A DNA stretch of 64,000 nucleotides, taken from positions 977,001 to 1,041,000 of the forward strand of contig CP054184.1 in NCBI GenBank assembly GCA_015709715.1. The letters run 5' to 3'. The stretch comes from Nitrospira sp. (GTDB lineage: Bacteria; Nitrospirota; Nitrospiria; Nitrospirales; Nitrospiraceae). Under the pieces are notes generated by a model. It had not been told where the DNA came from, searched no databases, and saw only the letters and a list, made by a program, of their open reading frames with translations. Both the position numbers and the translations under genes were made by a program. Shown here piece by piece: positions 1 through 64,000 of this stretch. How positions within the stretch are numbered: the first letter of the stretch is position 1; each line of letters opens with the position of its first letter.

Positions 1-393
1 GTATCGAGCCCGCCCGCCTGACCGCTGGTGGCCGGCAGGCCGTTCAGCATCTCCAACAGCTGGAGATACGATCCCGGCGCGCGCGTCCAGAACAGGTAAA
101 CCGGTCACGGCCGAACGCGAAGAGCTCTTGGATCGTCGATGCCAGCTGCGCGAGGGCCTGTTCGATGACGGTAAAGTCGTAGCGGCCTCCTCTGGCTCAA
201 GATCCGGCCATTCCACGCGAAGCTGCAGGCCACGCAGCGCGAATGGCCGGGATGCCACTTCACCGCGTTCGGATCGGGAGAGGAATCCGATGCGTCGGCC
301 GCTGGAAATCCATTTCACCAGGACAAGAGCAGGCCAACGAGCAGCACGGCTATGGCGCCTCTCGTACGTCCAACTCAGATTTCCTTCTCGCAT
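1..393 (-). pseudogene. Probable degraded or frameshifted gene of unknown function, partial at window edge
   Basis: No intact gene covers this stretch, but protein-like sequence can be read on the minus strand by changing frame twice. An ATG at 391-393 opens a frame containing GFLSRSERGEVAS and LRVEWPDLEPEEA. Near position 180 the sensible reading moves one frame (YDFTVIEQALAQLAS, then ELFAFGRDR). Near position 97 it moves again (VYLFWTRAPGSYLQLLEMLN), running off the edge. Each change would be repaired by inserting one base. I do not recognise the family. It could be a decaying gene or one with sequencing errors. The plus-strand frame over 128-418 looks like a shadow. Confidence 0.35.
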
Positions 394-452
394 GAATCGG
401 ACGCTCGCTGAAGCGTAGCGTCGATGTGAGGCTCAAAGGTCCCTCGATCAGG

Positions 453-1229
453 CTACAGTTCCAGAATCCGCTGATAGGCCCGCAACAAATCCCCCACCGA
501 CAGCACGCCGATGATCGTGCCGTCTTCCGTGACAGGCAAGTGACGGATGCCCTCCTTCTTCATCAAGCGCAAGGCTTCCTTGATCGGTTCACTATCCTCG
601 ATGGTAACGATCGACTTGCTCATGCAAGCCAGGACGGTGGTGCTGTTGGGATCCAACCCCTTGGCAACGGCCTTCCGGCTCAGGTCGGTGTCGGTGATGA
701 TGCCGATGTAGCGGGACCCATCATCGACCAGCAGCGACCCGATGCGCCACTTCTGCAGTAGTCGCCCTGCCTCTTTGATCAACGCGCCCTTGTGAACACT
801 GCGCACATCTTTCGACATGAACTCAGCCACGGTGCGACCGTCGATGCGCTCCCCGACCGTCCGTCGCCAATCACGCCCCACGCGCGCGGCCCGCTTCAAT
901 TCGAGCTGCGCAAGACAACTCTCCAGCACCTGCTTCCGCTGGTGAAGGCTCTCCCGATCGGTGCTATGCATCCCCGCCTCTTGCGCTTCCTCCGGCAAGA
1001 GTCCCGTCTCCCCCAGCTTGGCATAGTGATAGGCTTCCAGTTCCTCCGATGCCGCCCCGAACGTGTCGCTCAGCACCTCTTCCGCTCGGTCATCGAAGCC
1101 ATCCAGCGACGCGGTCGCCTTGCGCCGTGACAAGAACGGTTGAAACGCCGACAACGTGGTACGCACCTGTTCGATATGTCGATCGAGAAGCTCGACCGAT
1201 TCTTGCCCGACCTTCCCCCTCTTGGCCAT
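453..1229 (-). CDS. CBS-domain pair protein
   Basis: The 258-residue protein has a charged, probably helical N-terminal half (about 1-130) and two CBS domains (about 138-190 and 202-255). The CBS repeats show the usual GIITDTDLSRKAV and GVLSVGDLLRAY endings. CBS pairs generally bind adenosine nucleotides and sense energy state; the ligand here is unknown. No enzymatic or membrane domain is attached, so it is probably a cytoplasmic regulator or partner protein. I chose the internal ATG at 1229 because AAGGAGG lies just upstream; the longer frame to 1274 has no good ribosome-binding site. It lies 63 bases downstream of nirA and may be co-transcribed with it. Confidence 0.85.
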   Translation of the reverse strand: MAKRGKVGQESVELLDRHIEQVRTTLSAFQPFLSRRKATASLDGFDDRAEEVLSDTFGAASEELEAYHYAKLGETGLLPEEAQEAGMHSTDRESLHQRKQVLESCLAQLELKRAARVGRDWRRTVGERIDGRTVAEFMSKDVRSVHKGALIKEAGRLLQKWRIGSLLVDDGSRYIGIITDTDLSRKAVAKGLDPNSTTVLACMSKSIVTIEDSEPIKEALRLMKKEGIRHLPVTEDGTIIGVLSVGDLLRAYQRILEL

Positions 1230-1292
1230 GCTACCTCCTTGGTGAGAAGCAGGAGGATATCGCAACTCCGACACCGTCTCAAGCCTATACGC

Positions 1293-2891
1293 TTACAGAG
1301 AAGAGGGTTGCGGCGTGAGGCTGGCCGGCGCCGCAGCTGTCTCACTCCCAGGAGCCGAAGCCTTACTCGCCTTGGGCGCCGCCTTGCCGCGCACACGGTG
1401 CATTTTTTCCCGCGTGTGGTAGGGCATGAGCATCTCCAGCACGAACGGCAACCGGTCGCAGGGTACGTCTTCCATGATCTTGATCGCGGCCTTCGGATCG
1501 GGCCCGGAACGCCCCCCGACGAAGACATCGACCGCATCCACCACCTTGCCCCCCACCTTCGCCTTCTTTCCCAATAACCCCACATCGGCTACGAGATGGT
1601 TCCCGCAACCTGCAGGGCAGCCCGACCAATGGACGGTGATCGGCTTGAGCCCCTCCCCAAGCCTCCGCTCCAACGCGCGCGCTGTCTCGACGGCGCGGCT
1701 CTTGGTCTCGATGACGGCCAGGTCACAATAGTCGCTGCCCACACAACTGACGAGCCCCTTATACAGCGGCGAGGGGTTATAGGCGAATTGTTTGACCAGG
1801 GGCTCCTCGGCCAATTCGCCCACGAGCCGGTCGCTGACATGGGGAATGACGAAGGCTTGCCCCGGCGACAGCCGCACCTCGCCCGTGCCATATCGTTCAG
1901 CTAAGGCGGCAATGCCGAGCAAGTCGTTCGCCTTCACGCGACCGACCAGAATCTTGAGGCCGATGTAGTTCAGCCCCCGTTGTTTTTGCCGGAAGATTCC
2001 GATGTGGTCACGTTCCGCCGCGCCGCGCGCATCGATGCCGGCCGTGGGTAAATTTCGGCCGACACGGATCTCCACTTCATGACGCAGCCGCGCGTCCCCC
2101 CACGCCTCCACGAGAAAGGCCAGCCTCGCTTGCGTGCGGTTCTCCCGCGGTCCATGGTCACGATAGATGTGGAGGAGGGCCCGGCAGACCTCGAAGGCTT
2201 CAGCCGGGTTGACGAACATGTCCAATGGGCTCGCGATGCGATAGCCGCCGGATCCCAGCTTGCCGCCGACCAGTACATTGTAGCCATAACACTTGTCGTG
2301 GCCCAAGTCGTGGTAGGCCGGCACCAGGGCGATATCTTGCGTCTCCGTGTGGAGGCAATTGTCCGGGCAGCCGGTGACGGCGATGTTGCACTTGCGCGGC
2401 AAGTTCGTATAGGCAGGATTGCTCAATACCTCGCGATTGATGGCGCGCACGATGTCCGTGCCGTCCAACAGCTCGTTGGGGTTCAATCCGGCCACCGGAC
2501 AGGTCATGACGTTGCGGACCGAATCCATGCCGGTTTGCAACGAGGTGAGGCCCGCCTCGGCCAGTTTGGCGAACACCACCGGCACGTGCTCGATCGTCAA
2601 GTGCCGCACTTGCACCTGTTGCCTGGTGGTCACATCCACAAGTCCGTTCCCATAGGTCGAGGCAATCTCCGCCAACGCACGAAGCTGGGCGCCGTTTCCT
2701 TGGCCGCCCGGTAGACGCACCCGAAGCATGAAATGGCCTGGTGTCGGATTGCGCAGAAACAGGCCATACCATTTGAGCCGCTGGACGTCGGCCTCGGAAA
2801 TCGATTCCCACCCGGCCTTCGCGAAGTGAGCAATCCTCTCCCCCACCGCCAATCCATCATGCTCATTCTTGATCGCCTCGATCTTGTTCAT
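1293..2891 (-). CDS. nirA: Ferredoxin-dependent assimilatory nitrite reductase (siroheme/4Fe-4S)
   Basis: 532 residues of the nitrite/sulfite reductase family, which uses siroheme coupled to a 4Fe-4S cluster for six-electron reduction of nitrite to ammonium (or sulfite to sulfide). The two cluster motifs are present: CVGSDYC (C383 and C389) and CPAGC (C425 and C429). The second half-repeat and the TRQQVQVRHLT substrate/siroheme region are typical. Nitrite rather than sulfite is inferred from the neighbours: ammonium transporters, glutamine synthetase and PII. The ATG at 2891 overlaps the stop of the upstream octaheme cytochrome gene (ATGA), implying translational coupling, and has GGAGG upstream. 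The C-terminal 30 residues are Ala/Ser/Pro-rich and probably disordered. Confidence 0.9.
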   Translation of the reverse strand: MNKIEAIKNEHDGLAVGERIAHFAKAGWESISEADVQRLKWYGLFLRNPTPGHFMLRVRLPGGQGNGAQLRALAEIASTYGNGLVDVTTRQQVQVRHLTIEHVPVVFAKLAEAGLTSLQTGMDSVRNVMTCPVAGLNPNELLDGTDIVRAINREVLSNPAYTNLPRKCNIAVTGCPDNCLHTETQDIALVPAYHDLGHDKCYGYNVLVGGKLGSGGYRIASPLDMFVNPAEAFEVCRALLHIYRDHGPRENRTQARLAFLVEAWGDARLRHEVEIRVGRNLPTAGIDARGAAERDHIGIFRQKQRGLNYIGLKILVGRVKANDLLGIAALAERYGTGEVRLSPGQAFVIPHVSDRLVGELAEEPLVKQFAYNPSPLYKGLVSCVGSDYCDLAVIETKSRAVETARALERRLGEGLKPITVHWSGCPAGCGNHLVADVGLLGKKAKVGGKVVDAVDVFVGGRSGPDPKAAIKIMEDVPCDRLPFVLEMLMPYHTREKMHRVRGKAAPKASKASAPGSETAAAPASLTPQPSSL

Positions 2892-4330
2892 CACGATCCT
2901 CCGTTTGAACTGCCACCGCGTTTCCCTTGCATCTCCTTGTCGTAGAATTCCAACATCTGGGCAATTTCCTCCTTGCTCAGGCCCTTCTCCACCCATCGGT
3001 GAGTTTCCCGCGCCAACAGCTCCTTCGCGACTTGCGGCGACAGTTCGCGCACCTTCGGCAGAAACTTCATGTAGAAGTGCTTGGCGACTTCATAGAATCC
3101 CTGCCAGTGCACGTAGTCCGGCGCCATCTTCGACAACCCGTGTCGCGCCCGCCTCCCTTCATGGTGCCAGAGTTCATAAAACACCCACTCGATTTCTTCA
3201 TCGAACGGGGTCGGCGTGATCTTGCCCAGCTCTTTGAGCCGATCCATCGCCTCCTTGGCCGGCTTGCCGAACTTCTCGTTATAGAGGGCCACGCCGCCGT
3301 CCATCTGAGTAAAGAACCGCTCCACGATTTCGTTGCTGTGACAGGAGGAGCACACCTGCGTCATGGCTTTGCGTCGGTCCTGGTAATGCTCGAGTCTGGT
3401 CGAAACGACCGGGCGTAGCGTCCAACTGATGCGATCGCCGACGTCGTGTGTCACCTCCTGCGTTCCCGTCGCGCTCATGTGACAGGTGGCGCAGGTGGGA
3501 AACAGATAATCCTTGCCAGGGTGCCATTTGTCGGACGGTTCGGCCAGCTTCATCTTGTCCTTGTTGGCGGTGAACATGACGCCGTGTTTGCTTTCCATGT
3601 AGGCCTCGATCTGAGGGTGATCGGGCCCCATGTGACAGCGTCCGCAACTTTCCGGCTGCCGTGCCTGCGCAATCGAAAAACTGTGCCTCCCATGGCAGGC
3701 CGCACAGGTGCCCTTCGAACCGTCCGGATTCACTCGGCCGATCCCGCTATTCGGCCAGGTGGAAGGGTGCAATTTGCCGTTTTCCATGACCTTGACCACG
3801 CTCCCGTGACAGCCGGCGCAGCCGGTCGTCCCCACTTCCGGACCCTCGACCACATTGCCCAGAAAGTTGTCCAGCGACCCGATGAATTGCGCCGCCTTCG
3901 CATGGTGAGACTTGTCGAACTGCTGCGCTTCCTTATCATGGCACCGCATGCAGTCCTTCGGTGTCACCAGCGTGGACACCAGAAACCCCTCATGACCGTA
4001 GGCATCCGCATCGCCTTTCTCGGCGCGGTGACATTCCACGCAGCCGATCCCTTTCGTGGCATGACGGCTGGTTTTCCAGTCGTTGATTCCTCCGACTCCC
4101 ACATCCTTCGCGACATGACAATCGATGCACTTCTTATTCTCGGCCGAGACAAACGGTCTGACGCCCCCGCCGCGCCGCTCCTCCACCTGCACGTACCCGA
4201 CGCCGGTGAGCGCGAGAAACAACACCAGGCAGAGGCCGCCGATCATATAGCGGGTAAAGTTCTTCTTGCTGTTATCCGCGGACGCTGGCTCGGTCTGGGG
4301 GTGTATCTCATGGTTGATTGGTTCGTCCAT
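2891..4330 (-). CDS. Membrane-anchored octaheme cytochrome c, hydroxylamine oxidoreductase (HAO) family
   Basis: 479 residues with eight CxxCH haem-c sites (residues 68, 97, 127, 171, 209, 229, 280 and 327) and a C-terminal helical region containing ARHGLSKMAPDYVHWQG, which resembles the HAO family. One N-terminal transmembrane helix (about 28-48) probably anchors it facing the periplasm. Classical HAO is soluble and lies beside haoB/cycAB; neither is here. This gene instead follows cytochrome b and Rieske genes, so it may serve as the cytochrome c partner of a bc-type complex or as a nitrite/hydroxylamine-active enzyme fed by it. Whether the catalytic cross-linking Tyr of oxidative HAOs is present cannot be decided without an alignment. 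GGAAGG precedes the ATG. Confidence 0.85.
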   Translation of the reverse strand: MDEPINHEIHPQTEPASADNSKKNFTRYMIGGLCLVLFLALTGVGYVQVEERRGGGVRPFVSAENKKCIDCHVAKDVGVGGINDWKTSRHATKGIGCVECHRAEKGDADAYGHEGFLVSTLVTPKDCMRCHDKEAQQFDKSHHAKAAQFIGSLDNFLGNVVEGPEVGTTGCAGCHGSVVKVMENGKLHPSTWPNSGIGRVNPDGSKGTCAACHGRHSFSIAQARQPESCGRCHMGPDHPQIEAYMESKHGVMFTANKDKMKLAEPSDKWHPGKDYLFPTCATCHMSATGTQEVTHDVGDRISWTLRPVVSTRLEHYQDRRKAMTQVCSSCHSNEIVERFFTQMDGGVALYNEKFGKPAKEAMDRLKELGKITPTPFDEEIEWVFYELWHHEGRRARHGLSKMAPDYVHWQGFYEVAKHFYMKFLPKVRELSPQVAKELLARETHRWVEKGLSKEEIAQMLEFYDKEMQGKRGGSSNGGS

Positions 4331-4363
4331 TGGTCTGTCCTTCCCTTTCCCACAGTCCTGTCA

Positions 4364-5395
4364 TCACATCTGCATATTCAGATATATCAAGAACACAACC
4401 GCCCCCACGACGATCGTTCCGACAATCGCATTGACGATTTCCATCTGCCATCCTCGTTCCGAGAGCGCTCGATCAATGAAGGGATACAACACAAAGACAC
4501 CTGCCCCGCCAAGGAGGCTCCACAAGGCGACTGGCCCCGGCAACAGGGAAATCCACATGTAGGGCGCCGAGAAATACCAGGGTGGCGAAACATCGGATGC
4601 CACTTCCTGTGGATTAGCCGGCGGCCCCAGCATCGGAGGGAAGATCATGACCAGGTCTACGATCAATACCAGCAACCCCACGGCGATGGCTCCCATTTTG
4701 AGCGTGTGCTCAGGATAAAACGGGTGAAAGTGCCGGCTCCCTTCCACGTTCGTGAACCCCATGAGACGCACGATGACGACGTGGCCGAGCACCAACCCTC
4801 CGAGCAGCACCGGCAGCAGCTTGGTATGAAGATCGTAGAGCCTGAGCAGAGTCATACCGGACACCTCCTCACCACCTCGCAACAGGTACAACAAGGGAGT
4901 CCCGACCACGGGAAGCATCCCGATCATATTGGTCACCACCGTCATGCCCCAGTAGGACACGTTGTCGAAGACCAGCGAATAGCCGGTGAAGCCCATGCCG
5001 AAGGTGACGAACAGCACCAGCGACCCGCTTACCCATTTCAATTCCCCCGGCGACCGATAGGCTCGCGTAAGGAACACCCGAATCACATGAAAGAGCAGGA
5101 ACAGAATCATGAGATCCACGGACGTCTTGTGTAAGCCGCGCACGAACCAGCCGAGGTAGATCTCGTTGGTAATCTGGCCGACGCTTTCGTAGGCCTTCTC
5201 GGGAGACGGCACATAATAGAACGTCAGCAACAGACCGGTTCCGACCAGAATCCCGAACAGTGTCAGCGGGATGGCACCCAGCGTGTACGGCCACCACTCC
5301 AGGTGTTCCGGCAGATCTTTCTGAATGTAGTCGATCCAGTTCTTCTCTTTTCCGGCCGGCTGACTCTCCGCCGCCCCTGTACCCATCGAGGTCAT
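4364..5395 (-). CDS. Cytochrome b subunit of a bc/b6f-type quinol complex
   Basis: 343 residues, about eight hydrophobic segments. The four haem-b ligands are H89/H103 (13 residues between) and H190/H205 (14 between, a b6f-like spacing). The second half carries the quinol-site motif as PPWY (271-274) instead of the usual PEWY. The b6 and subunit-IV parts are fused, as in many bacterial bc complexes. The frame is open to 5467 from a TTG, but I chose the ATG at 5395 because GGAAGG lies nine bases upstream. The Rieske gene is 101 bases upstream and the octaheme cytochrome 33 bases downstream, so the three likely form one membrane complex. Confidence 0.88.
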   Translation of the reverse strand: MTSMGTGAAESQPAGKEKNWIDYIQKDLPEHLEWWPYTLGAIPLTLFGILVGTGLLLTFYYVPSPEKAYESVGQITNEIYLGWFVRGLHKTSVDLMILFLLFHVIRVFLTRAYRSPGELKWVSGSLVLFVTFGMGFTGYSLVFDNVSYWGMTVVTNMIGMLPVVGTPLLYLLRGGEEVSGMTLLRLYDLHTKLLPVLLGGLVLGHVVIVRLMGFTNVEGSRHFHPFYPEHTLKMGAIAVGLLVLIVDLVMIFPPMLGPPANPQEVASDVSPPWYFSAPYMWISLLPGPVALWSLLGGAGVFVLYPFIDRALSERGWQMEIVNAIVGTIVVGAVVFLIYLNMQM

Positions 5396-5496
5396 GTGTG
5401 GCATCCTTCCGGTGGAGCGATGACTGTGGGTGCGCATCTCCGATCGCAATTCAACGTTCACACTCAAAATTCAACGACGAACCCATCCCTCCGTTG

Positions 5497-5943
5497 CTAT
5501 GTGCTCTGAATGCTCACATAGAGCTGTTCCCCGCGCTTGACCAGGTCCAAGCGATCCAACGGTCTGGGCGGAGGCCCGGAGATATTCTTTCCCGTCTTAT
5601 CGAAAGTCCCCTGGTGACAGGGGCAAATGAACTGCTGGCGCTCTCGATTCCAGGAGACGAGACATCCCAGATCGGTGCAGCGTCGGGAGAACGCGGCCAC
5701 GCCTTCCTCCGTCTTGAGCACCAGGATCTTTTGCCCGCCAAGATCCATCGAGACCGCCTCTCCCATCGGAATCCGCGATTCGGTCCCAATCAACACTGCT
5801 TCCGTCTGTCGCGTTGTGCGATACGGCACGAGGAACTGTAGGAACCGTAGCCCCAAGAGCCCCATCCCAAACACAAGCCCAAACCCCATGACGGCTTGAC
5901 TAAGAAACCTTCGCCGACCGATATCATCGTGAATGATCGCCAT
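5497..5943 (-). CDS. Rieske iron-sulfur protein with altered cluster motif
   Basis: 148 residues: an N-terminal GRRRFLSQ twin-arginine-like motif, one transmembrane helix (about 15-40), then a Rieske fold. The second cluster-binding segment is normal (CPCHQG, C107-H110). The first reads CTDLGC (89-94), so the position normally occupied by the ligand His is Asp91. The two structural Cys (C94, C109) are kept. The protein should sit in the membrane with its cluster in the periplasm, oxidising quinol together with the cytochrome b. If Asp replaces a His ligand, the potential and pH behaviour should differ from standard Rieske proteins. The gene starts three bases from the stop of the upstream amt gene. 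Confidence 0.88.
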   Translation of the reverse strand: MAIIHDDIGRRRFLSQAVMGFGLVFGMGLLGLRFLQFLVPYRTTRQTEAVLIGTESRIPMGEAVSMDLGGQKILVLKTEEGVAAFSRRCTDLGCLVSWNRERQQFICPCHQGTFDKTGKNISGPPPRPLDRLDLVKRGEQLYVSIQST

Positions 5944-5945
5944 GG

Positions 5946-7115
5946 TTAACCTGTATATCCTTTCTCTCCATGCTCATAGAGATCCAAGCCCAGCACTTCC
6001 CCCTCCTGAGCCACGCGAGACGGCAACATCGACATGAGTAGCCGCAGCAATAGCCATGTCCCTGCTCCGGCTAACGCCCAGGCCGCGCCGACCGCTAGGG
6101 CTTGGACGGCAAACTGGTACGGGTAGCCGTAGAACAGACCGTCGCTTCCGCTCGGGTTCACGTCTGTCGACGCAAACAACCCCGTTGCGATCATCCCCCA
6201 GGTCCCTCCGACCCCATGCATGCCGAAGACGTCCAACGAGTCGTCATAGCCCAGGATGAGTTTGACGTAGTTCACGACCATGTAACACAACCCTCCGGCT
6301 CCGATCCCGATGACCAGCGCCGAGAGAGGTCCGACATAGCCGGCCGCCGGCGTGATCGCCACCAGCCCCGCGACAGCCCCGCTCACGGATCCTAGGGCGG
6401 TCGGTTTGTCCCGTTGAAGCCACTCCACCGCCGTCCAGGCAGCCGCTGCCGCGGCCGCCGACAGTTGAATGGTCACGAACGCCCCTGCGACGGTTGACAT
6501 TGAGGCCGAAACGGCGGCGCCGGTGAATCCAAACCAACCCACCCAGATGAGTCCCGCTCCGCAGAACGAGAAGGGCAAGTGGTTCGGCATCATCTCGATC
6601 CGGCCGTACCCCCGGCGCGGACCCAGCACAATCGCCATCACGAGGGCACTGCCCCCCGCGCTAACGTGAATGACGGCGCCCCCCGAAAAATCCAACACGC
6701 CCAGGCTTGCCAACCACCCGTTTCCCCAGAACCAATGGGACAGAGGGAGATACACGACCAACACCCAACAGGCCCCGAACACCAGAAAGAAGGAGAAGCG
6801 GACCCGTTCCACAATCGCTCCCGCAACCAAGGCCAATGCGATCGAGGCCATCACACCGCGATAGGCCGACCATAACAGGCTGCCATCGCTTGCCTGTCCG
6901 ATCGGATTCGCGTTTCCGAGGTGGAAGAGGGCTTGATCTCCAAGAAACACCCATTCGAGAGAGACGATGGCCAGCACAGCGAAAGGCAGCCCCATCGTGT
7001 TCATGACGTTCTTTTTCCTCACCATGCCGCCGTAGAACAACGCGATGCCCGGCACGATCAATAGCAGGAGCGTCGTGGACATCAGTAGCCACAGGACGTG
7101 GTCGGCCGATGTCAT
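5946..7115 (-). CDS. Divergent Amt-family ammonium transporter (Amt1)
   Basis: 389 residues with about eleven membrane helices. The conserved pore Asp (D142 in LDFSGG) and the twin pore histidines (H150 and H300) are kept. It lacks the cleavable leader seen in the other two Amt proteins here. By eye, the Phe of the QLMFA gate segment is Met, the Asn of GWFGFN is Thr, and the Ser of the GSAL segment is Ala. Recruitment and gating of ammonium may therefore differ, or the protein may act partly as a sensor. Its ATG overlaps the stop of the small winged-helix gene upstream. The Rieske gene begins directly after its stop, linking transport to the bc-type operon. Confidence 0.9.
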   Translation of the reverse strand: MTSADHVLWLLMSTTLLLLIVPGIALFYGGMVRKKNVMNTMGLPFAVLAIVSLEWVFLGDQALFHLGNANPIGQASDGSLLWSAYRGVMASIALALVAGAIVERVRFSFFLVFGACWVLVVYLPLSHWFWGNGWLASLGVLDFSGGAVIHVSAGGSALVMAIVLGPRRGYGRIEMMPNHLPFSFCGAGLIWVGWFGFTGAAVSASMSTVAGAFVTIQLSAAAAAAAWTAVEWLQRDKPTALGSVSGAVAGLVAITPAAGYVGPLSALVIGIGAGGLCYMVVNYVKLILGYDDSLDVFGMHGVGGTWGMIATGLFASTDVNPSGSDGLFYGYPYQFAVQALAVGAAWALAGAGTWLLLRLLMSMLPSRVAQEGEVLGLDLYEHGEKGYTG

Positions 7116-7345
7116 GGCTCCTGCCTTTCCATCAACGACACCCGATATTCGCGAGGAGCGATCATCTCTAGGCTCACTTGCTGCGACCGGCTCAGATGAT
7201 CAACCGCCATCAGCACCTGCGCCCACCCCAAATCGGGCACTGCGCAGAGACTATCGAGCGTCTGGGGGCCTCGCTCGCGCAACAATTCCAGAAGCCGGCT
7301 GTGGCTCAGAGACACGTCCGCTGTTTCTTCTTGCAGCATGTTCAT
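7112..7345 (-). CDS. Small winged-helix-like protein, putative regulator
   Basis: 77 residues with a predicted helix-helix-helix-wing pattern (LLELLRERGPQTLDSL, then LGWAQVLMAVDHLSRS, then VSLEMIAPREYRVSL), resembling small winged-helix DNA-binding proteins. The fold is inferred from pattern only and no ligand domain is attached. Translation is supported by GGAGG just before the ATG and by the ATGA overlap with the amt1 start. The gene lies between two amt genes, with a gap of 11 bases from amt2, so it belongs to the ammonium-transport operon and may regulate it. Confidence 0.6.
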   Translation of the reverse strand: MNMLQEETADVSLSHSRLLELLRERGPQTLDSLCAVPDLGWAQVLMAVDHLSRSQQVSLEMIAPREYRVSLMERQEP

Positions 7346-7356
7346 GGCCTCCTCCC

Positions 7357-8715
7357 TTATGAATAGGCTCGCTCGTTATGTTGACTGATATCCAATCCCA
7401 TCTGCTCTTCCTCGGGAGTCACACGTAATCCGACCGATTTATCCACGAGGGCGAGAATGGCCCAGGTTCCTATCGCGGAAAACAATGCAACCACGACGAC
7501 CGTCAACACCTGTGCCTCGAAAAACCAGACATTTCCCCGCAGCAGTCCGTCGACGCCATCGGAATTCACCGCCGTAGATGCCAGCATACCGCTCAATAGA
7601 ATCCCCACCACACCGGCAACCCCGTGAATGCCGACCACATCCAGCGAATCGTCGTACCCAAGACGCCCCTTGTTCATGATGGCCATGTACGACAGCCCGC
7701 CCGCAATAAGTCCCATCACGCAGGCGGACAACGGACCGACATACCCCGCTCCCGGCGTCACCATGGCCAAACCGGCGACCGCCCCGCTGGCGATCCCCAG
7801 GACTGTCGGCTTGCCGCGATGCCACCATTCAACCGTCATCCAACTGAGCGCCCCGGTCACGGCGGCCACGTGCGTGGCCACGAACGCGATGATGGCTGTC
7901 TGATTCGCTCCAAGAGCACTGCCCGCGTTGAATCCGAACCACCCGAACCAGAGTAATCCCGTTCCAAGCAACACCATCGGCAGATTGTGCGGCGCCATAT
8001 AATCCGTTCCATATCCGTGCCGGGCCCCGAGCACGAAGGCGCACACAAGGGCGCTCATGCCCGAGCTCAGGTGCACCACCGCTCCGCCCGCAAAGTCCAA
8101 GGCCCCCAGACCGGCCAACCACCCTCCCCCCCAAAGCCAATGGGCGACGGGACAGTAGACGACGAGAGACCAGAGAGCCGAGAACATCAGCACCGCGCTG
8201 AACTTCATCCGCTCGGCGAAGGCGCCGGTGATCAACGCGGGTGTGATTGCCGCGAACATCAGCTGGAACACCATAAAAGCCTGATGAGGGATCGTCGGAC
8301 CGTAGGTCGGATGGGGCATCAAACCCACTCCGCTCAAGCCCATCCAGTCCACACTGCCGATAAGTCCCTTGATGTCGGGACCGAATGCCAGACTGTAACC
8401 GACGAGCACCCAGAGCAAACTGACCACGCAGAGAATCGCGAAGCTCTGCATGGCAGTGCCCAGGACATTCTTGCTGCGCACCAACCCGCCGTAGAACAGG
8501 GCCAAGCCGGGCACGGTCATCGCCAAGACCAATACCGAAGAAATCAGCACCCATGCCGTATCCGGCCCGCTGACCGACAGCGACTGGCCCACCGATGATT
8601 CCGCATGAGCCCAGGCCGGCAGGATCACGCCTGTCGCCAGGGCCGATGCGGCCAGCCTCCGTCCTGCTCCGAAAGGGTTCTTCTTGTGCCGGTCCGTCAT
8701 AAGAACAGTGGGCAT
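7357..8715 (-). CDS. amt: Ammonium transporter Amt2 with signal peptide
   Basis: 452 residues: an N-terminal leader (about 1-38, ending near AWAHA) followed by the eleven-helix Amt fold. Typical segments are present: FYGGLVRSKNV, the QLMFAAIT gate segment, LDFAGGAVVHL with pore Asp and His, GWFGFNAGSAL and GIHGVAG with the second pore His. It imports ammonium (as NH3 plus H+) across the inner membrane. I chose the ATG at 8715, preceded by GGAGG; the frame runs open to 8787 without a better start. The leader RNA at 8735-8822 holds a two-hairpin ANTAR-type element and terminator, so expression is probably controlled by antitermination. Confidence 0.92.
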   Translation of the reverse strand: MPTVLMTDRHKKNPFGAGRRLAASALATGVILPAWAHAESSVGQSLSVSGPDTAWVLISSVLVLAMTVPGLALFYGGLVRSKNVLGTAMQSFAILCVVSLLWVLVGYSLAFGPDIKGLIGSVDWMGLSGVGLMPHPTYGPTIPHQAFMVFQLMFAAITPALITGAFAERMKFSAVLMFSALWSLVVYCPVAHWLWGGGWLAGLGALDFAGGAVVHLSSGMSALVCAFVLGARHGYGTDYMAPHNLPMVLLGTGLLWFGWFGFNAGSALGANQTAIIAFVATHVAAVTGALSWMTVEWWHRGKPTVLGIASGAVAGLAMVTPGAGYVGPLSACVMGLIAGGLSYMAIMNKGRLGYDDSLDVVGIHGVAGVVGILLSGMLASTAVNSDGVDGLLRGNVWFFEAQVLTVVVVALFSAIGTWAILALVDKSVGLRVTPEEEQMGLDISQHNERAYS

Positions 8716-8734
8716 CTCATCCTCCACAAACACA

Positions 8735-8776
8735 AATGGCGTCCGCGATTCCCTATGAAACGCGCCGGACGCCATT
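8735..8776 (-). terminator. Conditional intrinsic terminator before amt2
   Basis: On the transcript an 11-base arm, AAUGGCGUCCG, is perfectly complementary to CGGACGCCAUU, with a 20-base loop between. The sequence UUUGUGUUUGU follows. The left arm is the loop and right arm of the second ANTAR-type hairpin (8766-8781), so the two structures exclude each other. Confidence 0.7.
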
Positions 8777-8822
8777 GTCCGATTCACAGGTATGGGAGCA
8801 ATCGACCTGGACGCCGTTGTCC
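8766..8822 (-). promoter_or_regulatory. Two-hairpin ANTAR-type RNA element in the amt2 leader
   Basis: Hairpin 1 (8809-8822) is GGAC-AACGGC-GUCC, extendable by ACC/GGU after one mismatch. Hairpin 2 (8766-8781) is CGGAC-AAUGGC-GUCCG. Both loops have six bases with A at position 1 and G at position 4, the signature of ANTAR protein targets. The linker is 27 bases, the same as in the element after glnA. Binding should stabilise hairpin 2 and prevent the overlapping terminator, allowing amt2 transcription. No promoter is visible between cynS and this element, so it probably acts on read-through from cynS. Confidence 0.75.
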
Positions 8823-8845
8823 CGGTCTCTTCGCCGAATACCCCT

Positions 8846-9286
8846 TCAGAATGTCTTGTACTCCAGCCACTTGCCGTTCAGCGTGATCTTGCAGCGGGTC
8901 TCGCCCTGGCTGCCGGTTACTTTCTCCATGTCGATGGTGAAGTCGATCGCGCTCATGATGCCGTCGCCGAACAGTTCATTGGCCATCTCCCGCAGTGCGT
9001 CGCCGTACACGCCGATCACCTCCAGCAGCCGATACTTGAAGGGATCGACGGTAATCGGAAAGTCCGCGCGCACGGGAAAGCGACTCAACGCAGCGATCTG
9101 CTCCTTGTCCAAATCCAGCAGGCTTCCGACCTTCAACGCCTCGTCGGGAGAGAGGCGATGGTTGCCGTTCAACGCCGCCGCCACAAAGGTCGGGCTCTTC
9201 CCGACCGACTCGGCGACCTGCGCGATGGTGATTTTCCTGTTCGTCCGTTGCGCCTTGATTGCCTCGCACATTGCGTCCTTTTCCAT
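8846..9286 (-). CDS. cynS: Cyanase (cyanate hydratase)
   Basis: 146 residues, about ten shorter than E. coli CynS but complete. It has an N-terminal helix-turn-helix-like dimerisation part (about 1-70) and the C-terminal catalytic domain. The three catalytic residues are identifiable as R86 and E89 (in KYRLLEVIGVYG) and S112 (in GIMSAIDF), offset by ten from E. coli Arg96/Glu99/Ser122. It converts cyanate plus bicarbonate to ammonia and CO2, giving nitrogen for assimilation; in nitrite oxidisers the ammonia may also feed ammonia-oxidising partners. AGGAGG precedes the ATG. Its leader holds a terminator overlapping an ANTAR-type hairpin. Confidence 0.95.
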   Translation of the reverse strand: MEKDAMCEAIKAQRTNRKITIAQVAESVGKSPTFVAAALNGNHRLSPDEALKVGSLLDLDKEQIAALSRFPVRADFPITVDPFKYRLLEVIGVYGDALREMANELFGDGIMSAIDFTIDMEKVTGSQGETRCKITLNGKWLEYKTF

Positions 9287-9319
9287 CGTGACCTCCTGTG
9301 AAAGATGCGCGCTCGGGTC

Positions 9320-9358
9320 AAAAAAAACGTCCTCATCCCGATGACGGGAAGAGGACGT
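9320..9358 (-). terminator. Conditional intrinsic terminator in the cynS leader
   Basis: The transcript forms a 14-bp stem (ACGUCCUCUUCCCG against CGGGAUGAGGACGU, one U-U mismatch) with a UCAU loop, followed by eight U. It ends about 30 bases before the cynS start. The left arm includes the GUCC arm of the ANTAR-type hairpin at 9352-9368, making the structures mutually exclusive. Confidence 0.85.
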
Positions 9359-9393
9359 CGATGTCCCTGGTTACAAGGCTCCCAGTGCCTTGT
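9352..9393 (-). promoter_or_regulatory. ANTAR-type two-hairpin element, cynS proximal
   Basis: Hairpin 2 (core 9353-9366) is GGAC-AUCGAC-GUCC with A1 and G4 in a six-base loop. Hairpin 1 (9373-9393) has a seven-base-pair stem, ACAAGGC/GCCUUGU, with the loop ACUGGGA. That loop has A1 and G4 but seven bases, so it is not a textbook match. The linker between hairpins is only about five bases. Hairpin 2 shares its right arm with the strong terminator at 9320-9358. This is the second such element between glnA and cynS. Confidence 0.6.
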
Positions 9394-9431
9394 CTGATGT
9401 CGGTGCCGACGACCACGTCGGCTGCAAATAA

Positions 9432-9471
9432 AAAGGCGTCCGCCACTCCCGAAAGAATGACGGACGCCTTT
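9432..9471 (-). terminator. Intrinsic terminator downstream of glnA
   Basis: A 17-bp stem on the transcript (arms 9455-9471 and 9432-9448, two G-U pairs) with a short UUUCGG loop is followed by UUUUUAUUU. It would end the glnA message. Its left arm begins inside the loop of the ANTAR-type hairpin at 9460-9477, so it may be conditional and gate read-through into cynS. Confidence 0.88.
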
Positions 9472-9520
9472 GTCCGTGTACCCGTTGTGGTGCGGAGTTC
9501 AGATCAGGCGCCGTTGCCTG
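9460..9520 (-). promoter_or_regulatory. ANTAR-type two-hairpin element between glnA and cynS
   Basis: Hairpin 1 (9505-9520) is CAGGC-AACGGC-GCCUG. Hairpin 2 (9460-9477) is ACGGAC-AAAGGC-GUCCGU. Both have six-base loops with A1 and G4. The linker is 27 bases, matching the amt2 element. The loop and right arm of hairpin 2 form the left arm of the terminator at 9432-9471. The arrangement fits control of glnA to cynS read-through by an ANTAR protein. The rest of 9287-9594 holds the cynS-proximal element and a short GCCGACG/CGUCGGC hairpin near 9403-9423; no coding sequence is seen. Confidence 0.75.
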
Positions 9521-9594
9521 GGCTCATCCGCAGGGACTACCTATACCATCCTCTCCGTTCGGCCGTCAAGCGCCCGCAACGAAGAAGGCGGCTG

Positions 9595-11004
9595 CTACAC
9601 GTCGTAATACAGAAAGAACTCGTACGGATGCGGCCGCAGACGCATCGTATCGACTTCCTTGGCGCGCTTATACCCGATCCAGGCCTCGATCAAATCCTCA
9701 CTGAACACCCCGCCCTTGAGCAGGAATTGATAATCCTTCTCCAAGTGGCTGAGGGCCTCGTCCAAGCTGCCCGGCATGGTCCGAATCTTGGCCGCTTCCT
9801 TGGCCTCGAGATCGTAGAGGTCCTTCTCTGCTGGCTCGCCCGGATTAATCTTGTTTTCGATGCCGTCCAAACCCGCCATGAGCATGGCGGAGAAGGCCAA
9901 GTAGGGATTGGCCGCAGGGTCCGGGAATCGGACTTCGATGCGCTTCGCCTTGGGGCTCGGTGAGTACATCGGAATGCGGATGCCCGCCGACCGGTTACGG
10001 CTGGAATAGGCCAGCAACACCGGCGCTTCGAAGCCCGGCGTCAACCGCTTGTATGAATTGGTCGAGGGGTTGGTAAAGGCTGCCAACGCCGGAGCATGTT
10101 TCAAGATGCCGCCGATGTAATGCAGGCAGAGCTGCGACACGCCGGCGTATTCCTTCCCCGCGAACAGCGGCTTGCCGTCCTTCCAGATGCTCTGGTGGGT
10201 ATGCATGCCGGACCCGTTGTCGCCGAAGATCGGCTTCGGCATGAAGGTCACGGTCTTGCCATGGCGCCGTGCCACGTTCTTGACGATGTACTTGAACATC
10301 ATCATCTTGTCCGCCGTGCGCACGAGGCTGTCGAACCGAATGTCGATTTCCGCCTGGCCTGCCGTCGCCACTTCATGGTGATGCTTTTCAGTGGCGATGC
10401 CCGCCTTTTCCATTTCGAGGACCATCTCGGTCCGGATGTCCTGCTGCGTGTCGGTCGGTGCCACCGGGAAGTAGCCTTCCTTGTGACGGATCTTGCCGCC
10501 CAGGTTGACGCCCTCTTGCCCCATGTTCCACACGCCCTCGTCGGAATCGATGTAGTAGTAGGCACTGTGGTTCGTCTGATCATAACGGGCATGGTCGAAG
10601 ATGAAGAATTCCGCTTCCGGCCCCCAATAGGAGGTATCGCCAATTTTCGTGCTCTGCAGATACTTCTCTGCTTTCTGCGCGATATACCGCGGATCGCGGT
10701 CGTACATCTCACGGGTGATCGGGTCGACGACGTTGCCGATGAGGCTCAGCGTCGGTACGGAACAAAAGGGATCCATACAGGCGGTGGCGGGGTCCGGAAT
10801 CAGCAGCATGTCGCTGTTGTTGATCGCCCTCCAGCCGCGGATCGACGAGCCGTCGAGGCCGGAGCCGTCCTTGAACAACCCTTCCGTCAGTTCACTGACG
10901 GGAACGGTGAAATGCTGCCAGGTCCCGATCAGGTCGACAAACTTCAAATCCACGACCTGGACCTTATTCTTCTTGGCCATCTCTAAGACTTCGCGAACGT
11001 TCAT
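9595..11004 (-). CDS. glnA: Glutamine synthetase type I
   Basis: 469 residues, the usual GSI-beta length. It makes glutamine from glutamate, ammonium and ATP in a cytoplasmic dodecamer. Visible signatures include DGSSIRGW near the N-terminus, [10 protein letters not shown], the [12 protein letters not shown] region of the active site, [10 protein letters not shown] and the adenylylation-loop Tyr in [10 protein letters not shown]. That Tyr implies control by adenylylation, which glnB and glnD here could feed. The ATG at 11004 has GGAGGAGGGGG upstream. It is the last gene of a glnB-glnD-glnA run and is followed by a terminator overlapped by an ANTAR-type hairpin. Confidence 0.97.
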
Positions 11005-11054
11005 CCCCCTCCTCCTTTCAACCCCCCATGAAATGACTGTCTGCGCCCTAAACC

Positions 11055-13739
11055 CTATGCTGCATCCACAGTGAGAAACGCTTCGATCTTGCCGAGAATC
11101 CCCGCGCGCACCGCTTCCAGACGAACCGGATCGTCGATCTTCGTGCCGCCCTCCGCAGTCACATAAAACACGTCTGCCACCTGGTCCAATCTGGTGGAAA
11201 TACGCGAGGCGTGAACCGACAACCCCAGCTGGAAGATAGCGTTGGTGATGACGAAGAGCAACCCCTGCCGGTCCTCCGCGAATACATCCAAGATGGTGAA
11301 GCGGTCGGACGTTTCATTGTCGATCCGCACCTCCGCAGGCTGCCGATGGACCGGGAGTGATCGGCCCATATTGAGCCTGGATCCGCGTCGCATCACCGAC
11401 TCGATCGACTGGCGCCCCGTCAAGACCTCCGTAATCGTGTCGGCAATCGACTCTCGCCGTTCGGCGGGCGGAGCCCCCTGATAATCCGGATCGGTCACCT
11501 GGAAGGTATCGACCGCCACGCCATCCTGTCGCGTCACGATCTGCGCGTCGAGAATCTGCAACCCGCTCGCCGCCATGACCCCGGCGATCTTGGAGAACAG
11601 CCCGGGAATTAGGTCGTCATGCGCCACCACGGCGTATTCGCACGTACCCAGGTCGGCATGAAATTCCGTGTCAATCACCACCCCCCCCGGCTGGAGACGA
11701 CGAATCGCGGTCAGATGGGCGGCGATGCGCCGCGGCGCGGTGCCAGAGAGGTAGCGTGGAGGAAACTGTTCCAACTCCCCACGAATCCACCTGTCGTCCT
11801 CCGGCAAGTCCGTCACCGCTTCCCGTTGGTGCATCACCTCGGTAGCAACCCTGGCCAGGCGTTCCGGCCCATCGGCCCTGTCTCGTTCGCCGGACACCTC
11901 CTGCATGGCGCGGCCGTACAGCTCCACGAGCAACGATTCCTTCCACTTGGTCAACACATCCGGGCCAACGGCGGCAATGTCGGCAGCGGTCAAGGCCAAG
12001 AGCTTGCGCAAGACTTCCGGCGTACCCACCTCACGGACAAACGGCCGCAACACCTTCTCGTCGTACGGGTCGCGCCGAAAGGCCGTATGGGCCATGAGCA
12101 GATGCCGATGTACGAGAAACATCAACGTCGCGCGCTCGCGCTCATCGAAACCGAGGCGCGCCGCCGTCTCTTCCGCCAGTCGCTTGCCGACTTCGCTATG
12201 GTCTTCCTCATGTCCCTTTCCCAAATCATGCAATAGCACGGCGAGATGGAGGAGGTCCTTTCGCTTGATCTCCCGATAGACTTCGCCCAGCGCGCCCTGA
12301 TGCTCCGCTAATGCCTCGGCCTTGCCGACAGCCAGCAGGCTATGCTCATCGACCGTGTACTTGTGGTACTGGTTGAACTGCATGAGGCCCCGTACGCGTG
12401 AGAACGCGGGCACCAACTTTTCCAACAGGTGGGCGCGATGCATCGCCTCCAAGGTCCGCGCCGTGCCCGGTCCCGCCAGGATCGACATGAACGTGCGGCC
12501 GACTTCCGGCGTATGGAATCGTTCGGGCGACAGCGTTTCCGCATGGCGATGGATGTCTTCCAGCAACGAGGGATCGATGTTCAAATTGCGCGACCGAGCC
12601 AGGTCGAACAAAGTCACCAAGGCTGCCGGTTGGGCCAACACCTGCGCACGCGATTCCTTCGGCACGGTCAAGGCTTCATCCTCGACGAGAAAGTGCCGAT
12701 CAATCTTCGTCGCCGGCCTCCACCGGCTCAAACGCTGCCACACAGAACGACGGCGACAACGATCGACGAACCGCATCGACGCGACGTGCAGCCCCATCGT
12801 ATGCCGATAGTATTGCTGCATGAACTGCTCGACGGCGAGCAGATGGGGCCGATCGGTGAAGCCCCAATGCTGCGCTAACCACACCTGATCGTCGAACGTC
12901 AGAATCTCCTGCGCCATTCCCGCCCGAACATGGAGGCAGGCGCGCACGCGCAAGAGAAACTCCCTCGCGTCCTTGATCGTGTGATAGTCCACCGGAGACA
13001 GGATGCCACGGTCGGAGAGTTCGCGAATCGTCGGTGCGTGATAACGTGCAGCCCCGATCCATTGGAGGAGATGCAGATCGCGCAGTCCTCCCTTGCTTTT
13101 TTTGACGTTGGGCTCCAACAGATACACGGTCTCGCCGAACTTCTGATACTCCCGCTGCCGTTCCGTAACTTTCTGCTCCAAATAGGCGTCGAACCCGGTG
13201 GAGACGACCTTGTGAGCGTAGCGGGCATGGAACTGCTGGAACAGCTCGGCGCTCCCGGCGAGGAACCGCGCCTCCATCATGGAGGTACGCACGGTCAGAT
13301 CGGCCAACCCCAATTCCACGCAATCCTGAATCGTCCGTACGCTGTGCCCGACTTGAAATCCGCTGTCCCACAGGGGATGGAGCACCTGCTTCACCAGGTC
13401 GGGCATCGCCTTGGCCGCGTCCGGATGGAACAGGAACATGAGATCGATGTCCGAATGGGGCGCCAATTCCCGGCGCCCATAGCCCCCCAGCGCGACCAGG
13501 CAACAATGGTGAAACCCGACCGTCGTGAGGCCTTCACCGCCGGCTCGCGCCGCGGTGCGATACCGTCCGATGATCAACCCGTCGACAAGGTCGGTGGTGG
13601 CGTTCACCACTTCATCGCCGGAGGCTCCAGCCAACAAGCGCTGCTGAATCGCCTGCCGCTGTTCGGCAAGAAGGTCGGCCGGCAGCAACGCTCCCGCTTC
13701 ATGCAACAAGGGCGACCCCGCATCCAACGCGTGCGACAT
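11055..13739 (-). CDS. glnD: Bifunctional uridylyltransferase/uridylyl-removing enzyme of PII
   Basis: 894 residues in the expected order. The nucleotidyltransferase domain has [20 protein letters not shown] (about 90-110). The HD hydrolase domain has [13 protein letters not shown] (mid-protein). Two ACT domains lie at the C-terminus (about 700-780 and 815-890). The enzyme uridylylates PII when glutamine is low and removes UMP when it is high. Start and stop nearly abut glnB (two bases between), so glnB and glnD are co-transcribed and probably translationally coupled. Confidence 0.96.
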
Positions 13740-13741
13740 GG

Positions 13742-14089
<348 letters not shown>

Positions 14090-14125
14090 CTAGGCTCGCC
14101 GCCCGCACGCAGCCGATGGCGTGGT

Positions 14126-15454
14126 TCACGAATAGGCCCGTTCGTTATGCTGACTCAAATCGAGGCCGGTGGCTTCTTCCTCCGAGGACACTCGGAGCCC
14201 CGTCAGAGAATCGACCAGTTTGAGGATGGCGAAGGTGCCGATGACCGTGAAGGCCGCCGTAACCAACGCGACAAGGAGTTGGACGCCCAGGAAACCGGGA
14301 TTCCCGAACAACAACCCGTCGGCTCCGCTTGGGTTGACGGCCTTATCCGCAAAAAGCCCGGTGGCCACGATCCCGATCACCCCCCCGACCCCGTGGATCC
14401 CCACGACGTCAAGCGAGTCATCATAGCCGAATCGCCCCTTCCAAACAATCGCGCCATAACAGGCCAGGCCGGCGACCGCACCGATCAGAATGCCGAACAA
14501 GGGGCTGATGTAGCCGGCTGCCGCCGTCACCGTCGCCAGCCCTGCCACGGCGCCGCTCGCGACGCCCAACACGGTCGGCTTCCCACGGTGAGCCCACTCG
14601 GCTCCGCACCAAGCCATCGCCCCGGTGGCCGCGGCCACATGGGTGGCGATAATAGCCGACACCGCCACGCTATTGGCCCCCAACGCGCTTCCACCATTGA
14701 AACCGAACCAGCCGAACCAGAGGAACCCTGTCCCAAGCAGCGTCATCGGCAAATTGTGCGGTGCCATGTAGTCGGTACCGTATCCCCGCCGCTGCCCCAG
14801 CACGAGGGCACAGACCAGTGCCGCAGCTCCGGAGCTGATGTGAATCACCGCGCCCCCGGCAAAATCCAACGCACCCAGCTTAGCCAGCCAACCGCCGCCC
14901 CATATCCAATGGGCCAGCGGCACGTAGACCAGCAGGGACCACAGGGCCGCAAACAGCACCACTGAGGTGAAGCGCTTACGCTCCGCGAAGGCGCCGGTAA
15001 TCAAGGCGGGTGAGATGGCCGCGAACATCAATTGAAACAACATAAAGGCCTGGTGCGGAATAGTTGGGGCATAAACCGGATGCGGTTCGGCCCCGACGCC
15101 CCTGAGCCCGATCCAGTCCAACCCGCCGATCATACCGCCCTGATCGGGACCGAAGGCCAGACTGTACCCCACCAAGATCCAGAGGACACTCACGACGCTG
15201 AGAATGATCATGCTCTGCATGATCGTCCCCAGGACGTTCTTGCTCCTGACCAACCCCCCGTAAAACAGCGCCAAGCCCGGCACGAGCATCGCCAGCACGA
15301 ACGCCGAGGATATCAACACCCACGCCGTATCTCCCGTATCGACCTTGAGCGGTGCACTCTGTGCATAGGCCTGCGCCGCCCCGAAGGCCGAGCCCATCAA
15401 GAGTCCCACTGTCACGCCCGCGACCACCGTTCCCCGTTGCGCCGGTACGTTCAC
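14126..15454 (-). CDS. amt: Ammonium transporter Amt3 with signal peptide
   Basis: 442 residues: a cleavable leader (about 1-32) and an eleven-helix Amt core very like Amt2 (FYGGLVRSKNVLGT, QLMFAAISPALI, LDFAGGAVIHI, GWFGFNGGSALGA, GIHGVGG). Pore His and Asp residues and the Phe gate are kept, so it should be a conventional ammonium channel under PII control. The start is GTG at 15454, with AAGGAGG just upstream. An 11-bp hairpin lies just before that site and its left arm is also complementary to the ribosome-binding site. Confidence 0.94.
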   Translation of the reverse strand: MNVPAQRGTVVAGVTVGLLMGSAFGAAQAYAQSAPLKVDTGDTAWVLISSAFVLAMLVPGLALFYGGLVRSKNVLGTIMQSMIILSVVSVLWILVGYSLAFGPDQGGMIGGLDWIGLRGVGAEPHPVYAPTIPHQAFMLFQLMFAAISPALITGAFAERKRFTSVVLFAALWSLLVYVPLAHWIWGGGWLAKLGALDFAGGAVIHISSGAAALVCALVLGQRRGYGTDYMAPHNLPMTLLGTGFLWFGWFGFNGGSALGANSVAVSAIIATHVAAATGAMAWCGAEWAHRGKPTVLGVASGAVAGLATVTAAAGYISPLFGILIGAVAGLACYGAIVWKGRFGYDDSLDVVGIHGVGGVIGIVATGLFADKAVNPSGADGLLFGNPGFLGVQLLVALVTAAFTVIGTFAILKLVDSLTGLRVSSEEEATGLDLSQHNERAYS

Positions 15455-15460
15455 TCTGTT

Positions 15461-15520
15461 CCTCCTTCAGCGACACCGTTGACCGACAGGCCTCCCCCTT
15501 CAGCAGACGAAGGAGGAGGC
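15461..15520 (-). promoter_or_regulatory. Hairpin and alternative pairing upstream of the amt3 ribosome-binding site
   Basis: The transcript forms an 11-bp stem (GCCUCCUCCUU with AAGGGGGAGGC, 15490-15520) without a U-tract. The same left arm can pair with AAGGAGG, the ribosome-binding site at 15461-15467. The two pairings exclude each other, which would allow translational control of amt3. This is inference from complementarity only, and purine-rich ribosome-binding sites pair easily with CU-rich sequence by chance. Confidence 0.4.
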
Positions 15521-15532
15521 GGCGGCAAGACT

Positions 15533-16411
15533 CTAGAACGTCTTCGTAAATTTCAACTTATAGAAATCTTGATTGTCTGTCAGGTCTTTTCCGGCCGTGA
15601 ACCGGAAGGCCATGCCGCCCGGCAGTTTCATCTCCACATAGGGACCGATCCAGCGGTAGTAGTCTTGAGCGGCACCGGGTGCGCTGCTGTCGCGAGTGGT
15701 CAGCAAATGTTCGTAATGCACGCCGCCGGACCACAGGCTGTTCAGCCTGACTCCACCGCTCACCCAGTAGTGCAGGAAGTCCCAGGTGCCCCGACCACCG
15801 GCTTGGCTGGCCCCCAAGCAGTTGGTATCGACCAGGCCCGAACAGCCGACCGCGCCGCCGCCTCCGCTGCCCCCCTCGCTCCGAATGGCTTTGTAGTAGC
15901 CTAGGTAGAACTCGCCCTCGAACCGGTTGTCGATATAATTCGCGATGATGTTGGGCACGAATCCTTCGAAGGCCGTCGTGCGCTCATTGACGCTGCCGCC
16001 GCCGTTCGGGAAGAAGCCGCCGCGCGAGGAAAGCAGGCTGCCATGCACGAAGCCGATCATCGGCGTTACGGACAATCGCTTCTCCAGAAAGGTGAGATTC
16101 AGCCCCATATCGGTTTCGAGCCATGGGGCATTGTCATGGACGCCCACGCCGTTGATCATCGTCCAATAGGTGAAATTGAACGCCAACGCAATGTCGTCGG
16201 TGAGCCCGTACGTCCCATAAATGGATGGATTGAACCCGAAGAAACTGTCGGCCTGCATCGCCATGGTGACGGATACGGGATGTTTGGTCGTATCCATCAG
16301 GTCGTCCGTCGTCCCGGCCCGCGATTCACCCACCGCGCCGCCCCATCCGCTTACCATCACCGCCAGCCCCACTACCCACACCCGTACCCGTTGCCCGACC
16401 ATCATATCCAT
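15533..16411 (-). CDS. Outer-membrane beta-barrel protein of unknown substrate
   Basis: 292 residues with an N-terminal signal peptide (about 1-33, ending near GESRAG). Alternating hydrophobic/polar strands rich in Tyr, Phe, Trp and Gly follow. The C-terminus ends FYKLKFTKTF with a terminal Phe, typical of barrel assembly. A Gly-rich loop with two cysteines (GCSGLVDTNC) lies near 190-200. I do not recognise a named family. The next gene is amt3, 78 bases downstream, so a role as a porin for nitrogen compounds is possible but unproven. The start is ATG at 16411 with GGAGG four bases upstream. The leader has paired ANTAR-type hairpins. Confidence 0.75.
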   Translation of the reverse strand: MDMMVGQRVRVWVVGLAVMVSGWGGAVGESRAGTTDDLMDTTKHPVSVTMAMQADSFFGFNPSIYGTYGLTDDIALAFNFTYWTMINGVGVHDNAPWLETDMGLNLTFLEKRLSVTPMIGFVHGSLLSSRGGFFPNGGGSVNERTTAFEGFVPNIIANYIDNRFEGEFYLGYYKAIRSEGGSGGGGAVGCSGLVDTNCLGASQAGGRGTWDFLHYWVSGGVRLNSLWSGGVHYEHLLTTRDSSAPGAAQDYYRWIGPYVEMKLPGGMAFRFTAGKDLTDNQDFYKLKFTKTF

Positions 16412-16486
16412 GGCGCCTCCAAGAGATTGCGTAAAGGTGACTCCGCTCGAGGCTTTCGTCCCGACGGATCTGCCTGCCCTGTCTCT

Positions 16487-16527
16487 CTGGCGCCATTGCC
16501 AGCCCTGATGACCGACGCCGTTGTCGG
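16487..16527 (-). promoter_or_regulatory. ANTAR-type two-hairpin element upstream of the outer-membrane barrel gene
   Basis: Hairpin 1 (16512-16527) is CCGAC-AACGGC-GUCGG and hairpin 2 (16487-16502) is CUGGC-AAUGGC-GCCAG. Both have five-base-pair stems and six-base loops with A1 and G4. The linker is nine bases. No terminator follows. Instead AUGGCGCC in hairpin 2 is perfectly complementary to GGCGCCAU, which covers the end of the ribosome-binding site and the first two bases of the start codon (16410-16417). This suggests a switch on translation rather than on transcription. Confidence 0.7.
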
Positions 16528-16542
16528 CCGTTGCCCATTCGA

Positions 16543-18315
16543 CTATCGATACCCATTCGTAATTGGCATACGCCGATCCTTCCCAAACGCCCGATAGGTA
16601 ATCTTGATACCCAACGGGGCTTGGCGTCGCTTGTATTCGCTCCGATCGACCATCGCGATCACTCGCGCGACCGTCGCTTGATCGAACCCCATCGCCACGA
16701 TGTCCTCCGGGCCACGATCTTCCTCCACGTAAGCCTTCAGAATGGGATCCAGCACTGCGTAAGGCGGGAGGCTGTCTTCATCCTTTTGATCCGGGCGCAA
16801 TTCCGCCGTGGGCGCCCGTTCCAGAATGCGTTTCGGAATCACCGGGATCGCTCCCTGCGCGTTCCGTCGGTGCGACAGCTCGTAGACCATGGTCTTCGGC
16901 ACATCCTTGATCACCGCAAACCCGCCGGCCATGTCGCCATACAGCGTCGCATACCCAACGCTCATCTCGCTCTTGTTGCCGGTCGTCAGGACCAAGTGGC
17001 CGAACTTGTTGGAATAGGCCATGAGAAGGTTGCCCCGGATGCGGGCCTGCAAATTCTCCTCCGTCGCGTCTGGCCGATGGCCCTTGAAGGACTTGGCTAA
17101 CGTGCGCAGATAACTCTTGAAGGTCGAGGTAATCGAGAGAGTGTCGACTTGGATATGGAGACGCCGGCCCAGGTCGGCCACATCCTCCCGACTGGCCCGC
17201 GAGGTATAGGGCGACGGCATAAACACGCCCAACACGTTGTCCGCCCCGAGAGCATCCACGGCGATGGCCGCCGTCAGCGCGGAATCCACTCCGCCGCTCA
17301 AACCGATGACGACTCGCTTGAACCCATTCTTGCGCACATAATCCTGCACGCCCAAGACCAGCGCACGGTAGGCTTCATCCACGCGGTCCAGGTGAGACTC
17401 CAAGGCCGGAACGATGATGGAACGCGATTTCCTGGCCGGCAGTCGCAACTCGATGCGATCGATCAACGATGCCACGCGAGGCGGCAGGCTCCGTTTGCGA
17501 CCGGCCGCTAAGCGAGCACGCCCCACGGCGGCGACATCCAAGTCCGCGATGAGCAGATCCTCCTGAAAGGCCTTCCCTCGGGCCAGGATGGCGCCACTGT
17601 GGTCCACAATCAAGCTTCCCCCGTCGAAGACCAACTCATCCTGTCCGCCGACCGTATTGGTATAGGTCACGATCACGCGATTGTCCCGCGCTCGCGTGGC
17701 CAACATCTGTTCCCGAATCACCCCCTTGCCCATATGAAAGGGCGAGGCATTGATGTTGATGATGACCTCGGCACCGGCCGCCGCCTGCAGCCTCGTCGGG
17801 CCCTCCGGAAACCAGATGTCTTCGCAGATGTTCACGCCGATCGTCGTGCCGTTCAGCACCAACAAGGGGAGTCGTTGCCCCGGACGAAAATAGCGACTTT
17901 CGTCGAACACGCCGTAATTGGGCAGGTGCCGCTTGCCGTAGCTCGCGGCGATCCGGCGCTCGCAGAGGACGGCGGCGGCATTGTACAAATCATGGCGCCC
18001 GGTGGTTTGCAGCGAGGTTGGATGCTCTCCACCCGAGGCCGTAACCGTTTCCCGGCCTACGTATCCGACGATCACCGCCACCCCTCTGGCTTCGGCGGCA
18101 ACAGCTTGCAAAGCCCGCGCGGTGTCATCGATAAAGCGCGGCTTGAAGAGCAGGTCTTCAGGAGGATAGCCGGTGATGGCGAGTTCAGGAAATGCCACGA
18201 GGTCGGCCTGCGCTTGGCGGGCTTGGCGAATCCAGGTCACGATGCGGCGAACATTCCCCGAGAGGTCTCCGACCGTCGGATTCATTTGAGCCATGGCAAT
18301 TCTACAAACGCGCAT
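16543..18315 (-). CDS. nadE: Glutamine-dependent NAD+ synthetase
   Basis: 590 residues, two domains. The N-terminal nitrilase-type glutaminase has the catalytic triad E44 (FPELAITGY), K128 (YGKRHLPNYG) and C164 (GVNICEDIWF). The C-terminal ATP-pyrophosphatase synthetase has the P-loop LSGGVDSALTAA (about 339-350). It amidates nicotinic acid adenine dinucleotide to NAD+ using glutamine nitrogen. The ATG at 18315 is chosen for the GGGAG upstream. A strong promoter and a 140-base leader with a two-hairpin ANTAR-type element and terminator precede it, tying NAD synthesis to the same control as cynS and amt2. Confidence 0.96.
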   Translation of the reverse strand: MRVCRIAMAQMNPTVGDLSGNVRRIVTWIRQARQAQADLVAFPELAITGYPPEDLLFKPRFIDDTARALQAVAAEARGVAVIVGYVGRETVTASGGEHPTSLQTTGRHDLYNAAAVLCERRIAASYGKRHLPNYGVFDESRYFRPGQRLPLLVLNGTTIGVNICEDIWFPEGPTRLQAAAGAEVIININASPFHMGKGVIREQMLATRARDNRVIVTYTNTVGGQDELVFDGGSLIVDHSGAILARGKAFQEDLLIADLDVAAVGRARLAAGRKRSLPPRVASLIDRIELRLPARKSRSIIVPALESHLDRVDEAYRALVLGVQDYVRKNGFKRVVIGLSGGVDSALTAAIAVDALGADNVLGVFMPSPYTSRASREDVADLGRRLHIQVDTLSITSTFKSYLRTLAKSFKGHRPDATEENLQARIRGNLLMAYSNKFGHLVLTTGNKSEMSVGYATLYGDMAGGFAVIKDVPKTMVYELSHRRNAQGAIPVIPKRILERAPTAELRPDQKDEDSLPPYAVLDPILKAYVEEDRGPEDIVAMGFDQATVARVIAMVDRSEYKRRQAPLGIKITYRAFGKDRRMPITNGYR

Positions 18316-18365
18316 CGAGACTCCCACCACTGCGTATACCAACCATCCTACTGGTCCTAGCGAGC

Positions 18366-18409
18366 AAAAAAAAACGCCCTCAGACCCATCACCTTGGATC
18401 GGAGGACGT
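18366..18409 (-). terminator. Conditional intrinsic terminator in the nadE leader
   Basis: A 14-position stem on the transcript (ACGUCCUCCGAUCC with GGGUCUGAGGGCGU, one mismatch, two G-U pairs) with an eight-base loop is followed by nine U. The left arm includes the GUCC arm of the ANTAR-type hairpin at 18404-18417. It sits 50 bases before the nadE start, so it would block nadE unless antiterminated. Confidence 0.85.
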
Positions 18410-18452
18410 CGTTGTCCGTTCGATGACTAGTCGGAGACTCCATTGTCCCCGA
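18404..18452 (-). promoter_or_regulatory. ANTAR-type two-hairpin element in the nadE leader
   Basis: Hairpin 1 (18431-18452) is an eight-base-pair stem, UCGGGGAC/GUCUCCGA, with loop AAUGGA. Hairpin 2 (18404-18417) is GGAC-AACGAC-GUCC. Both six-base loops have A1 and G4. The linker is 13 bases. The right arm of hairpin 2 is the left arm of the following terminator. The order promoter, hairpin 1, hairpin 2/terminator, gene is the textbook layout for ANTAR-mediated antitermination. Confidence 0.82.
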
Positions 18453-18464
18453 AAAACGACCGCA

Positions 18465-18494
18465 TGTATACCACTGGCCCGAACCAGCTGTCAA
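18465..18494 (-). promoter_or_regulatory. Sigma-70 promoter of nadE
   Basis: TTGACA (18489-18494), an 18-base spacer and TATACA (18465-18470). Transcription should start near 18458, giving a leader of about 140 bases that begins just before the first ANTAR-type hairpin. Confidence 0.8.
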
Positions 18495-18578
18495 TCAGAT
18501 CCTCTCCCCGGCAGATCCTTTCTCTGGCGCCCGACGCAACTGCCGTTCGATGCAGGGCTATGGTAGAATCCCGCTCTC

Positions 18579-19430
18579 ATGTGGCCGAAGTTCACATTGC
18601 CCATAGTTCTCACCTCTCTGGTCATCAGCGCCTGCAGCGCTCTATCAACCATGCCCCCTATCGGACAGGGTCCGCTGGGAACTGTGGCGCTGGAACGCGT
18701 GTCTATCCGAGGCACGACTGCCAGGTATAGCACCCCCCAAGCTTTTCACGCGTCCCATCCGGCCACCATTTCACCTTCCGTTACAGCCCGGCTGTTGACA
18801 GGCCTGACGATTTCAGGTCTTGACGGGCCACATCGAACTACGGGACCAGACACCTTTCCCTTATTCTCGCAAGAGGAAGTGGAGTTCCTCGCCCCGCTCG
18901 TCTCGGCCGCTTTTCATCAGGCACAGCCCGATCAGCGCATCACCTTTATGGTGAAAGACGATGGGATGACAACACAAGGCTATCTCTTCGCATATCACAC
19001 GACGATCCAAGTCGCTCTTGTCCACTACCGAACCGCCCCCACAGCGAACAGCCGCTCTCGGCAGCCAACCCTCTCGTTCACTCCAGGCGAGGCGCTCGTC
19101 CGGCTCGATCCTCCAGAACCTTGGATGGTGACTGAACCGGAATGGCCTCGTGTGGCGATCGCGGTCGAGGCCTTACATCGGCGTGCCCCGTCTCCCGCGC
19201 CTATGACGGAGCCGACACCGGCGAAAATCTCGCATGAAGGGGAGCAACAACGCCTTCAACAGGAACTACAGGCGACCAAGGACTTGGTCGTCAAACAGGC
19301 GGAGGAGTTACAACAGTTGAAAGAGGAGCTCGACACTTTACGTCGGCAGAGATCTGAAAAGCCTTCTGCCCCACCCAAGACCACACCAAAAGCAGGGCAA
19401 CGCAAGCCAGCAGCTACACCGACACCTTGA
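18579..19430 (+). CDS. Conserved-looking lipoprotein of unknown function
   Basis: The only plus-strand gene in the window. It has 283 residues: a signal peptide with a lipobox (LVISACS, lipidated Cys at 19), a globular middle (about 25-200), then a Glu/Gln/Leu-rich coiled coil (about 210-260, QQLKEELDTLRRQ) and a basic Pro/Ala/Lys tail. This suggests an envelope-anchored protein with an extended C-terminus. No family is recognised. TAGAAT (18564-18569) lies only nine bases before the ATG and no ribosome-binding site is seen, so the message may be nearly leaderless. It is divergent from nadE and convergent with the ANTAR gene. Confidence 0.7.
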   Translation: MWPKFTLPIVLTSLVISACSALSTMPPIGQGPLGTVALERVSIRGTTARYSTPQAFHASHPATISPSVTARLLTGLTISGLDGPHRTTGPDTFPLFSQEEVEFLAPLVSAAFHQAQPDQRITFMVKDDGMTTQGYLFAYHTTIQVALVHYRTAPTANSRSRQPTLSFTPGEALVRLDPPEPWMVTEPEWPRVAIAVEALHRRAPSPAPMTEPTPAKISHEGEQQRLQQELQATKDLVVKQAEELQQLKEELDTLRRQRSEKPSAPPKTTPKAGQRKPAATPTP

Positions 19431-19471
19431 CCCACCGGTAAGGATGAGATTGGAGCGTATGAGCCCGCGGA

Positions 19472-20737
19472 TCAGGAACCCGTTCGCTTTTTATCCGCTC
19501 GCTCTTCGATTTCTCCTGCCAAGAGAATGGCCTCGGCAATTTCCCGCATCGATTTACGAAGGTCCATACTCTGCCGCTGAATCAATTTGAATGCCTCGTC
19601 TTCCGAGAGCCGCTTGGACCGCATCAGATAACCCTTAGCGCGGTCCAGGAGTTTGCGCACCTGCAGTGCCTCCTGCATCTCAAACGACTTCTCCAGCAGC
19701 GTCGTGTGTTCAATGGAGATGGCGGCTTGATTGGCAATCGCCTGCATCAATTTCACATCCTCCGTGGTGAACGTGCGAGGTTTGGAGGTGTAGGTATTGA
19801 TGACTCCGATCGCCTTTTCACGGACCAGCATCGGGACGCACAACAAGGAACAGAGCCCTTCTTTGGCCGCCATGTCAGGATAGACATACGTACTTTCCGT
19901 GGTGACATCCGGCACGATGATTGGCCGACGCTCCTGGACTGCGCGTCCGCTGATGCTCTGACCGATCTTCACATTGGGCTTACGTCGATATTGTTCACTC
20001 AGACTTTGTGTCGCTGCAATGCGCAGTTCGCCTGTCGCCTGATCGAGGAGAATGATGGAGCAGATTTTGGACCCCATCATTTGGGCGGTCATCGTCACGA
20101 TCAGCTGCAACACGTCTTCGATCAGCCGGTTGGAAGAAACCGTTTCCGATACCTGTGACAAGGTCTCGAGTTGAAGCGCTTTGCGAGTCATTTGATCGTA
20201 CAGCCGGGCGTTCTCGATGGCCCCTCCGACCTGGGTCGCAATCGTGGACAACAACGCCAATTCGTCGGGACGGTATCGTCGCGGTCGTTTGTGCTGAGCA
20301 TTGATGACTCCGACGACTTCCTGCTTGGTCGTGATGGGAACGGAGACGAACGCCTGATACCGGTCTTCCGGCAGGTTATGGAAAAACTTGAATCGGGGGT
20401 CGTCGCTGGCGCTATTCGGGATAACGACTCGCGTTCTTTCGCGGGCTACCCAGCCGGTAATTCCTTCTCCCCATCCGATCGTAATGCGGCCGATCAACTT
20501 GGGATGGGGATTCTTTGAAGCTCGTAGAATGAGTTCATCGCGGTTGTCAGATAGTAAGTAGAGCAGACAGGCATCAGCCTTAGTCACCTCCACTACCATA
20601 TCGACGATGTGACGCAGGACGGCTTCCAGATCGAGCGTATTGCTGATCGACTCGCTGATGCGATGCAAGACATCGACTTCTCGCGTTTTCTCGCGAAGGG
20701 CTTGCTCCAATTGAGATACCGTCCGTTTCGCCGTCAT
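19472..20737 (-). CDS. GAF-GAF-ANTAR antitermination regulator
   Basis: 421 residues. A short coiled N-terminus (1-25) precedes two GAF sensor domains (about 28-180 and 195-350). A C-terminal ANTAR RNA-binding domain follows (about 352-408), recognisable by VRKLLDRAKGYLMRSKR, LSEDEAFKLIQRQSMDLR and SMREIAEAILLAG. ANTAR domains bind paired hairpins with A-N-N-G-N-N hexaloops and prevent termination. There is no receiver domain, so the GAF domains probably bind a small molecule or partner. The ATG at 20737 has AGGAG upstream, and aroB ends eight bases before, so the two share an operon. The leaders of nadE, cynS and amt2 carry matching RNA elements. Confidence 0.9.
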   Translation of the reverse strand: MTAKRTVSQLEQALREKTREVDVLHRISESISNTLDLEAVLRHIVDMVVEVTKADACLLYLLSDNRDELILRASKNPHPKLIGRITIGWGEGITGWVARERTRVVIPNSASDDPRFKFFHNLPEDRYQAFVSVPITTKQEVVGVINAQHKRPRRYRPDELALLSTIATQVGGAIENARLYDQMTRKALQLETLSQVSETVSSNRLIEDVLQLIVTMTAQMMGSKICSIILLDQATGELRIAATQSLSEQYRRKPNVKIGQSISGRAVQERRPIIVPDVTTESTYVYPDMAAKEGLCSLLCVPMLVREKAIGVINTYTSKPRTFTTEDVKLMQAIANQAAISIEHTTLLEKSFEMQEALQVRKLLDRAKGYLMRSKRLSEDEAFKLIQRQSMDLRKSMREIAEAILLAGEIEERADKKRTGS

Positions 20738-20745
20738 GAAGGCTC

Positions 20746-21900
20746 CTACCGGCCTGGCCCTTGAAGTTGATTCGCCAACTTTCTCCGCTGTGGCGCTCGC
20801 TTCCCGTCGAACCAGGCACGCACGCGCTGCTTCTCTAGCGGCACGACTTGTACCGTTCCGATTTGCGTCGGCACCACGCAATAGACCGTTCCGGACGAGA
20901 CCTTCTTATCTTGCCGCATGGCCGTCCATAATGCACCGAACGTCATCGGCGGCATCTGAACCGGCAACCCCGCCTTGGCGACGAGGGCCTGCAAGCGAGT
21001 GACTACTTCTTCGCTGCAGTAACCGAGATGCCTGGCCAAATCTGCCTCGCAGACCATTCCAATCGCCACCGCTTCCCCGTGGATCAGTCCACGATACCCG
21101 CCGATGGCTTCCAACGCATGCCCGATCGTATGTCCAAAGTTCAGGATCCTTCGTCGATCGGCTTCACGCTCGTCGGCTGCCACGACCTCTGCCTTAATTT
21201 CGCAGGAGCGTTTCACGATCCGCGTTATCGCCTGCTCGTCGAGTGCAAGAATCGCTTCCATGTTGTGTTCAAGATACCGAAAGAAAGGCTCATCGGCGAT
21301 CACTCCATACTTAATCACCTCGGCTAAGCCGGCAATCTTTTCCCGGATCGGCAAGGTCTCCAGCGTGACAGGATCAATCAGCACGGCACGAGGCTGGTTG
21401 AATGCACCGATCAAATTCTTGCCCTTGGCGTGATCCACTCCGGTCTTCCCTCCGACACTTGAATCGACTTGGGCCACCAGGCTGGTGGGCACCTGGACAA
21501 AGGGGATTCCGCGTTGGTAGATCGCCGCAGAAAATCCGGTTATATCTCCGATGACGCCGCCACCCAGCGCCAGTAATGTCGAAGCACGTTCGAACTTTTC
21601 AGCAACGAGCACATCCATGATCGTGGCAATCGTACGAAGCGTCTTCGTTCGCTCCCCTGGAGGCAAGACGATCGGAATAACGTGATACCCGGCTGCCTTC
21701 AATACCCGGCGAGCCAGTTGCAGGTAGTGCTTCGCGAGATTTCGATCGGTCACAATGCCGATCTTCCCGCTGCAGCCAACTCGTTGGAGTTCCGTCCCGA
21801 GGGCGCGAAGCAGATAACGCTGGATGATGATCGGATAACTCCGTTCGCCTAATTCGACAGGGATGGTTTCCTGCGGCACCTCACGCACACGTGTTCTCAT
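20746..21900 (-). CDS. aroB: 3-dehydroquinate synthase
   Basis: 384 residues. It converts DAHP to 3-dehydroquinate, the second shikimate step, using NAD+ and a metal. Signatures: GGGVIGDITGFSAAIYQRGIPF, PTSLVAQVDSSVGGKTGVDH, NLIGAF, the metal-binding LNFGHTIGHALE and the IHGEAV motif. The length fits the family. The ATG at 21900 has GGAGAG upstream; the longer frame to 21978 lacks support. It is followed directly by the ANTAR regulator gene. The promoter at 22149-22178 lies about 240 bases upstream of the start, so the leader is long. Confidence 0.95.
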   Translation of the reverse strand: MRTRVREVPQETIPVELGERSYPIIIQRYLLRALGTELQRVGCSGKIGIVTDRNLAKHYLQLARRVLKAAGYHVIPIVLPPGERTKTLRTIATIMDVLVAEKFERASTLLALGGGVIGDITGFSAAIYQRGIPFVQVPTSLVAQVDSSVGGKTGVDHAKGKNLIGAFNQPRAVLIDPVTLETLPIREKIAGLAEVIKYGVIADEPFFRYLEHNMEAILALDEQAITRIVKRSCEIKAEVVAADEREADRRRILNFGHTIGHALEAIGGYRGLIHGEAVAIGMVCEADLARHLGYCSEEVVTRLQALVAKAGLPVQMPPMTFGALWTAMRQDKKVSSGTVYCVVPTQIGTVQVVPLEKQRVRAWFDGKRAPQRRKLANQLQGPGR

Positions 21901-22148
21901 ATACAGCTCTCCAAGAACCTCCACATCTCTTGCCGCGGCGAGGCACCTGAGAGCCGACCGGACGGACAGCCCCCTCACGGCGCTTTCGTAGCGACTCCGG
22001 CACCGGCCTTCGACCCATCAGCAACACGCCAGGCTTAGACTGTCCGTAAAGCAGCTACGGGAAGGAGCGATAAGATGACACCGTCGAGAGGAGGGTTTCA
22101 GCGGGCTTCGCCCCCACCACCATGCCATGGCATGACCAATGGGAGCGA
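21901..22148 (-). promoter_or_regulatory. Long, possibly structured leader of aroB with a palindrome near the start of transcription
   Basis: About 240 untranslated bases separate the promoter from aroB. A 14-base perfect palindrome, CATGCCATGGCATG (22121-22134), lies within about 20 bases of the expected start of transcription and could be an operator. Further on, ACGGACAG and CUGUCCGU can close a domain of about 95 bases (roughly 21960-22054) that contains smaller hairpins such as CGCU-ACGAA-AGCG. No known riboswitch class is recognised, and no ANTAR-type hexaloop pair is seen. Confidence 0.4.
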
Positions 22149-22178
22149 TTATTAGCGTGTGGTGCAAGAACCTGTCAA
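22149..22178 (-). promoter_or_regulatory. Sigma-70 promoter of aroB and the ANTAR gene
   Basis: TTGACA (22173-22178), an 18-base spacer and TAATAA (22149-22154). The -35 overlaps the pilQ stop codon. It gives aroB and the ANTAR regulator a start independent of the pil operon. Confidence 0.65.
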
Positions 22179-24088
22179 GTTGCCGATCGCACGATTGTCG
22201 GCGTCAGGAAGATCAGCAGCTCTTGCTTGGAGACGTTTTCGGTCTTGTTCTTGAACAGCCACCCTAGGACCGGAATCCGCGAGAGGTATGGAATACCGGC
22301 TACATTGTTGGATTGGGTGTCTACGAAGACGCCGCCGATTACCATGGTTTCACCGTCACGCACGAGCACCTGCGTCGTGGCTTCCCGGCGGTCGATGCTC
22401 GGACCGGCCGGATTGCTCCGGGCGCCAACCGCATTCCTCGTCGCACGCACCTTCATTAAGATCTGCTTGCCGATCTCCTTCGGGTCACGCGAGGTGATTT
22501 GCGGGGTTACATTCAACTCAAGGTTGGCGTCCACGAAGGTGGTCTGAGTACCTTGCAGAGAGGTCGTTTGAAATGGGATCGATTCGCCTTGCGCAATCTT
22601 GGCGTCACGCTTATCCAATGTCGTGATCTTGGGCGCTGCAATCACCTTCGTCAACCCGAGCAACTCGCCGGCAGACAGCCGCACGTCCAACATGGCCCCG
22701 TCGGTTTTGCCGATTGAAAAACCCGCTCCGGGCACGGATGGCAGCCCTGGGTTAGCCGGAAGATTGATGAGGAAATCGGATACCTGCGCTCCAAACGATC
22801 CTGTCGTGCCGGTTTTGAAAGCCGACGTTCCACTCGCACTTCCCAACTGGTTGACGTTCTGAATCCCCCACTGCACACCCAGCGAGCGGGTGTAGGTGGT
22901 ATCGGCCTGAACGATTCGAGCTTCGATTTGAACCTGCGGGACCTCAAGGTCTACACCGTCCAACAGCTGCCGCAACACATCCAGCTTCGTTTCCGTATCA
23001 CTGATGATCAAGGCATTGCTCGCTTGACTCACCGTCATTGTTCCGCGGGGGCTCAAATTCTGACGGAGCGAGGTCAATACTTCCTGTGCATTCAAGTTGC
23101 GAACATAGAAAACACGCGTGACAATTGGCTCTGCCTTTGCCTTTGAATCTTTAGCCCGCGCCTCTTCATCTTGCTGTTTGGCGATGTTCTGCAACGTATC
23201 AACCCAGACGATGTTTCCCTGACGAATCATGCCCAGCGCGTTCATCTTCAGCAACATGTCTAGCGCCTGATCCCAGGGCACACTGGCCAGCTTCATGGTC
23301 ACTTTGCTCTTGACCCCTTCACCGACAACGATGTTGAAGCCGCTGACCTCGGCGATCAGACGCAATACATTGCTGATATCAGCCTGTTGAAAATCGAGCG
23401 AAATACGTCGGCCGACAAACCGTGATGAGCCACCGACGACTTCAGTGTCAGGTTTGGGTTCATCCTTCTGAAACGACTCCGTCGTTAATTGCACCGGCCT
23501 GACCAACGTCAGTGCTTTGGAAGCCTTCCGAGTCAGTAATGCCCGGCGGGGAGTGGATTGCACCGTTTCATCCTCTCCTTGCCTCGGTTGCAGCCAGATG
23601 ACCACCCCACGGTCTCCAGATTCAATGGTGTGCTCAACGGCTTGCGTCAAATCGAAGGCGAGTCGAATCTTCTCAGGGTAATATCCGAAACGAACACGTT
23701 CGAGTAAGGAATGCCCCACGGGTAGCACAGACTGTCGGTTATCGGAATGGATGTGCGGGATATCAAGAGCCATTCGATTCGGCCCAATCATCTTCACTAC
23801 AGGCGACAATCGCCCGTTGCCGGTAACTATCACTGCCACGCGATCACCCTCCGGCTTTGTCTCGACCTTCGTCAGAATAGTCGCGTGGGGAGTACCAGCC
23901 GGCTGCTCCGCCACTCGCCCCTGAGCATCGGAACGACTATCCGACAACATCTCGCTCGGACTAGCTTGCTCAGGCATCCCTTGAGACTGCTCGACCGAGG
24001 CCGCCTGAACATATCCAGTCAACCCCAACACTCCAGCCATGACGGTCGCACTCACCAGCGGGTGAACACCGATCTGTGTCTGTTTCAT
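22175..24088 (-). CDS. pilQ: Type IV pilus secretin PilQ
   Basis: 637 residues: a signal peptide (about 1-30), an AMIN-type domain (about 70-170), secretin N-domains with SLDFQQADISNVLRLIAEVS and VPWDQALDMLL, and the C-terminal secretin pore domain with VPFL-like LSRIPVLGWLFKNK near the end. It forms the outer-membrane channel through which type IV pili pass. The start overlaps the pilP stop (ATGA), and it is the last of pilMNOPQ in the standard order. The frame is full length. Confidence 0.95.
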   Translation of the reverse strand: MKQTQIGVHPLVSATVMAGVLGLTGYVQAASVEQSQGMPEQASPSEMLSDSRSDAQGRVAEQPAGTPHATILTKVETKPEGDRVAVIVTGNGRLSPVVKMIGPNRMALDIPHIHSDNRQSVLPVGHSLLERVRFGYYPEKIRLAFDLTQAVEHTIESGDRGVVIWLQPRQGEDETVQSTPRRALLTRKASKALTLVRPVQLTTESFQKDEPKPDTEVVGGSSRFVGRRISLDFQQADISNVLRLIAEVSGFNIVVGEGVKSKVTMKLASVPWDQALDMLLKMNALGMIRQGNIVWVDTLQNIAKQQDEEARAKDSKAKAEPIVTRVFYVRNLNAQEVLTSLRQNLSPRGTMTVSQASNALIISDTETKLDVLRQLLDGVDLEVPQVQIEARIVQADTTYTRSLGVQWGIQNVNQLGSASGTSAFKTGTTGSFGAQVSDFLINLPANPGLPSVPGAGFSIGKTDGAMLDVRLSAGELLGLTKVIAAPKITTLDKRDAKIAQGESIPFQTTSLQGTQTTFVDANLELNVTPQITSRDPKEIGKQILMKVRATRNAVGARSNPAGPSIDRREATTQVLVRDGETMVIGGVFVDTQSNNVAGIPYLSRIPVLGWLFKNKTENVSKQELLIFLTPTIVRSAT

Positions 24089-24726
24089 TCTGTGCCCTCT
24101 TTCGGATGCAGAAGCTTCACATATTCCCGCTCCTGCTTGTTCCCATACACATCCATGAACCGTTCTTGCACTATGATGCCCCGCTCAGTGATCGAACTGA
24201 CGACGCCGTTGTTTGGACCAATACGTGTCCCTCTCCGAATGCTATAACCTTTCCCGTCAGGAGTCTGAACCATGGCCGTATAGCCATAGTTTCCCCAGAT
24301 CACGGCGATGAGGCTGAGTTCCGTAAGCCCGACCCGCTGCAACGGAGGGAGGGTAGCATCCGCCTCCGTTTGCTGCCCAAGTTGATAAAGCGGCAAAAAG
24401 GGATCGCGACGACCGGAAGGATCGTACGATGCACCGAGGAACTCCGAAGCGAGGGAATTTTCCGATTCGTGTATTGCCGACTCAAGCTTCGAGATGCTCC
24501 CTTCTCCCGGCGAGATCGTCTTTCGCTCTTGAGGCAAGGGGGCAACCTTGAGAGTATCAGCAGGCCGCAGTGAGGCAATTTGCCGGAGATGAGGCAGGCT
24601 CTTTGACTCGGCCGGCTGAACGACAACCCCGCCGATCAACAACGCCATAGCACAGACGACCGCCGTCTTCATCATTCGGCGGCGCCTCACTGACATGCTG
24701 TCGATTCGATTCATCAGATTGCGCAT
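24085..24726 (-). CDS. pilP: Type IV pilus assembly protein PilP
   Basis: 213 residues. It has an N-terminal basic stretch and hydrophobic segment (about 20-40), a disordered region and a C-terminal beta domain (about 125-205: RVGLTELSLIAVIWG, GYSIRRGTRIGPNNG) typical of PilP/GspC homology. PilP links the PilN/PilO inner-membrane subcomplex to the PilQ secretin. No lipobox Cys is seen, unlike many proteobacterial PilP lipoproteins, so it may be anchored by an uncleaved helix. GAGGA precedes the ATG at 24726. Confidence 0.88.
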   Translation of the reverse strand: MRNLMNRIDSMSVRRRRMMKTAVVCAMALLIGGVVVQPAESKSLPHLRQIASLRPADTLKVAPLPQERKTISPGEGSISKLESAIHESENSLASEFLGASYDPSGRRDPFLPLYQLGQQTEADATLPPLQRVGLTELSLIAVIWGNYGYTAMVQTPDGKGYSIRRGTRIGPNNGVVSSITERGIIVQERFMDVYGNKQEREYVKLLHPKEGTE

Positions 24727-24742
24727 GGTTCAGTCCTCGTTG

Positions 24743-25366
24743 TCACTTGGTCTTCCCGGGAACCGGTACCGAAGTCATCTTCTTCTCCTGCGGAGCGGCA
24801 TAGGCCACCAGATCGAACACCGTCTGCGTCACGACGCGCCCCTGATCGACCCGCGGGGTCCCGATCCGAACATCCTGGACTGTGACAATCCGTGACAGCT
24901 TGCTGATCCGATCGAAGAAAATCGCGGCAGTGTGATACCCTCCCGCCACTTCCACATTGACCGGCATTCGCACGAAGAGCTTGGATGGATCTTCTGCCTG
25001 CATACCCGGCTTCCACAAGCGCACATCCAACCCAAGCCGAAGGCCAAGATCTGAGACTTGCTTCAACAGCATCACTGCTTCTTCTTCCGGCGGCAAGCGC
25101 TCCTTCTTGGCAGCCAATTCGATTTCCAATTGTTTGTTTGCTGCCATCAATTCGTCCAAGTGCTTGACCTTGATAGTGAGGTTCTGAATCTCCGTATCAA
25201 GCTGCGCGACCTGACGCTGGACCGTTGCCAACTCGGCTGATTTCGGATCAACCACGTAGAAGTAGAATCCGACCAGAATTGCCGCCACGAGCAATCCGAG
25301 CAACGCGACCTTTTGGCCCATCGGAATGCTGCGTAGCCCTTCGAGACTGATCGCATTCAGACTCAT
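24743..25366 (-). CDS. pilO: Type IV pilus assembly protein PilO
   Basis: 207 residues: one membrane helix (about 20-40), a coiled coil (about 45-95) and a ferredoxin-like C-terminal domain (about 100-200). It forms a heterodimer with PilN in the alignment complex connecting PilM in the cytoplasm with PilP/PilQ. Its start lies one base after the pilN stop. Length and topology fit the family. Confidence 0.9.
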   Translation of the reverse strand: MSLNAISLEGLRSIPMGQKVALLGLLVAAILVGFYFYVVDPKSAELATVQRQVAQLDTEIQNLTIKVKHLDELMAANKQLEIELAAKKERLPPEEEAVMLLKQVSDLGLRLGLDVRLWKPGMQAEDPSKLFVRMPVNVEVAGGYHTAAIFFDRISKLSRIVTVQDVRIGTPRVDQGRVVTQTVFDLVAYAAPQEKKMTSVPVPGKTK

Positions 25367-25367
25367 A

Positions 25368-25922
25368 TTACCCCTTCATCGAGAGATCAAGCTTGAACTG
25401 ATACGTATTCACCTTATTGTCTTGCCCAGCTCGACTTTCCATCAGTTTGATCGTGTCAAACTGATCGGTCCGCCGCAGATTATTGACGAACTCCACGACA
25501 TCGTCGTTCGTCATCGCTCGTCCCTCTAGTTCGACGCTATTGCCCTTGAGGTTCAATCGAACCAACCATACTTTAAGCGGATTCAGGCTTTGGCTCACAT
25601 GATCCAGCACCTTAACCGGACCTGTTCGGCTTTTTTCCAACTGATCGATAATCCGATTCTTATCTTCCAACTGTTTTTTTCGTTGTTCGAAATCCTGAAC
25701 CGCCTTCACCTGTTCCTTAAGTTGCGCCACCTGCCGATCTTTGCCTTGCTTCTCCGTCTGCTTGGCAAGAATCTCTTCCTCGAGTGATGCGGCATACCAC
25801 CAACACCCCACCAGTGTGACCGCCAAGACCAGAATGCCGATCAGCGCTTCAACACGAACATCCCATTGAGGCTTGGCTTTTCTCGCCCGCGGCCCGGTCG
25901 CAAGGAGATTGATTCTGATCAT
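25368..25922 (-). CDS. pilN: Type IV pilus assembly protein PilN
   Basis: 184 residues. It begins MIRINLLAT, the conserved short cytoplasmic PilN motif that docks into PilM, followed by a membrane helix (about 25-45), a coiled coil and a small C-terminal domain. The start overlaps the pilM stop (ATGA), implying coupled translation of the interacting pair. Confidence 0.92.
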   Translation of the reverse strand: MIRINLLATGPRARKAKPQWDVRVEALIGILVLAVTLVGCWWYAASLEEEILAKQTEKQGKDRQVAQLKEQVKAVQDFEQRKKQLEDKNRIIDQLEKSRTGPVKVLDHVSQSLNPLKVWLVRLNLKGNSVELEGRAMTNDDVVEFVNNLRRTDQFDTIKLMESRAGQDNKVNTYQFKLDLSMKG

Positions 25923-27016
25923 CGATCACCTACCGTTCGAAGCGCGAGTCCAACCCCGACCGCCGCGATCGGCCCCATTTCCGCCAGAAAGTCCTGATCC
26001 ACCTGGCACTGGGAGATATCCACCTCACTGAATGGGTTGGCGATCTCCACCTCGACATGCATGCGGTCACGAAGCTGTTGACTCAAGCCCTTAATCTTCG
26101 CGCCTCCGCCGCACAGAAGAACGCGGGTAATCTCACCATCTGAGGAGGTCGTCTTGAAATAGTCGATCGTGCGCGCAATCTCAGAGGCTACCTCCGCATT
26201 GACACTTTCCATGACCGCCGACAATGGGTCCCCGCTCTCCGGCTCTCCCCGCTTCAATTGTTCGGCCTCTTCAAAGGACACACCCAACTCTCGCTGCACC
26301 GCCTCGGAATATCGATTGCCCCCTAATGGGATATCGCGAGTGAAGAGCGACACGCCCCCTTTCACAATGTTGACGTTCATGACGCTTGCCCCGATGTTCA
26401 CCAATGTCGCGATGTCCTCATCCGATCCAGGAGCTGTTGCGCCGTACATATTCTCGATCGCAAAGGCGTCTACGTCCATCACCACGGGAAGCAATCCCGC
26501 GGCCTTGACCAGTTCCGTCAACTCGTTGATCTTGTCCTTCTTGGCCGCCACCAGCACAATAGACATTTCACCCTGCTCTTCGGGATTTTCAGAGGGTGGC
26601 AGAACGTAGAAATCGAGGTTCACCTCGTTGATGTCGAAGGGAATATACTGCTCTGCCGCCAACCGTACCTGACTATCGAGTTCTTCGTCAGGCATTGGCG
26701 GCAGACTGATCTTCTTGATAATGACTGCATGGCCAGAGATGGAGATCGCAACCTGTTTCAGTTTGATATTATTCTCGGTCAGCAACTCTTTGATGGCGGT
26801 CACCACCCGCCCTTCATCCATGACCGTACCGTCAACGATGACTTCCGGCTCAAGCTCTTTGACCGCAAACTTTTGCAATGTGTATCGCCCCCGATGTTCT
26901 TTCATTTGAACCAGTTTGATGCTGCTCGACCCGATATCGAGGCCCAAGAGTTGCCGTTGTGAGGAAAACACGGACAGAAGGTCAAGGTCCGCAAAATGTT
27001 TCAATGAAGCCAGCAT
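25919..27016 (-). CDS. pilM: Type IV pilus assembly ATPase-like protein PilM
   Basis: 365 residues of the actin/FtsA-like fold, with nucleotide-binding segments LLGLDIGSSSIKLVQ (about 22-37), VNIGASVMNVNIV and LLCGGGAKIKGL. It is a cytoplasmic protein that binds the PilN N-terminus. GGAG precedes the ATG. It is the second gene of the operon, after a small MerR-type HTH gene. Confidence 0.95.
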   Translation of the reverse strand: MLASLKHFADLDLLSVFSSQRQLLGLDIGSSSIKLVQMKEHRGRYTLQKFAVKELEPEVIVDGTVMDEGRVVTAIKELLTENNIKLKQVAISISGHAVIIKKISLPPMPDEELDSQVRLAAEQYIPFDINEVNLDFYVLPPSENPEEQGEMSIVLVAAKKDKINELTELVKAAGLLPVVMDVDAFAIENMYGATAPGSDEDIATLVNIGASVMNVNIVKGGVSLFTRDIPLGGNRYSEAVQRELGVSFEEAEQLKRGEPESGDPLSAVMESVNAEVASEIARTIDYFKTTSSDGEITRVLLCGGGAKIKGLSQQLRDRMHVEVEIANPFSEVDISQCQVDQDFLAEMGPIAAVGVGLALRTVGDR

Positions 27017-27027
27017 GCTCGTCTCCT

Positions 27028-27240
27028 CTACGCGACCTCAGCTCTCCCTTGCATGACCTGCTTGATCTGCTCGACGTTTTCCGCGGTGTAGAGCCGCCAG
27101 TTCCGCCAATCCCGAGGCGGCCCGGAGATGAGCCCCTCCCGCTCCCAGCGAAATAACGTGGCGCGCGAGATATCGAACATCTCGCAGACCTCGTTTGTCT
27201 TGTACAACTTCCGTTTCGGCATTTCGCTGATTTTCTTCAC
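27028..27240 (-). CDS. Small MerR-type helix-turn-helix protein
   Basis: About 70 residues, just the DNA-binding part of a MerR/excisionase-like protein: TNEVCEMFDISRATLFRWER (helix-turn-helix) and a wing followed by NVEQIKQVMQG. No effector or dimerisation coiled coil follows. I favour the GTG at 27240 because GAGG lies six bases upstream; an ATG at 27222 is the alternative. It lies 11 bases upstream of pilM and just behind a strong promoter, so it may regulate the pil operon. Confidence 0.75.
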   Translation of the reverse strand: MKKISEMPKRKLYKTNEVCEMFDISRATLFRWEREGLISGPPRDWRNWRLYTAENVEQIKQVMQGRAEVA

Positions 27241-27291
27241 TCCGTGCCTCAAATGCCGCCATTCATCGCGCCAAATTTGCACACACAGGTA

Positions 27292-27319
27292 AGTATAGTT
27301 GGTATAGTCCGACTGTCAA
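27292..27319 (-). promoter_or_regulatory. Sigma-70 promoter of the merR-like/pilMNOPQ operon
   Basis: TTGACA (27314-27319), a 16-base spacer and TATACT (27292-27297). The predicted start near 27285 gives a leader of about 45 bases. The sequence between the elements contains GTATAGT repeats (GTATAGTTGGTATAGTC on the plus strand), which could be an operator. Confidence 0.75.
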
Positions 27320-27373
27320 GAAAGCGGACTGCGGGGAGGGGATGCAAACGAGGTGCGAAACGGCGCGTGGAGT

Positions 27374-28240
27374 CTAGGTTTTCTTGATATCTCGGTGAGC
27401 CACGGAGACCTCGTATCCCAGCGTGGAGAGCTTCTCCTGCAGGCGCATCGCCATGGTTACGGACCGATGACGTCCGCCGGTGCAACCGATGCCGATACTG
27501 AGATAACTTCGTTGATCCCGCTCGAACAGAGGGATCAAAAAGACGAGCAATCCTTGCAGGTGCTCCAAGAACCGAGAGGCCGTGGGATCTGCACACACAT
27601 ACTGTTGAACTCGCGGATCTTCTCCGGTGAGTGGTTTGAGGTCCGGGATAAAAAACGGATTGCGAATGAACCGCACGTCAAAGAGCAGATCAATGTCGTA
27701 CGGAACTCCAAACTTGTACCCGAAGGTCACCAATGAGATGGTCATGCGACGGGTAGCAGAATCTTGGCGGAACTGTCTCGCCAGAAGTTCGCGCAACTCA
27801 TGAACCGTAATGTCAGAGGTATCGATCACCCGGTCGGCATGCCCGCGTAATCCGCTGAGCCGTTCACGCTCGAACCGGACGCCTTCCAGGACAGGCATGT
27901 GGGGCAGTAACGGATGCGGTCGTCGGCTTTCCGAAAACCGGCGGACTAACACTTCCTCTCGCGCCTCGAGAAACACAAGTTGGAGCGCATGCCCTTGCGT
28001 TTTAAGTTCCTCCAGCACCTTGGCTAAATCGCCGAAGAACACTCGTTCACGGATATCGATGCCGAGAGCCACATTTTTGATTTCGCCTTCTTGTTGATCA
28101 CACAATTCGACGAACGTCGGCAACAAGGCCGGTGGAAGATTATCAACGCAAAAGTACCCTGCATCCTCGAAGGCTTTTAGAGCATGGCTCTTCCCGGATC
28201 CGGAAAGGCCACTGATGATGACCAGGTTAAGTGCGGCCAT
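27374..28240 (-). CDS. rapZ: RNase adapter / nucleotide-binding protein RapZ
   Basis: 288 residues. The Walker A motif GLSGSGKS is near the N-terminus, with DNLPPALLP, and the C-terminal domain has GCTGGRHRSV near residue 250. In enterobacteria RapZ guides decay of GlmZ; in other bacteria it is a UDP-GlcNAc or nucleotide-binding regulator, so the exact role here is open. The ATG at 28240 overlaps the end of hpf by 14 bases. No ptsN or other PTS gene lies between hpf and rapZ, unlike proteobacterial rpoN clusters. Confidence 0.92.
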   Translation of the reverse strand: MAALNLVIISGLSGSGKSHALKAFEDAGYFCVDNLPPALLPTFVELCDQQEGEIKNVALGIDIRERVFFGDLAKVLEELKTQGHALQLVFLEAREEVLVRRFSESRRPHPLLPHMPVLEGVRFERERLSGLRGHADRVIDTSDITVHELRELLARQFRQDSATRRMTISLVTFGYKFGVPYDIDLLFDVRFIRNPFFIPDLKPLTGEDPRVQQYVCADPTASRFLEHLQGLLVFLIPLFERDQRSYLSIGIGCTGGRHRSVTMAMRLQEKLSTLGYEVSVAHRDIKKT

Positions 28241-28778
28241 GAGAAGCGCGTGGACGCTCTCGCGAAGGATCAATAAGGGATACCGTGCCGTCCGGTAGTC
28301 GCTGCAAAACCTGTATGTCGCCGGAAGCGGCATTCTCAAACATCAGCACCCCAGTTGAAGTTGATGCGAGAGACTCCAGTGCCTCGGCGAACGTGAGAAT
28401 CTCTAGGGCCGGACGGACTACACGCACATCCTTCTGCTCAACGAGTGGGATCGATGACGCCACGACACTCGCGCGCAAGCGATTGCCGAATTTGTGGTTG
28501 GCCCGTCGTTCCTTCATTTTCCGTAGTTGGGCGCCGAGCTTATCCATCACCTGATCGATAGAGGCGTACATCTCTTGGGTCGCGGACTTGGCTTGTAATC
28601 GTCGCCCCTGGACCACCCCCACCGCCTCGGCCACATGGTGGAGTTTTTCCACATGCAGCAAAATCTGCAACGTTCCCAGCTTCACGCCGTAACGCTCCAG
28701 CCGTTCCATGCGGCTTTCGACGTATTGCCGCAAGGCAGGAGTGATTGCCACATGGCGTCCCGTAATCATCAATCGCAT
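28227..28778 (-). CDS. hpf: Long-form ribosome hibernation promoting factor
   Basis: 183 residues: an N-terminal S30AE domain (about 1-100, MRLMITGRHVAITPALRQYV), a linker and a C-terminal dimerisation domain (about 125-180, PALEILTFAEALESL). The long form dimerises 70S ribosomes to 100S in stationary phase. It lies 83 bases downstream of rpoN, the usual cluster position. Confidence 0.93.
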   Translation of the reverse strand: MRLMITGRHVAITPALRQYVESRMERLERYGVKLGTLQILLHVEKLHHVAEAVGVVQGRRLQAKSATQEMYASIDQVMDKLGAQLRKMKERRANHKFGNRLRASVVASSIPLVEQKDVRVVRPALEILTFAEALESLASTSTGVLMFENAASGDIQVLQRLPDGTVSLIDPSRERPRASHGRT

Positions 28779-28861
28779 GTCATCCTCGTGTCTCGGCTCC
28801 GTTCATATCATGACTGCTCAAAGTCACGACGTTGATGACTCTATCGTGCACCCTGAGGGCC

Positions 28862-30379
28862 CTAAAAGAATCGCTTGCGCTGTGTGGCCGAAGGAATATT
28901 GTCCTCGGCTCGATACTTCGCCACTGTGCGGCGGGCGATCAGGACATGTTGCGTGCGAAGTCTCGCGGCAATCTCTTCGTCCTTCAATGGCTTGCGGGCG
29001 TCTTCCTCCGCGACCATTTTTCGGATCATTTCTCGCACCGTCACAGACGACAGCATATCCGACGGCTGATCAACGCGCTGTAGTCCGGCATTGAAGAAAA
29101 ATTTCAACTCCAGCATGCCCTGCGGACAATACATATACTTATTGGCGGTGACTCGACTGATGGTGGATTCGTGCATGCCGATATCTTCCGCCACCTGCTT
29201 GAGGACCAGCGGCTTCAAATGCTGTATGCCGTGCTCGAAGAATCCTTCCTGGAATTTGACGATGCTCGACACCACCTTCACGATCGTCTTATTCCGCTGT
29301 TCGATGCTCCGAATCACCCATTGAGCTGCACGTAACTTGTCGTCCAAATAGGCTTTCGTTTCGGCCGCTCCCGACTGACCCGAAGCCATCATTTGTTTGT
29401 AATAGGGACTGATTCGCATCCTCGGCAGTCCATCGTCGTTGAGCAGCACTTGCCACTCTCCTTCATTCTTGACGACAAAGACGTCCGGAACGATCGCATA
29501 GTTCTGAGTATTGGAGAAGGGGCGTCCCGGCTTCGGCTCCAACCCCTCGATAAGGCGCGTGGCCTGGAAGACCTCTTCCATCGAGATATTCAGGGCTTTG
29601 GCGATCCGGCTATACTGTTTCTTCTCCAAGTCCTTCAGATGGTTTAGGACGATCGCCTCAAGCACTGCCCCCTTGAGCCCGCCAGGGCGGGCACCAAGGG
29701 AATTCATATGGCTCCGTCCGAGAAAACCAAGTTGCAGGAGCAGGCATTCCGAAAGATCGCGAGCCGCCACGCCGGTAGGATCGAAGCCTTGAACGTCTTT
29801 CAAAACAGATTCCGCCTCGGCAAGGGTGTAATCCGTTCCTGAGACCAGCTCCTCCAGGGTCATCCGAAGGTACCCGTCATCGTCCAAATTCCCGATAATC
29901 AGACGGCCGATTGCCTTTTCCCGATCGGTGAGCCCGGATAAGGACAATTGCCAGACGAGGTGGTCCTCCAAGGAAGCCGACTTGGCGACCGTTTGTTCAT
30001 ACGAAGGGAATTCGTCCTTCGAAGAGGTGCTATACTCCGCTTCTCCGCGGCGCAGGTCGGTATCGAAATAGTCCTCCCAGCTAGAAGCCGAAAACTCCTC
30101 GACATTTTCTCCAGTCTCGGCCGGTTTGTCGTCTGGTTCACCGCCCGAATCCCCCGACGTGGTACCCGCGATTTCTTGTGCGTCCCGGTCGGGAGACGCG
30201 GCCTCCTCAGACTCCTCCATTTCAGTGATCACTTCATCCAGCAATGGGTTCTCCATCAGGTGCTGTTGCAAACTCTGCTGAAGCTCCATCCGAGACAATT
30301 GCAGCAGCTTGATCGCCTGCTGCAATTGCGGCGTCATGATGAGTTTTTGGCTGAGTTTCAGGTCCAGTCGCAGCTTCAT
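28862..30379 (-). CDS. rpoN: RNA polymerase sigma-54 factor
   Basis: 505 residues. Region I is Gln/Leu-rich (LSQKLIMTPQLQQAIKLLQL), an acidic region II follows, then the core-binding domain and C-terminal DNA-binding domain ending with the RpoN box ARRTVAKYRAEDNIPS. It directs polymerase to -24/-12 promoters with enhancer-binding proteins. AGGAAG precedes the ATG at 30379; the longer frame to 30424 overlaps lptB and is unlikely. I found no convincing -24/-12 promoter upstream of the nitrogen genes in this window. Confidence 0.96.
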   Translation of the reverse strand: MKLRLDLKLSQKLIMTPQLQQAIKLLQLSRMELQQSLQQHLMENPLLDEVITEMEESEEAASPDRDAQEIAGTTSGDSGGEPDDKPAETGENVEEFSASSWEDYFDTDLRRGEAEYSTSSKDEFPSYEQTVAKSASLEDHLVWQLSLSGLTDREKAIGRLIIGNLDDDGYLRMTLEELVSGTDYTLAEAESVLKDVQGFDPTGVAARDLSECLLLQLGFLGRSHMNSLGARPGGLKGAVLEAIVLNHLKDLEKKQYSRIAKALNISMEEVFQATRLIEGLEPKPGRPFSNTQNYAIVPDVFVVKNEGEWQVLLNDDGLPRMRISPYYKQMMASGQSGAAETKAYLDDKLRAAQWVIRSIEQRNKTIVKVVSSIVKFQEGFFEHGIQHLKPLVLKQVAEDIGMHESTISRVTANKYMYCPQGMLELKFFFNAGLQRVDQPSDMLSSVTVREMIRKMVAEEDARKPLKDEEIAARLRTQHVLIARRTVAKYRAEDNIPSATQRKRFF

Positions 30380-30401
30380 CGGATACTCACTTCCTGCCCC
30401 A

Positions 30402-31187
30402 TTACAAGCGGAACCCCTCGCCAAGGTAGACCGCTCGGGCCATCTCGCTCTTCTCGATCACGCTCGGAGGGCCAGCCTCCAAGATCGAGCCCTCGTTGAT
30501 AATATAGGCGCGATCCGTGATGGACAGCGTTTCTCGCACGTTGTGATCCGTGATGAGCACCCCGATGTTCCGCTGTTTGAGGCGAATAATGATCTGCTGA
30601 ATATCGGCCACCGCAATGGGATCGATCCCGGCAAAGGGTTCGTCCAGCAGCATGAAGGAGGGGTTGGTGGCCAAGGCGCGTGTGATCTCCAGCCGACGTC
30701 GCTCTCCACCGGACAATGCGTAAGCCTTGCTTTTACGAATGTGCACCAGATCAAGCTCCTTCAGCAACGCCTCCACTCGCCCCGCCCGCTCCATTTTCGA
30801 GAAACCTAGCATCTCCAAAATCGCAAGAATATTGTGCTCAACAGAGAGTCGGCGAAAAACCGATGATTCTTGCGGCAAATATCCGATTCCTCGCCGCGCA
30901 CGCTGATACATGGGCAATTCGGTGATAGTCTCACCGCTCAGCGTGATTTGTCCTTCATCGGGCTGACACAATCCGACCATCATGTCGAAAATGGTCGTTT
31001 TACCGGCTCCGTTCGGGCCCAGCAACCCGACAACTTCACCCGCCCGCACATCCAGGGAAACCCCTTTGACCACTTTGCGATTGCGAAAACTCTTCACCAA
31101 CCCGGCCGCCGCCAGACATTCCTTGGCCCCCGATGGAGCACTACAGGTCGAAGCCTGTGACGACACATCCGGCGAGAGTAATGTCAT
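30402..31187 (-). CDS. lptB: LPS export ABC transporter ATPase
   Basis: 261 residues. ABC ATPase signatures are complete: Walker [11 protein letters not shown]-loop, signature [11 protein letters not shown], Walker [14 protein letters not shown] and a switch His in DHNVRE. Together with LptF/G (not here) it powers lipopolysaccharide extraction from the inner membrane. The start overlaps the lptA stop (ATGA), and rpoN follows 22 bases after its stop. Confidence 0.95.
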
Positions 31188-31780
31188 CGTTTTCCACCGC
31201 CTTCGCCCTCGATCGTCACCTGCGAATTTCCCTCGACCAGACTGCGATCTTCGTCAAGATACATCGTGATGCGCTTGCCGGACACACGCGTCCCCTTTTG
31301 CCAGGCCACAGGATCACCCGTCAGAACGATCTTCTTTTCGTCCTCGTAATATACGGCAGTCTGACAGGTCGCATGGCCGTCTTCCTTTTCGATTTTCACA
31401 CGGCCGGTCGCCTCCACCATCCGAATGCTGCGATCGGAAACTGACGGGGCGGCATCCCGACCTTGCCCCGGTCCAGCAGTGCCCCCAGAGTTCTTCTTCG
31501 AGACTTTCTTAGAATCGCCAGACTTATCGCCGGAAGGCCCGTCGTGACTGGCATAAAACGATACCACCATATGGTCTGAATATACTACCAACGGCCCTCG
31601 GGTTAACACGACCGAACCGTCGAAGATAGCCTTATTCTCGTGATTGCTGACGGTCATTGTCTGAGACGTGATGGTTGTAGGAACCTTGTCCGTATCCGCG
31701 GGTTTTTTCTTTTCTGTTTCCGCCGCAAGCCCTGCAACATCACCCATCGACCATCCGAGATTAAGAAGGAGGCACAACAT
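31184..31780 (-). CDS. lptA: LPS transport periplasmic protein LptA
   Basis: About 198 residues with a signal peptide ([19 protein letters not shown]) and an OstA-like beta-jellyroll with the repeated [17 protein letters not shown] and [17 protein letters not shown] patterns. A Gly/Ser/Lys-rich insert lies near the middle (about 95-125), longer than in E. coli LptA. It bridges LptC and LptD across the periplasm. The start at 31780 overlaps lptC by 20 bases and has no clear ribosome-binding site; the frame is open to 31921. Confidence 0.82.
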
Positions 31781-32333
31781 CCACCCGCACGTCGTCCAAA
31801 ACCTGAAACTCCTCCTTGTCCATTTTTCCGAGCAATCCTTTCCCGGTAACCTGTAACCCGTGTCCATGAATCGTGACATGGTCCGTTGTGTGAATTTCAT
31901 GCCGTTCGTCCGTCCAGGCAAGGTGATTGGTCTGAATCGTATAACCGCTTTGGGTTTCGACGACTATTGGGAGTAGTCGATTAGAAAGCTGAAAGTTCTT
32001 GGTTTGCGTATCGAGCGTGCCCTCATCACCCGACAGCGTCAGTTCTTTGCCTTGTGCACCATAAAGCGTAATCTGCACATTGTTGAGCAAGGCGCGATTC
32101 TCCTTTTCAAACAAACGCGCCTGTTCTGCCTGCACCTTCCATTGGACGATGTCGCCCTTGGTCTGCGTAAACGTGAAGTCCTGAATTCTTGCATCCGCCG
32201 CCTCAGCCCCCACCTCAGCGATGGAACGGGATGAAGAGCCAGGATTGGATCGTGTGAGCAGGAGATAGCCGAGGAAAGCAGCGAAGATCAGACTGAGAGT
32301 GAGAAGACTTCGTCGAATCCACCGTTCCCACAT
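31761..32333 (-). CDS. lptC: LPS export protein LptC
   Basis: 190 residues: one N-terminal membrane helix (about 8-28) and a periplasmic jellyroll (about 50-185) typical of LptC. It takes LPS from LptB2FG and passes it to LptA. The ATG at 32333 follows an in-frame GTG two codons earlier; no strong ribosome-binding site is visible. A promoter lies about 50 bases upstream, so this is the first gene of lptC-lptA-lptB-rpoN-hpf-rapZ. Confidence 0.85.
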   Translation of the reverse strand: MWERWIRRSLLTLSLIFAAFLGYLLLTRSNPGSSSRSIAEVGAEAADARIQDFTFTQTKGDIVQWKVQAEQARLFEKENRALLNNVQITLYGAQGKELTLSGDEGTLDTQTKNFQLSNRLLPIVVETQSGYTIQTNHLAWTDERHEIHTTDHVTIHGHGLQVTGKGLLGKMDKEEFQVLDDVRVDVVPPS

Positions 32334-32384
32334 GACCACAGTTTGCCAATTTTCGAAGATGCTTCAATGGTATCCGATGGCATG

Positions 32385-32413
32385 ATAGTAGCATCCCATC
32401 CAAACCAAGTAAA
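32385..32413 (-). promoter_or_regulatory. Candidate promoter of the lptC-lptA-lptB-rpoN operon
   Basis: TTTACT (32408-32413), a 17-base spacer and TACTAT (32385-32390) preceded by an extended -10 TG. Both hexamers match consensus at four of six positions. Confidence 0.5.
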
Positions 32414-32482
32414 CCGACTGGAAAAGAAATGAGTGAAGTGCAGGGCAGAGATCACAGGGAGGAAGATGCAAGGAAGGCCACG

Positions 32483-32520
32483 AAAATGCCACGACGATAG
32501 GCGTATCGTCGTGGCATTTT
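32483..32520 (-). terminator. Terminator of the ribosomal protein supercluster, after rplQ
   Basis: A perfect 17-bp inverted repeat (arms AAAATGCCACGACGATA and its complement) around a four-base loop, with T runs in both directions. It begins four bases after the rplQ stop. Confidence 0.9.
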
Positions 32521-32523
32521 GAT

Positions 32524-32970
32524 TCATCCTTCGGCAGAGGTCGAACCCTTTTCTGGAGCCTCTTTGGTCTCAGCCGTGGGAGCATTGGGAGTTGTCGCCG
32601 CTACGGGTTTGGCTTGCCTGGCCACCAGTTCAATGGCAACCATCTCGGCTCCATCACCAATTCGGCGACGGGTCCGAATGATCCTGGTATATCCGCCCGA
32701 GCGGTCACGAAAGCGTCCGGCCACATCGCTAAACAGTTTTGAGACAACATCCTTGCTACGCAAGAAACTGAGAGCGCGGCGGCGGGCCGAGAGACTGCCG
32801 TCTTTTCCAAGAGACACCATCCGATCGGTAAACCCTCTGATCTCTTTTGCCTTGGCTTCCGTCGTCTCGATTCGCTCCTGTTCCAGTAAGGAGGTCACCA
32901 GACTCCGGAACAGAGCCCAACGGTGTTTGGTTTGACGCCCAAGCTGTCGACCCTTCTTTTTATGGCGCAC
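32524..32970 (-). CDS. rplQ: 50S ribosomal protein L17
   Basis: 148 residues. The L17 core ([19 protein letters not shown] to ELVARQ, about 1-118) is followed by a Pro/Thr/Glu-rich tail of about 30 residues. The start is GTG at 32970 with AAAGGAACAGG upstream. It is the last gene of the alpha operon, directly before a strong terminator. Confidence 0.95.
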
Positions 32971-32987
32971 GGTAGCCTGTTCCTTTC

Positions 32988-33989
32988 TTACTCTGAACGC
33001 ACGCCTGCGTCGCCGGACGGCAAGGCGTCGACCTTCATTCCGAGACTCAATCCCATTTCCGTCAGGATTTCTTTGATCTCGTTGAGCGACTTCTTTCCGA
33101 AATTCTTCGTCTTCAGCATTTCCGCCTCGGTCTTCTGCACCAGATCGGCAATCGTCTTGATATTGGCGTTCTTCAAGCAATTCGCTGCGCGGACCGAGAG
33201 CTCCAACTCATTCACGCTTCTGTAGAGATTCTTATTGACCTCGGACGAAAGATCTTCAGTGCCGACGGACGGCTTGGCATCCGAACGCTCCTCCGGATTG
33301 ATGAAGATGTCTAAGTGTTCTCGCAGAATGCTGGCAGCGTTGGACAACGCGTCTCGCGGAGAAATCGTTCCATCGGTCCAGATTTCAAGAGTCAACTTGT
33401 CGTAGTCGGTCATCCGGCCGACGCGCGCATTCTCAACATGAAAATTCACTCGCTTGATCGGCGAAAAAATAGAATCGACGGCAATGACGCCGATGGGAAG
33501 CCCCTCTTCCTTGTTCCGCTCAGCAGGCACATACCCACGCCCATGCTTGATCGTCATCTCCATATCCAAGATGGCGTCCTTGTCCAGCGTGGCGATATGC
33601 AAATCAGGCGTCAGAATCGCCACATCGCCGTCGTGGATGATGTCGGATCCTTTTGCTTCTCCCGGGCCCTTTTTCTTCAGACGAATCGTCTTGGGCTTAT
33701 CGCCCTGTAATGCCAACCGAAGGCTCTTTACGTTGAGAATAATCGAGGTGACATCTTCGGTTACACCTGGAATCGTGGAGAATTCATGCAGTACGCCTTC
33801 GATCTTGACGGTCGTCACGGACGCCCCGGTCAGGGAAGACAACAAGACGCGACGTAGGGAATTACCGACGGTGGTGCCAAATCCTCGTTCAAACGCCTCT
33901 GTCGTAAATCTGCCAAATGTCGGGGATAGAGTGTCCTTGTCGACTTCCACCCGCATGGGGATTTGAAAGTCTTTCATCGCTTTAATCAT
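32988..33989 (-). CDS. rpoA: RNA polymerase alpha subunit
   Basis: 333 residues: an N-terminal dimerisation/assembly domain (about 1-235) and a C-terminal domain (about 255-320, [23 protein letters not shown]) that contacts UP elements and activators. It lies between rpsD and rplQ as in most alpha operons. GGGGAG precedes the ATG. Confidence 0.97.
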
Positions 33990-34072
33990 GACTCCCCCTT
34001 CAGTAACTCGTGTGAGCCCATCTATCGTTCAGCCGCGATCGGGAGAGACCAACACTCCCCAGCCCGGTCCGA

Positions 34073-34699
34073 TTAGCGCGAATACAATTCCACGACCATT
34101 TGTTCGTTCACCGGGAGGACAATGTGCTCCTTCGTCGGAAGCGATCGAATGGTCCCTTTATAAGCGGTCTTGTCCAGTTCCAGCCACTCCGGAATCCCAC
34201 GGCCATCCACAGCGGCCAGCGCCCCCTGGATCGGCATGATTTCCCGGCTCTTTTGACGCACTTCTATGGAATCACCGGCTTTCACCAAGGCCCCGGGTGC
34301 CTTGACCTTTCTGCCGTTCAACATCATATGACCGTGGTTGACCAACTGCCGCGCCTCCTTCCGAGAGGCTCCAAATCCCAGCCGGTACACCACATTGTCC
34401 AACCGGCATTCCAAGAGCCGCAGCAGCGTCTCGCCCGTGACGCCAGTTTGGCGTTCTGCGCGCTCAAAAATCCCTCGGAACTGCCGCTCCTGCAAGCCAT
34501 AGATTCTTTTGAGTTTCTGCTTCTCGCGCAACTGCAGGCTGTAATCCGACGTCCGCTGGCGAGCCTGACCGTGCTGTCCGGGAGGATAACTCCGGCGCTC
34601 AATGGCGCACTTCTCGGTCATGCAACGAGATCCCTTCAAGAAGAGCTTCTCGCCTTCTCTTCGACACAACCGACAGACAGGTCCACTGTATTTTGCCAC
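34073..34699 (-). CDS. rpsD: 30S ribosomal protein S4
   Basis: 208 residues. The N-terminus keeps a zinc-binding set of cysteines (CRLCRREGEKL, then CMTEKC), and the S4 RNA-binding domain is near 98-160 (RLDNVVYRLGFGASRKEAR). It nucleates 30S assembly and binds 16S rRNA. It lies between rpsK and rpoA. Confidence 0.97.
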   Translation of the reverse strand: MAKYSGPVCRLCRREGEKLFLKGSRCMTEKCAIERRSYPPGQHGQARQRTSDYSLQLREKQKLKRIYGLQERQFRGIFERAERQTGVTGETLLRLLECRLDNVVYRLGFGASRKEARQLVNHGHMMLNGRKVKAPGALVKAGDSIEVRQKSREIMPIQGALAAVDGRGIPEWLELDKTAYKGTIRSLPTKEHIVLPVNEQMVVELYSR

Positions 34700-34779
34700 G
34701 CTACTACCCCTCCTCTACCTCAACGAATCCAATACGACTCAATCGGCAACTACGAAGTTTGACGAATCCCTGACTGCGG

Positions 34780-35163
34780 TTAGACACGGCGCCGCTTCGG
34801 CGGGCGACAGCCGTTGTGGGGAATCGGCGTCACATCACGGATCAGGTTGATCCGCAACCCCGCACTCTGCAGAGACCGAATGGCCGACTCACGCCCAGCA
34901 CCGGGACCGTTGACGTACACGTCGATCTGGCGCATACCGTTTTCCATCGCTTTGCGCGCCGCCGCCTCGCCAGCCCGTTGCGCCGCGAATGGAGTGCTTT
35001 TCCGGGACCCCTTGAATCCCTGGTTTCCCGCGCTGGCCCATACCACCGTGTTGCCGCTCATGTCCGTGATGGTCACGATCGTATTATTGAACGACGCCTG
35101 GACGTGGGCCACGCCGCTCTGAACGATCTTGCGCTCTTTCTTCTTTCCCTTCTTCACACTCAT
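34780..35163 (-). CDS. rpsK: 30S ribosomal protein S11
   Basis: 127 residues with the conserved core [20 protein letters not shown] and the C-terminal [18 protein letters not shown]. It forms part of the 30S platform near the mRNA exit. It lies between rpsM and rpsD. Confidence 0.97.
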
Positions 35164-35207
35164 AATCTCTCCCTCAGCACCTTACGGCTGGTCGCGCCCG
35201 ATATTCG

Positions 35208-35591
35208 TTACGCTCCAGTGGGCTTCTTAGGTTTACTTCCCACGCCAGCACGTCTCCCTTTGCGTGTCCGTGCATTCGTCCGCGTCCGCTGTCCGCGAAC
35301 CGGTAATCCCCTGCGATGACGGAGCCCGCGAAACGTGCCGGTGTCCACCAATCGCTTGATGTTCATCGATACTTCTTTTCGCAAATCTCCTTCCACCCGG
35401 TAGTCACGCTCGATTACCTCGCGAATTTTGACGATGGCGTCTTCGCTGACATCCTTGACCCGGACCGAACCGTCAACGCCGGCCTTCTCCAAGATCGCTC
35501 TAGCAGCGGCACGGCCTATCCCGTACACATACGTCAACCCAATATCGAGCCGCTTTTCCCTCGGCAAATCTACGCCTGAAATACGCGCCAT
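35208..35591 (-). CDS. rpsM: 30S ribosomal protein S13
   Basis: 127 residues: [15 protein letters not shown] start, helix-two-turn-helix middle and the basic C-terminal [18 protein letters not shown] tail that reaches the P-site tRNA. It follows rpmJ in the usual order. Confidence 0.97.
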
Positions 35592-35695
35592 AATGTCCCT
35601 CTCAATCGCTCCTACGCGGTGGCTGGCTGTTGAACTCCGCCTCGACTTTTAGCTTCAAACAAAGCACGCTCATGCTACAGGCAGCCGCCCAATGA

Positions 35696-35809
35696 TTATC
35701 CTTGCCGCTGTTTATGCCGAGGATTGGCACAGAGTACCCGAACGACCCCACGCCTCCGCACGATTTTGCATTTCGCACAAATCGGTTTTACAGAAGACTT
35801 AACCTTCAT
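35696..35809 (-). CDS. rpmJ: 50S ribosomal protein L36
   Basis: 37 residues, [20 protein letters not shown] onward, ending HKQRQG. It keeps the zinc ligands C11, C14, C27 and H32 of the C+ form of L36. It is easily missed for its size. It lies between infA and rpsM, the standard position. Confidence 0.95.
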
Positions 35810-35827
35810 GACGATTCCATTTCTCCA

Positions 35828-36046
35828 CTACTTGAAACGATAGGTGATTCGCCCTCTCGTCAAATCATACGGCGAGAGTTCCACAGTCACCTTATCGCCG
35901 GGAAGGATCCGGATGAAATGCATCCGCATCTTACCCGAAATGTGAGCCAAAATTTTATGCCCATTTTCCAATTCGACTCGAAACATGGCATTGGGCAGCG
36001 TTTCCGCCACCGTCCCGGTCACTTCTATGACATCTTCCTTGGGCAC
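35828..36046 (-). CDS. infA: Translation initiation factor IF-1
   Basis: 72 residues with the S1-like OB fold ([20 protein letters not shown] and [19 protein letters not shown]). It binds the 30S A site during initiation. The start is GTG at 36046, with MPKED where most species have MAKED. It lies between map and rpmJ. Confidence 0.95.
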
Positions 36047-36067
36047 CTAGCGGTCTGCCTTCCCTCG

Positions 36068-36823
36068 TTAATGCGACAACTGCGAAAGGATACGGGCTGG
36101 TCCTGATGGTTGAATGGCGATCGTGTGCTCAAAATGAGCCGACCAACATCCGTCTTGTGTCACGGCCGTCCATCGATCTTCCAAGATCCTAATTGCGCTC
36201 GTCCCCATATTCACCATGGGTTCAATCGCCAACACCATGCCGACTTGCAGACGCGGCCCCTGCCCCGGACTGCCATAATTCGGAACCTGCGGCTCTTCAT
36301 GGAGTTGGCGACCGATCCCGTGCCCAACAAACTCCGTGACCACCGAAAATCCTGCCTTCTCAACATGCGCTTGGATCGCATGCGACACATCGGACAGCCG
36401 GTTACCGACTACAGCCTTGGCAATTCCTTGGTACATCGCTTCTTCCGTCACTTGGATAAGACGCAAGGCTTCTTGACTCGCAGTGCCGACGGGAACTGTG
36501 ACGGCAGAATCCCCATAAAACCCTGACACTATGGCGCCTAAATCCAACCCGATAATATCGCCCTCTTTTAAGCGCCGTTTCGATGGAATGCCGTGCACAA
36601 CCTGTTCATTGACCGACGCACACAGGGTCTTCGGATAGTTGCGGTATCCCTTAAAAGCCGGGATAGCGCCACGTTTGCGAATACCTTCCTCCGCCATACG
36701 ATCAAGGTCGTCGGTGGTCATCCCAGGAGCTACCTGCCCCCGTAACAGCTCGAGTACTTCAGCCACTACGCGAGAGGCCTCCGCCATCAACGCCACTTCA
36801 TCCGGCGTTTTGAAGACAATCAT
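36068..36823 (-). CDS. map: Methionine aminopeptidase type I
   Basis: 251 residues. Metal ligands are in the usual segments: GLDLGAIVSGFYGDSAVTV (two Asp), GHGIGRQLHEEP (His), LAIEPMVN (Glu) and QDGCWSAHFEHTI (Glu). It removes N-terminal Met from new proteins. Its ATG overlaps the adk stop (ATGA). Confidence 0.96.
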   Translation of the reverse strand: MIVFKTPDEVALMAEASRVVAEVLELLRGQVAPGMTTDDLDRMAEEGIRKRGAIPAFKGYRNYPKTLCASVNEQVVHGIPSKRRLKEGDIIGLDLGAIVSGFYGDSAVTVPVGTASQEALRLIQVTEEAMYQGIAKAVVGNRLSDVSHAIQAHVEKAGFSVVTEFVGHGIGRQLHEEPQVPNYGSPGQGPRLQVGMVLAIEPMVNMGTSAIRILEDRWTAVTQDGCWSAHFEHTIAIQPSGPARILSQLSH

Positions 36824-37476
36824 TTTGACTGAATTCCGCTTAAGACCTGCGTCAAGCGACTATAGACGTCTCCCATCACACCCGATCCGTCAAGATCGGT
36901 CAGGACCTGCCGACCCTGATAATAGGCAATCAAGGGAGCCGTCTGCTCGTCATAGACCTTTAAGCGGGCCTCAATCGTCTCTGGCTTGTCATCGCTACGC
37001 TGGATCAACTCGGCGCCGCATCGATCACAGATTCCACTCGTGCGGGGCGGGGCGAAATCCACGTGAAAGACACTTTGACACTTCCCGCAACTCCGTCTTC
37101 CGCTGAGGCGCTTCACGATATCGTGCCTGGAGACGCGGAAGTTGATGACTCGATCCAACCCCAGGGATCGCCGTTCAAGGATTCGTCCCAATTCTTCCGC
37201 CTGCTGAACCGTGCGAGGAAAACCGTCCAGAATGAACCCCTGGCTACAGCGTGAATCGTCAAGTTTTGCTTCCACCATGCCAATCACTACGGCATCGGGA
37301 ACTAACTTGCCGGCATCCATGTACTTCTTGGCTTCGAGCCCCAGAGGCGTGCTATTTCTGACTGACTCCCTTAACAAATCACCGGTGGAAATTTTCGGCC
37401 ACCCGTATTGAGCGGTCACCCGATCGGCTTGCGTTCCCTTCCCGACTCCTGGAGCACCTAGAAAAATGAGACGCAT
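36820..37476 (-). CDS. adk: Adenylate kinase
   Basis: 218 residues. P-loop GAPGVGKGTQ, LRESVRNSTPLG, DGFPRTVQQAE, and a long-form lid with four cysteines (CGKCQ and CDRCG) likely binding zinc. It interconverts ATP plus AMP with ADP. It lies between secY and map as in many bacteria. Confidence 0.97.
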   Translation of the reverse strand: MRLIFLGAPGVGKGTQADRVTAQYGWPKISTGDLLRESVRNSTPLGLEAKKYMDAGKLVPDAVVIGMVEAKLDDSRCSQGFILDGFPRTVQQAEELGRILERRSLGLDRVINFRVSRHDIVKRLSGRRSCGKCQSVFHVDFAPPRTSGICDRCGAELIQRSDDKPETIEARLKVYDEQTAPLIAYYQGRQVLTDLDGSGVMGDVYSRLTQVLSGIQSK

Positions 37477-37486
37477 CTATACTTCC

Positions 37487-38792
<1,306 letters not shown>

Positions 38793-38800
<8 letters not shown>

Positions 38801-39242
38801 TGGGAATGACCTCGGCCCTCCCTCCAGCTGCCTGAATCTTTGCCTCCGCCGACTTGCTGAACTTGTGGGCCTGGATCACCAGCGGCTTATTCAGCTCGCC
38901 CTGAGCCAGGATCTTGATCAGCTGTCCTTTGCGTCGCACAAGGCCTTCATTCATCAAGAGTTGAGGCGTAATTGCTTCTGTCGTCTCCAATGCCGCCAGG
39001 CTTTTAAGATTCACGATCGCATATTCGGTACGGAATGGATTGGAGAATCCGTACTTGGGAACCCGGCGAATCAACGGCATTTGGCCGCCTTCAAACCCAG
39101 GCTGCTTCCCACCGCCCGATCGGGCCTTTAAACCCTTGTGCCCCTTCGTCGCCGTCTTTCCATGGCCTGACCCAGGCCCACGGCCGATACGCTTCCGTCG
39201 TTTGGTCGCTCCCTCAGAGGGAGCCAGTTCATGTAACTTCAT
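38793..39242 (-). CDS. rplO: 50S ribosomal protein L15
   Basis: 149 residues. The Gly/Arg-rich N-terminus KRRKRIGRGPGSGHGKTATK and FEGGQMPLIRRVPKYGF motif are typical. It overlaps rpmD upstream (ATGA) and secY downstream. Confidence 0.97.
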
Positions 39243-39448
39243 TGCGGACTCACTTCTAATAGGTAACCCACCTTCGCGATCATACCCTTCACTTGGTCAG
39301 TGGCCGGCCTGGATACGGTAGCATTCAATTTGCGTAATCCAAGTCCACGCAACACTAATCTGTGCTTATAAGGGGTTCCAATTGGGCTTCGTTTGAGCGT
39401 GATACGCAGGGCTGGCTGAGCCGCACCTGCCTTCTTTTCGGTCGTCAT
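39239..39448 (-). CDS. rpmD: 50S ribosomal protein L30
   Basis: 69 residues, MTTEKKAG onward. The L30 core is ITLKRSPIGTPYKHRLVLRG to GYLLEV. I chose the ATG at 39448 (AGGTG upstream) over a GTG at 39457. It follows rpsE closely and its stop overlaps the rplO start. Confidence 0.93.
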   Translation of the reverse strand: MTTEKKAGAAQPALRITLKRSPIGTPYKHRLVLRGLGLRKLNATVSRPATDQVKGMIAKVGYLLEVSPQ

Positions 39449-39453
39449 TAGAT

Positions 39454-39951
39454 TCACACCTGCGCTTCGACACCGACAGCTCGACGTAACCGCATCATCT
39501 CTTGCGGATCACGAAGCTGCTGGAGTCCTTGAATGGTCGCCCGAACAGCATTGAAGGGATTGCCTCGCCCCAATGTCTTGGCGATGATATTATGTGCTCC
39601 TACCAACTCCACCACCGCGCGAACCGCGCCACCGGCGATAATACCGGTGCCGTCCGCGGCTGGCTTCAGAAGAACATGTTCTGCACCAAACAATCCATGT
39701 ACTTCATGAGGAATCGTTCCGTCTTTGATTGGAACCCGGACTAGGTGTTTTTTGGCTTGTTCGACGGCTTTTGAGATAGCAACCGGAACTTCGGCAGCCT
39801 TCCCCTTTCCGACCCCGACATACCCCTGTCCGTCACCAACAACGACGAGCGCGCAAAAGTTAAAGCGTTTTCCGCCCTTCACCACTTTGGCGACACGATT
39901 AATGAATACCACCTTGTCTTTAAGGCTTAACTCTTCGGGATTGACTCGCAC
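39454..39951 (-). CDS. rpsE: 30S ribosomal protein S5
   Basis: 165 residues: a double-stranded RNA-binding fold ([19 protein letters not shown]) and the C-terminal domain with [16 protein letters not shown]. It shapes the mRNA entry channel and accuracy. The position between rplR and rpmD is standard. Confidence 0.97.
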
Positions 39952-40026
39952 AACGTCACACTCCTTTAAACCGTCCTGTGGGGTAGAACGACCGGCTTAA
40001 CTTGACAACTCCTCAGTTCAAACGCC

Positions 40027-40392
40027 CTAAAACTCCAAACCGCCTTCGCGCGAAGCTTCTGCCAACGCCCTAACCCGTCCATGGTACAAGCGGCCACCAC
40101 GATCAAATACCACCTTGGAGACCTTGGCAACCCTTGCCCGCTCCGCAAGTAACTTACCTACTGCTTTGGCGCCCTCAATGCTCCCGGTAGACTTGAGTGA
40201 GGTTCGCAACGTCTTATCCATCGTTGAGGCGGCGGCGAGGGTACAGCCTCGGAGGTCATCGATGATTTGCGCATAAATGTGAGCACGACTTCTAAAGACA
40301 GAGAGGCGAGGACGTTCCGTGGTTCCGACGACAGACTTCCGAACTCTCAATTTTCGACGCTGCAACTTCCTATTTTTTTCAACGATATTCAT
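40027..40392 (-). CDS. rplR: 50S ribosomal protein L18
   Basis: 121 residues ending in the conserved [20 protein letters not shown] region. It binds 5S rRNA with L5. It lies nine bases after rplF. Confidence 0.96.
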
Positions 40393-40400
40393 GGCTCTCT

Positions 40401-40937
40401 CTACTTACCTGTCTTGCCTTCCTTCTTACGTAGCGCTTCGCCTGCGTATCGAATCCCTTTTTGTTTATAGACATCGGGTGGCTTGATAGCACGAATGTTC
40501 GCGGCAACCTGCCCAACCAGTCGCTTGTCTATCCCCTTGATGGAGATCAATGTTTGTTTATCGACCTTCACATCAATGCCCACTGGCACCGCATAGATTA
40601 CCGGGTTGATATACCCGACATTGAAACTCATCTCACGACCCTGCATTTGAGCCTTGTATCCGACCCCGGTGATCTCGAGAGACTTCTCATACCCCTTCGT
40701 AACCCCGTAAATCATATTACTGAGCTCGGCACGAACTAGTCCGTGCAACGCCCTCGTTTGCCTGGCGTCTCCGTTTCTATCGACGACCAACTGGCCGTCT
40801 TTGACCTGAACAGACAATCCTTCCGCCAATCGCCAGTCAAGCTTGCCCATCGGCCCTTTAACCGAAACCAGTGGACCTGCCACTTTGACATCGACTCCGC
40901 TGGGAACTGCGATTGGTTTTTTTCCTATCCTCGACAT
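40401..40937 (-). CDS. rplF: 50S ribosomal protein L6
   Basis: 178 residues: [17 protein letters not shown] start, two L6 repeats and the C-terminal [15 protein letters not shown] motif. It binds near the GTPase-associated centre of 23S rRNA. Confidence 0.97.
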
Positions 40938-40993
40938 ACGAACCCCGTTGCCTTCCTGCCGGTTTCAACCTAGTAAGAGCATCCCTATCCCGC

Positions 40994-41389
40994 TTACCAT
41001 ACCGAACACAGCACTTCACCGCCAAGGCCAGAGCGCTTGGACTCGCTATCGGTCATGACGCCTTTCGATGTCGAGATGATCGCCACGCCGATGCCATTGC
41101 GAACCTTCGGTACGTCATCACGTCCAATATACACTCGACGACCAGGCTTACTGATTCGCCTCATTCCGGTGATCATCGGTCGATTTTGCTCCACATAACG
41201 AAGCTGAACGGAAAACATCGGATGACCATCTTCCTGAATTTCCCCATAACCTTCGATAAAACCTTCTCGACCGAGGATATTCAGGATCTGGCCCTTGAGT
41301 TTTGATGCGGGGATCTTGACGACATCATGGCGTCGTCGACCGGCATTTCCAATTCGCACAAGCAAGTCAGCAATCGGATCAGTAATCAT
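40994..41389 (-). CDS. rpsH: 30S ribosomal protein S8
   Basis: 131 residues from MITDPIADLLVRIGNA; the C-terminal region with ISTSKGVMTDSESKRSGLGG is typical. S8 binds 16S rRNA and often represses the spc operon. The ATG at 41389 has AAGAGG upstream; the longer frame to 41428 overlaps rpsN upstream and is rejected. Confidence 0.96.
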   Translation of the reverse strand: MITDPIADLLVRIGNAGRRRHDVVKIPASKLKGQILNILGREGFIEGYGEIQEDGHPMFSVQLRYVEQNRPMITGMRRISKPGRRVYIGRDDVPKVRNGIGVAIISTSKGVMTDSESKRSGLGGEVLCSVW

Positions 41390-41428
41390 GCAATCCTCTT
41401 CATCAACAAGGCTTCGGCAACCTGGCAC

Positions 41429-41614
41429 TTACCAGCTGGATTTCCGCACTCCGGGGATCTCACCCTTGAGACTCAAAAACCGAAAACAGATGCGACACAT
41501 GCGAAACCGGCGCAAGTACCCTCGCACACGACCACAGAGTCCACAGCGATGATAATCGCGGCAAGCAAACTTTGACTTTGCAGCGGCCTTATTTTTCAAC
41601 GCTAATCTCGCCAC
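41429..41614 (-). CDS. rpsN: 30S ribosomal protein S14 type Z
   Basis: 61 residues, the short zinc-binding form with CGLCG and CRIC pairs. It helps assemble the 30S head. It lies between rplE and rpsH. Confidence 0.97.
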
Positions 41615-41657
41615 TCACTCCCCCTTGTCATTCATGACTGATTGTGGCCGCTCCAGG

Positions 41658-42311
41658 CTACGCGCGGAACGGCATACCCAGATGCTTCAACAGGGCCTTG
41701 CCCTCATCATTGGTTTGAGCGGTCGTAACGATGGTGATGTCCATCCCATGAATTGAGGCTACGCTGTCGTATTCAATCTCCGGAAAGATCAACTGCTCTT
41801 TCAGGCCAAGGGTATAGTTACCTCGCCCGTCGAAGGCCTTGGGAGAGACACCTCGAAAGTCACGAATGCGCGGGAGAGCCAAGGTCACCAACCGATCCAG
41901 AAATTCCCACATGCGACGGCTCCGAAGCGTAACCTTCGCCCCAATGGGCATCCCCTGTCGCAACTTGAATCCTGCGATTGCCTTCTTTGCCCTCGTGGTA
42001 ACCGCCTTCTGCCCGCTGATGATGCCCAACTCGTTGACGGCGCTCTCCAGCAACTTGACGTTCTGAATTGCCTCCCCCATGCCCACGTTGAGCACAATTC
42101 GGTCGAGCCGCGGGACCTGCATCGGGTTGCGATACCCAAATTCCTTCATCAAGGCAGGCACCACCTGTTGCCGATAAGTATCCCTCAGGCGTGGCGCGAA
42201 CTGGCTTTCTCCGCTCGTTTCCTGGGACACCTCAGGCGCTGCAACTTCCTTCTTAGAAGAAGGACGCGGAACAGACCCCTTACCGCCCTTACCTTTCTCT
42301 ACTTTTGCCAT
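41658..42311 (-). CDS. rplE: 50S ribosomal protein L5 with N-terminal extension
   Basis: 217 residues. The core (from about residue 39, [20 protein letters not shown], to GMPFRA) has the normal 179-residue L5 length. The first 38 residues (Lys/Gly/Ser/Glu-rich, [20 protein letters not shown]) are extra and probably disordered. No obvious internal start at the core was found, so the extension is probably translated. L5 binds 5S rRNA and the P-site tRNA. Confidence 0.93.
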
Positions 42312-42331
42312 GAACGTTTTTCCTGTTCGAA

Positions 42332-42658
42332 CTATTCAACGGTTTCTTTTGATTTTTTGCTTAACCGACTGCGCCGCCCATCCTCCTGCCGCGTGATACC
42401 CAGTCGAGTCGGCTTCTTTGTGACCGGACACAGGAACATCACATTGGAAATGGCCAAGGGAGCCTCGCGTTCGATAATGCCGCCCTGTCGGTTACTTTGA
42501 TTTGGTTTGGTGTGGCGCTTGATCATGTTCAGCTTCTCGACGACGATCTTGCCGCCGATGGTATCGACGGACAGGACCTTGCCGGATTTCCCCCGCTCTC
42601 GACCAGTCACAACGACCACCGTGTCGCCTTTGCGAATTTTCGTCTTGATTCGTGCCAT
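42332..42658 (-). CDS. rplX: 50S ribosomal protein L24
   Basis: 108 residues from [19 protein letters not shown], with the KOW motif and the C-terminal [11 protein letters not shown]. The ATG at 42658 is chosen because the family begins there; the longer frame to 42733 lacks homology. It initiates 50S assembly. Confidence 0.94.
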
Positions 42659-42684
42659 CCCTACGAAAACCTTTCCATCTCGAA

Positions 42685-43053
42685 CTACAACACTTCCGGT
42701 GCCAACGAGATGATCTTCATGAATTTCTTCCAACGCAACTCGCGGGCAACCGGCCCGAAGATACGAGTCCCCACCGGTTCTCCCTGCGCATTGATCAAGA
42801 CGCAGGCATTACGGTCGAACTTAATGTACGATCCATCATCCCTTCGGACTTCCTTCGTGGTGCGGACAATGACTGCGCGACTGACATCCCCTTTTTTGAC
42901 ACCAGCCTGCGGGATTGCCTCTTTGACCGCAACCACCACGATATCGCCCAGAGAGCCGTACCGACGACGGGTGCCGCCTAGCACATGGAAACACATCACC
43001 TGCTTCGCGCCGGAGTTATCGGCGACATCCATGTATGTATAGTTCTGAATCAT
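42685..43053 (-). CDS. rplN: 50S ribosomal protein L14
   Basis: 122 residues, the universal length: [19 protein letters not shown] start and [20 protein letters not shown] end. The ATG at 43053 has AGGGCAGGGG upstream. It forms an intersubunit bridge. Confidence 0.96.
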
Positions 43054-43109
43054 CCCCTGCCCTACTCGCTCATGCCCAAGGCGAAAGCCCCCAGGCGCTG
43101 CAATGTTAT

Positions 43110-43379
43110 CTACTTTTCTGGTTGCCCCTTCACCATCACGCGAACGACCCGCCAATGCTTATCCTTACTGATCGGACGGGTCTCGATGAGCTGAACCCGA
43201 TCCCCGATTTTGCACACGTTGCCCTCGTCATGAGCCTTCAGCTTGGTCAGCCGACGAAGCACCTTCTTGTAGATGGGGTGGATCACCGAACGCTCGACGG
43301 CAACGACGACGGTCTTGTTCATTTTGTTGCTGACGACATTGCCGTACCACTCACGGCGCGGTTGCTGAGCATCATTCAT
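43110..43379 (-). CDS. rpsQ: 30S ribosomal protein S17
   Basis: 89 residues with [18 protein letters not shown] and [20 protein letters not shown]. An early-assembly OB-fold protein of the 30S body. It lies 14 bases after rpmC. Confidence 0.96.
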
Positions 43380-43393
43380 GTGTATCTTCTCTC

Positions 43394-43615
43394 TTATTTG
43401 ACACCGGCTGCGCCGATCAGACCTTCGGCAGATTTTCGTTGACGGATGACGGTCTTGATCCGAGCGATGTCTCGCTTCGTGTTACGAATCTGCATCGGAT
43501 TCTCAAGCCGACCCGTGCCGAGCTGAAATCTGAAATTGAACAGTTCTTGCCTCAACTGCTTTTCCTTTTCGCTCAGCTCGTCGACCGTAAGGCCACTTAA
43601 CTCTTTCACATCCAT
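43394..43615 (-). CDS. rpmC: 50S ribosomal protein L29
   Basis: 73 residues, two-helix protein: [20 protein letters not shown] and [14 protein letters not shown]. It lies near the peptide exit tunnel. The position between rplP and rpsQ is standard. Confidence 0.95.
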
Positions 43616-43644
43616 AAAATCACCACCGTCAACCTAACTGCAGG

Positions 43645-44061
43645 TTACTGAATTTCTCCACGCACCACGAATCTGGTCGCGATGGGAAGCTTGTACGCGG
43701 CGAGACGCAAGGCCTCTTTCGCCACATCTGGAGCGACCCCGCTCATCTCATACATAATGCGTCCCGGCTTGACGACCGCCACCCAATACTCAGGGTTTCC
43801 CTTCCCCTTACCCATTCGAGTTTCGGCCGGCTTTTTGGTGATGGGCTTGTCTGGGAAAATCCTCGTCCACACCTGGCCGCCGCGCTTCACAAAACGGGTA
43901 ATCGCAATCCGAGCCGCCTCGATTTGCCGACTGGTGACCCAGCCCGGCTCAAGGGCCTTCAAACCAAATTCGCCGAGAGTAATGGCGCCGCCACGGTAGG
44001 CCTTCCCCCGCATTCGGCCCTTCTGCATTTTTCTAAATTTGACTTTCTTTGGCGCTAACAC
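43645..44061 (-). CDS. rplP: 50S ribosomal protein L16
   Basis: 138 residues: [19 protein letters not shown] start, [20 protein letters not shown] and a [10 protein letters not shown]-like C-terminus. It contacts the A-site tRNA elbow. Confidence 0.97.
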
Positions 44062-44089
44062 AGCCCACCTTCTCCTTAATCGAGTTGCT

Positions 44090-44758
44090 TTAACCGAGTC
44101 TCCCGAGGGCCGACTCAGGCTTCAATTGCAGGGCAGGGAGAAGCTCGCCCTTGTAGATCCATGTCTTGACACCGATCTGCCCCATCGTGGTGTGGGCTTC
44201 AGCGAACCCGTAATCCACTTCCGCCCGGAGCGTGTGAAGAGGAACACGACCTTCGCGGTACCATTCTGTCCGTGCAATTTCAGCACCACCCAGACGACCG
44301 GCCACCATGATCTTGATCCCTTGGGCCCCGAGGCGAAGCGCAGACTGCACACTCCGCTTCATGGCTCGACGGAAAGCTACGCGCTTTTCCAACTGAGTCG
44401 CAACATTCTCGCTGACAAGCTGCGCATCCAACTCCGGCTTCTTGATTTCCTTGACCGTGATGTAGGCCTGACCAGAATATTCCTTTTCCAAGGCGGCCTT
44501 CAGCTTATCGACCTCCGCCCCTTTTCGTCCGATAATGATACCCGGGCGAGCGGTATGGATGATCACGCGAGTTTGGTCTCCGGAACGCTCAATCTCCACC
44601 TTCGCCACGCCTGCGTGATAGAGCTTCGCCTTCACCATTTTGCGAATCTTGATGTCCTGGTGAAGCAACTTGGCGTAATCCTTATCGGCATACCAACGCG
44701 AACTCCAGGTGTAGTTGTATCCGACGCGATACCCAATTGGATGTGTCTTTTGACCCAT
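44090..44758 (-). CDS. rpsC: 30S ribosomal protein S3
   Basis: 222 residues: [18 protein letters not shown] start, a KH domain ([20 protein letters not shown]) and a C-terminal domain. It lines the mRNA entry and has helicase-like function with S4/S5. Confidence 0.97.
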
Positions 44759-44790
44759 TGAAAATGAACCTCAATATAAATGTGCAGACA

Positions 44791-45144
44791 TTACTTACCG
44801 GCACCAGCGGACGGCACAGCCACTGCGATGGTGATATGGCTGGTACGTTTCTGAATCGAATTGGCACGCCCCATGGACCTTGCGCGGAATCGCTTATAAA
44901 TCGGGCCGCAATTCACGATGGCCTGCGACACCCACATGTCCTCGCTATCCCCCAGTTCTTTTTGCTCCGCATTCGCCACCGCCGATCTGAGTAGCTTCTC
45001 TACCACTCTTGCCGCATGCCTGGGCGTAAGCCTGAGCATGGCAAGGGCCCGAGGAACCTGCTGGCCACGGATCATATCGACGACCACGCGAGCTTTCCTC
45101 GGAGTAACACGAACGAATCTCAAATTTGCCTTAGCTTCTGCCAT
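44791..45144 (-). CDS. rplV: 50S ribosomal protein L22
   Basis: 117 residues: RFVRVTPRKARVVVDMIRGQ and the extended loop (RARSMGRANSIQKRTSHITI) that lines the exit tunnel and affects macrolide binding. No unusual substitution is evident by eye. Confidence 0.96.
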   Translation of the reverse strand: MAEAKANLRFVRVTPRKARVVVDMIRGQQVPRALAMLRLTPRHAARVVEKLLRSAVANAEQKELGDSEDMWVSQAIVNCGPIYKRFRARSMGRANSIQKRTSHITIAVAVPSAGAGK

Positions 45145-45188
45145 ATCTCACCTTTTCGGAACCGGTCGGCCCCGCTCAAACAGATACC

Positions 45189-45476
45189 TTACTTAAGGGC
45201 AACCGCTTTCTCGGTCTTTGCCTGACCATGCCCCTTAAAGAACCTGGTGGGTGCAAACTCCCCCAACTTGTGGCCGACCATATTTTCAGTGACGAAGACC
45301 GGAATAAATTTCTTCCCGTTATGCACCGCAAATGTGTGGCCGATCATGTCGGGCACCACAGTCGATCGTCGCGACCAGGTCTTGATAAGCTTCCGATCCT
45401 TGGATTGATTCATCTGCTCGACCTTCCTGAGAAGATGATCATCCACAAATGGGCCCTTTGATACTGAACGAGGCAT
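45189..45476 (-). CDS. rpsS: 30S ribosomal protein S19
   Basis: 95 residues: [19 protein letters not shown] start and [19 protein letters not shown] end. It sits in the 30S head with S13. It lies nine bases after rplB. Confidence 0.97.
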
Positions 45477-45485
45477 AGTCCGCTC

Positions 45486-46313
45486 CTACTTCTTCCTGCG
45501 CGCGATAATGAATTTGTCGGTGGCTTTATTCTTCCTGGTCTTATATCCCTTGGTAGGCGTACCCCAAGGCGACACAGGATGAGGATTCCCTTGCCCGGAC
45601 TTTCCCTCACCACCACCATGCGGGTGATCAACAGGGTTCATTACGACGCCGCGAACATGCGGGCGCTTCCCTTTCCAACGTGACCGGCCGGCCTTCCCCA
45701 CGACAATATTCTCATGATCCACATTACCGACCTGACCAACCGTGGCCCGGCACGATGCCAAAACCTTGCGCATCTCCCCGGACTTCAGACGAATCTGCAC
45801 ATATACCCCGTCTCGCCCCATTACCTGCGCAAACCCGCCGGCGCTACGAATCAACTGCCCCCCCTTACCAGGCCGCAATTCAATGTTATGAATTGTCGTA
45901 CCTAGCGGAATGTTGGCCAAGGGCAATGCATTGCCCGGTCGAACTTCCGCTTCCGGCCCTGCCTCGACAAGGTCGTTTACAGCCAATCCCACAGGAGCGA
46001 GGATATATCGCTTTTCGCCGTCCCGGTAATACAGCAAAGCAATGCGCGAGGAGCGATTCGGATCATACTCGATCGCCGCAACCTTGGCAGGAATCCCGAC
46101 CTTATCGCGCAAAAAATCGATCTGTCGGTAGAGACGCTTATGCCCCCCTCCACGGAATCGAATCGTCTGGCGTCCATCATTATTTCTGCCGCCCGTACGG
46201 AGATGAAAATCGGTGAGCGCCTTCTCCGGTCGCTTTTTCGTCAGCTTCTCATCCTTGAGTGCGGTCATACCACGTCGCCCAGGAGAGGTTGCCTTATACG
46301 CTTTCAATGCCAT
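45486..46313 (-). CDS. rplB: 50S ribosomal protein L2
   Basis: 275 residues. The conserved [20 protein letters not shown] segment with the His important for the peptidyl-transferase region is present, as is the RQIDFLRDK region. It is one of the earliest 50S proteins. Confidence 0.97.
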
Positions 46314-46351
46314 AACTGATTTACCTACTTGAAGATGAGCAAACCATTAAC

Positions 46352-46645
46352 CTAGACGCTTTCGTACAATTCCAGCTTCTCACCCGGCTTCAAGGTCACG
46401 AAGGCCTTCTTCCAATCCGAACGCCTTCCCACGAAACGTCCCAAGCGCTTGACCTTGCCCTGCGTGTTCACCACGTTGACACGGGCGACTTTTACCTTGA
46501 GCAGCGTCTCCACCGCCTGGCGGATCTGAATTTTGTTGGCATTCGGATGCACCAAAAACCCAACCGTATTGCCCTGCTCACGGAGTGCCGTAATCTTTTC
46601 CGTCAGCAACGGCTGGATAAGCACCTGATGGAGGTCACCTTTCAT
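46352..46645 (-). CDS. rplW: 50S ribosomal protein L23
   Basis: 97 residues from MKGDLHQVLIQPLLTEKI, with the KVARVNVVNTQGKVKRLGRF loop near the tunnel exit where trigger factor and SRP dock. The ATG at 46645 has GGGAGG upstream and overlaps the rplD stop. Confidence 0.94.
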   Translation of the reverse strand: MKGDLHQVLIQPLLTEKITALREQGNTVGFLVHPNANKIQIRQAVETLLKVKVARVNVVNTQGKVKRLGRFVGRRSDWKKAFVTLKPGEKLELYESV

Positions 46646-47265
46646 GACCAAACCTCCCGGACACGATCCATTTCGCGTTGCGGAATAACCAATGAGTCGC
46701 AGCGCAATACATCATACACATTCAATTCCTCTGGCCTGACCAAGGTCACCTTGGAGAGATTCTTTCCAGCCTGCACAACATCCATCCGCCCCTCCCCGAC
46801 AACCAGCAATACCGAGCCAGCCAGGCCCAACTGGGCCAATGCCTGAGAAAGCAATTTAGTCTTGGGCTGCGCGAGGGTGAGATCGGAAACCACAATGACA
46901 TTTCCCTCAGCCAATTTTACAGAAAGAGCACTCTGCAGAGCGGCGCGGTACTTCTTTCTTGGCATCACGAACGCGTAACTGCGAGGTTTCGGGCCAAATA
47001 CCGTCCCGCCGTGCCTCCAGACCGGAGAACGCAACGAACCAGCGCGCGCACGGCCCGTATGCTTCTGCTTCCATGGCTTCTTACCAGAGCCACTGACCTC
47101 GCCACGACGCAACGTGGATGCCGTTCCTTGGCGCCCACAGGCACGCTGCATGACGACTGCCTCATGGACAAGCGCAACACGCGACTCACATCCAAACACT
47201 TCGTTGGGCAACTCGATCGTGCCTACTTTGTTCTTTTTGGCATCAACAACATCAACTTTCGGCAT
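46642..47265 (-). CDS. rplD: 50S ribosomal protein L4
   Basis: 207 residues with the tunnel-lining loop ([36 protein letters not shown]) and C-terminal Rossmann-like part. In E. coli L4 represses its own operon; no leader evidence is seen here. It lies three bases after rplC. Confidence 0.97.
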   Translation of the reverse strand: MPKVDVVDAKKNKVGTIELPNEVFGCESRVALVHEAVVMQRACGRQGTASTLRRGEVSGSGKKPWKQKHTGRARAGSLRSPVWRHGGTVFGPKPRSYAFVMPRKKYRAALQSALSVKLAEGNVIVVSDLTLAQPKTKLLSQALAQLGLAGSVLLVVGEGRMDVVQAGKNLSKVTLVRPEELNVYDVLRCDSLVIPQREMDRVREVWS

Positions 47266-47268
47266 AGC

Positions 47269-47889
47269 TTAACTCTTCTTCGATTTTCGGACGAGGAGCA
47301 GGCCGTTCGCGCCACCAGGCACCGCACCGCGGACGAATAACAGGTTTTCTTCAGGACGCGCGTCAACCACCTTCAGTCGCTGGACAGTGACTCGCTCGGA
47401 TCCCATATGACCAGGAAGAGTCTTGTTCTTCCACACCCTGGAGGGATAAGAGCTGCTTCCAATGGAACCAGGCGCTCGATGAAACATGGAACCGTGCGAT
47501 TCTGGACCGCCGGAGTAATTATGACGCCGCACCACCCCCTGAAACCCCTTCCCCTTGGAGACGCCGACTACATCGACCCAGTCACCTTTCTTAAAAATAT
47601 CGACCTTGATGGTCTGACCGACGGACACTTCGCCGGCCCTCGGAAATTCCCGCAGCCACCGACTGGCAGGGGCTTGCTGCTTCTTCAAATGACCGAGTTC
47701 GGCCTTTGATAGCTTACGATCCTTCACCTCTCCAAATGAGAGCTGAACGGCCTCATACCCGTCACGCTCCTTGGTCTTAATCGCCACCACTCGACAAGGA
47801 CCAGCCTCGATGACCGTCACCGGCTCAAGAACGGTCTCGTCGTACATTTGGGTCATCCCCAACTTTTTTCCCAACAATCCGTTTGTCAT
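47269..47889 (-). CDS. rplC: 50S ribosomal protein L3
   Basis: 206 residues from MTNGLLGKKLGMTQMY, with the FQGVVRRHNYSGGPESHGSM loop near the peptidyl-transferase centre. The ATG at 47889 is the family start; upstream frame to 47952 overlaps rpsJ. Confidence 0.96.
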   Translation of the reverse strand: MTNGLLGKKLGMTQMYDETVLEPVTVIEAGPCRVVAIKTKERDGYEAVQLSFGEVKDRKLSKAELGHLKKQQAPASRWLREFPRAGEVSVGQTIKVDIFKKGDWVDVVGVSKGKGFQGVVRRHNYSGGPESHGSMFHRAPGSIGSSSYPSRVWKNKTLPGHMGSERVTVQRLKVVDARPEENLLFVRGAVPGGANGLLLVRKSKKS

Positions 47890-47926
47890 CGTCGTCCTAT
47901 CAGCCCCTCGGTGCTTAACCTTAGCA

Positions 47927-48238
47927 TCAGAGCTTGATTTCCACATCCACACCCGCCGCCAAGTTCAACTTCATCAAGGAGTCCATGGTCTCCGGCGTCG
48001 GCTCCATAATATCCAGCAAGCGCTTATGCGTTCGGATTTCGAACTGTTCACGGGACTTTTTATCGACATGGGTTGAGCGCTGAACCGTGAAACGCTCTAT
48101 CTTTGTCGGCAGCGGAATTGGCCCCACGACTCTAGCCCCGCTCCGTCGAACGGTATCCACAATCTCAACCACCGACTGATCAAGTACGCGGTAGTCAAAC
48201 CCCCGCAGCCTGATGCGAATCCTTTGATCGACTTTCAC
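47927..48238 (-). CDS. rpsJ: 30S ribosomal protein S10
   Basis: 103 residues: [17 protein letters not shown] and [20 protein letters not shown] are typical. Also known as NusE in antitermination complexes. The start is GTG at 48238 with GAGGAG upstream. It lies 37 bases after tuf. Confidence 0.96.
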
Positions 48239-48275
48239 GCTCCACTCCTCACAAGCCGGCCCTGCGCCAGCCTAA

Positions 48276-49481
48276 CTACGCTAAGATTTCCGTGACGACG
48301 CCGGAGCCGACGGTCTTGCCGCCTTCGCGGACCGCAAACCGCAACCCCTGATCCATCGCGATCGGACTGATCAACTCCCCCGTCACCGTCACATTATCCC
48401 CCGGCATCACCATCTCCACCCCCGGATTCAACGTCACCACCCCCGTCACGTCCGTCGTCCGGAAATAGAACTGCGGCCGGTACCCGTTGAAAAACGGCGT
48501 ATGCCGCCCCCCCTCTTCCTTCGTCAAGACATAGATCTCCGCCTTGAACTTCGTGTGCGGCGTGATGCTCTTCGGCTTCGCCAACACCATGCCCCGCTCC
48601 ACATCCTCTTTCTTCGTCCCCCGGAGCAGCACCCCGATGTTGTCGCCCGCCTGCCCCTCATCCAGCACCTTGCGGAACATTTCCACGCCCGTCACCACCG
48701 TGGTCTGCGTCGGCCGCAACCCCACAATCTCGATTTCGTCGCCCACCTTCACGATGCCCCGCTCGCACCGTCCCGTCACCACCGTGCCCCGCCCGCTGAT
48801 CGTGAACACGTCTTCGATCGGCATCAAAAACGGCTTGTCGATGGCCCGCGTCGGCGTCGGAATGTAGGTGTCGATGGCCTCCAGCAACTTCAGGATCGAC
48901 GGCACCCCCAGCGGCCCCTGATCCCCCTCCATCGCCTTCAACGCCGAGCCCTGAATGATGGGAATCTTCTCCCCCGGGAATTCATACTTCGTCAGCAGCT
49001 CCCGCACTTCCAATTCCACCAGGTCCAGCAACTCCTTGTCGTCAACCTTGTCCGCCTTGTTCAAGAACACCACAATGTACGGCACCCCTACCTGCCGAGC
49101 CAGCAGGATATGCTCCCGCGTCTGCGGCATCGGACCATCTGCGGCACTCACCACCAAAATCGCCCCGTCCATCTGCGCGGCGCCCGTAATCATGTTCTTC
49201 ACATAGTCCGCGTGCCCCGGGCAGTCGACGTGCGCGTAGTGCCGGTTGTCCGTCTCGTACTCCACGTGGCTGATCGCAATCGTCATGATCTTCGTCGCGT
49301 CGCGCCGCCCCTGGCTCTCGCTCGCCTTCGCCACTTCGTCGTAGCTCACGAACTTCGCCATCCCCCGCTCCGAGCAGATCTTGGTCAGCGCACTCGTCAG
49401 CGTCGTCTTCCCATGGTCCACATGCCCAATCGTCCCAATGTTCACGTGGGGCTTCCGTCGCTCAAATTTCGCCTTCGCCAT
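48276..49481 (-). CDS. tuf: Elongation factor Tu
   Basis: 401 residues. G domain motifs [18 protein letters not shown] and NKADKV, followed by two beta-barrel domains ending [17 protein letters not shown]. It delivers aminoacyl-tRNA to the ribosome. The base make-up is odd: codons ending in G (GTG, ACG, GGG, CCG) dominate in long runs, unlike fusA or the ribosomal protein genes around it. Confidence 0.98.
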
Positions 49482-49515
49482 CCCCGATCCTCCCCTGATT
49501 CACACAACCTACGCC

Positions 49516-51597
49516 TTATTCACCACGATGCTTAGCCGTGATCGCGTCCGCAATCTGCCTTGGCACCTGATCATATCGATCAAATTCCATACTGTAGGTA
49601 GCCCGTCCCTGTGTTCGTGAACGCAAGTCCGTGGCATATCCAAACATTTCCATCAACGGCACAGTGGCATCGATGGCCTGCGCCCCGGCCCGCACCTTCA
49701 TCCCCTGAACCTTCCCACGCCGACCATTAAGATTGCCGATGACATCCCCCATAAACTCTTGAGGAACGAGCACTTCGACCTTCATGATCGGCTCAAGCAG
49801 GACAGGATCCGCCTTTTTGCAAGCATCGGCAAAACCCATGGACGCTGCTATCTTGAACGCCATTTCATTGGAGTCCACATCATGATAGGAACCATCGATG
49901 ACCGTCACCCGAACATCACGCAGCGGGAAGCCAGCGACTACCCCAGTCTCCATCCGCTCCTTCACGCCTTTTTCAATAGCAGGGATATACTCCTTAGGGA
50001 TGGCGCCGCCAACGACCTTATTGACAAACTCCAACCCCTTACCAGATTCCGAAGGCTCGACCGTCAAAACAACGTGACCATACTGCCCTCGACCGCCCGT
50101 CTGCTTGATGTACTTCGACTCGGCTTCTGCCTTGCGACGAATAGTCTCCCTAAAGGCGACCTCCGGCTTCCCAACGTTGGCCTCAACCTTAAACTCCCGC
50201 AATAGGCGATCAACGATGATCTCAAGATGGAGCTCGCCCATGCCGGCGATAATGGTCTCGGCCGTTTCCTCATCTGTACGTACACGGAAAGACGGATCTT
50301 CCTGCGCCAGCTTCTGCAAGGCGAAGCCCATTTTTTCCTGATCCTGCTTCGTCTTCGGCTCGATCGCCATCGCAATGACTGGCTCAGGAAACTTCATCAC
50401 TTCCAAAAGAACGGACTGCTTCTCATCGGCCAGCGTGTCACCAGTGGTAGCACTCTTCAACCCCACGGCGGCCGCAATATCACCCGCGTACACAATCTCA
50501 ATTTCTTCTCGCTTATTCGCGTGCATCTTAAGAAGGCGGCCGATTCGATCCTTCGTCCCCTTCGTGACATTCAAAACCGCGGTCCCGGTCTTCAAGGTCC
50601 CGGAATAAACCCGGAAGAACGTCAGCTGACCCGCGAAGGGGTCCGTCATGATCTTAAATGCCAACGCTGAGAAGGGCTCAGAATCAGACGGCTCGCGCTT
50701 CACTTCCTTCCCACTATTGGGATCGACCCCAACGACGGCGGGAATATCCACCGGCGAAGGCAAATAATCGACCACTGCATCCAACAACTGCTGCACGCCC
50801 TTATTCTTAAAGGCCGAGCCACAGAGAACCGGCGTCACCCTCATGGCAATCGTGGCAGCCCGAATGGCGCGACGAACCTCTTCCTCGGTCAAAGACTGAC
50901 CATTCAGATACTTCTCCATCACCTGATCGTCGTACTCGGCCACGGCCTCCAACATCTTTTCGCGATATTCATTGGCCTTATCGACAAGGTCAGCAGGAAT
51001 TTCATCCACCTTGTACTTCGCACCCAATGTTTCGTCGTCGTAGAAAAATCCCTTCATCCTAACCAAATCAACAGATCCACGAAACTCGGCCTCTCGACCA
51101 ATTGGGATCTGGATAGGCACAGGATTGGCTCCCAAACGGTCGATAATGGACTGGACGCTGGCATAAAAATCGGCACCAATCCGATCCATCTTATTCATGA
51201 AGGCAATACGTGGAACCTGATACTTATCAGCTTGCCGCCAAACCGTCTCCGACTGGGGCTCAACACCCTGCACCGAATCGAAAGCGGCAACCGCGCCATC
51301 AAGAACCCTGAGCGAACGCTCGACCTCGATGGTGAAATCGACGTGACCAGGCGTATCAATGATATTGATACGGTGATCGCGCCAAAAGCAGGTTGTCGCC
51401 GCGGCCGTGATCGTAATCCCTCGCTCGCGCTCCTGCTCCATCCAGTCCATGGTGGCTGCGCCCTCATGAACTTCACCCAACTTGTGCGTCATTCCCGTAT
51501 AAAAGAGAATGCGCTCGGTGGTCGTCGTCTTTCCGGCATCGATGTGGGCCATAATGCCGATATTTCGAGTCCGCTCTAATGGTGTCTGCCTAGCCAC
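49516..51597 (-). CDS. fusA: Elongation factor G
   Basis: 693 residues. G domain with [18 protein letters not shown] and NKMDRIGAD, then domains II-V; complete length. It drives translocation. The start is GTG at 51597 ([20 protein letters not shown]) with GGGGGA upstream; the frame to 51651 is longer than the family. Confidence 0.97.
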
Positions 51598-51700
51598 AAA
51601 TCCCCCAGAAAAACAAATGCGCCACCATCGAAGCCGCAAACCATCAGCCACGACGAACCACTACCGTCGCAGCCCGGCCCGACAGCAGCACGAAACCAAA

Positions 51701-52174
51701 TTACCAACGATAATGAGCGAAGGCCTTATTCGCCTCGGCCATCCGGTGCACATCCTCCCGCTTCTTCACGGAAGCACCGGTATTATTGGAAGCGTCCAAC
51801 AACTCTGCCGCCAACCGCTCCTGCATGCTCTTCCCGCCGCGCGATCGGGAAAAATCAGTGATCCACCGAAGCGCAAGCGAGACACGGCGAGACGGACGAA
51901 TCTCAACCGGAACCTGATATGAGGCCCCGCCAACTCGGCGAGACTTCACCTCCACGACCGGCTTCACATTGTCGATGGCCGAACGGAAGATCTTCATCGG
52001 ATCCCCACCGTTCGTCTTCTGCTGGATCAGATCAAAGGCACCATAACAGACGCGCTCCGCCGTACTTTTCTTGCCGCCAGCCATAAGCACATTCAAGAAT
52101 TTCCCGACAAGCTTATCGCGATACTTTGAATCCGGCTGCGCTTCCCGGTGACCAAAAAATTGTCCGCGTGGCAT
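51701..52174 (-). CDS. rpsG: 30S ribosomal protein S7
   Basis: 157 residues with [20 protein letters not shown] and the AHYRW C-terminus. It nucleates the 30S head and in E. coli represses the str operon. It lies between rpsL and fusA. Confidence 0.97.
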
Positions 52175-52234
52175 CGTTATCCTATAGCGTAATGACTGTT
52201 GAGGTTCCGCAAGAACACAACCAAGTAACCAACC

Positions 52235-52606
52235 CTATTTCGGACGCTTCGCCCCATACTTGGACCGAGCCTGCTTTCGATCCGCCACACCGACCGCATC
52301 GAGAGAGCCTCGCACGATGTGATAACGCACACCAGGCAAGTCCTTGACCCTCCCCCCGCGCACCAGGACGATCGAATGCTCCTGAAGGTTGTGGCCAACA
52401 CCAGGAATATACGTGGTGACCTCCATCCCATTGGTTAAGCGAACACGAGCGACCTTTCGAAGGGCCGAATTGGGCTTCTTTGGGGTGGTGGTATACACAC
52501 GTAAGCACACACCACGTTTTTGAGGGCAGCGCTTCAGTGCCGGACTTTTCGTCTTGGACTTCATGAGCGTCCGGCCTTTACGGACAAGCTGATTAATCGT
52601 TGGCAT
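52235..52606 (-). CDS. rpsL: 30S ribosomal protein S12
   Basis: 123 residues. Conserved [19 protein letters not shown] and [17 protein letters not shown]; the lysines linked to streptomycin sensitivity appear wild type. It lies at the decoding centre. A consensus promoter 58 bases upstream makes it the first gene of its own transcript. Confidence 0.97.
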
Positions 52607-52670
52607 TCACAGTACTCTTTCTTGAAAAAGCAACGAATTATTAAGATTTGTTCCTGAGCGAAGCCGTCGG

Positions 52671-52699
52671 ATTATAGGGATGTATGCCATCCCTGTCAA
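52671..52699 (-). promoter_or_regulatory. Perfect-consensus promoter of the rpsL-rpsG-fusA-tuf run
   Basis: TTGACA (52694-52699), a 17-base spacer and TATAAT (52671-52676), all matching consensus exactly. The spacer itself is an inverted repeat, GGGATGGCATACATCCC, which could be an operator or a chance palindrome. It starts 15 bases past the rpoC stop. Confidence 0.88.
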
Positions 52700-52713
52700 G
52701 ACCGTTCTTCGCC

Positions 52714-55700
52714 TCATTCGACTTTTTCGCGTTCGATTTCTCCTGCCACAGCGGTCTGTTGGGCAACGGCAACCGATTGAGCCTGCCCTCCCGTTACCTC
52801 AGCTTCAGCCTTGGCACTGGCCACGAACGTTTCTCGATATTCGTCAAATCCGCTTCCGGCAGGGATAAGTCGACCGACGATGACATTCTCCTTCAGGCCG
52901 AGCAAATTATCCTCACGACCGTTGATCGCCGCCTCAGTCAACACTCGGGTCGTCTCCTGGAAGGAGGCAGCGGAGATGAAGCTGTCGGTAGTCAGCGCAG
53001 CCTTGGTGATACCAAGCAATACCGGCTTACCCAATGCCGGCTTCCCATCCGCTTCCAGCACACGCTGATTCTCCAGATCGAAGAGGGACTTGCTCACCTG
53101 ACTACCAGGCAAGAACGAGGTATCACCAGGGTCTTCAATCCGAACCTTCCGGAGCATCTGCCGCACGATGATTTCGATGTGCTTATCGTTGATCGAAACA
53201 CCCTGCAAGCGATAGACGTCTTGCACTTCATCCACGAGATACTTCTGCAATTCTTTCGGCCCGAGAACGTCCAGGATGTCGTGGGGATTGGCCGATCCGT
53301 CCATCAAAGGCTCACCGGCCCGCACCCAATCTCCTTCATGGACGTTGACGTGCTTGCCCTTCGGAATGAAGTACTCCTTCACGTCACCCACCTTGTTGTC
53401 GACCATGACCTTCCGCATGCCCTTCACGAAGCCACCGTAGGACACTTCGCCGTCGATTTCGCTGATGACGGCTTGCTCCTTTGGTTTGCGCGCCTCGAAT
53501 AATTCCGCGACACGCGGCAGACCGCCCGTGATGTCCTTGGTCTTGGTGGTTTCGCGCGGAATCTTGGCCAGCACGTCACCGGGATGAACCGTGGCGCCCT
53601 TTTCAACGAAGATGTGGGCGCCGACCGGCAAAAGGTATCGGGCAACGGGCGCTCCCGCCCCTGAGACCTTGGCGGTTTTTCCGCTTTCATCTTTGATTGA
53701 CACGCGTGGACGAAGGGCCGCTCCACTCTGTTCGATGATGACCTTGCGTGACAATCCGGTCACCTCGTCGAACTCTTCCTTCATCGTGACGCCCTCGATG
53801 ATGTCGCCGTAGGCAACTTTCCCGCCGGTTTCCGTCAGGATGGTGAGCGAGTAAGGATCCCATTCGACCAGCTTTTGGCCGACTTCAATACGATCGCCAT
53901 CCTTCACCTTGATCTTGGCGCCGTACACGACGGGATACTTTTCGCGTTCACGGCCGCTGTCGTCCACGATCGCAATCTTGGCGTTGCGATTCATGACGAC
54001 CCACTCGCCTTCCTTGTTGCGCACCGCAATGCCTGCGTTGTGCACATCGGCGTTCTTCTTCGCGTCGAAGCTCATGTACTTCATATGGCCGACGTGCTTG
54101 GATTCCAAGACGGTTTGCTCGACCACCTTACTCGCCGTACCGCCGATGTGGAAGGTACGCATCGTCAACTGCGTACCAGGCTCACCGATAGATTGCGCTG
54201 CAATCACGCCCACCGGCTCCCCCTTTTCCACGAGTCGGCCCCGTGACAAATCTCGCCCATAACACAACCGGCAAACCCCACGCTGCGACTGGCAGGTCAG
54301 CACCGAGCGAATCTTCACTCGATCGACACCGGCCTCCACAACCGCCTTGGCTTGCTCTTCATCGATTTCCTCATTGAAGGACACGATGATTTCGCCGGTC
54401 ACAGGATCACGAATGTCCTCGCCCGCAAGCCGTCCCAAGAGACGCTCCTCGAGCGGTTGGATGATCTCGCCGCCTTCGAGCAAGGCGCTCACGATAATGC
54501 CATCCGTCGTGCCGCAGTCTTCCTCGCTGACGATAACGTCCTGCGCGATGTCAACCAACCGCCGCGTCAGGTAGCCGGAGTTGGCCGTCTTCAAGGCCGT
54601 ATCCGCCAAGCCCTTGCGCGCGCCGTGGGTCGAAATGAAGTATTGCAAGACCGTGAGGCCCTCTCGGAAATTGGCAGTAATGGGCGTTTCGATGATTTCC
54701 CCGGACGGCTTCGCCATCAGACCACGCATACCACCCAGCTGTCGAATCTGTTGCGAGCTACCTCGCGCACCGGAGTCGGCCATCATGAAGATAGGGTTGA
54801 ATGCTTCAGCCTTGGCCGGATCACCGCCGGCGCCCAATTCCTTCATCATCTCGTTCGCCACCTGCTCGGTGACGTGGGCCCAAATGTCGATCACCTTGTT
54901 GTACCGCTCGCCGTTGGTGATCAATCCCTCGGCATACTGCTTTTCGATTTCATTGACCTCGCGCTGCGCCTTGACGATGAGGTCTTCCTTGCGTGACGGT
55001 ATATGCATGTTATCGATACAGATCGACATGCCCGCCTTGGTCGCATAGTGGAAGCCGAGACTCTTGATCTTGTCGAGGAACACGACCGTCTCGCGATGGC
55101 CGGCTTGGCGATAGACCGCATCGATGAGCTTGGTCATCTCCTTCTTGGTCATCAGCTTGTTCGCATCGGCGAACGGCATCATCGGAGGCAAGATTTCAGC
55201 CAAAATGACACGCCCTGCGGTCGTCTGGACCATGGAGCCGTTACAACGGACCTTGATCCTCGCATGTTCGTCCAGAGCTCCGGCATCATAGGCGATCCGC
55301 GCCTCTTCCGGCGAACCGAACATTTTTCCCTCACCCTTCGCGCCGACCCGCTCCTTGGTAAGCCAGTAACAGCCCAACACCATGTCCTGCGACGGCACGG
55401 CAATCGGCTTACCATTGGCAGGCGACAGGATGTTGTTGATCGACATCATGAGCACGCGCGCCTCGATCTGCGCCTCCACCGACAGGGGCACATGGACGGC
55501 CATTTGGTCGCCGTCAAAGTCGGCGTTGAATGCCGCGCACACGAGCGGGTGCAGCCGGATGGCCTTGCCCTCGACCAGCACTGGATCGAAGGCTTGGATG
55601 CCCAACCGGTGCAGAGTCGGCGCACGATTCAGCAGAACGGGATGCTCACGAATCACTTCGTCCAGCACATCCCAGACTTCCGGCCGCTCCTTCTCCACCA

Positions 55701-56901
55701 GGCGCTTGGCGCTCTTGATGGTCGTGGCGGCTCCGCGCTCTTCGAGCTTGTGGAAGATAAACGGCTTGAACAGTTCCAGCGCCATCTTCTTCGGCAAACC
55801 GCATTGATGCAGGCGGAGTTCGGGACCAACCACGATGACCGTACGGCCTGAATAGTCGACTCGCTTCCCGAGGAGATTCTGCCGGAAGCGTCCCTGTTTT
55901 CCCTTCAGCATGTCGCTCAAGGATTTCAGCGGTCGCTTGTTTGGCCCGCGGATGGCCCGCCCGCGCCGACCGTTGTCGAAGAGCGCATCGACCGCTTCCT
56001 GAAGCATCCGCATTTCGTTGCGAATGATCACCCCCGGCGCCTTCAGTTCGATCAAACGCTTCAACCGATTGTTGCGGTTGATGACGCGGCGGTACAGATC
56101 GTTCAAGTCCGACGTGGCAAAGCGCCCCCCATCCAGGGGCACCAACGGACGCAGCTCAGGGGGCAATACCGGGATGACGTCCATAATCATCCATTCCGGC
56201 TTGTTTCCGGAACGGCGGAACGCCTCGAGGACCTTGAGTCGCTTGGCGTACTTCTTCTTCAACGCGGCCGAGGCCGAGGCCTTCGCCTTGACATGCAACT
56301 CATCCCACTGCGCATTGATATCGACCTTGCGGAGCAATTCGCGAATCGCCTCGGCTCCGATGCCGACCTTGAATGCACCGCTTCCGTACTCCGACTGCAA
56401 CGAGCGCAATTTTTCTTCCGATACGAGTTCTTGCTCGCTCATACTGGTAGATCCCGGATCCACCATGACATAACTCTCGAAGTACAGAATCTTTTCGAGC
56501 TGCTTGAGACTCATGTCCAGCAACGTACCGATTCGGCTGGGCACCCCCTTGAGGAACCAGATGTGGGCAACCGGAGCCGCCAGCTCGATATGGCCCATCC
56601 GCTCGCGGCGTACCTTCGACTGAATGACTTCCACGCCGCATTTGTCGCACACGATGCCCCGATGCTTCATGCGCTTGTACTTGCCGCAATTACATTCCCA
56701 GTCCTTGATCGGCCCGAAAATTTTGGCGCAAAACAGCCCATCTTTTTCGGGCTTGAAGGAACGATAGTTGATGGTCTCCGGCTTCTTGACTTCGCCGTAC
56801 GACCACGACCGGATTTTCTCGGGCGACGCGATGCGAATCCGCATCGAGTCGAACGACACCGAGTCACGCGGCTTTTCGAACAATGTGTATACGCCTTCCA
56901 A
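52714..56901 (-). CDS. rpoC: RNA polymerase beta-prime subunit
   Basis: 1395 residues. N-terminal zinc finger ([20 protein letters not shown]), catalytic [12 protein letters not shown] with three Asp, and the second four-Cys zinc site near [13 protein letters not shown]. Full length, ending in a Lys/Glu/Gln-rich tail. It lies 85 bases after rpoB. Confidence 0.98.
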
Positions 56902-56986
56902 GGTTGATCCCTCCTTAACGGTCGCCTGACCGCAGTTCTGAGTTATGAGCGCTGTGCGATTCGGTCCTCAACACTCAGCCCTAGAA

Positions 56987-59900
56987 TCAGTCCTTCGATT
57001 TCACCAATTCGACATCAAGCCCAAGGCTCTGCAGTTCCTTGACCAACACGTTGAACGACTCCGGCAAACCCGGTTCGAGAAACGGTTCGCCCTTTACGAC
57101 CGCCTCATACATGCGCGAACGACCAGGCACGTCATCCGACTTCACAGTCAGGAACTCTTGCAAGGTGGAGGCAGCTCCGTAGGCTTGAAGCGCCCACACT
57201 TCCATTTCTCCCAACCGCTGGCCGCCGAACTGTGCTTTACCGCCCAGCGGTTGCTGGGTCACCAACGAGTAGGGGCCGATCGATCGCGCGTGAATCTTAT
57301 CATCCACCAAGTGATGCAGCTTGAGCACATACATATATCCGACCGTCACCGGGCTGCTGAACGGCTCTCCCGTCTTGCCATCCATCAACACCGTCTGGCC
57401 GCTGGGAGAAATCTTGGCCTTCTTCAGCAAGTCTTTGATTTCTTTTTCCGATGCCCCGTCGAACACCGGGCTGGCCACTTTGATGCCCAATGCGCGGGCC
57501 GCCCAGCCAAGGTGTGTTTCGAGAATCTGCCCCACGTTCATACGAGACGGAACGCCCAACGGATTGAGCACAATTTCCACCGGGGTCCCATCCGGCAAGT
57601 AGGGCATGTCCTCCTCGGGTAGGACTCGAGAGACGACACCCTTGTTGCCATGACGACCGGCCATCTTATCGCCGACCTGGATCTTCCGCTTCATCGCGAT
57701 ATAGACCTTGACCAGCTTGATCACGCCGGGCGGCAATTCATCACCTCGCTTGAGGCGGCCCACTTTTTCGTCGTAGAGGGTCTGCAGGATTTCGATTTGC
57801 TCTTTGGCGCGCCGCTCGACATCCTCCAGCTCCTTCTGCTCGTCGGGATCGCTGAGAATGATATGCCGCACCATGTCGTCCGGCAGGCGCTTCAAGATTT
57901 CTGCAGTAAGTTTGCCTTTCTTCTTCAGAATCACGTCGCCGGTTTCAGGATCCATCAGGTCGCGACCGACGACTTTGCCCAGCAAGAGCTTCCGAACCTT
58001 CTTGGTCTTTTCGTCTTCAATGATGCGCAGCTCTTCCTGGTGGTCGCGCTGCAGCTTCATATGATCTTCACTCTCGATGCTTTTCGATCGCTCGTCCTTA
58101 TCCAACCCCTTACGCGAGAAGATCTTCACGTCGACCACGATACCCTCGACGCCGGGAGGCACCGTCAACGAAGTATCCTTCACATCGCCGGCCTTTTCGC
58201 CGAAGATCGCGCGCAGGAGCTTCTCTTCCGGCGTCAGCTGCGTTTCGCCCTTCGGCGTCACCTTACCGACCAGAATATCGCCCGGCTTCACCTCCGCGCC
58301 GATGCGGATGATGCCGCTCTCGTCCAGATCGCGAAGGGCCTCTTCGCCGACGTTGGGAATGTCACGCGTGATATCTTCCTTGCCCAACTTGGTATCGCGC
58401 GCCTCGACCTCGAATTCCTCGATGTGGATCGAAGTGAACGCATCCTCTCGGACCAGCTTCTCACTCAAAAGAATGGCGTCCTCGAAGTTGTAGCCGCCCC
58501 ACGGCATAAACGCGACCAACACGTTCTTACCGAGCGCGAGTTCGCCGTGATCGATCGCCGGACCGTCGGCCAATACCTGTCCCTTCTTGACCGGCTCTCC
58601 GATCCGGACAACCGGCGTCTGGGTAATACAGGTATTCTGATTCGACCGCTGGAACTTGATCATTTCATAAACATCAAGCCCCGAATCGTTTCTCTTCCGC
58701 CCATCCTTCGCGTCGACGCGCACCACAATGCGCGTCGCATCGACACTTTCGACCACACCTTCTCGCTTCGCCTGCACCACATACCCCGAGTCGCGCGCGA
58801 CTACTGCCTCCATGCCGGTTCCGACCAGAGGGGCCTCTGCTTTCAACAGAGGAACGGCCTGCCGCTGCATGTTGGATCCCATCAACGCCCGGTTGGCATC
58901 GTCGTGCTCCAGGAAGGGGACCAATGCCGTCGCCACACTGACGACCTGCTTGGGCGACACGTCCATATATTCGACCTTGTCAGGCGTGGCCGTAATAAAA
59001 TCGCCGCCCCACCGGGCCGAGACCGTTTCCGAGACCAGGCGGCCGGCTGAATCCACCTTTGAGTTGGCCTGGGCGATCACATACTTGTCCCCCTCGATCG
59101 CGGAGAGGTATTCAAGCTCATCGCCCACCTTGCCCTTCACGACCTTCCGATAGGGTGCCTCGATGAATCCGAATTCATTGATACGCGCATAAGTGGCCAG
59201 CGAGGTGATCAAGCCGATGTTCGGCCCTTCCGGTGTTTCGATCGGACAAATACGGCTGTAGTGCGACGGGTGGACGTCGCGCACTTCGAATCCCGCCCGC
59301 TCACGCGTCAAACCACCCGGCCCGAGCGCCGACAGGCGCCGCTTATGGGTAATTTCAGCCAGCGGATTGGTCTGGTCCATGAACTGCGACAACTGACTGC
59401 TGCTGAAAAACTCTTTGACCGCCGCCACCACAGGCTTGGCATTGATCAAGTCGTGCGGCAACACCGTTTCCATATCCAGGAGATTCATCCGCTCCTTAAT
59501 GCTGCGCTCCATCCGTACGAGGCCGAGGCGGAACTGGTTCTCCAAGAGTTCGCCCACCGACCGGACGCGACGGTTGCCCAAATGGTCGATGTCATCGATT
59601 TCACCGCGCCCGATCTTCAGATTGACCAGGTACCGCACCACCTCCACGATGTCTTGTGCCGTGAGCGTCCGCTGTTCGAGCGAAAGATCAAGTCCCAGCT
59701 TTTTGTTCAGCTTCAGTCGTCCCACCGGCGACAGGTCGTAGCGCTTGGGGCTCAGAAACAGATTATCGAACAGCGCGCGGGCCGTCTCGACGGAAGGCGT
59801 TTCCCCCGGGCGGAGACGGCGATAAATCTCGACCATCGCCTCTTCCTTTGACCCCGTCCGCTCCATATCGAGCGTATCGAGAATCACCGGTGTAGCGCTC

Positions 59901-60946
59901 GTGGTGTCCAGGTAGATGACCTTGAACTCTTCGATATCGCTTTCGAGAATTTTTTCCAGGACCTCTTCCGTCAGTCGCTGATTTTTCTCGGCGAGCGTCT
60001 GCTTTTTGCCAGTATCCACCAACTCCGTCAGCACCGCACGACCGACCAGTTCCGCCGGAGCAACAGGAATCTCTTTGATCCCGGCAGCCTTCAGTTTGGC
60101 AATCACGACCTTGGTCAGCTTGCCCCCTTCTCGCACCAGCGGATCCTTACCGCCCTTCTCCGTGACTTCGGTCGAGCACTTCAACCCGTGATGGATTTCC
60201 GGATCGAGCTTTCGGAACAACTTGCCCCTGGACACCCGAATCTCTTCGACCGGGTAATACATCCGCAAGAGGTCGTCGGTGCTGTACCCGAAGGCCTTGA
60301 GGAGAATCGTAGCCGGCATCTTGCGACGCCGGTCGATCCGGACATACAAGATGTCCCGTGCGTCGAACTCGAAATCGAGCCACGATCCGCGATAAGGAAT
60401 GATCCGCGCCGAGTAGAGCACTTTCCCGCTCGCGTGGGTTCTCCCCTTGTCATGGGTGAACGAGGCGCCGGGTGAGCGATGCAACTGACTCACCACGACT
60501 CGCTCGGTTCCGTTGATGAGGAATGTCCCGCGCTCGGTCATGAGAGGAAGCTCACCGACATAGACTTCCTGCTCGCGCACGTCCAAGACCTTCTTCTTCG
60601 GACCCTTGTCCTCCTTGTCGAAGACAATGAGGCGAACCCGCAGCTTCAGCGGAACGGCGAACGTCATGCCCTGCTCGAGACACTCCCGCTCATCGTACTT
60701 CGGAGTCCCCAGCGAATAACTGGAGAACTCCAACGCCGCCGTATTGTTGTAGTCCGTTATGGGAAAGACACTGGCCAATGCCGCCTGCAACCCTTGATCC
60801 TTTCGGCGATCCGGCTCGACTTCCATCTGAAGGAACTCTTCGTAGGACCGTTTCTGGATTTCAATAAGATCGGGAATGTCGATACTCGTACGGATGCGAG
60901 AAAAGTCCTTACGTTCGACAAACTCCGAAAGAGTCGATTCCGACAT
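56987..60946 (-). CDS. rpoB: RNA polymerase beta subunit
   Basis: 1319 residues, complete. The rifampicin region reads [20 protein letters not shown], with Thr and Ala at positions that are Asn518 and Ser522 in E. coli; the other main resistance positions look wild type. [15 protein letters not shown] and the C-terminal [14 protein letters not shown] are typical. A hairpin with U-tract lies in the 84-base gap upstream of it. Confidence 0.98.
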
Positions 60947-60967
60947 TCGTTAGTCCTCCAAGCTCAT

Positions 60968-60994
60968 AAAAGGGATGGACACGCGGCCCATCCC
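60968..60994 (-). terminator. Probable partial attenuator between rplL and rpoB
   Basis: The transcript has a seven-base-pair stem GGGAUGG/CCAUCCC with a nine-base loop, followed by UUUUAU. It lies just before rpoB, the place where E. coli has a partial terminator that lowers rpoBC expression relative to L10/L12. Confidence 0.6.
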
Positions 60995-61030
60995 ATCGAA
61001 CGACCCCACACACGGCAGACGACGGACGGA

Positions 61031-61429
61031 CTACTTGACCTCGACCTTGGCTCCGCTCTCTTCGAGCTTTTTCTTCATGGTATCGGCCTCTTCCTTGGCC
61101 ACGCCGGTCTTCACGGGCTTCGGAGCCCCCTCGACCAAATCCTTGGCTTCCTTCAAACCGAGGCTGGTGAGCTCGCGGACTACCTTGATGACCTGGATTT
61201 TCTTGTCGGCCGGGGCGCTGACCAAGACTACGTCGAACGAGGTCTTCTCTTCCGCCGGAGCCGCCGCCGCGCCGCCGCCCGCCGGAGCCGCCACCGCCAC
61301 CGGCGCCGCTGCGGTCACGCCGAACCGCGTTTCCAACCCCTTGACCAACTCAGCCAATTCCAACACGCTCATGCCCTCGATCGCCTTGATCAATTCTTCC
61401 TGCGACAATTTGGTTCCTGCTGCTGACAT
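61031..61429 (-). CDS. rplL: 50S ribosomal protein L7/L12 (internal start within the L10 frame)
   Basis: 132 residues from the ATG at 61429: N-terminal dimerisation part (about 1-35), Ala/Gly-rich hinge (about 38-60) and C-terminal factor-binding domain (about 65-132, ending GAKVEVK). Length and composition are those of a normal L7/L12. The purine run GGGGAGGGGG five bases upstream is a strong ribosome-binding site, so independent translation is likely even though the frame is continuous with L10. Confidence 0.85.
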
Positions 61430-61963
61430 GTCCCCCTCCCCTTTCTTTTTATCCTGAATGGCTGCAATGACTCGCACGAACTTGCTCAGTAGGCCGCTCA
61501 ACGCATATACGACGCCGCGAATCGGGCCCTGCATGGCCGACAGCAACATCGCGATGAGCACTTCTTTTTTGGGCAGCTGGGCGACCGCCGCAAGGTCCTC
61601 GGCCTTGACCAACTTGCCCTCCAACACTCCAACCGTGACCTTGATTTTCTCCGAGCGCTTTTCGGCCTGGATGAAATCCTGCAGGATTTTGGCCGGACTG
61701 ACGGGGTCATCATATCCGATGATCAGTCCTATCGGTCCCTTGAAGTGGTCCTTTGCATCGGCAAGGATCGTCCCCCCCGACGCCCGGACGGCCAACGTAT
61801 TCTTGACCACGCAATACTCGGCCTTCGCACCGCGCAACTGACGACGCAATTCCGTCATCTGGTTTACGGGCAGGCCGGCGCACTCCGTCAAAATCGCCAA
61901 GCGGGCGCGACCGAACTTTTCCGCCAACTCCGCGATCGCTGTTGCCTTTTCTTCTTTCTTCAT
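61031..61963 (-). CDS. rplJ: Ribosomal protein L10 fused in frame with L7/L12
   Basis: One uninterrupted frame of 310 codons. Residues 1-178 are L10 ([18 protein letters not shown] to [16 protein letters not shown]) and 179-310 are a complete L7/L12 starting [14 protein letters not shown]. No stop codon separates them. In other bacteria these are two genes. L10 anchors dimers of L12 to the stalk, so a strict fusion would limit copy number. An internal ATG at 61429 with GGGGAGGGGG upstream could also yield free L12. Confidence 0.9.
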
Positions 61964-61992
61964 ACTTTCCCCCTACTGAGAACGGCCCGTTC

Positions 61993-62685
61993 TCACCCAC
62001 CCAACTTCGACAAGGCCACGGGATCCAACTTCACGCCGGGCCCCATAGTGCTCGACATCGTCACGCTTTTCAGATAACGCCCCTTGCAGGACGATGGCTT
62101 GGCCCTGATGACGGACTCCAAGACGGCCTGGGCATTGTCACAGAGCTTTTGAGCTTCGAACGATACCTTGCCGACGGCAACCTGCACGATCCCGGCCTTC
62201 TCGACCTTGAACTCCACTCGTCCCTTGCGGATCTCGTTGACCGCCTTGCCCACCTCAAACGTCACCGTCCCCGTCTTCGGATTCGGCATAAGCCCCCGGG
62301 GCCCAAGCACCTTGCCCAACTTACCGACCGAGGCCATGAGATCGGGAGTCGCGATGGCACAATCGAACTCCATCCATCCCCCCTTGATCTTCTCCATCAA
62401 GTCGTCACCCCCGACGAAATCGGCGCCGGCTTGCTTGGCTTCCTGCTCTTTTTCGCCCTTGGCGAAGACCAGAACGCGCAATTGCTTACCGGTTCCATGG
62501 GGTAAGGCCGTGGTCCCACGCACCATTTGGTCCGAACGCTTCGGATCAATGCCCAACCGAATGGCTAGATCCACGGATTCATCGTATTTCGCGTAGGCTG
62601 CCTGCTTGACGACCTCGACGGCCTCCTGCAGTCCATACAGCCTGGGCTCAACCTTCGCTTGAGCCGCGGTCATCTTCTTTCCCAT
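61993..62685 (-). CDS. rplA: 50S ribosomal protein L1
   Basis: 230 residues: [39 protein letters not shown] and the C-terminal TMGPGVKLD. It forms the L1 stalk and in E. coli represses the rplKA message. It lies 44 bases after rplK. Confidence 0.97.
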
Positions 62686-62729
62686 ACTGCTACTCCTTCA
62701 CATCCGACGGATGTTGACTCTACCGAGAC

Positions 62730-63152
62730 TCACTGGACGGCAATGCCCATGCTGCGCGCGGTTCCCTGAATGATCTTGATCGCTCCTTCGAGATCGGCCG
62801 CATTGAGGTCAGACATCTTCTTCTGCGCGATCTCACGAATCTGAGCTTGACTGACTTTCCCGACCTTATCCTTGTGTGGGATTCCAGACCCCTTAATGAT
62901 TCCCGCGGCCTTCTTGAGGAGATCCGACGCCGGCGGCGTCTTCATGATGAAGGTGAAGCTCCGGTCTTTGTACACGGTGATAATGACCGGAATGATGCTG
63001 TCGCCCTCTTTCTGCGTTTTCGCGTTGAATTGCTTGCAGAACTCCATGATGTTCACGCCATGTTGTCCCAGCGAAGGGCCGACCGGCGGCGCAGGATTGG
63101 CTTTCCCTGCCGGGATTTGCAACTTGATCTGTGCGGACACTTCCTTAGCCAT
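62730..63152 (-). CDS. rplK: 50S ribosomal protein L11
   Basis: 140 residues with [20 protein letters not shown] near the N-terminus and the C-terminal 23S-binding domain. It is part of the GTPase-associated centre and required for stringent response by RelA. It follows nusG after 78 bases that contain a small repeat hairpin. Confidence 0.97.
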
Positions 63153-63186
63153 GAATTACTCCCTGAAGACTGCGGACTGAGCACGA

Positions 63187-63209
63187 GGACTGAGAGCGGC
63201 TCTCAGTCC
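63187..63209. repeat. Short palindromic repeat in the nusG-rplK gap
   Basis: GGACTGAGAG and CTCTCAGTCC form a ten-base-pair stem around a three-base loop. A further copy of GGACTGAG lies ten bases before it (63174-63181). It has no U-tract, so it is more likely a repeat element or processing site than a terminator. Confidence 0.5.
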
Positions 63210-63230
63210 ACCCTCTCGAATCCAGTGATC

Positions 63231-63770
63231 TCAAATACGTTCGACCTGCAAGAAGCCAAGTTCGACCGGCGTCGAGCGGCCAAAGATGCTGACGAATACC
63301 TTGACACGGCTGTGGTCGGCATCTACCTCATCGACCGCGCCGTTGAACCCCAAGAACGGCCCGTCTACGATCCTCACGTTGTCACCCTTGATGAACCGGA
63401 CCTGTTCGCGCGGTCCCGCTGCTCCGGCATCCACCTGCTTCAACAACGACTCGATTTCTTCCTGCGACAACGGTGTCGGCTGTGCGCCTCCGCCCACGAA
63501 CCCTGTCACCTTGGGCGTTTCCTTGATCAGTTGGAGCGTCTCGTCGGCGAGTGGGGACTCCAATTCGACCAGGACATAGCCCGGAAAAAACTTTCGCCGC
63601 GACGTACGACGCTTCCCATCCTTGATTTCGATGACGTCTTCCGTGGGAACCAACACCTGCCCCAATTGCTCGGTCAGGCCCATCTGGTTCGCACGCTCCA
63701 TGAGGCTGGCCTTCACGCGCCCTTCAAACCCTGCATAGGTATGGATGACGTACCAGTTCTTATTGCTCAT
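63231..63770 (-). CDS. nusG: Transcription antitermination/elongation factor NusG
   Basis: 179 residues: NGN domain (NWYVIHTYAGFEGRVKASL, FFPGYVLVEL) and C-terminal KOW domain (GDNVRIVDGPFLGFNGAVDE). It binds polymerase and links it with Rho or S10. It lies between secE and rplK. Confidence 0.97.
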   Translation of the reverse strand: MSNKNWYVIHTYAGFEGRVKASLMERANQMGLTEQLGQVLVPTEDVIEIKDGKRRTSRRKFFPGYVLVELESPLADETLQLIKETPKVTGFVGGGAQPTPLSQEEIESLLKQVDAGAAGPREQVRFIKGDNVRIVDGPFLGFNGAVDEVDADHSRVKVFVSIFGRSTPVELGFLQVERI

Positions 63771-63843
63771 CGTCTCCTCTCAGCTGAACATCCAGCACCG
63801 TATCGTCCGGGTCATGCCGAACTTGTCCAGCCGCACCGCGCAC

Positions 63844-64000
63844 TTAAATCACCTTGCGCATCAGCCAGCCGAGGACGGAGTCCATCAGCGATAGATACAA
63901 GGACATAAGGACACAAAACACGATCACCACCGTCGTGGCGCCGATTGTTTCCGCCCTCGTCGGGAACGAAACCTTCTTCAGTTCGCCGCGCACACCGTCA
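63844..64000 (-). CDS. secE: Preprotein translocase subunit SecE, partial at window edge
   Basis: The last 52 codons are visible, running in from beyond the window. They contain the conserved amphipathic ELKKVSFPTRAET and one membrane helix (TTVVIVFCVLMSLYLSLMDS), ending WLMRKVI. SecE clamps SecY. The start codon lies outside the window. Confidence 0.93.
   Translation of the reverse strand, partial: DGVRGELKKVSFPTRAETIGATTVVIVFCVLMSLYLSLMDSVLGWLMRKVI

Follow-up and report, generated by a model that had tools for sequence, protein, structure and literature searches.

ANTAR RNAs constitute a large class that is still mostly uncharted, and Nitrospira, in which the locus described here was found, are key nitrifiers. 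We know of no agreed mechanism for the ANTAR RNAs that lack a terminator. Ramesh et al. (2012) described ANTAR RNAs in front of nitrogen genes, those of ammonium transporters and P-II among them; mutations demonstrated that the A1 and G4 features of the hexaloops matter for EutV binding, and an effect on translation was proposed as a possibility for terminator-less ANTAR RNAs (PMC3369931). About 37% of the ANTAR RNAs predicted in actinobacteria overlap a ribosome-binding site (RBS) or start codon (PMC8164766), and translational repression by mycobacterial ANTAR RNAs is reported in earlier work cited in the same paper. In an engineered PAS-ANTAR-LOV circuit translation is switched on when a helix that hides the Shine-Dalgarno (SD) sequence is broken up (PMC11381354).

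The locus lies in a 64,000-nt stretch (the window) of a complete Nitrospira genome of 4.16 Mb. On the minus strand the genes follow each other in the order GAF-GAF-ANTAR, nadE, the leader under study, DUF6733, amtB, PII (glnK), glnD, glnA, cynS, a second amtB and a third Amt; a gene on the opposite strand sits between the ANTAR gene and nadE. The product of the DUF6733 gene (the barrel gene) is predicted, with low confidence, to be an outer-membrane barrel, the pLDDT of its AlphaFold model being 55. This gene is linked to amtB across Nitrospira, and its product may be a porin that lets a small nitrogen compound pass. The sigma-54 promoter pattern gave 4 matches in the window, which is below the counts in shuffled sequence.

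Table. Features of the nitrogen cluster and of its leaders, in window coordinates (loops of hairpins in square brackets).
Feature	Position	Strand	Remark
GAF-GAF-ANTAR protein	19472-20881	-	presumed regulator; PF03861 match
nadE leader, ANTAR hairpins over terminator	18366-18452	-	hairpins 18452-18431 and 18417-18404; nine U; usual antitermination form
nadE, glutamine-dependent NAD synthase	16543-18342	-	directly upstream of the barrel leader; stop 13 nt before hairpin 1
ANTAR hairpin 1, GGCCGAC[AACGGC]GUCGGUC	16510-16529	-	7 bp; loop A1/G4
ANTAR hairpin 2, CUGGC[AAUGGC]GCCAG	16487-16502	-	5 bp; near-invariant among relatives
Blocking arm, AUGGCGCC + AGAGAGA	16482-16496	-	loop and 3' arm of hairpin 2 plus flank; start region is its partner in the proposed OFF state
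Spacer between the pairing arms	16427-16481	-	predicted third hairpin in every lineage; 42% identity
UCUCUU, partner of GAGAGA	16421-16426	-	lengthens the blocking helix
Shine-Dalgarno GGAGG of the DUF6733 gene	16416-16420	-	4-nt spacer; conserved in 28/28 leaders
Anti-arm, GGCGCCAU	16410-16417	-	covers SD end, spacer and start codon; 8/8 pairs in 26/28 leaders
DUF6733 (PF20507) barrel, regulated gene	15533-16411	-	N-terminal helix and 12 predicted strands
amtB, ammonium transporter	14126-15454	-	next operon gene after DUF6733
PII protein (glnK/glnB)	13742-14080	-	
glnD, PII uridylyltransferase	11055-13739	-	
glnA, glutamine synthetase	9595-11004	-	
cynS leader, ANTAR hairpins over terminator	9426-9520	-	hairpins 9520-9505 and 9477-9460; uninterrupted 18-pair terminator
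cynS	8846-9286	-	
amtB2 leader, ANTAR hairpins over terminator-like stem	8728-8822	-	hairpins 8822-8809 and 8782-8765; weak U tract before SD
Second amtB (amtB2)	7357-8787	-	
Third Amt	5946-7115	-	

The barrel leader contains two hairpins with a linker of 7 nt between them, and both loops are 6 nt long with A1 and G4. No terminator was detected on the coding strand from hairpin 2 to the AUG (16487 to 16411), in agreement with the original prediction of two hairpins without a terminator, and an intrinsic terminator overlapping hairpin 2, the mark of the antiterminator subtype, is absent. Four features of an ANTAR target were present: tandem stem-loops, A1/G4 hexaloops, an ANTAR gene in the genome and a helix that excludes hairpin 2. 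No Rfam family reached its gathering score, and the relaxed threshold yielded nothing relevant, only two chance-level matches elsewhere.

The predicted complementarity between AUGGCGCC (16489-16496) of hairpin 2 and GGCGCCAU at the SD/start region proved to be exact, and the helix is longer than had been supposed. In the minimum-energy fold AUGGCGCC together with GAGAGA pairs with UCUCUU and GGCGCCAU, while the GGA of the SD is bulged. Since this blocking helix consumes the loop and the 3' arm of hairpin 2, the two structures are mutually exclusive. Later ATGs were ruled out as the start, as the first ATG with GGAGG and a 4-nt spacer is kept in 28 of the 28 Nitrospira leaders carrying the hairpin pair (the window's own included), which were extracted using this GGAGG-4nt-ATG pattern and whose raw sequences, read directly, agree. 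In the computed free ensembles of these leaders the probability of the blocking helix was 0.7 or higher in 25 of the 28 and that of hairpin 2 was near zero. Forcing both hairpins cost about 5 kcal/mol on average, a price that a bound protein could pay, and it reduced the energy needed to open the RBS, on average from 12.5 to 8.7 kcal/mol (from 17.8 to 12.3 kcal/mol for the leader in the window). The reduction was below 1 kcal/mol or reversed in seven leaders (L012, L015, L016, L019 and L026-L028). The claim that formation of hairpin 2 frees the start site is thereby supported in silico for most of the leaders.

We consider it likely, with good confidence, that the barrel leader is an ANTAR switch in which hairpin 2 competes with an RBS-hiding helix rather than with a terminator, and which would be ON when ANTAR is bound. 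Without ANTAR, AUGGCGCC and AGAGAGA would find their partner some 75 nt further downstream, in the last bases of the SD, the spacer and the start codon; the blocking helix would close over the third hairpin, and translation of DUF6733 would be OFF by default. Binding of the GAF-GAF-ANTAR protein to both hexaloops would lock hairpin 2, leaving the RBS free and translation ON; both the binding and the direction of the effect are what we infer from the sequence. During transcription hairpin 2 presumably forms first, and AGAGAGA could then serve as a toehold for invasion by the later-made UCUCUU-GGAGG-CGCC-AU, unless ANTAR holds hairpin 2. The signal is probably nitrogen status, perceived via the GAF domains. 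Since nadE and the barrel gene run in the same direction about 130 nt apart, readthrough from the antitermination-controlled nadE leader may meet a second, translational gate at the barrel gene.

The barrel gene belongs to an operon in which amtB is preceded by an SD of its own, about 79 nt past the barrel stop, therefore control of the downstream genes would need a polarity-like effect. This arrangement would also suit a mechanism in which the blocking helix acts mainly through transcription, Rho cutting the ribosome-free barrel message and ANTAR relieving the polarity on barrel-amtB-glnK. We regard this as unlikely to be the main route; blocking of the RBS would still be required as its first step.

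The complementarity could also be an accident of the GGCGCC palindrome, as the original prediction itself cautioned; the hairpins would then have another target or be relics. The core is indeed self-complementary and the sequence of the arm is fixed by the hairpin, but the anti-start complementarity exceeds chance. Only 2 of the 253 SD+ATG sites in the window pair with AUGGCGCC at all eight positions, the barrel start among them. Among the 28 leaders, which are related to one another and are not independent tests, the pairing is 8/8 in 26, 7/8 in L019, which precedes a truncated gene, and 6/8 in L016, where the A1 of hairpin 2 was lost together with the anti-start pairing. A conserved alternative SD/AUG helix that is excluded by the sensor fold, as in RBS-blocking switches, is thus present in 26 of the 28. 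The SD-AUG spacer occurs as CGCC, CGUC, CGUU and UGCC, all of which pair with the arm via G-U, and once as AGAU, which loses the pairing. This haplotype changed at least 6 times on the barrel protein tree. Outside L016 the spacer differences are always C/U opposite G, the base opposite C being invariant, and in L022 the arm itself changed from C to U and still pairs. The complement is absent from the hairpin-less leaders of the same gene (L029, L030, L062). The accident is therefore very improbable, and the complementarity is kept in full in 26 of the 28 leaders that keep the hairpins, as the prediction required. The support comes from one-sided changes that preserve pairing through G-U; no two-sided covariation could be detected in the 8-bp anti-start helix, as would be expected if the ANTAR hairpin holds the sequence of the 5' arm constant.

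The barrel gene was found in 37 of the 175 family genomes searched; the named relatives that carry it are Nitrospira, including Candidatus N. defluvii and N. moscoviensis. Across 13 distinct relatives the stem of hairpin 1 is 100% kept, two of its pairs having changed in both partners, and A1/G4 of the loops are kept in most relatives, the exceptions with G1 being hairpin 1 of L026/L027 and hairpin 2 of L016. The 48-61 nt between the pairing arms have 42% identity across nine lineages and always fold into a hairpin. In the flanking helix, arms from one lineage match each other better than arms exchanged between lineages do (about 5 of 1000 permutations were as good). This helix is weak or absent in L026-L028. 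Several arms, moreover, pair better with the partner of another lineage, so this coupling is taken as supporting evidence only. In genome G031 the barrel gene is split (L023/L066), its first part with the intact leader lying about 22 kb from the rest; the junction carries unread bases (N), and the split suggests an inserted element.

Long helices are often processing sites, and this one stands between two genes of one operon, so that it might chiefly be an RNase or mRNA-stability element modulated by ANTAR. We give little credence to this explanation, because in all lineages the pairing has the SD and the AUG at its centre, with an invariant SD-AUG spacing. Very improbable, too, is that ANTAR represses translation by occupying the RBS. 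Repression is the natural ANTAR translation control so far described (PMC8164766, citing earlier work), but hairpin 2 cannot form together with the RBS-blocking helix, and from its end to the AUG there are 65-78 nt in every leader, with neither RBS nor start inside or beside the hairpins, a distance beyond simple occlusion, on which ground occlusion from hairpin 2 was rejected.

Only one ANTAR gene was found in the genome by the PF03861 profile search (69.7 bits against a cut-off of 27.3). It lies 3 kb upstream of the barrel leader, and its GAF-GAF-ANTAR product is the presumed regulator. No ANTAR gene was found in genome G062, which has a hairpin-less barrel leader; since its assembly is 87% complete and the nadE element is retained, this absence was left out of the evidence. 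In L026 and L027 (genomes G120 and G119) the loops of hairpin 1 read GAAGUG and GAAGGG, and the ANTAR domains of these two genomes are among the low scorers of the family, a possible co-drift of the protein and the RNA.

The window was also scanned on both strands for two ANNGNN hairpins plus a helix that competes with hairpin 2 and either ends in a U tract or covers the SD/start. Four places were found, the leaders of nadE, the barrel gene, cynS and amtB2, all of which belong to the nitrogen cluster and lie on the minus strand, and none in 60 dinucleotide shuffles of the window. The pattern GGACAANGRCGTCC has 4 matches genome-wide, all in these same four leaders, and its reversed control has none. 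With the covariance model R1 only the barrel leader scored strongly in its own genome; the other three elements, whose linkers are longer, came from the structure scan and the pattern. A terminator overlaps hairpin 2 at nadE and cynS, and weakly at amtB2. Of 18 relatives examined, 10 share the nadE-leader arrangement, N. defluvii (L154) and N. moscoviensis (L159) among them. Another terminator, with eight U, precedes cynS (9320-9422, minus strand); it is overlapped by GGAC[AUCGAC]GUCC, and the near-consensus hairpin GCCGAC[GUGGUC]GUCGGC lies upstream of it, so that this region may hold a tandem ANTAR element whose loop 1 has G1.

The covariance model also placed ANTAR hairpins in other genera of the family, before sigma-54 activators (L139, L146, L149, L150), NMT1_2 nitrate-transport-type solute-binding proteins (L141, L144), amtB (L142) and NirA-type reductases (L145). 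In most of these leaders the GGCGCCAG arm of hairpin 2 pairs into ...CUGGCGCC, followed by a U tract. In L142 (G165) the hairpins lie about 270 nt upstream of amtB and the competing stem has no clear U tract. In the NirA-type leaders L151, L153 and L145 the competing stem ends in CGCCAUUGU(G)UUU, a weak U tract shortly before the SD of the next ORF. These stems resemble that of the window's amtB2 leader, and the leaders are possibly intermediate between the terminator and RBS types. On nitrite alone N. moscoviensis strongly transcribes two of its three amt genes and cynS (PMC6606698), which is compatible with an active regulon and is not a test of one.

As the same hairpin 2 arm pairs with GGCGCCAU at the barrel start and with a terminator arm elsewhere, the simplest evolutionary reading would be that the 3' arm of a terminator was replaced by, or turned into, a ribosome-binding site. 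It seems reasonably probable to us that one GAF-ANTAR protein uses antitermination at some nitrogen genes and the un-blocking of an RBS at another, the start region having taken the place of the terminator 3' arm, and that this would be the first natural translational activation by an ANTAR RNA. The barrel leader would then offer a concrete mechanism for terminator-less ANTAR RNAs and a route from a transcription switch to a translation switch, with one protein reading both, and it points to a nitrogen-control circuit in Nitrospira.

The claim that control of initiation by ANTAR would be new was too strong, being preceded by mycobacterial repression (PMC8164766), the 2012 proposal (PMC3369931) and engineered activation (PMC11381354). 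What appears to be new, judged from sequence, is a natural, conserved and activating ANTAR arrangement with a distant RBS. A literature search for ANTAR and Nitrospira found nothing relevant; papers beyond its scope could alter this novelty.

The barrel leader resembles the EutV/eut, NasR/nasF and AmiR/amiE antiterminators (PMC3369931) in its paired A1/G4 hexaloops, in a helix that excludes hairpin 2 and in the nitrogen genes concerned. The nadE, cynS and amtB2 elements of the window fit this group fully (with a weak terminator at amtB2), but in the antiterminators the competing helix is the terminator, whereas that of the barrel leader covers the SD and AUG instead. Mutually exclusive helices that expose or hide the RBS are shared with the translational riboswitches having anti-SD helices; these are triggered by a metabolite, while the barrel leader, which matches no Rfam family, presumably responds to a protein. 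With the actinobacterial and mycobacterial ANTAR RNAs (PMC8164766) it has in common the probable control of translation of the downstream gene, but those RNAs have the RBS within or next to the hairpins and are repressed on binding, while in the barrel leader some 75 nt separate the RBS from the hairpins and activation would be expected. Its proposed action is shared by the engineered riboptoregulator NmPAL (PAS-ANTAR-LOV, PMC11381354), in which a protein-bound leader hairpin likewise breaks an SD-hiding helix and turns translation on; NmPAL is synthetic, light-driven and uses a different aptamer, whereas the barrel leader is natural and conserved.

Follow-up and report, generated by a model that had tools for sequence, protein, structure and literature searches.

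The described systems closest to the locus analysed here are the eut leaders of Enterococcus faecalis with their regulator EutV, and the nasF leader of Klebsiella with its regulator NasR. According to the parts of PMC3369931 and PMC8934654 that deal with them, the eut leaders contain two hairpins with A1/G4 hexaloops, of which the second overlaps an intrinsic terminator, and several such leaders occur in one gene cluster; both traits recur at the Nitrospira locus. EutV is a phosphorylated REC-ANTAR protein, whereas the Nitrospira regulator is a GAF-GAF-ANTAR protein from the phylum Nitrospirota, whose predicted targets, nadE and nitrogen assimilation genes, are unlike those of the eut system. 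The nasF/NasR system, as presented in the relevant parts of PMC3369931 and PMC7496416, shares with the Nitrospira locus a one-component regulator, a role in nitrogen metabolism, positive antitermination and an A1/G4 hexaloop. NasR, in the same accounts, senses nitrate by its own sensor domain, whereas the Nitrospira protein has two GAF domains and, unlike in the nasF/NasR system, its predicted target is not nitrate reductase. Several leaders per genome in front of nitrogen genes, as found here, were also predicted for the ANTAR nitrogen regulons of Desulfotomaculum and Pelobacter in the corresponding part of PMC3369931.

Among the ANTAR targets listed in the main text of this 2012 survey (PMC3369931) are genes for PII, ammonium transporter and glutamine synthase; nadE, cyanase (cynS) and Nitrospira are not named in that main text. 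The literature searched agrees with the statement, made in a sequence-only reading of this DNA, that NAD synthetase is not usually targeted by ANTAR proteins. Gene islands that join nadE with a PII gene, as at this locus, occur widely, also in Nitrospirae, and the activity of NadE is under PII control (PMC7196632); the control described there is a protein-protein control of enzyme activity, without leader RNA or ANTAR protein. In searches of the open-access literature no work on a Nitrospira ANTAR regulon was found, nor any report linking ANTAR to Nitrospira or to NAD synthetase, which is weak evidence of novelty. The predicted mechanism is a known one (EutV/NasR leaders), while nadE appears to be an unreported target, with a putative leader that is conserved order-wide.

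Structure of the nadE leader

In the 64,000-nucleotide stretch of DNA that was analysed (the window), nadE is located on the minus strand at 16543..18315, with its ATG at 18315. Its 590-residue product, assigned by Pfam, comprises a CN_hydrolase domain (7e-42) and an NAD_synthase domain (1.5e-75) in one chain, and by this predicted domain architecture the enzyme is a glutamine-dependent NAD+ synthetase. The region upstream of the gene very probably constitutes an ANTAR-type transcription-antitermination leader run by a GAF-GAF-ANTAR protein.

Reading towards nadE on the minus strand, the leader displays a -35 element (TTGACA, 18489..18494; exact in 48 of 53 relatives) and, after an 18-nt spacer, a -10 element (TATACA, 18465..18470), both recognised from the sequence. 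These are followed by hairpin 1 (P1, 18431..18452), defined by sequence, folding and covariation, which has eight pairs and the A1/G4 hexaloop AAUGGA (CGGGGAC-AAUGGA-GUCUCCG), and by hairpin 2 (P2 or antiterminator hairpin, 18404..18417), defined by sequence and folding, which has four pairs and the A1/G4 hexaloop AACGAC (GGAC-AACGAC-GUCC). An intrinsic terminator stem-loop of 12 pairs and one mismatch (18375..18408), predicted by folding and covariation, reads CGUCCUCcGAUCC ... GGGUCuGAGGGCG and is succeeded by a U tract of nine T (18366..18374) that ends at 18366. The promoter, hairpin 1, hairpin 2, the overlapping terminator, the nine U and nadE are all present in the order and within the 180 bases given by the sequence-only reading, this distance being the span from the first -35 base to the A of the nadE ATG.

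The 3' arm of hairpin 2 (GUCC) is contained in the 5' arm of the terminator (CGUCC...), and because GUCC is common to both, the two structures are mutually exclusive. The calculated folding energies are -10.0 kcal/mol for hairpin 1, -4.0 kcal/mol for hairpin 2 alone and -19.9 kcal/mol for the terminator. Forcing hairpin 2 to form shifts the energy of the full leader from -38.2 to -29.5 kcal/mol, a cost of about 9 kcal/mol, and termination is therefore the predicted default unless hairpin 2 is held. The whole leader folds with a z-score of -2.6 compared with shuffles.

Judged by its conservation, the predicted promoter of the leader is real. Within the 110 nt before hairpin 1, the best -35/-10 match has 1-3 mismatches out of 12 in 53/53 leader-bearing relatives, as against 4-7 mismatches out of 12 in control stretches further upstream in the same relatives, and in 51 of the 53 the -10 element ends 18-27 nt ahead of the loop of hairpin 1. 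A stock promoter/terminator scanner with fixed rules called neither the promoter nor the terminator of the leader, the promoter being missed because this scanner demands T as the last base of the -10 element. Transcription is predicted to start at about 18459-18457 (approximately 18458).

The ANTAR protein and the proposed mechanism

The GAF-GAF-ANTAR protein, which is the proposed antiterminator, is encoded on the minus strand at 19472..20881 (Pfam, ANTAR E 7e-20), 1.2 kb upstream of nadE and with one divergent gene between them; it carries the one and only ANTAR domain of the source genome (4.16 Mb, one contig). The RNA-contact residues of EutV have been described, with Tyr164 stacking on loop G4 (PMC8934654). 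Alignment of the two proteins shows that R142, K143, K149, E160, M172 and R175 of EutV are identical in the Nitrospira protein, that Y164, N173 and K147 are replaced by Phe, Asp and Arg, respectively, and that R168 and R177 are replaced by Gln and Ser. Most, but not all, RNA-contact residues of EutV (PMC8934654) are retained in the ANTAR domain of the Nitrospira protein, two contacts being different.

Within the antitermination reading we infer RNA binding, termination, read-through, the operon and the activating signal. RNA polymerase would start at about 18458 and transcribe the region of hairpins 1 and 2; by default it would stop at the terminator, with the U9 end at 18366, and release a leader transcript some 90 nt long. 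The active GAF-GAF-ANTAR protein would bind the A1/G4 hexaloops of both hairpins and keep hairpin 2 closed, which would deprive the terminator of its 5' arm. Transcription would then read through into nadE and most likely beyond it, across porin-amtB-glnK-glnD-glnA, the nitrogen-assimilation core. The activating signal is presumably nitrogen status, sensed via the GAF domains.

Conservation of the leader among relatives

Among 147 Nitrospiraceae genomes, nadE is present in 134 and an ANTAR domain in 99. Upstream DNA was compared for 110 nadE genes (84 from genomes with an ANTAR domain and 26 from genomes lacking it), 30 diverse leaders were aligned, and two covariance models were built, one of which is named R2. 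Four pairs of hairpin 1 and six pairs of the terminator have changed on both sides in the 30-leader alignment, and the covariation scores of these two structures were reached by 0/500 shuffles. Hairpin 2, with 100% of cells paired in the 30 relatives, is nearly invariant and shows little covariation, as expected because one sequence serves two structures. In the alignment G4 is invariant in both loops, and some other genera have G at position 1 of hairpin 2. A1/G4 was built into the search pattern used for hairpin 1 and was not strictly required by the covariance-model searches. The hairpin 2 loop GAUGAC (G1), found in several genera (L040, L057, L064, L089 and others), departs from the A1 rule and could also close to a tetraloop.

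Model R2 detected a leader before nadE in 58/84 ANTAR-bearing versus 0/26 ANTAR-lacking Nitrospiraceae (Fisher 4e-11, a value that overstates independence because the species are related and the counts are inflated by kinship). This count replaces that of a regular expression (53/84), which had missed five divergent or decayed leaders. When any leader in the genome is considered, 96/99 ANTAR-bearing versus 9/48 ANTAR-lacking genomes have at least one; most of these nine genomes are incomplete, only G087 and G137 being near-complete. In G087, which has no detectable ANTAR domain, one strong leader match is located on L276 (2328-2425, reverse-complement coordinates), and the 1.3 kb downstream of it show no obvious gene.

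Many genera keep the order ANTAR-leader-nadE, as does the sister family, where nadE identity falls to 52%, and the predicted leader is conserved across the order Nitrospirales. The presence of an ANTAR antitermination leader before a glutamine-dependent nadE, as proposed from the letters of the window, is strongly supported by its anatomy, the mutual exclusivity of hairpin 2 and terminator, covariation, ANTAR co-occurrence and synteny over two families. In genus g10, which has kept its ANTAR gene, the leader before nadE has disappeared from nearly every member; decayed remnants of the leader are visible in L085 and L063 (genomes G065 and G071).

The nitrogen cluster behind nadE

On the minus strand, nadE is followed by a gene for a DUF6733 outer-membrane-type protein (15533..16411; Pfam DUF6733), for which 'porin' is used as a working name, and then by the ammonium transporter gene amtB (14126..15454), a PII gene (glnK/glnB, 13742..14080), glnD encoding PII uridylyltransferase (11055..13739) and glnA encoding glutamine synthetase (9595..11004), the latter assigned by its reading frame and sequence and 83-96% identical in relatives. 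The gaps in this co-directional series nadE-porin-amtB-glnK-glnD-glnA measure 132, 79, 46, 2 and 50 nt, and those of them that were scanned on the minus strand gave no terminator or promoter match. Most likely, the leader would also open the nitrogen genes behind nadE in the window, co-transcription being suggested by the spacing. The common order in 40 mapped relatives is aroB - ANTAR - [leader] - nadE - (porin) - amtB - glnK - glnD - glnA - [leader(s)] - cynS - [leader] - amtB2.

The company of nitrogen genes in which nadE is found is accounted for by the PII-nadE islands and by the control of NadE through PII (PMC7196632). The glutamine demand of the enzyme, which had been offered as a reason for its place in a nitrogen regulon, is compatible with the targeting of nadE and not needed for it; it is probably not the main reason, and the place of nadE as first gene of the nitrogen cluster probably explains the targeting better.

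Alternative explanations

The stem-loop ahead of nadE is strong on its own (-19.9 kcal/mol), as would be expected of an ordinary intrinsic terminator, for instance of an upstream transcript, beside which the hexaloops would be coincidental. This explanation is highly improbable: the upstream neighbour (18579-19430) lies on the plus strand, divergent from nadE, so that the leader terminator is not the 3' end of that gene, and a plain terminator of the upstream gene was dropped on this ground. Moreover, a conserved promoter precedes the hairpin 1 loop by 18-27 nt, and the hexaloops are kept in some 20 genera and missing where there is no ANTAR gene (before nadE: 0/26). A geometric scan for two A1/G4 hexaloop hairpins with an overlapping terminator and a T-run found two places in the 64-kb window and none in 40 dinucleotide-preserving shuffles of it; a chance origin of the leader was likewise dropped. 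A metabolite riboswitch, responding for example to NAD+, in place of a protein-controlled leader would suit the position before an NAD biosynthesis gene and the use of a terminator; we consider it extremely improbable, since a search of the leader against Rfam gave no family at gathering score and a permissive search returned a best match at chance level on the other strand. The same structure, furthermore, is located ahead of cynS and amtB genes, which NAD would not explain, and tracks the ANTAR gene; an NAD riboswitch was dropped as well.

A different question is how far the leader reaches, as it might govern essentially nadE and the next gene, with the genes from amtB to glnA having promoters of their own. 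Several rearranged loci speak for this: in G075 and G061 some 10 kb separate nadE from the amtB unit, and each of the two is preceded by a leader; in the UBC2-type comammox genome G069, where no amtB unit lies closer than 13 kb to nadE-porin, this pair has retained its leader. The sister family (L142, L147, L149, L156, L158, L159, L162, L168; nadE 52-60% identical) retains the block aroB-ANTAR-[leader]-nadE, mostly with glnD directly behind it and without adjoining amtB or PII; the U tract of some members reaches into the nadE start codon. Such a restricted reach is nevertheless unlikely for the locus in the window, where, as in most genera, the genes of the cluster are closely spaced and run in one direction, and in genus g10 and the basal g6 the leader is found ahead of amtB and has been lost from nadE. 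Antitermination extending from nadE into the nitrogen genes is the reading we prefer, and nadE would be an old target in its own right, because the sister family keeps ANTAR-[leader]-nadE and the dissected loci keep the leader.

A second hexaloop pair in the nadE-porin spacer

Between nadE and the porin gene there is another pair of hairpins with A1/G4 hexaloops, this one without a terminator (minus strand, 16487..16529; hairpins at 16529-16510 and 16502-16487). The pair is conserved in 21 genomes, with the loops 25 nt apart in nearly all of them and one compensatory change. The sequence of the porin Shine-Dalgarno and start codon, GGAGGCGCCAUG (minus strand, 16409..16420), is complementary to AUGGCGCC of the second spacer hairpin, and this complementarity of AUGGCGCC to GGCGYCAU of the porin ribosome-binding site/start is found in 20/21 genomes; in the G101 lineage the spacer hairpin is without complementarity to the porin start. 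Minimum-energy folds use the pairing between second hairpin and porin start in three of four genomes. Across the 21 genomes the pairing shows no covariation, and it is for that reason treated here as hypothetical. It is conceivable, if somewhat doubtful, that the ANTAR protein controls the nadE-porin transcript twice, by antitermination and by opening porin translation, AUGGCGCC of the second hairpin otherwise pairing with the porin start.

The actinobacterial ANTAR RNAs, which overlap ribosome-binding sites, likewise have two hexaloops close to a start codon and for the most part lack a terminator (PMC8164766). In these RNAs the bound protein represses translation (PMC8164766), whereas the Nitrospira spacer would predict activation on binding.

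Other leaders in the genome and the predicted regulon

With the leader DNA as blast query no copies were found elsewhere in the genome, and further leaders were therefore sought by covariance model. The genome-wide search with both models identified four credible leaders, all other matches being at noise level, in agreement with model scans of the window alone: one before nadE, two before cynS and one before a second amtB, all on the minus strand within 12.2 kb. The second leader (9428..9525), first of the tandem before cynS, has the loops AACGGC and AAAGGC, a terminator and T5; the third (9319..9426), second of the tandem, has the loop AUCGAC, a terminator and T8, with cynS starting at 9286. 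The fourth leader (8728..8828), before the second amtB, has the loops AACGGC and AAUGGC, a terminator and a weak T-run (AUUUGUGUUU). The open frame of the second amtB (7357-8787) overlaps this fourth leader, and the true start of the gene is probably located just after it. Leaders in relatives are also found ahead of a formate/nitrite-type transporter beside cynS and ahead of an outer-membrane-type protein of 456 residues that is encoded near the ANTAR gene, both identified by sequence only. Tandem leaders between glnA and cynS recur at the same place in many relatives.

The regulon predicted here would establish, at the RNA level, a connection between nitrogen status and the supply of NAD, beside the published link between PII and NadE at the protein level (PMC7196632). 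It is compact, with one regulator, four leaders and one gene cluster, and would span the uptake of ammonium, the use of cyanate, PII signalling and the synthesis of glutamine and NAD.

Nitrifying Nitrospira do not lend themselves easily to manipulation. One lineage in which the regulator, the leaders, amtB and glnD have been lost jointly from the cluster may serve as a natural experiment. In the five ANTAR-lacking g6 genomes mapped at length (L247, L248, L249, L271, L272), aroB-nadE-glnK-glnA remain, and the cluster has lost the ANTAR gene, the leaders, amtB and glnD as a set.
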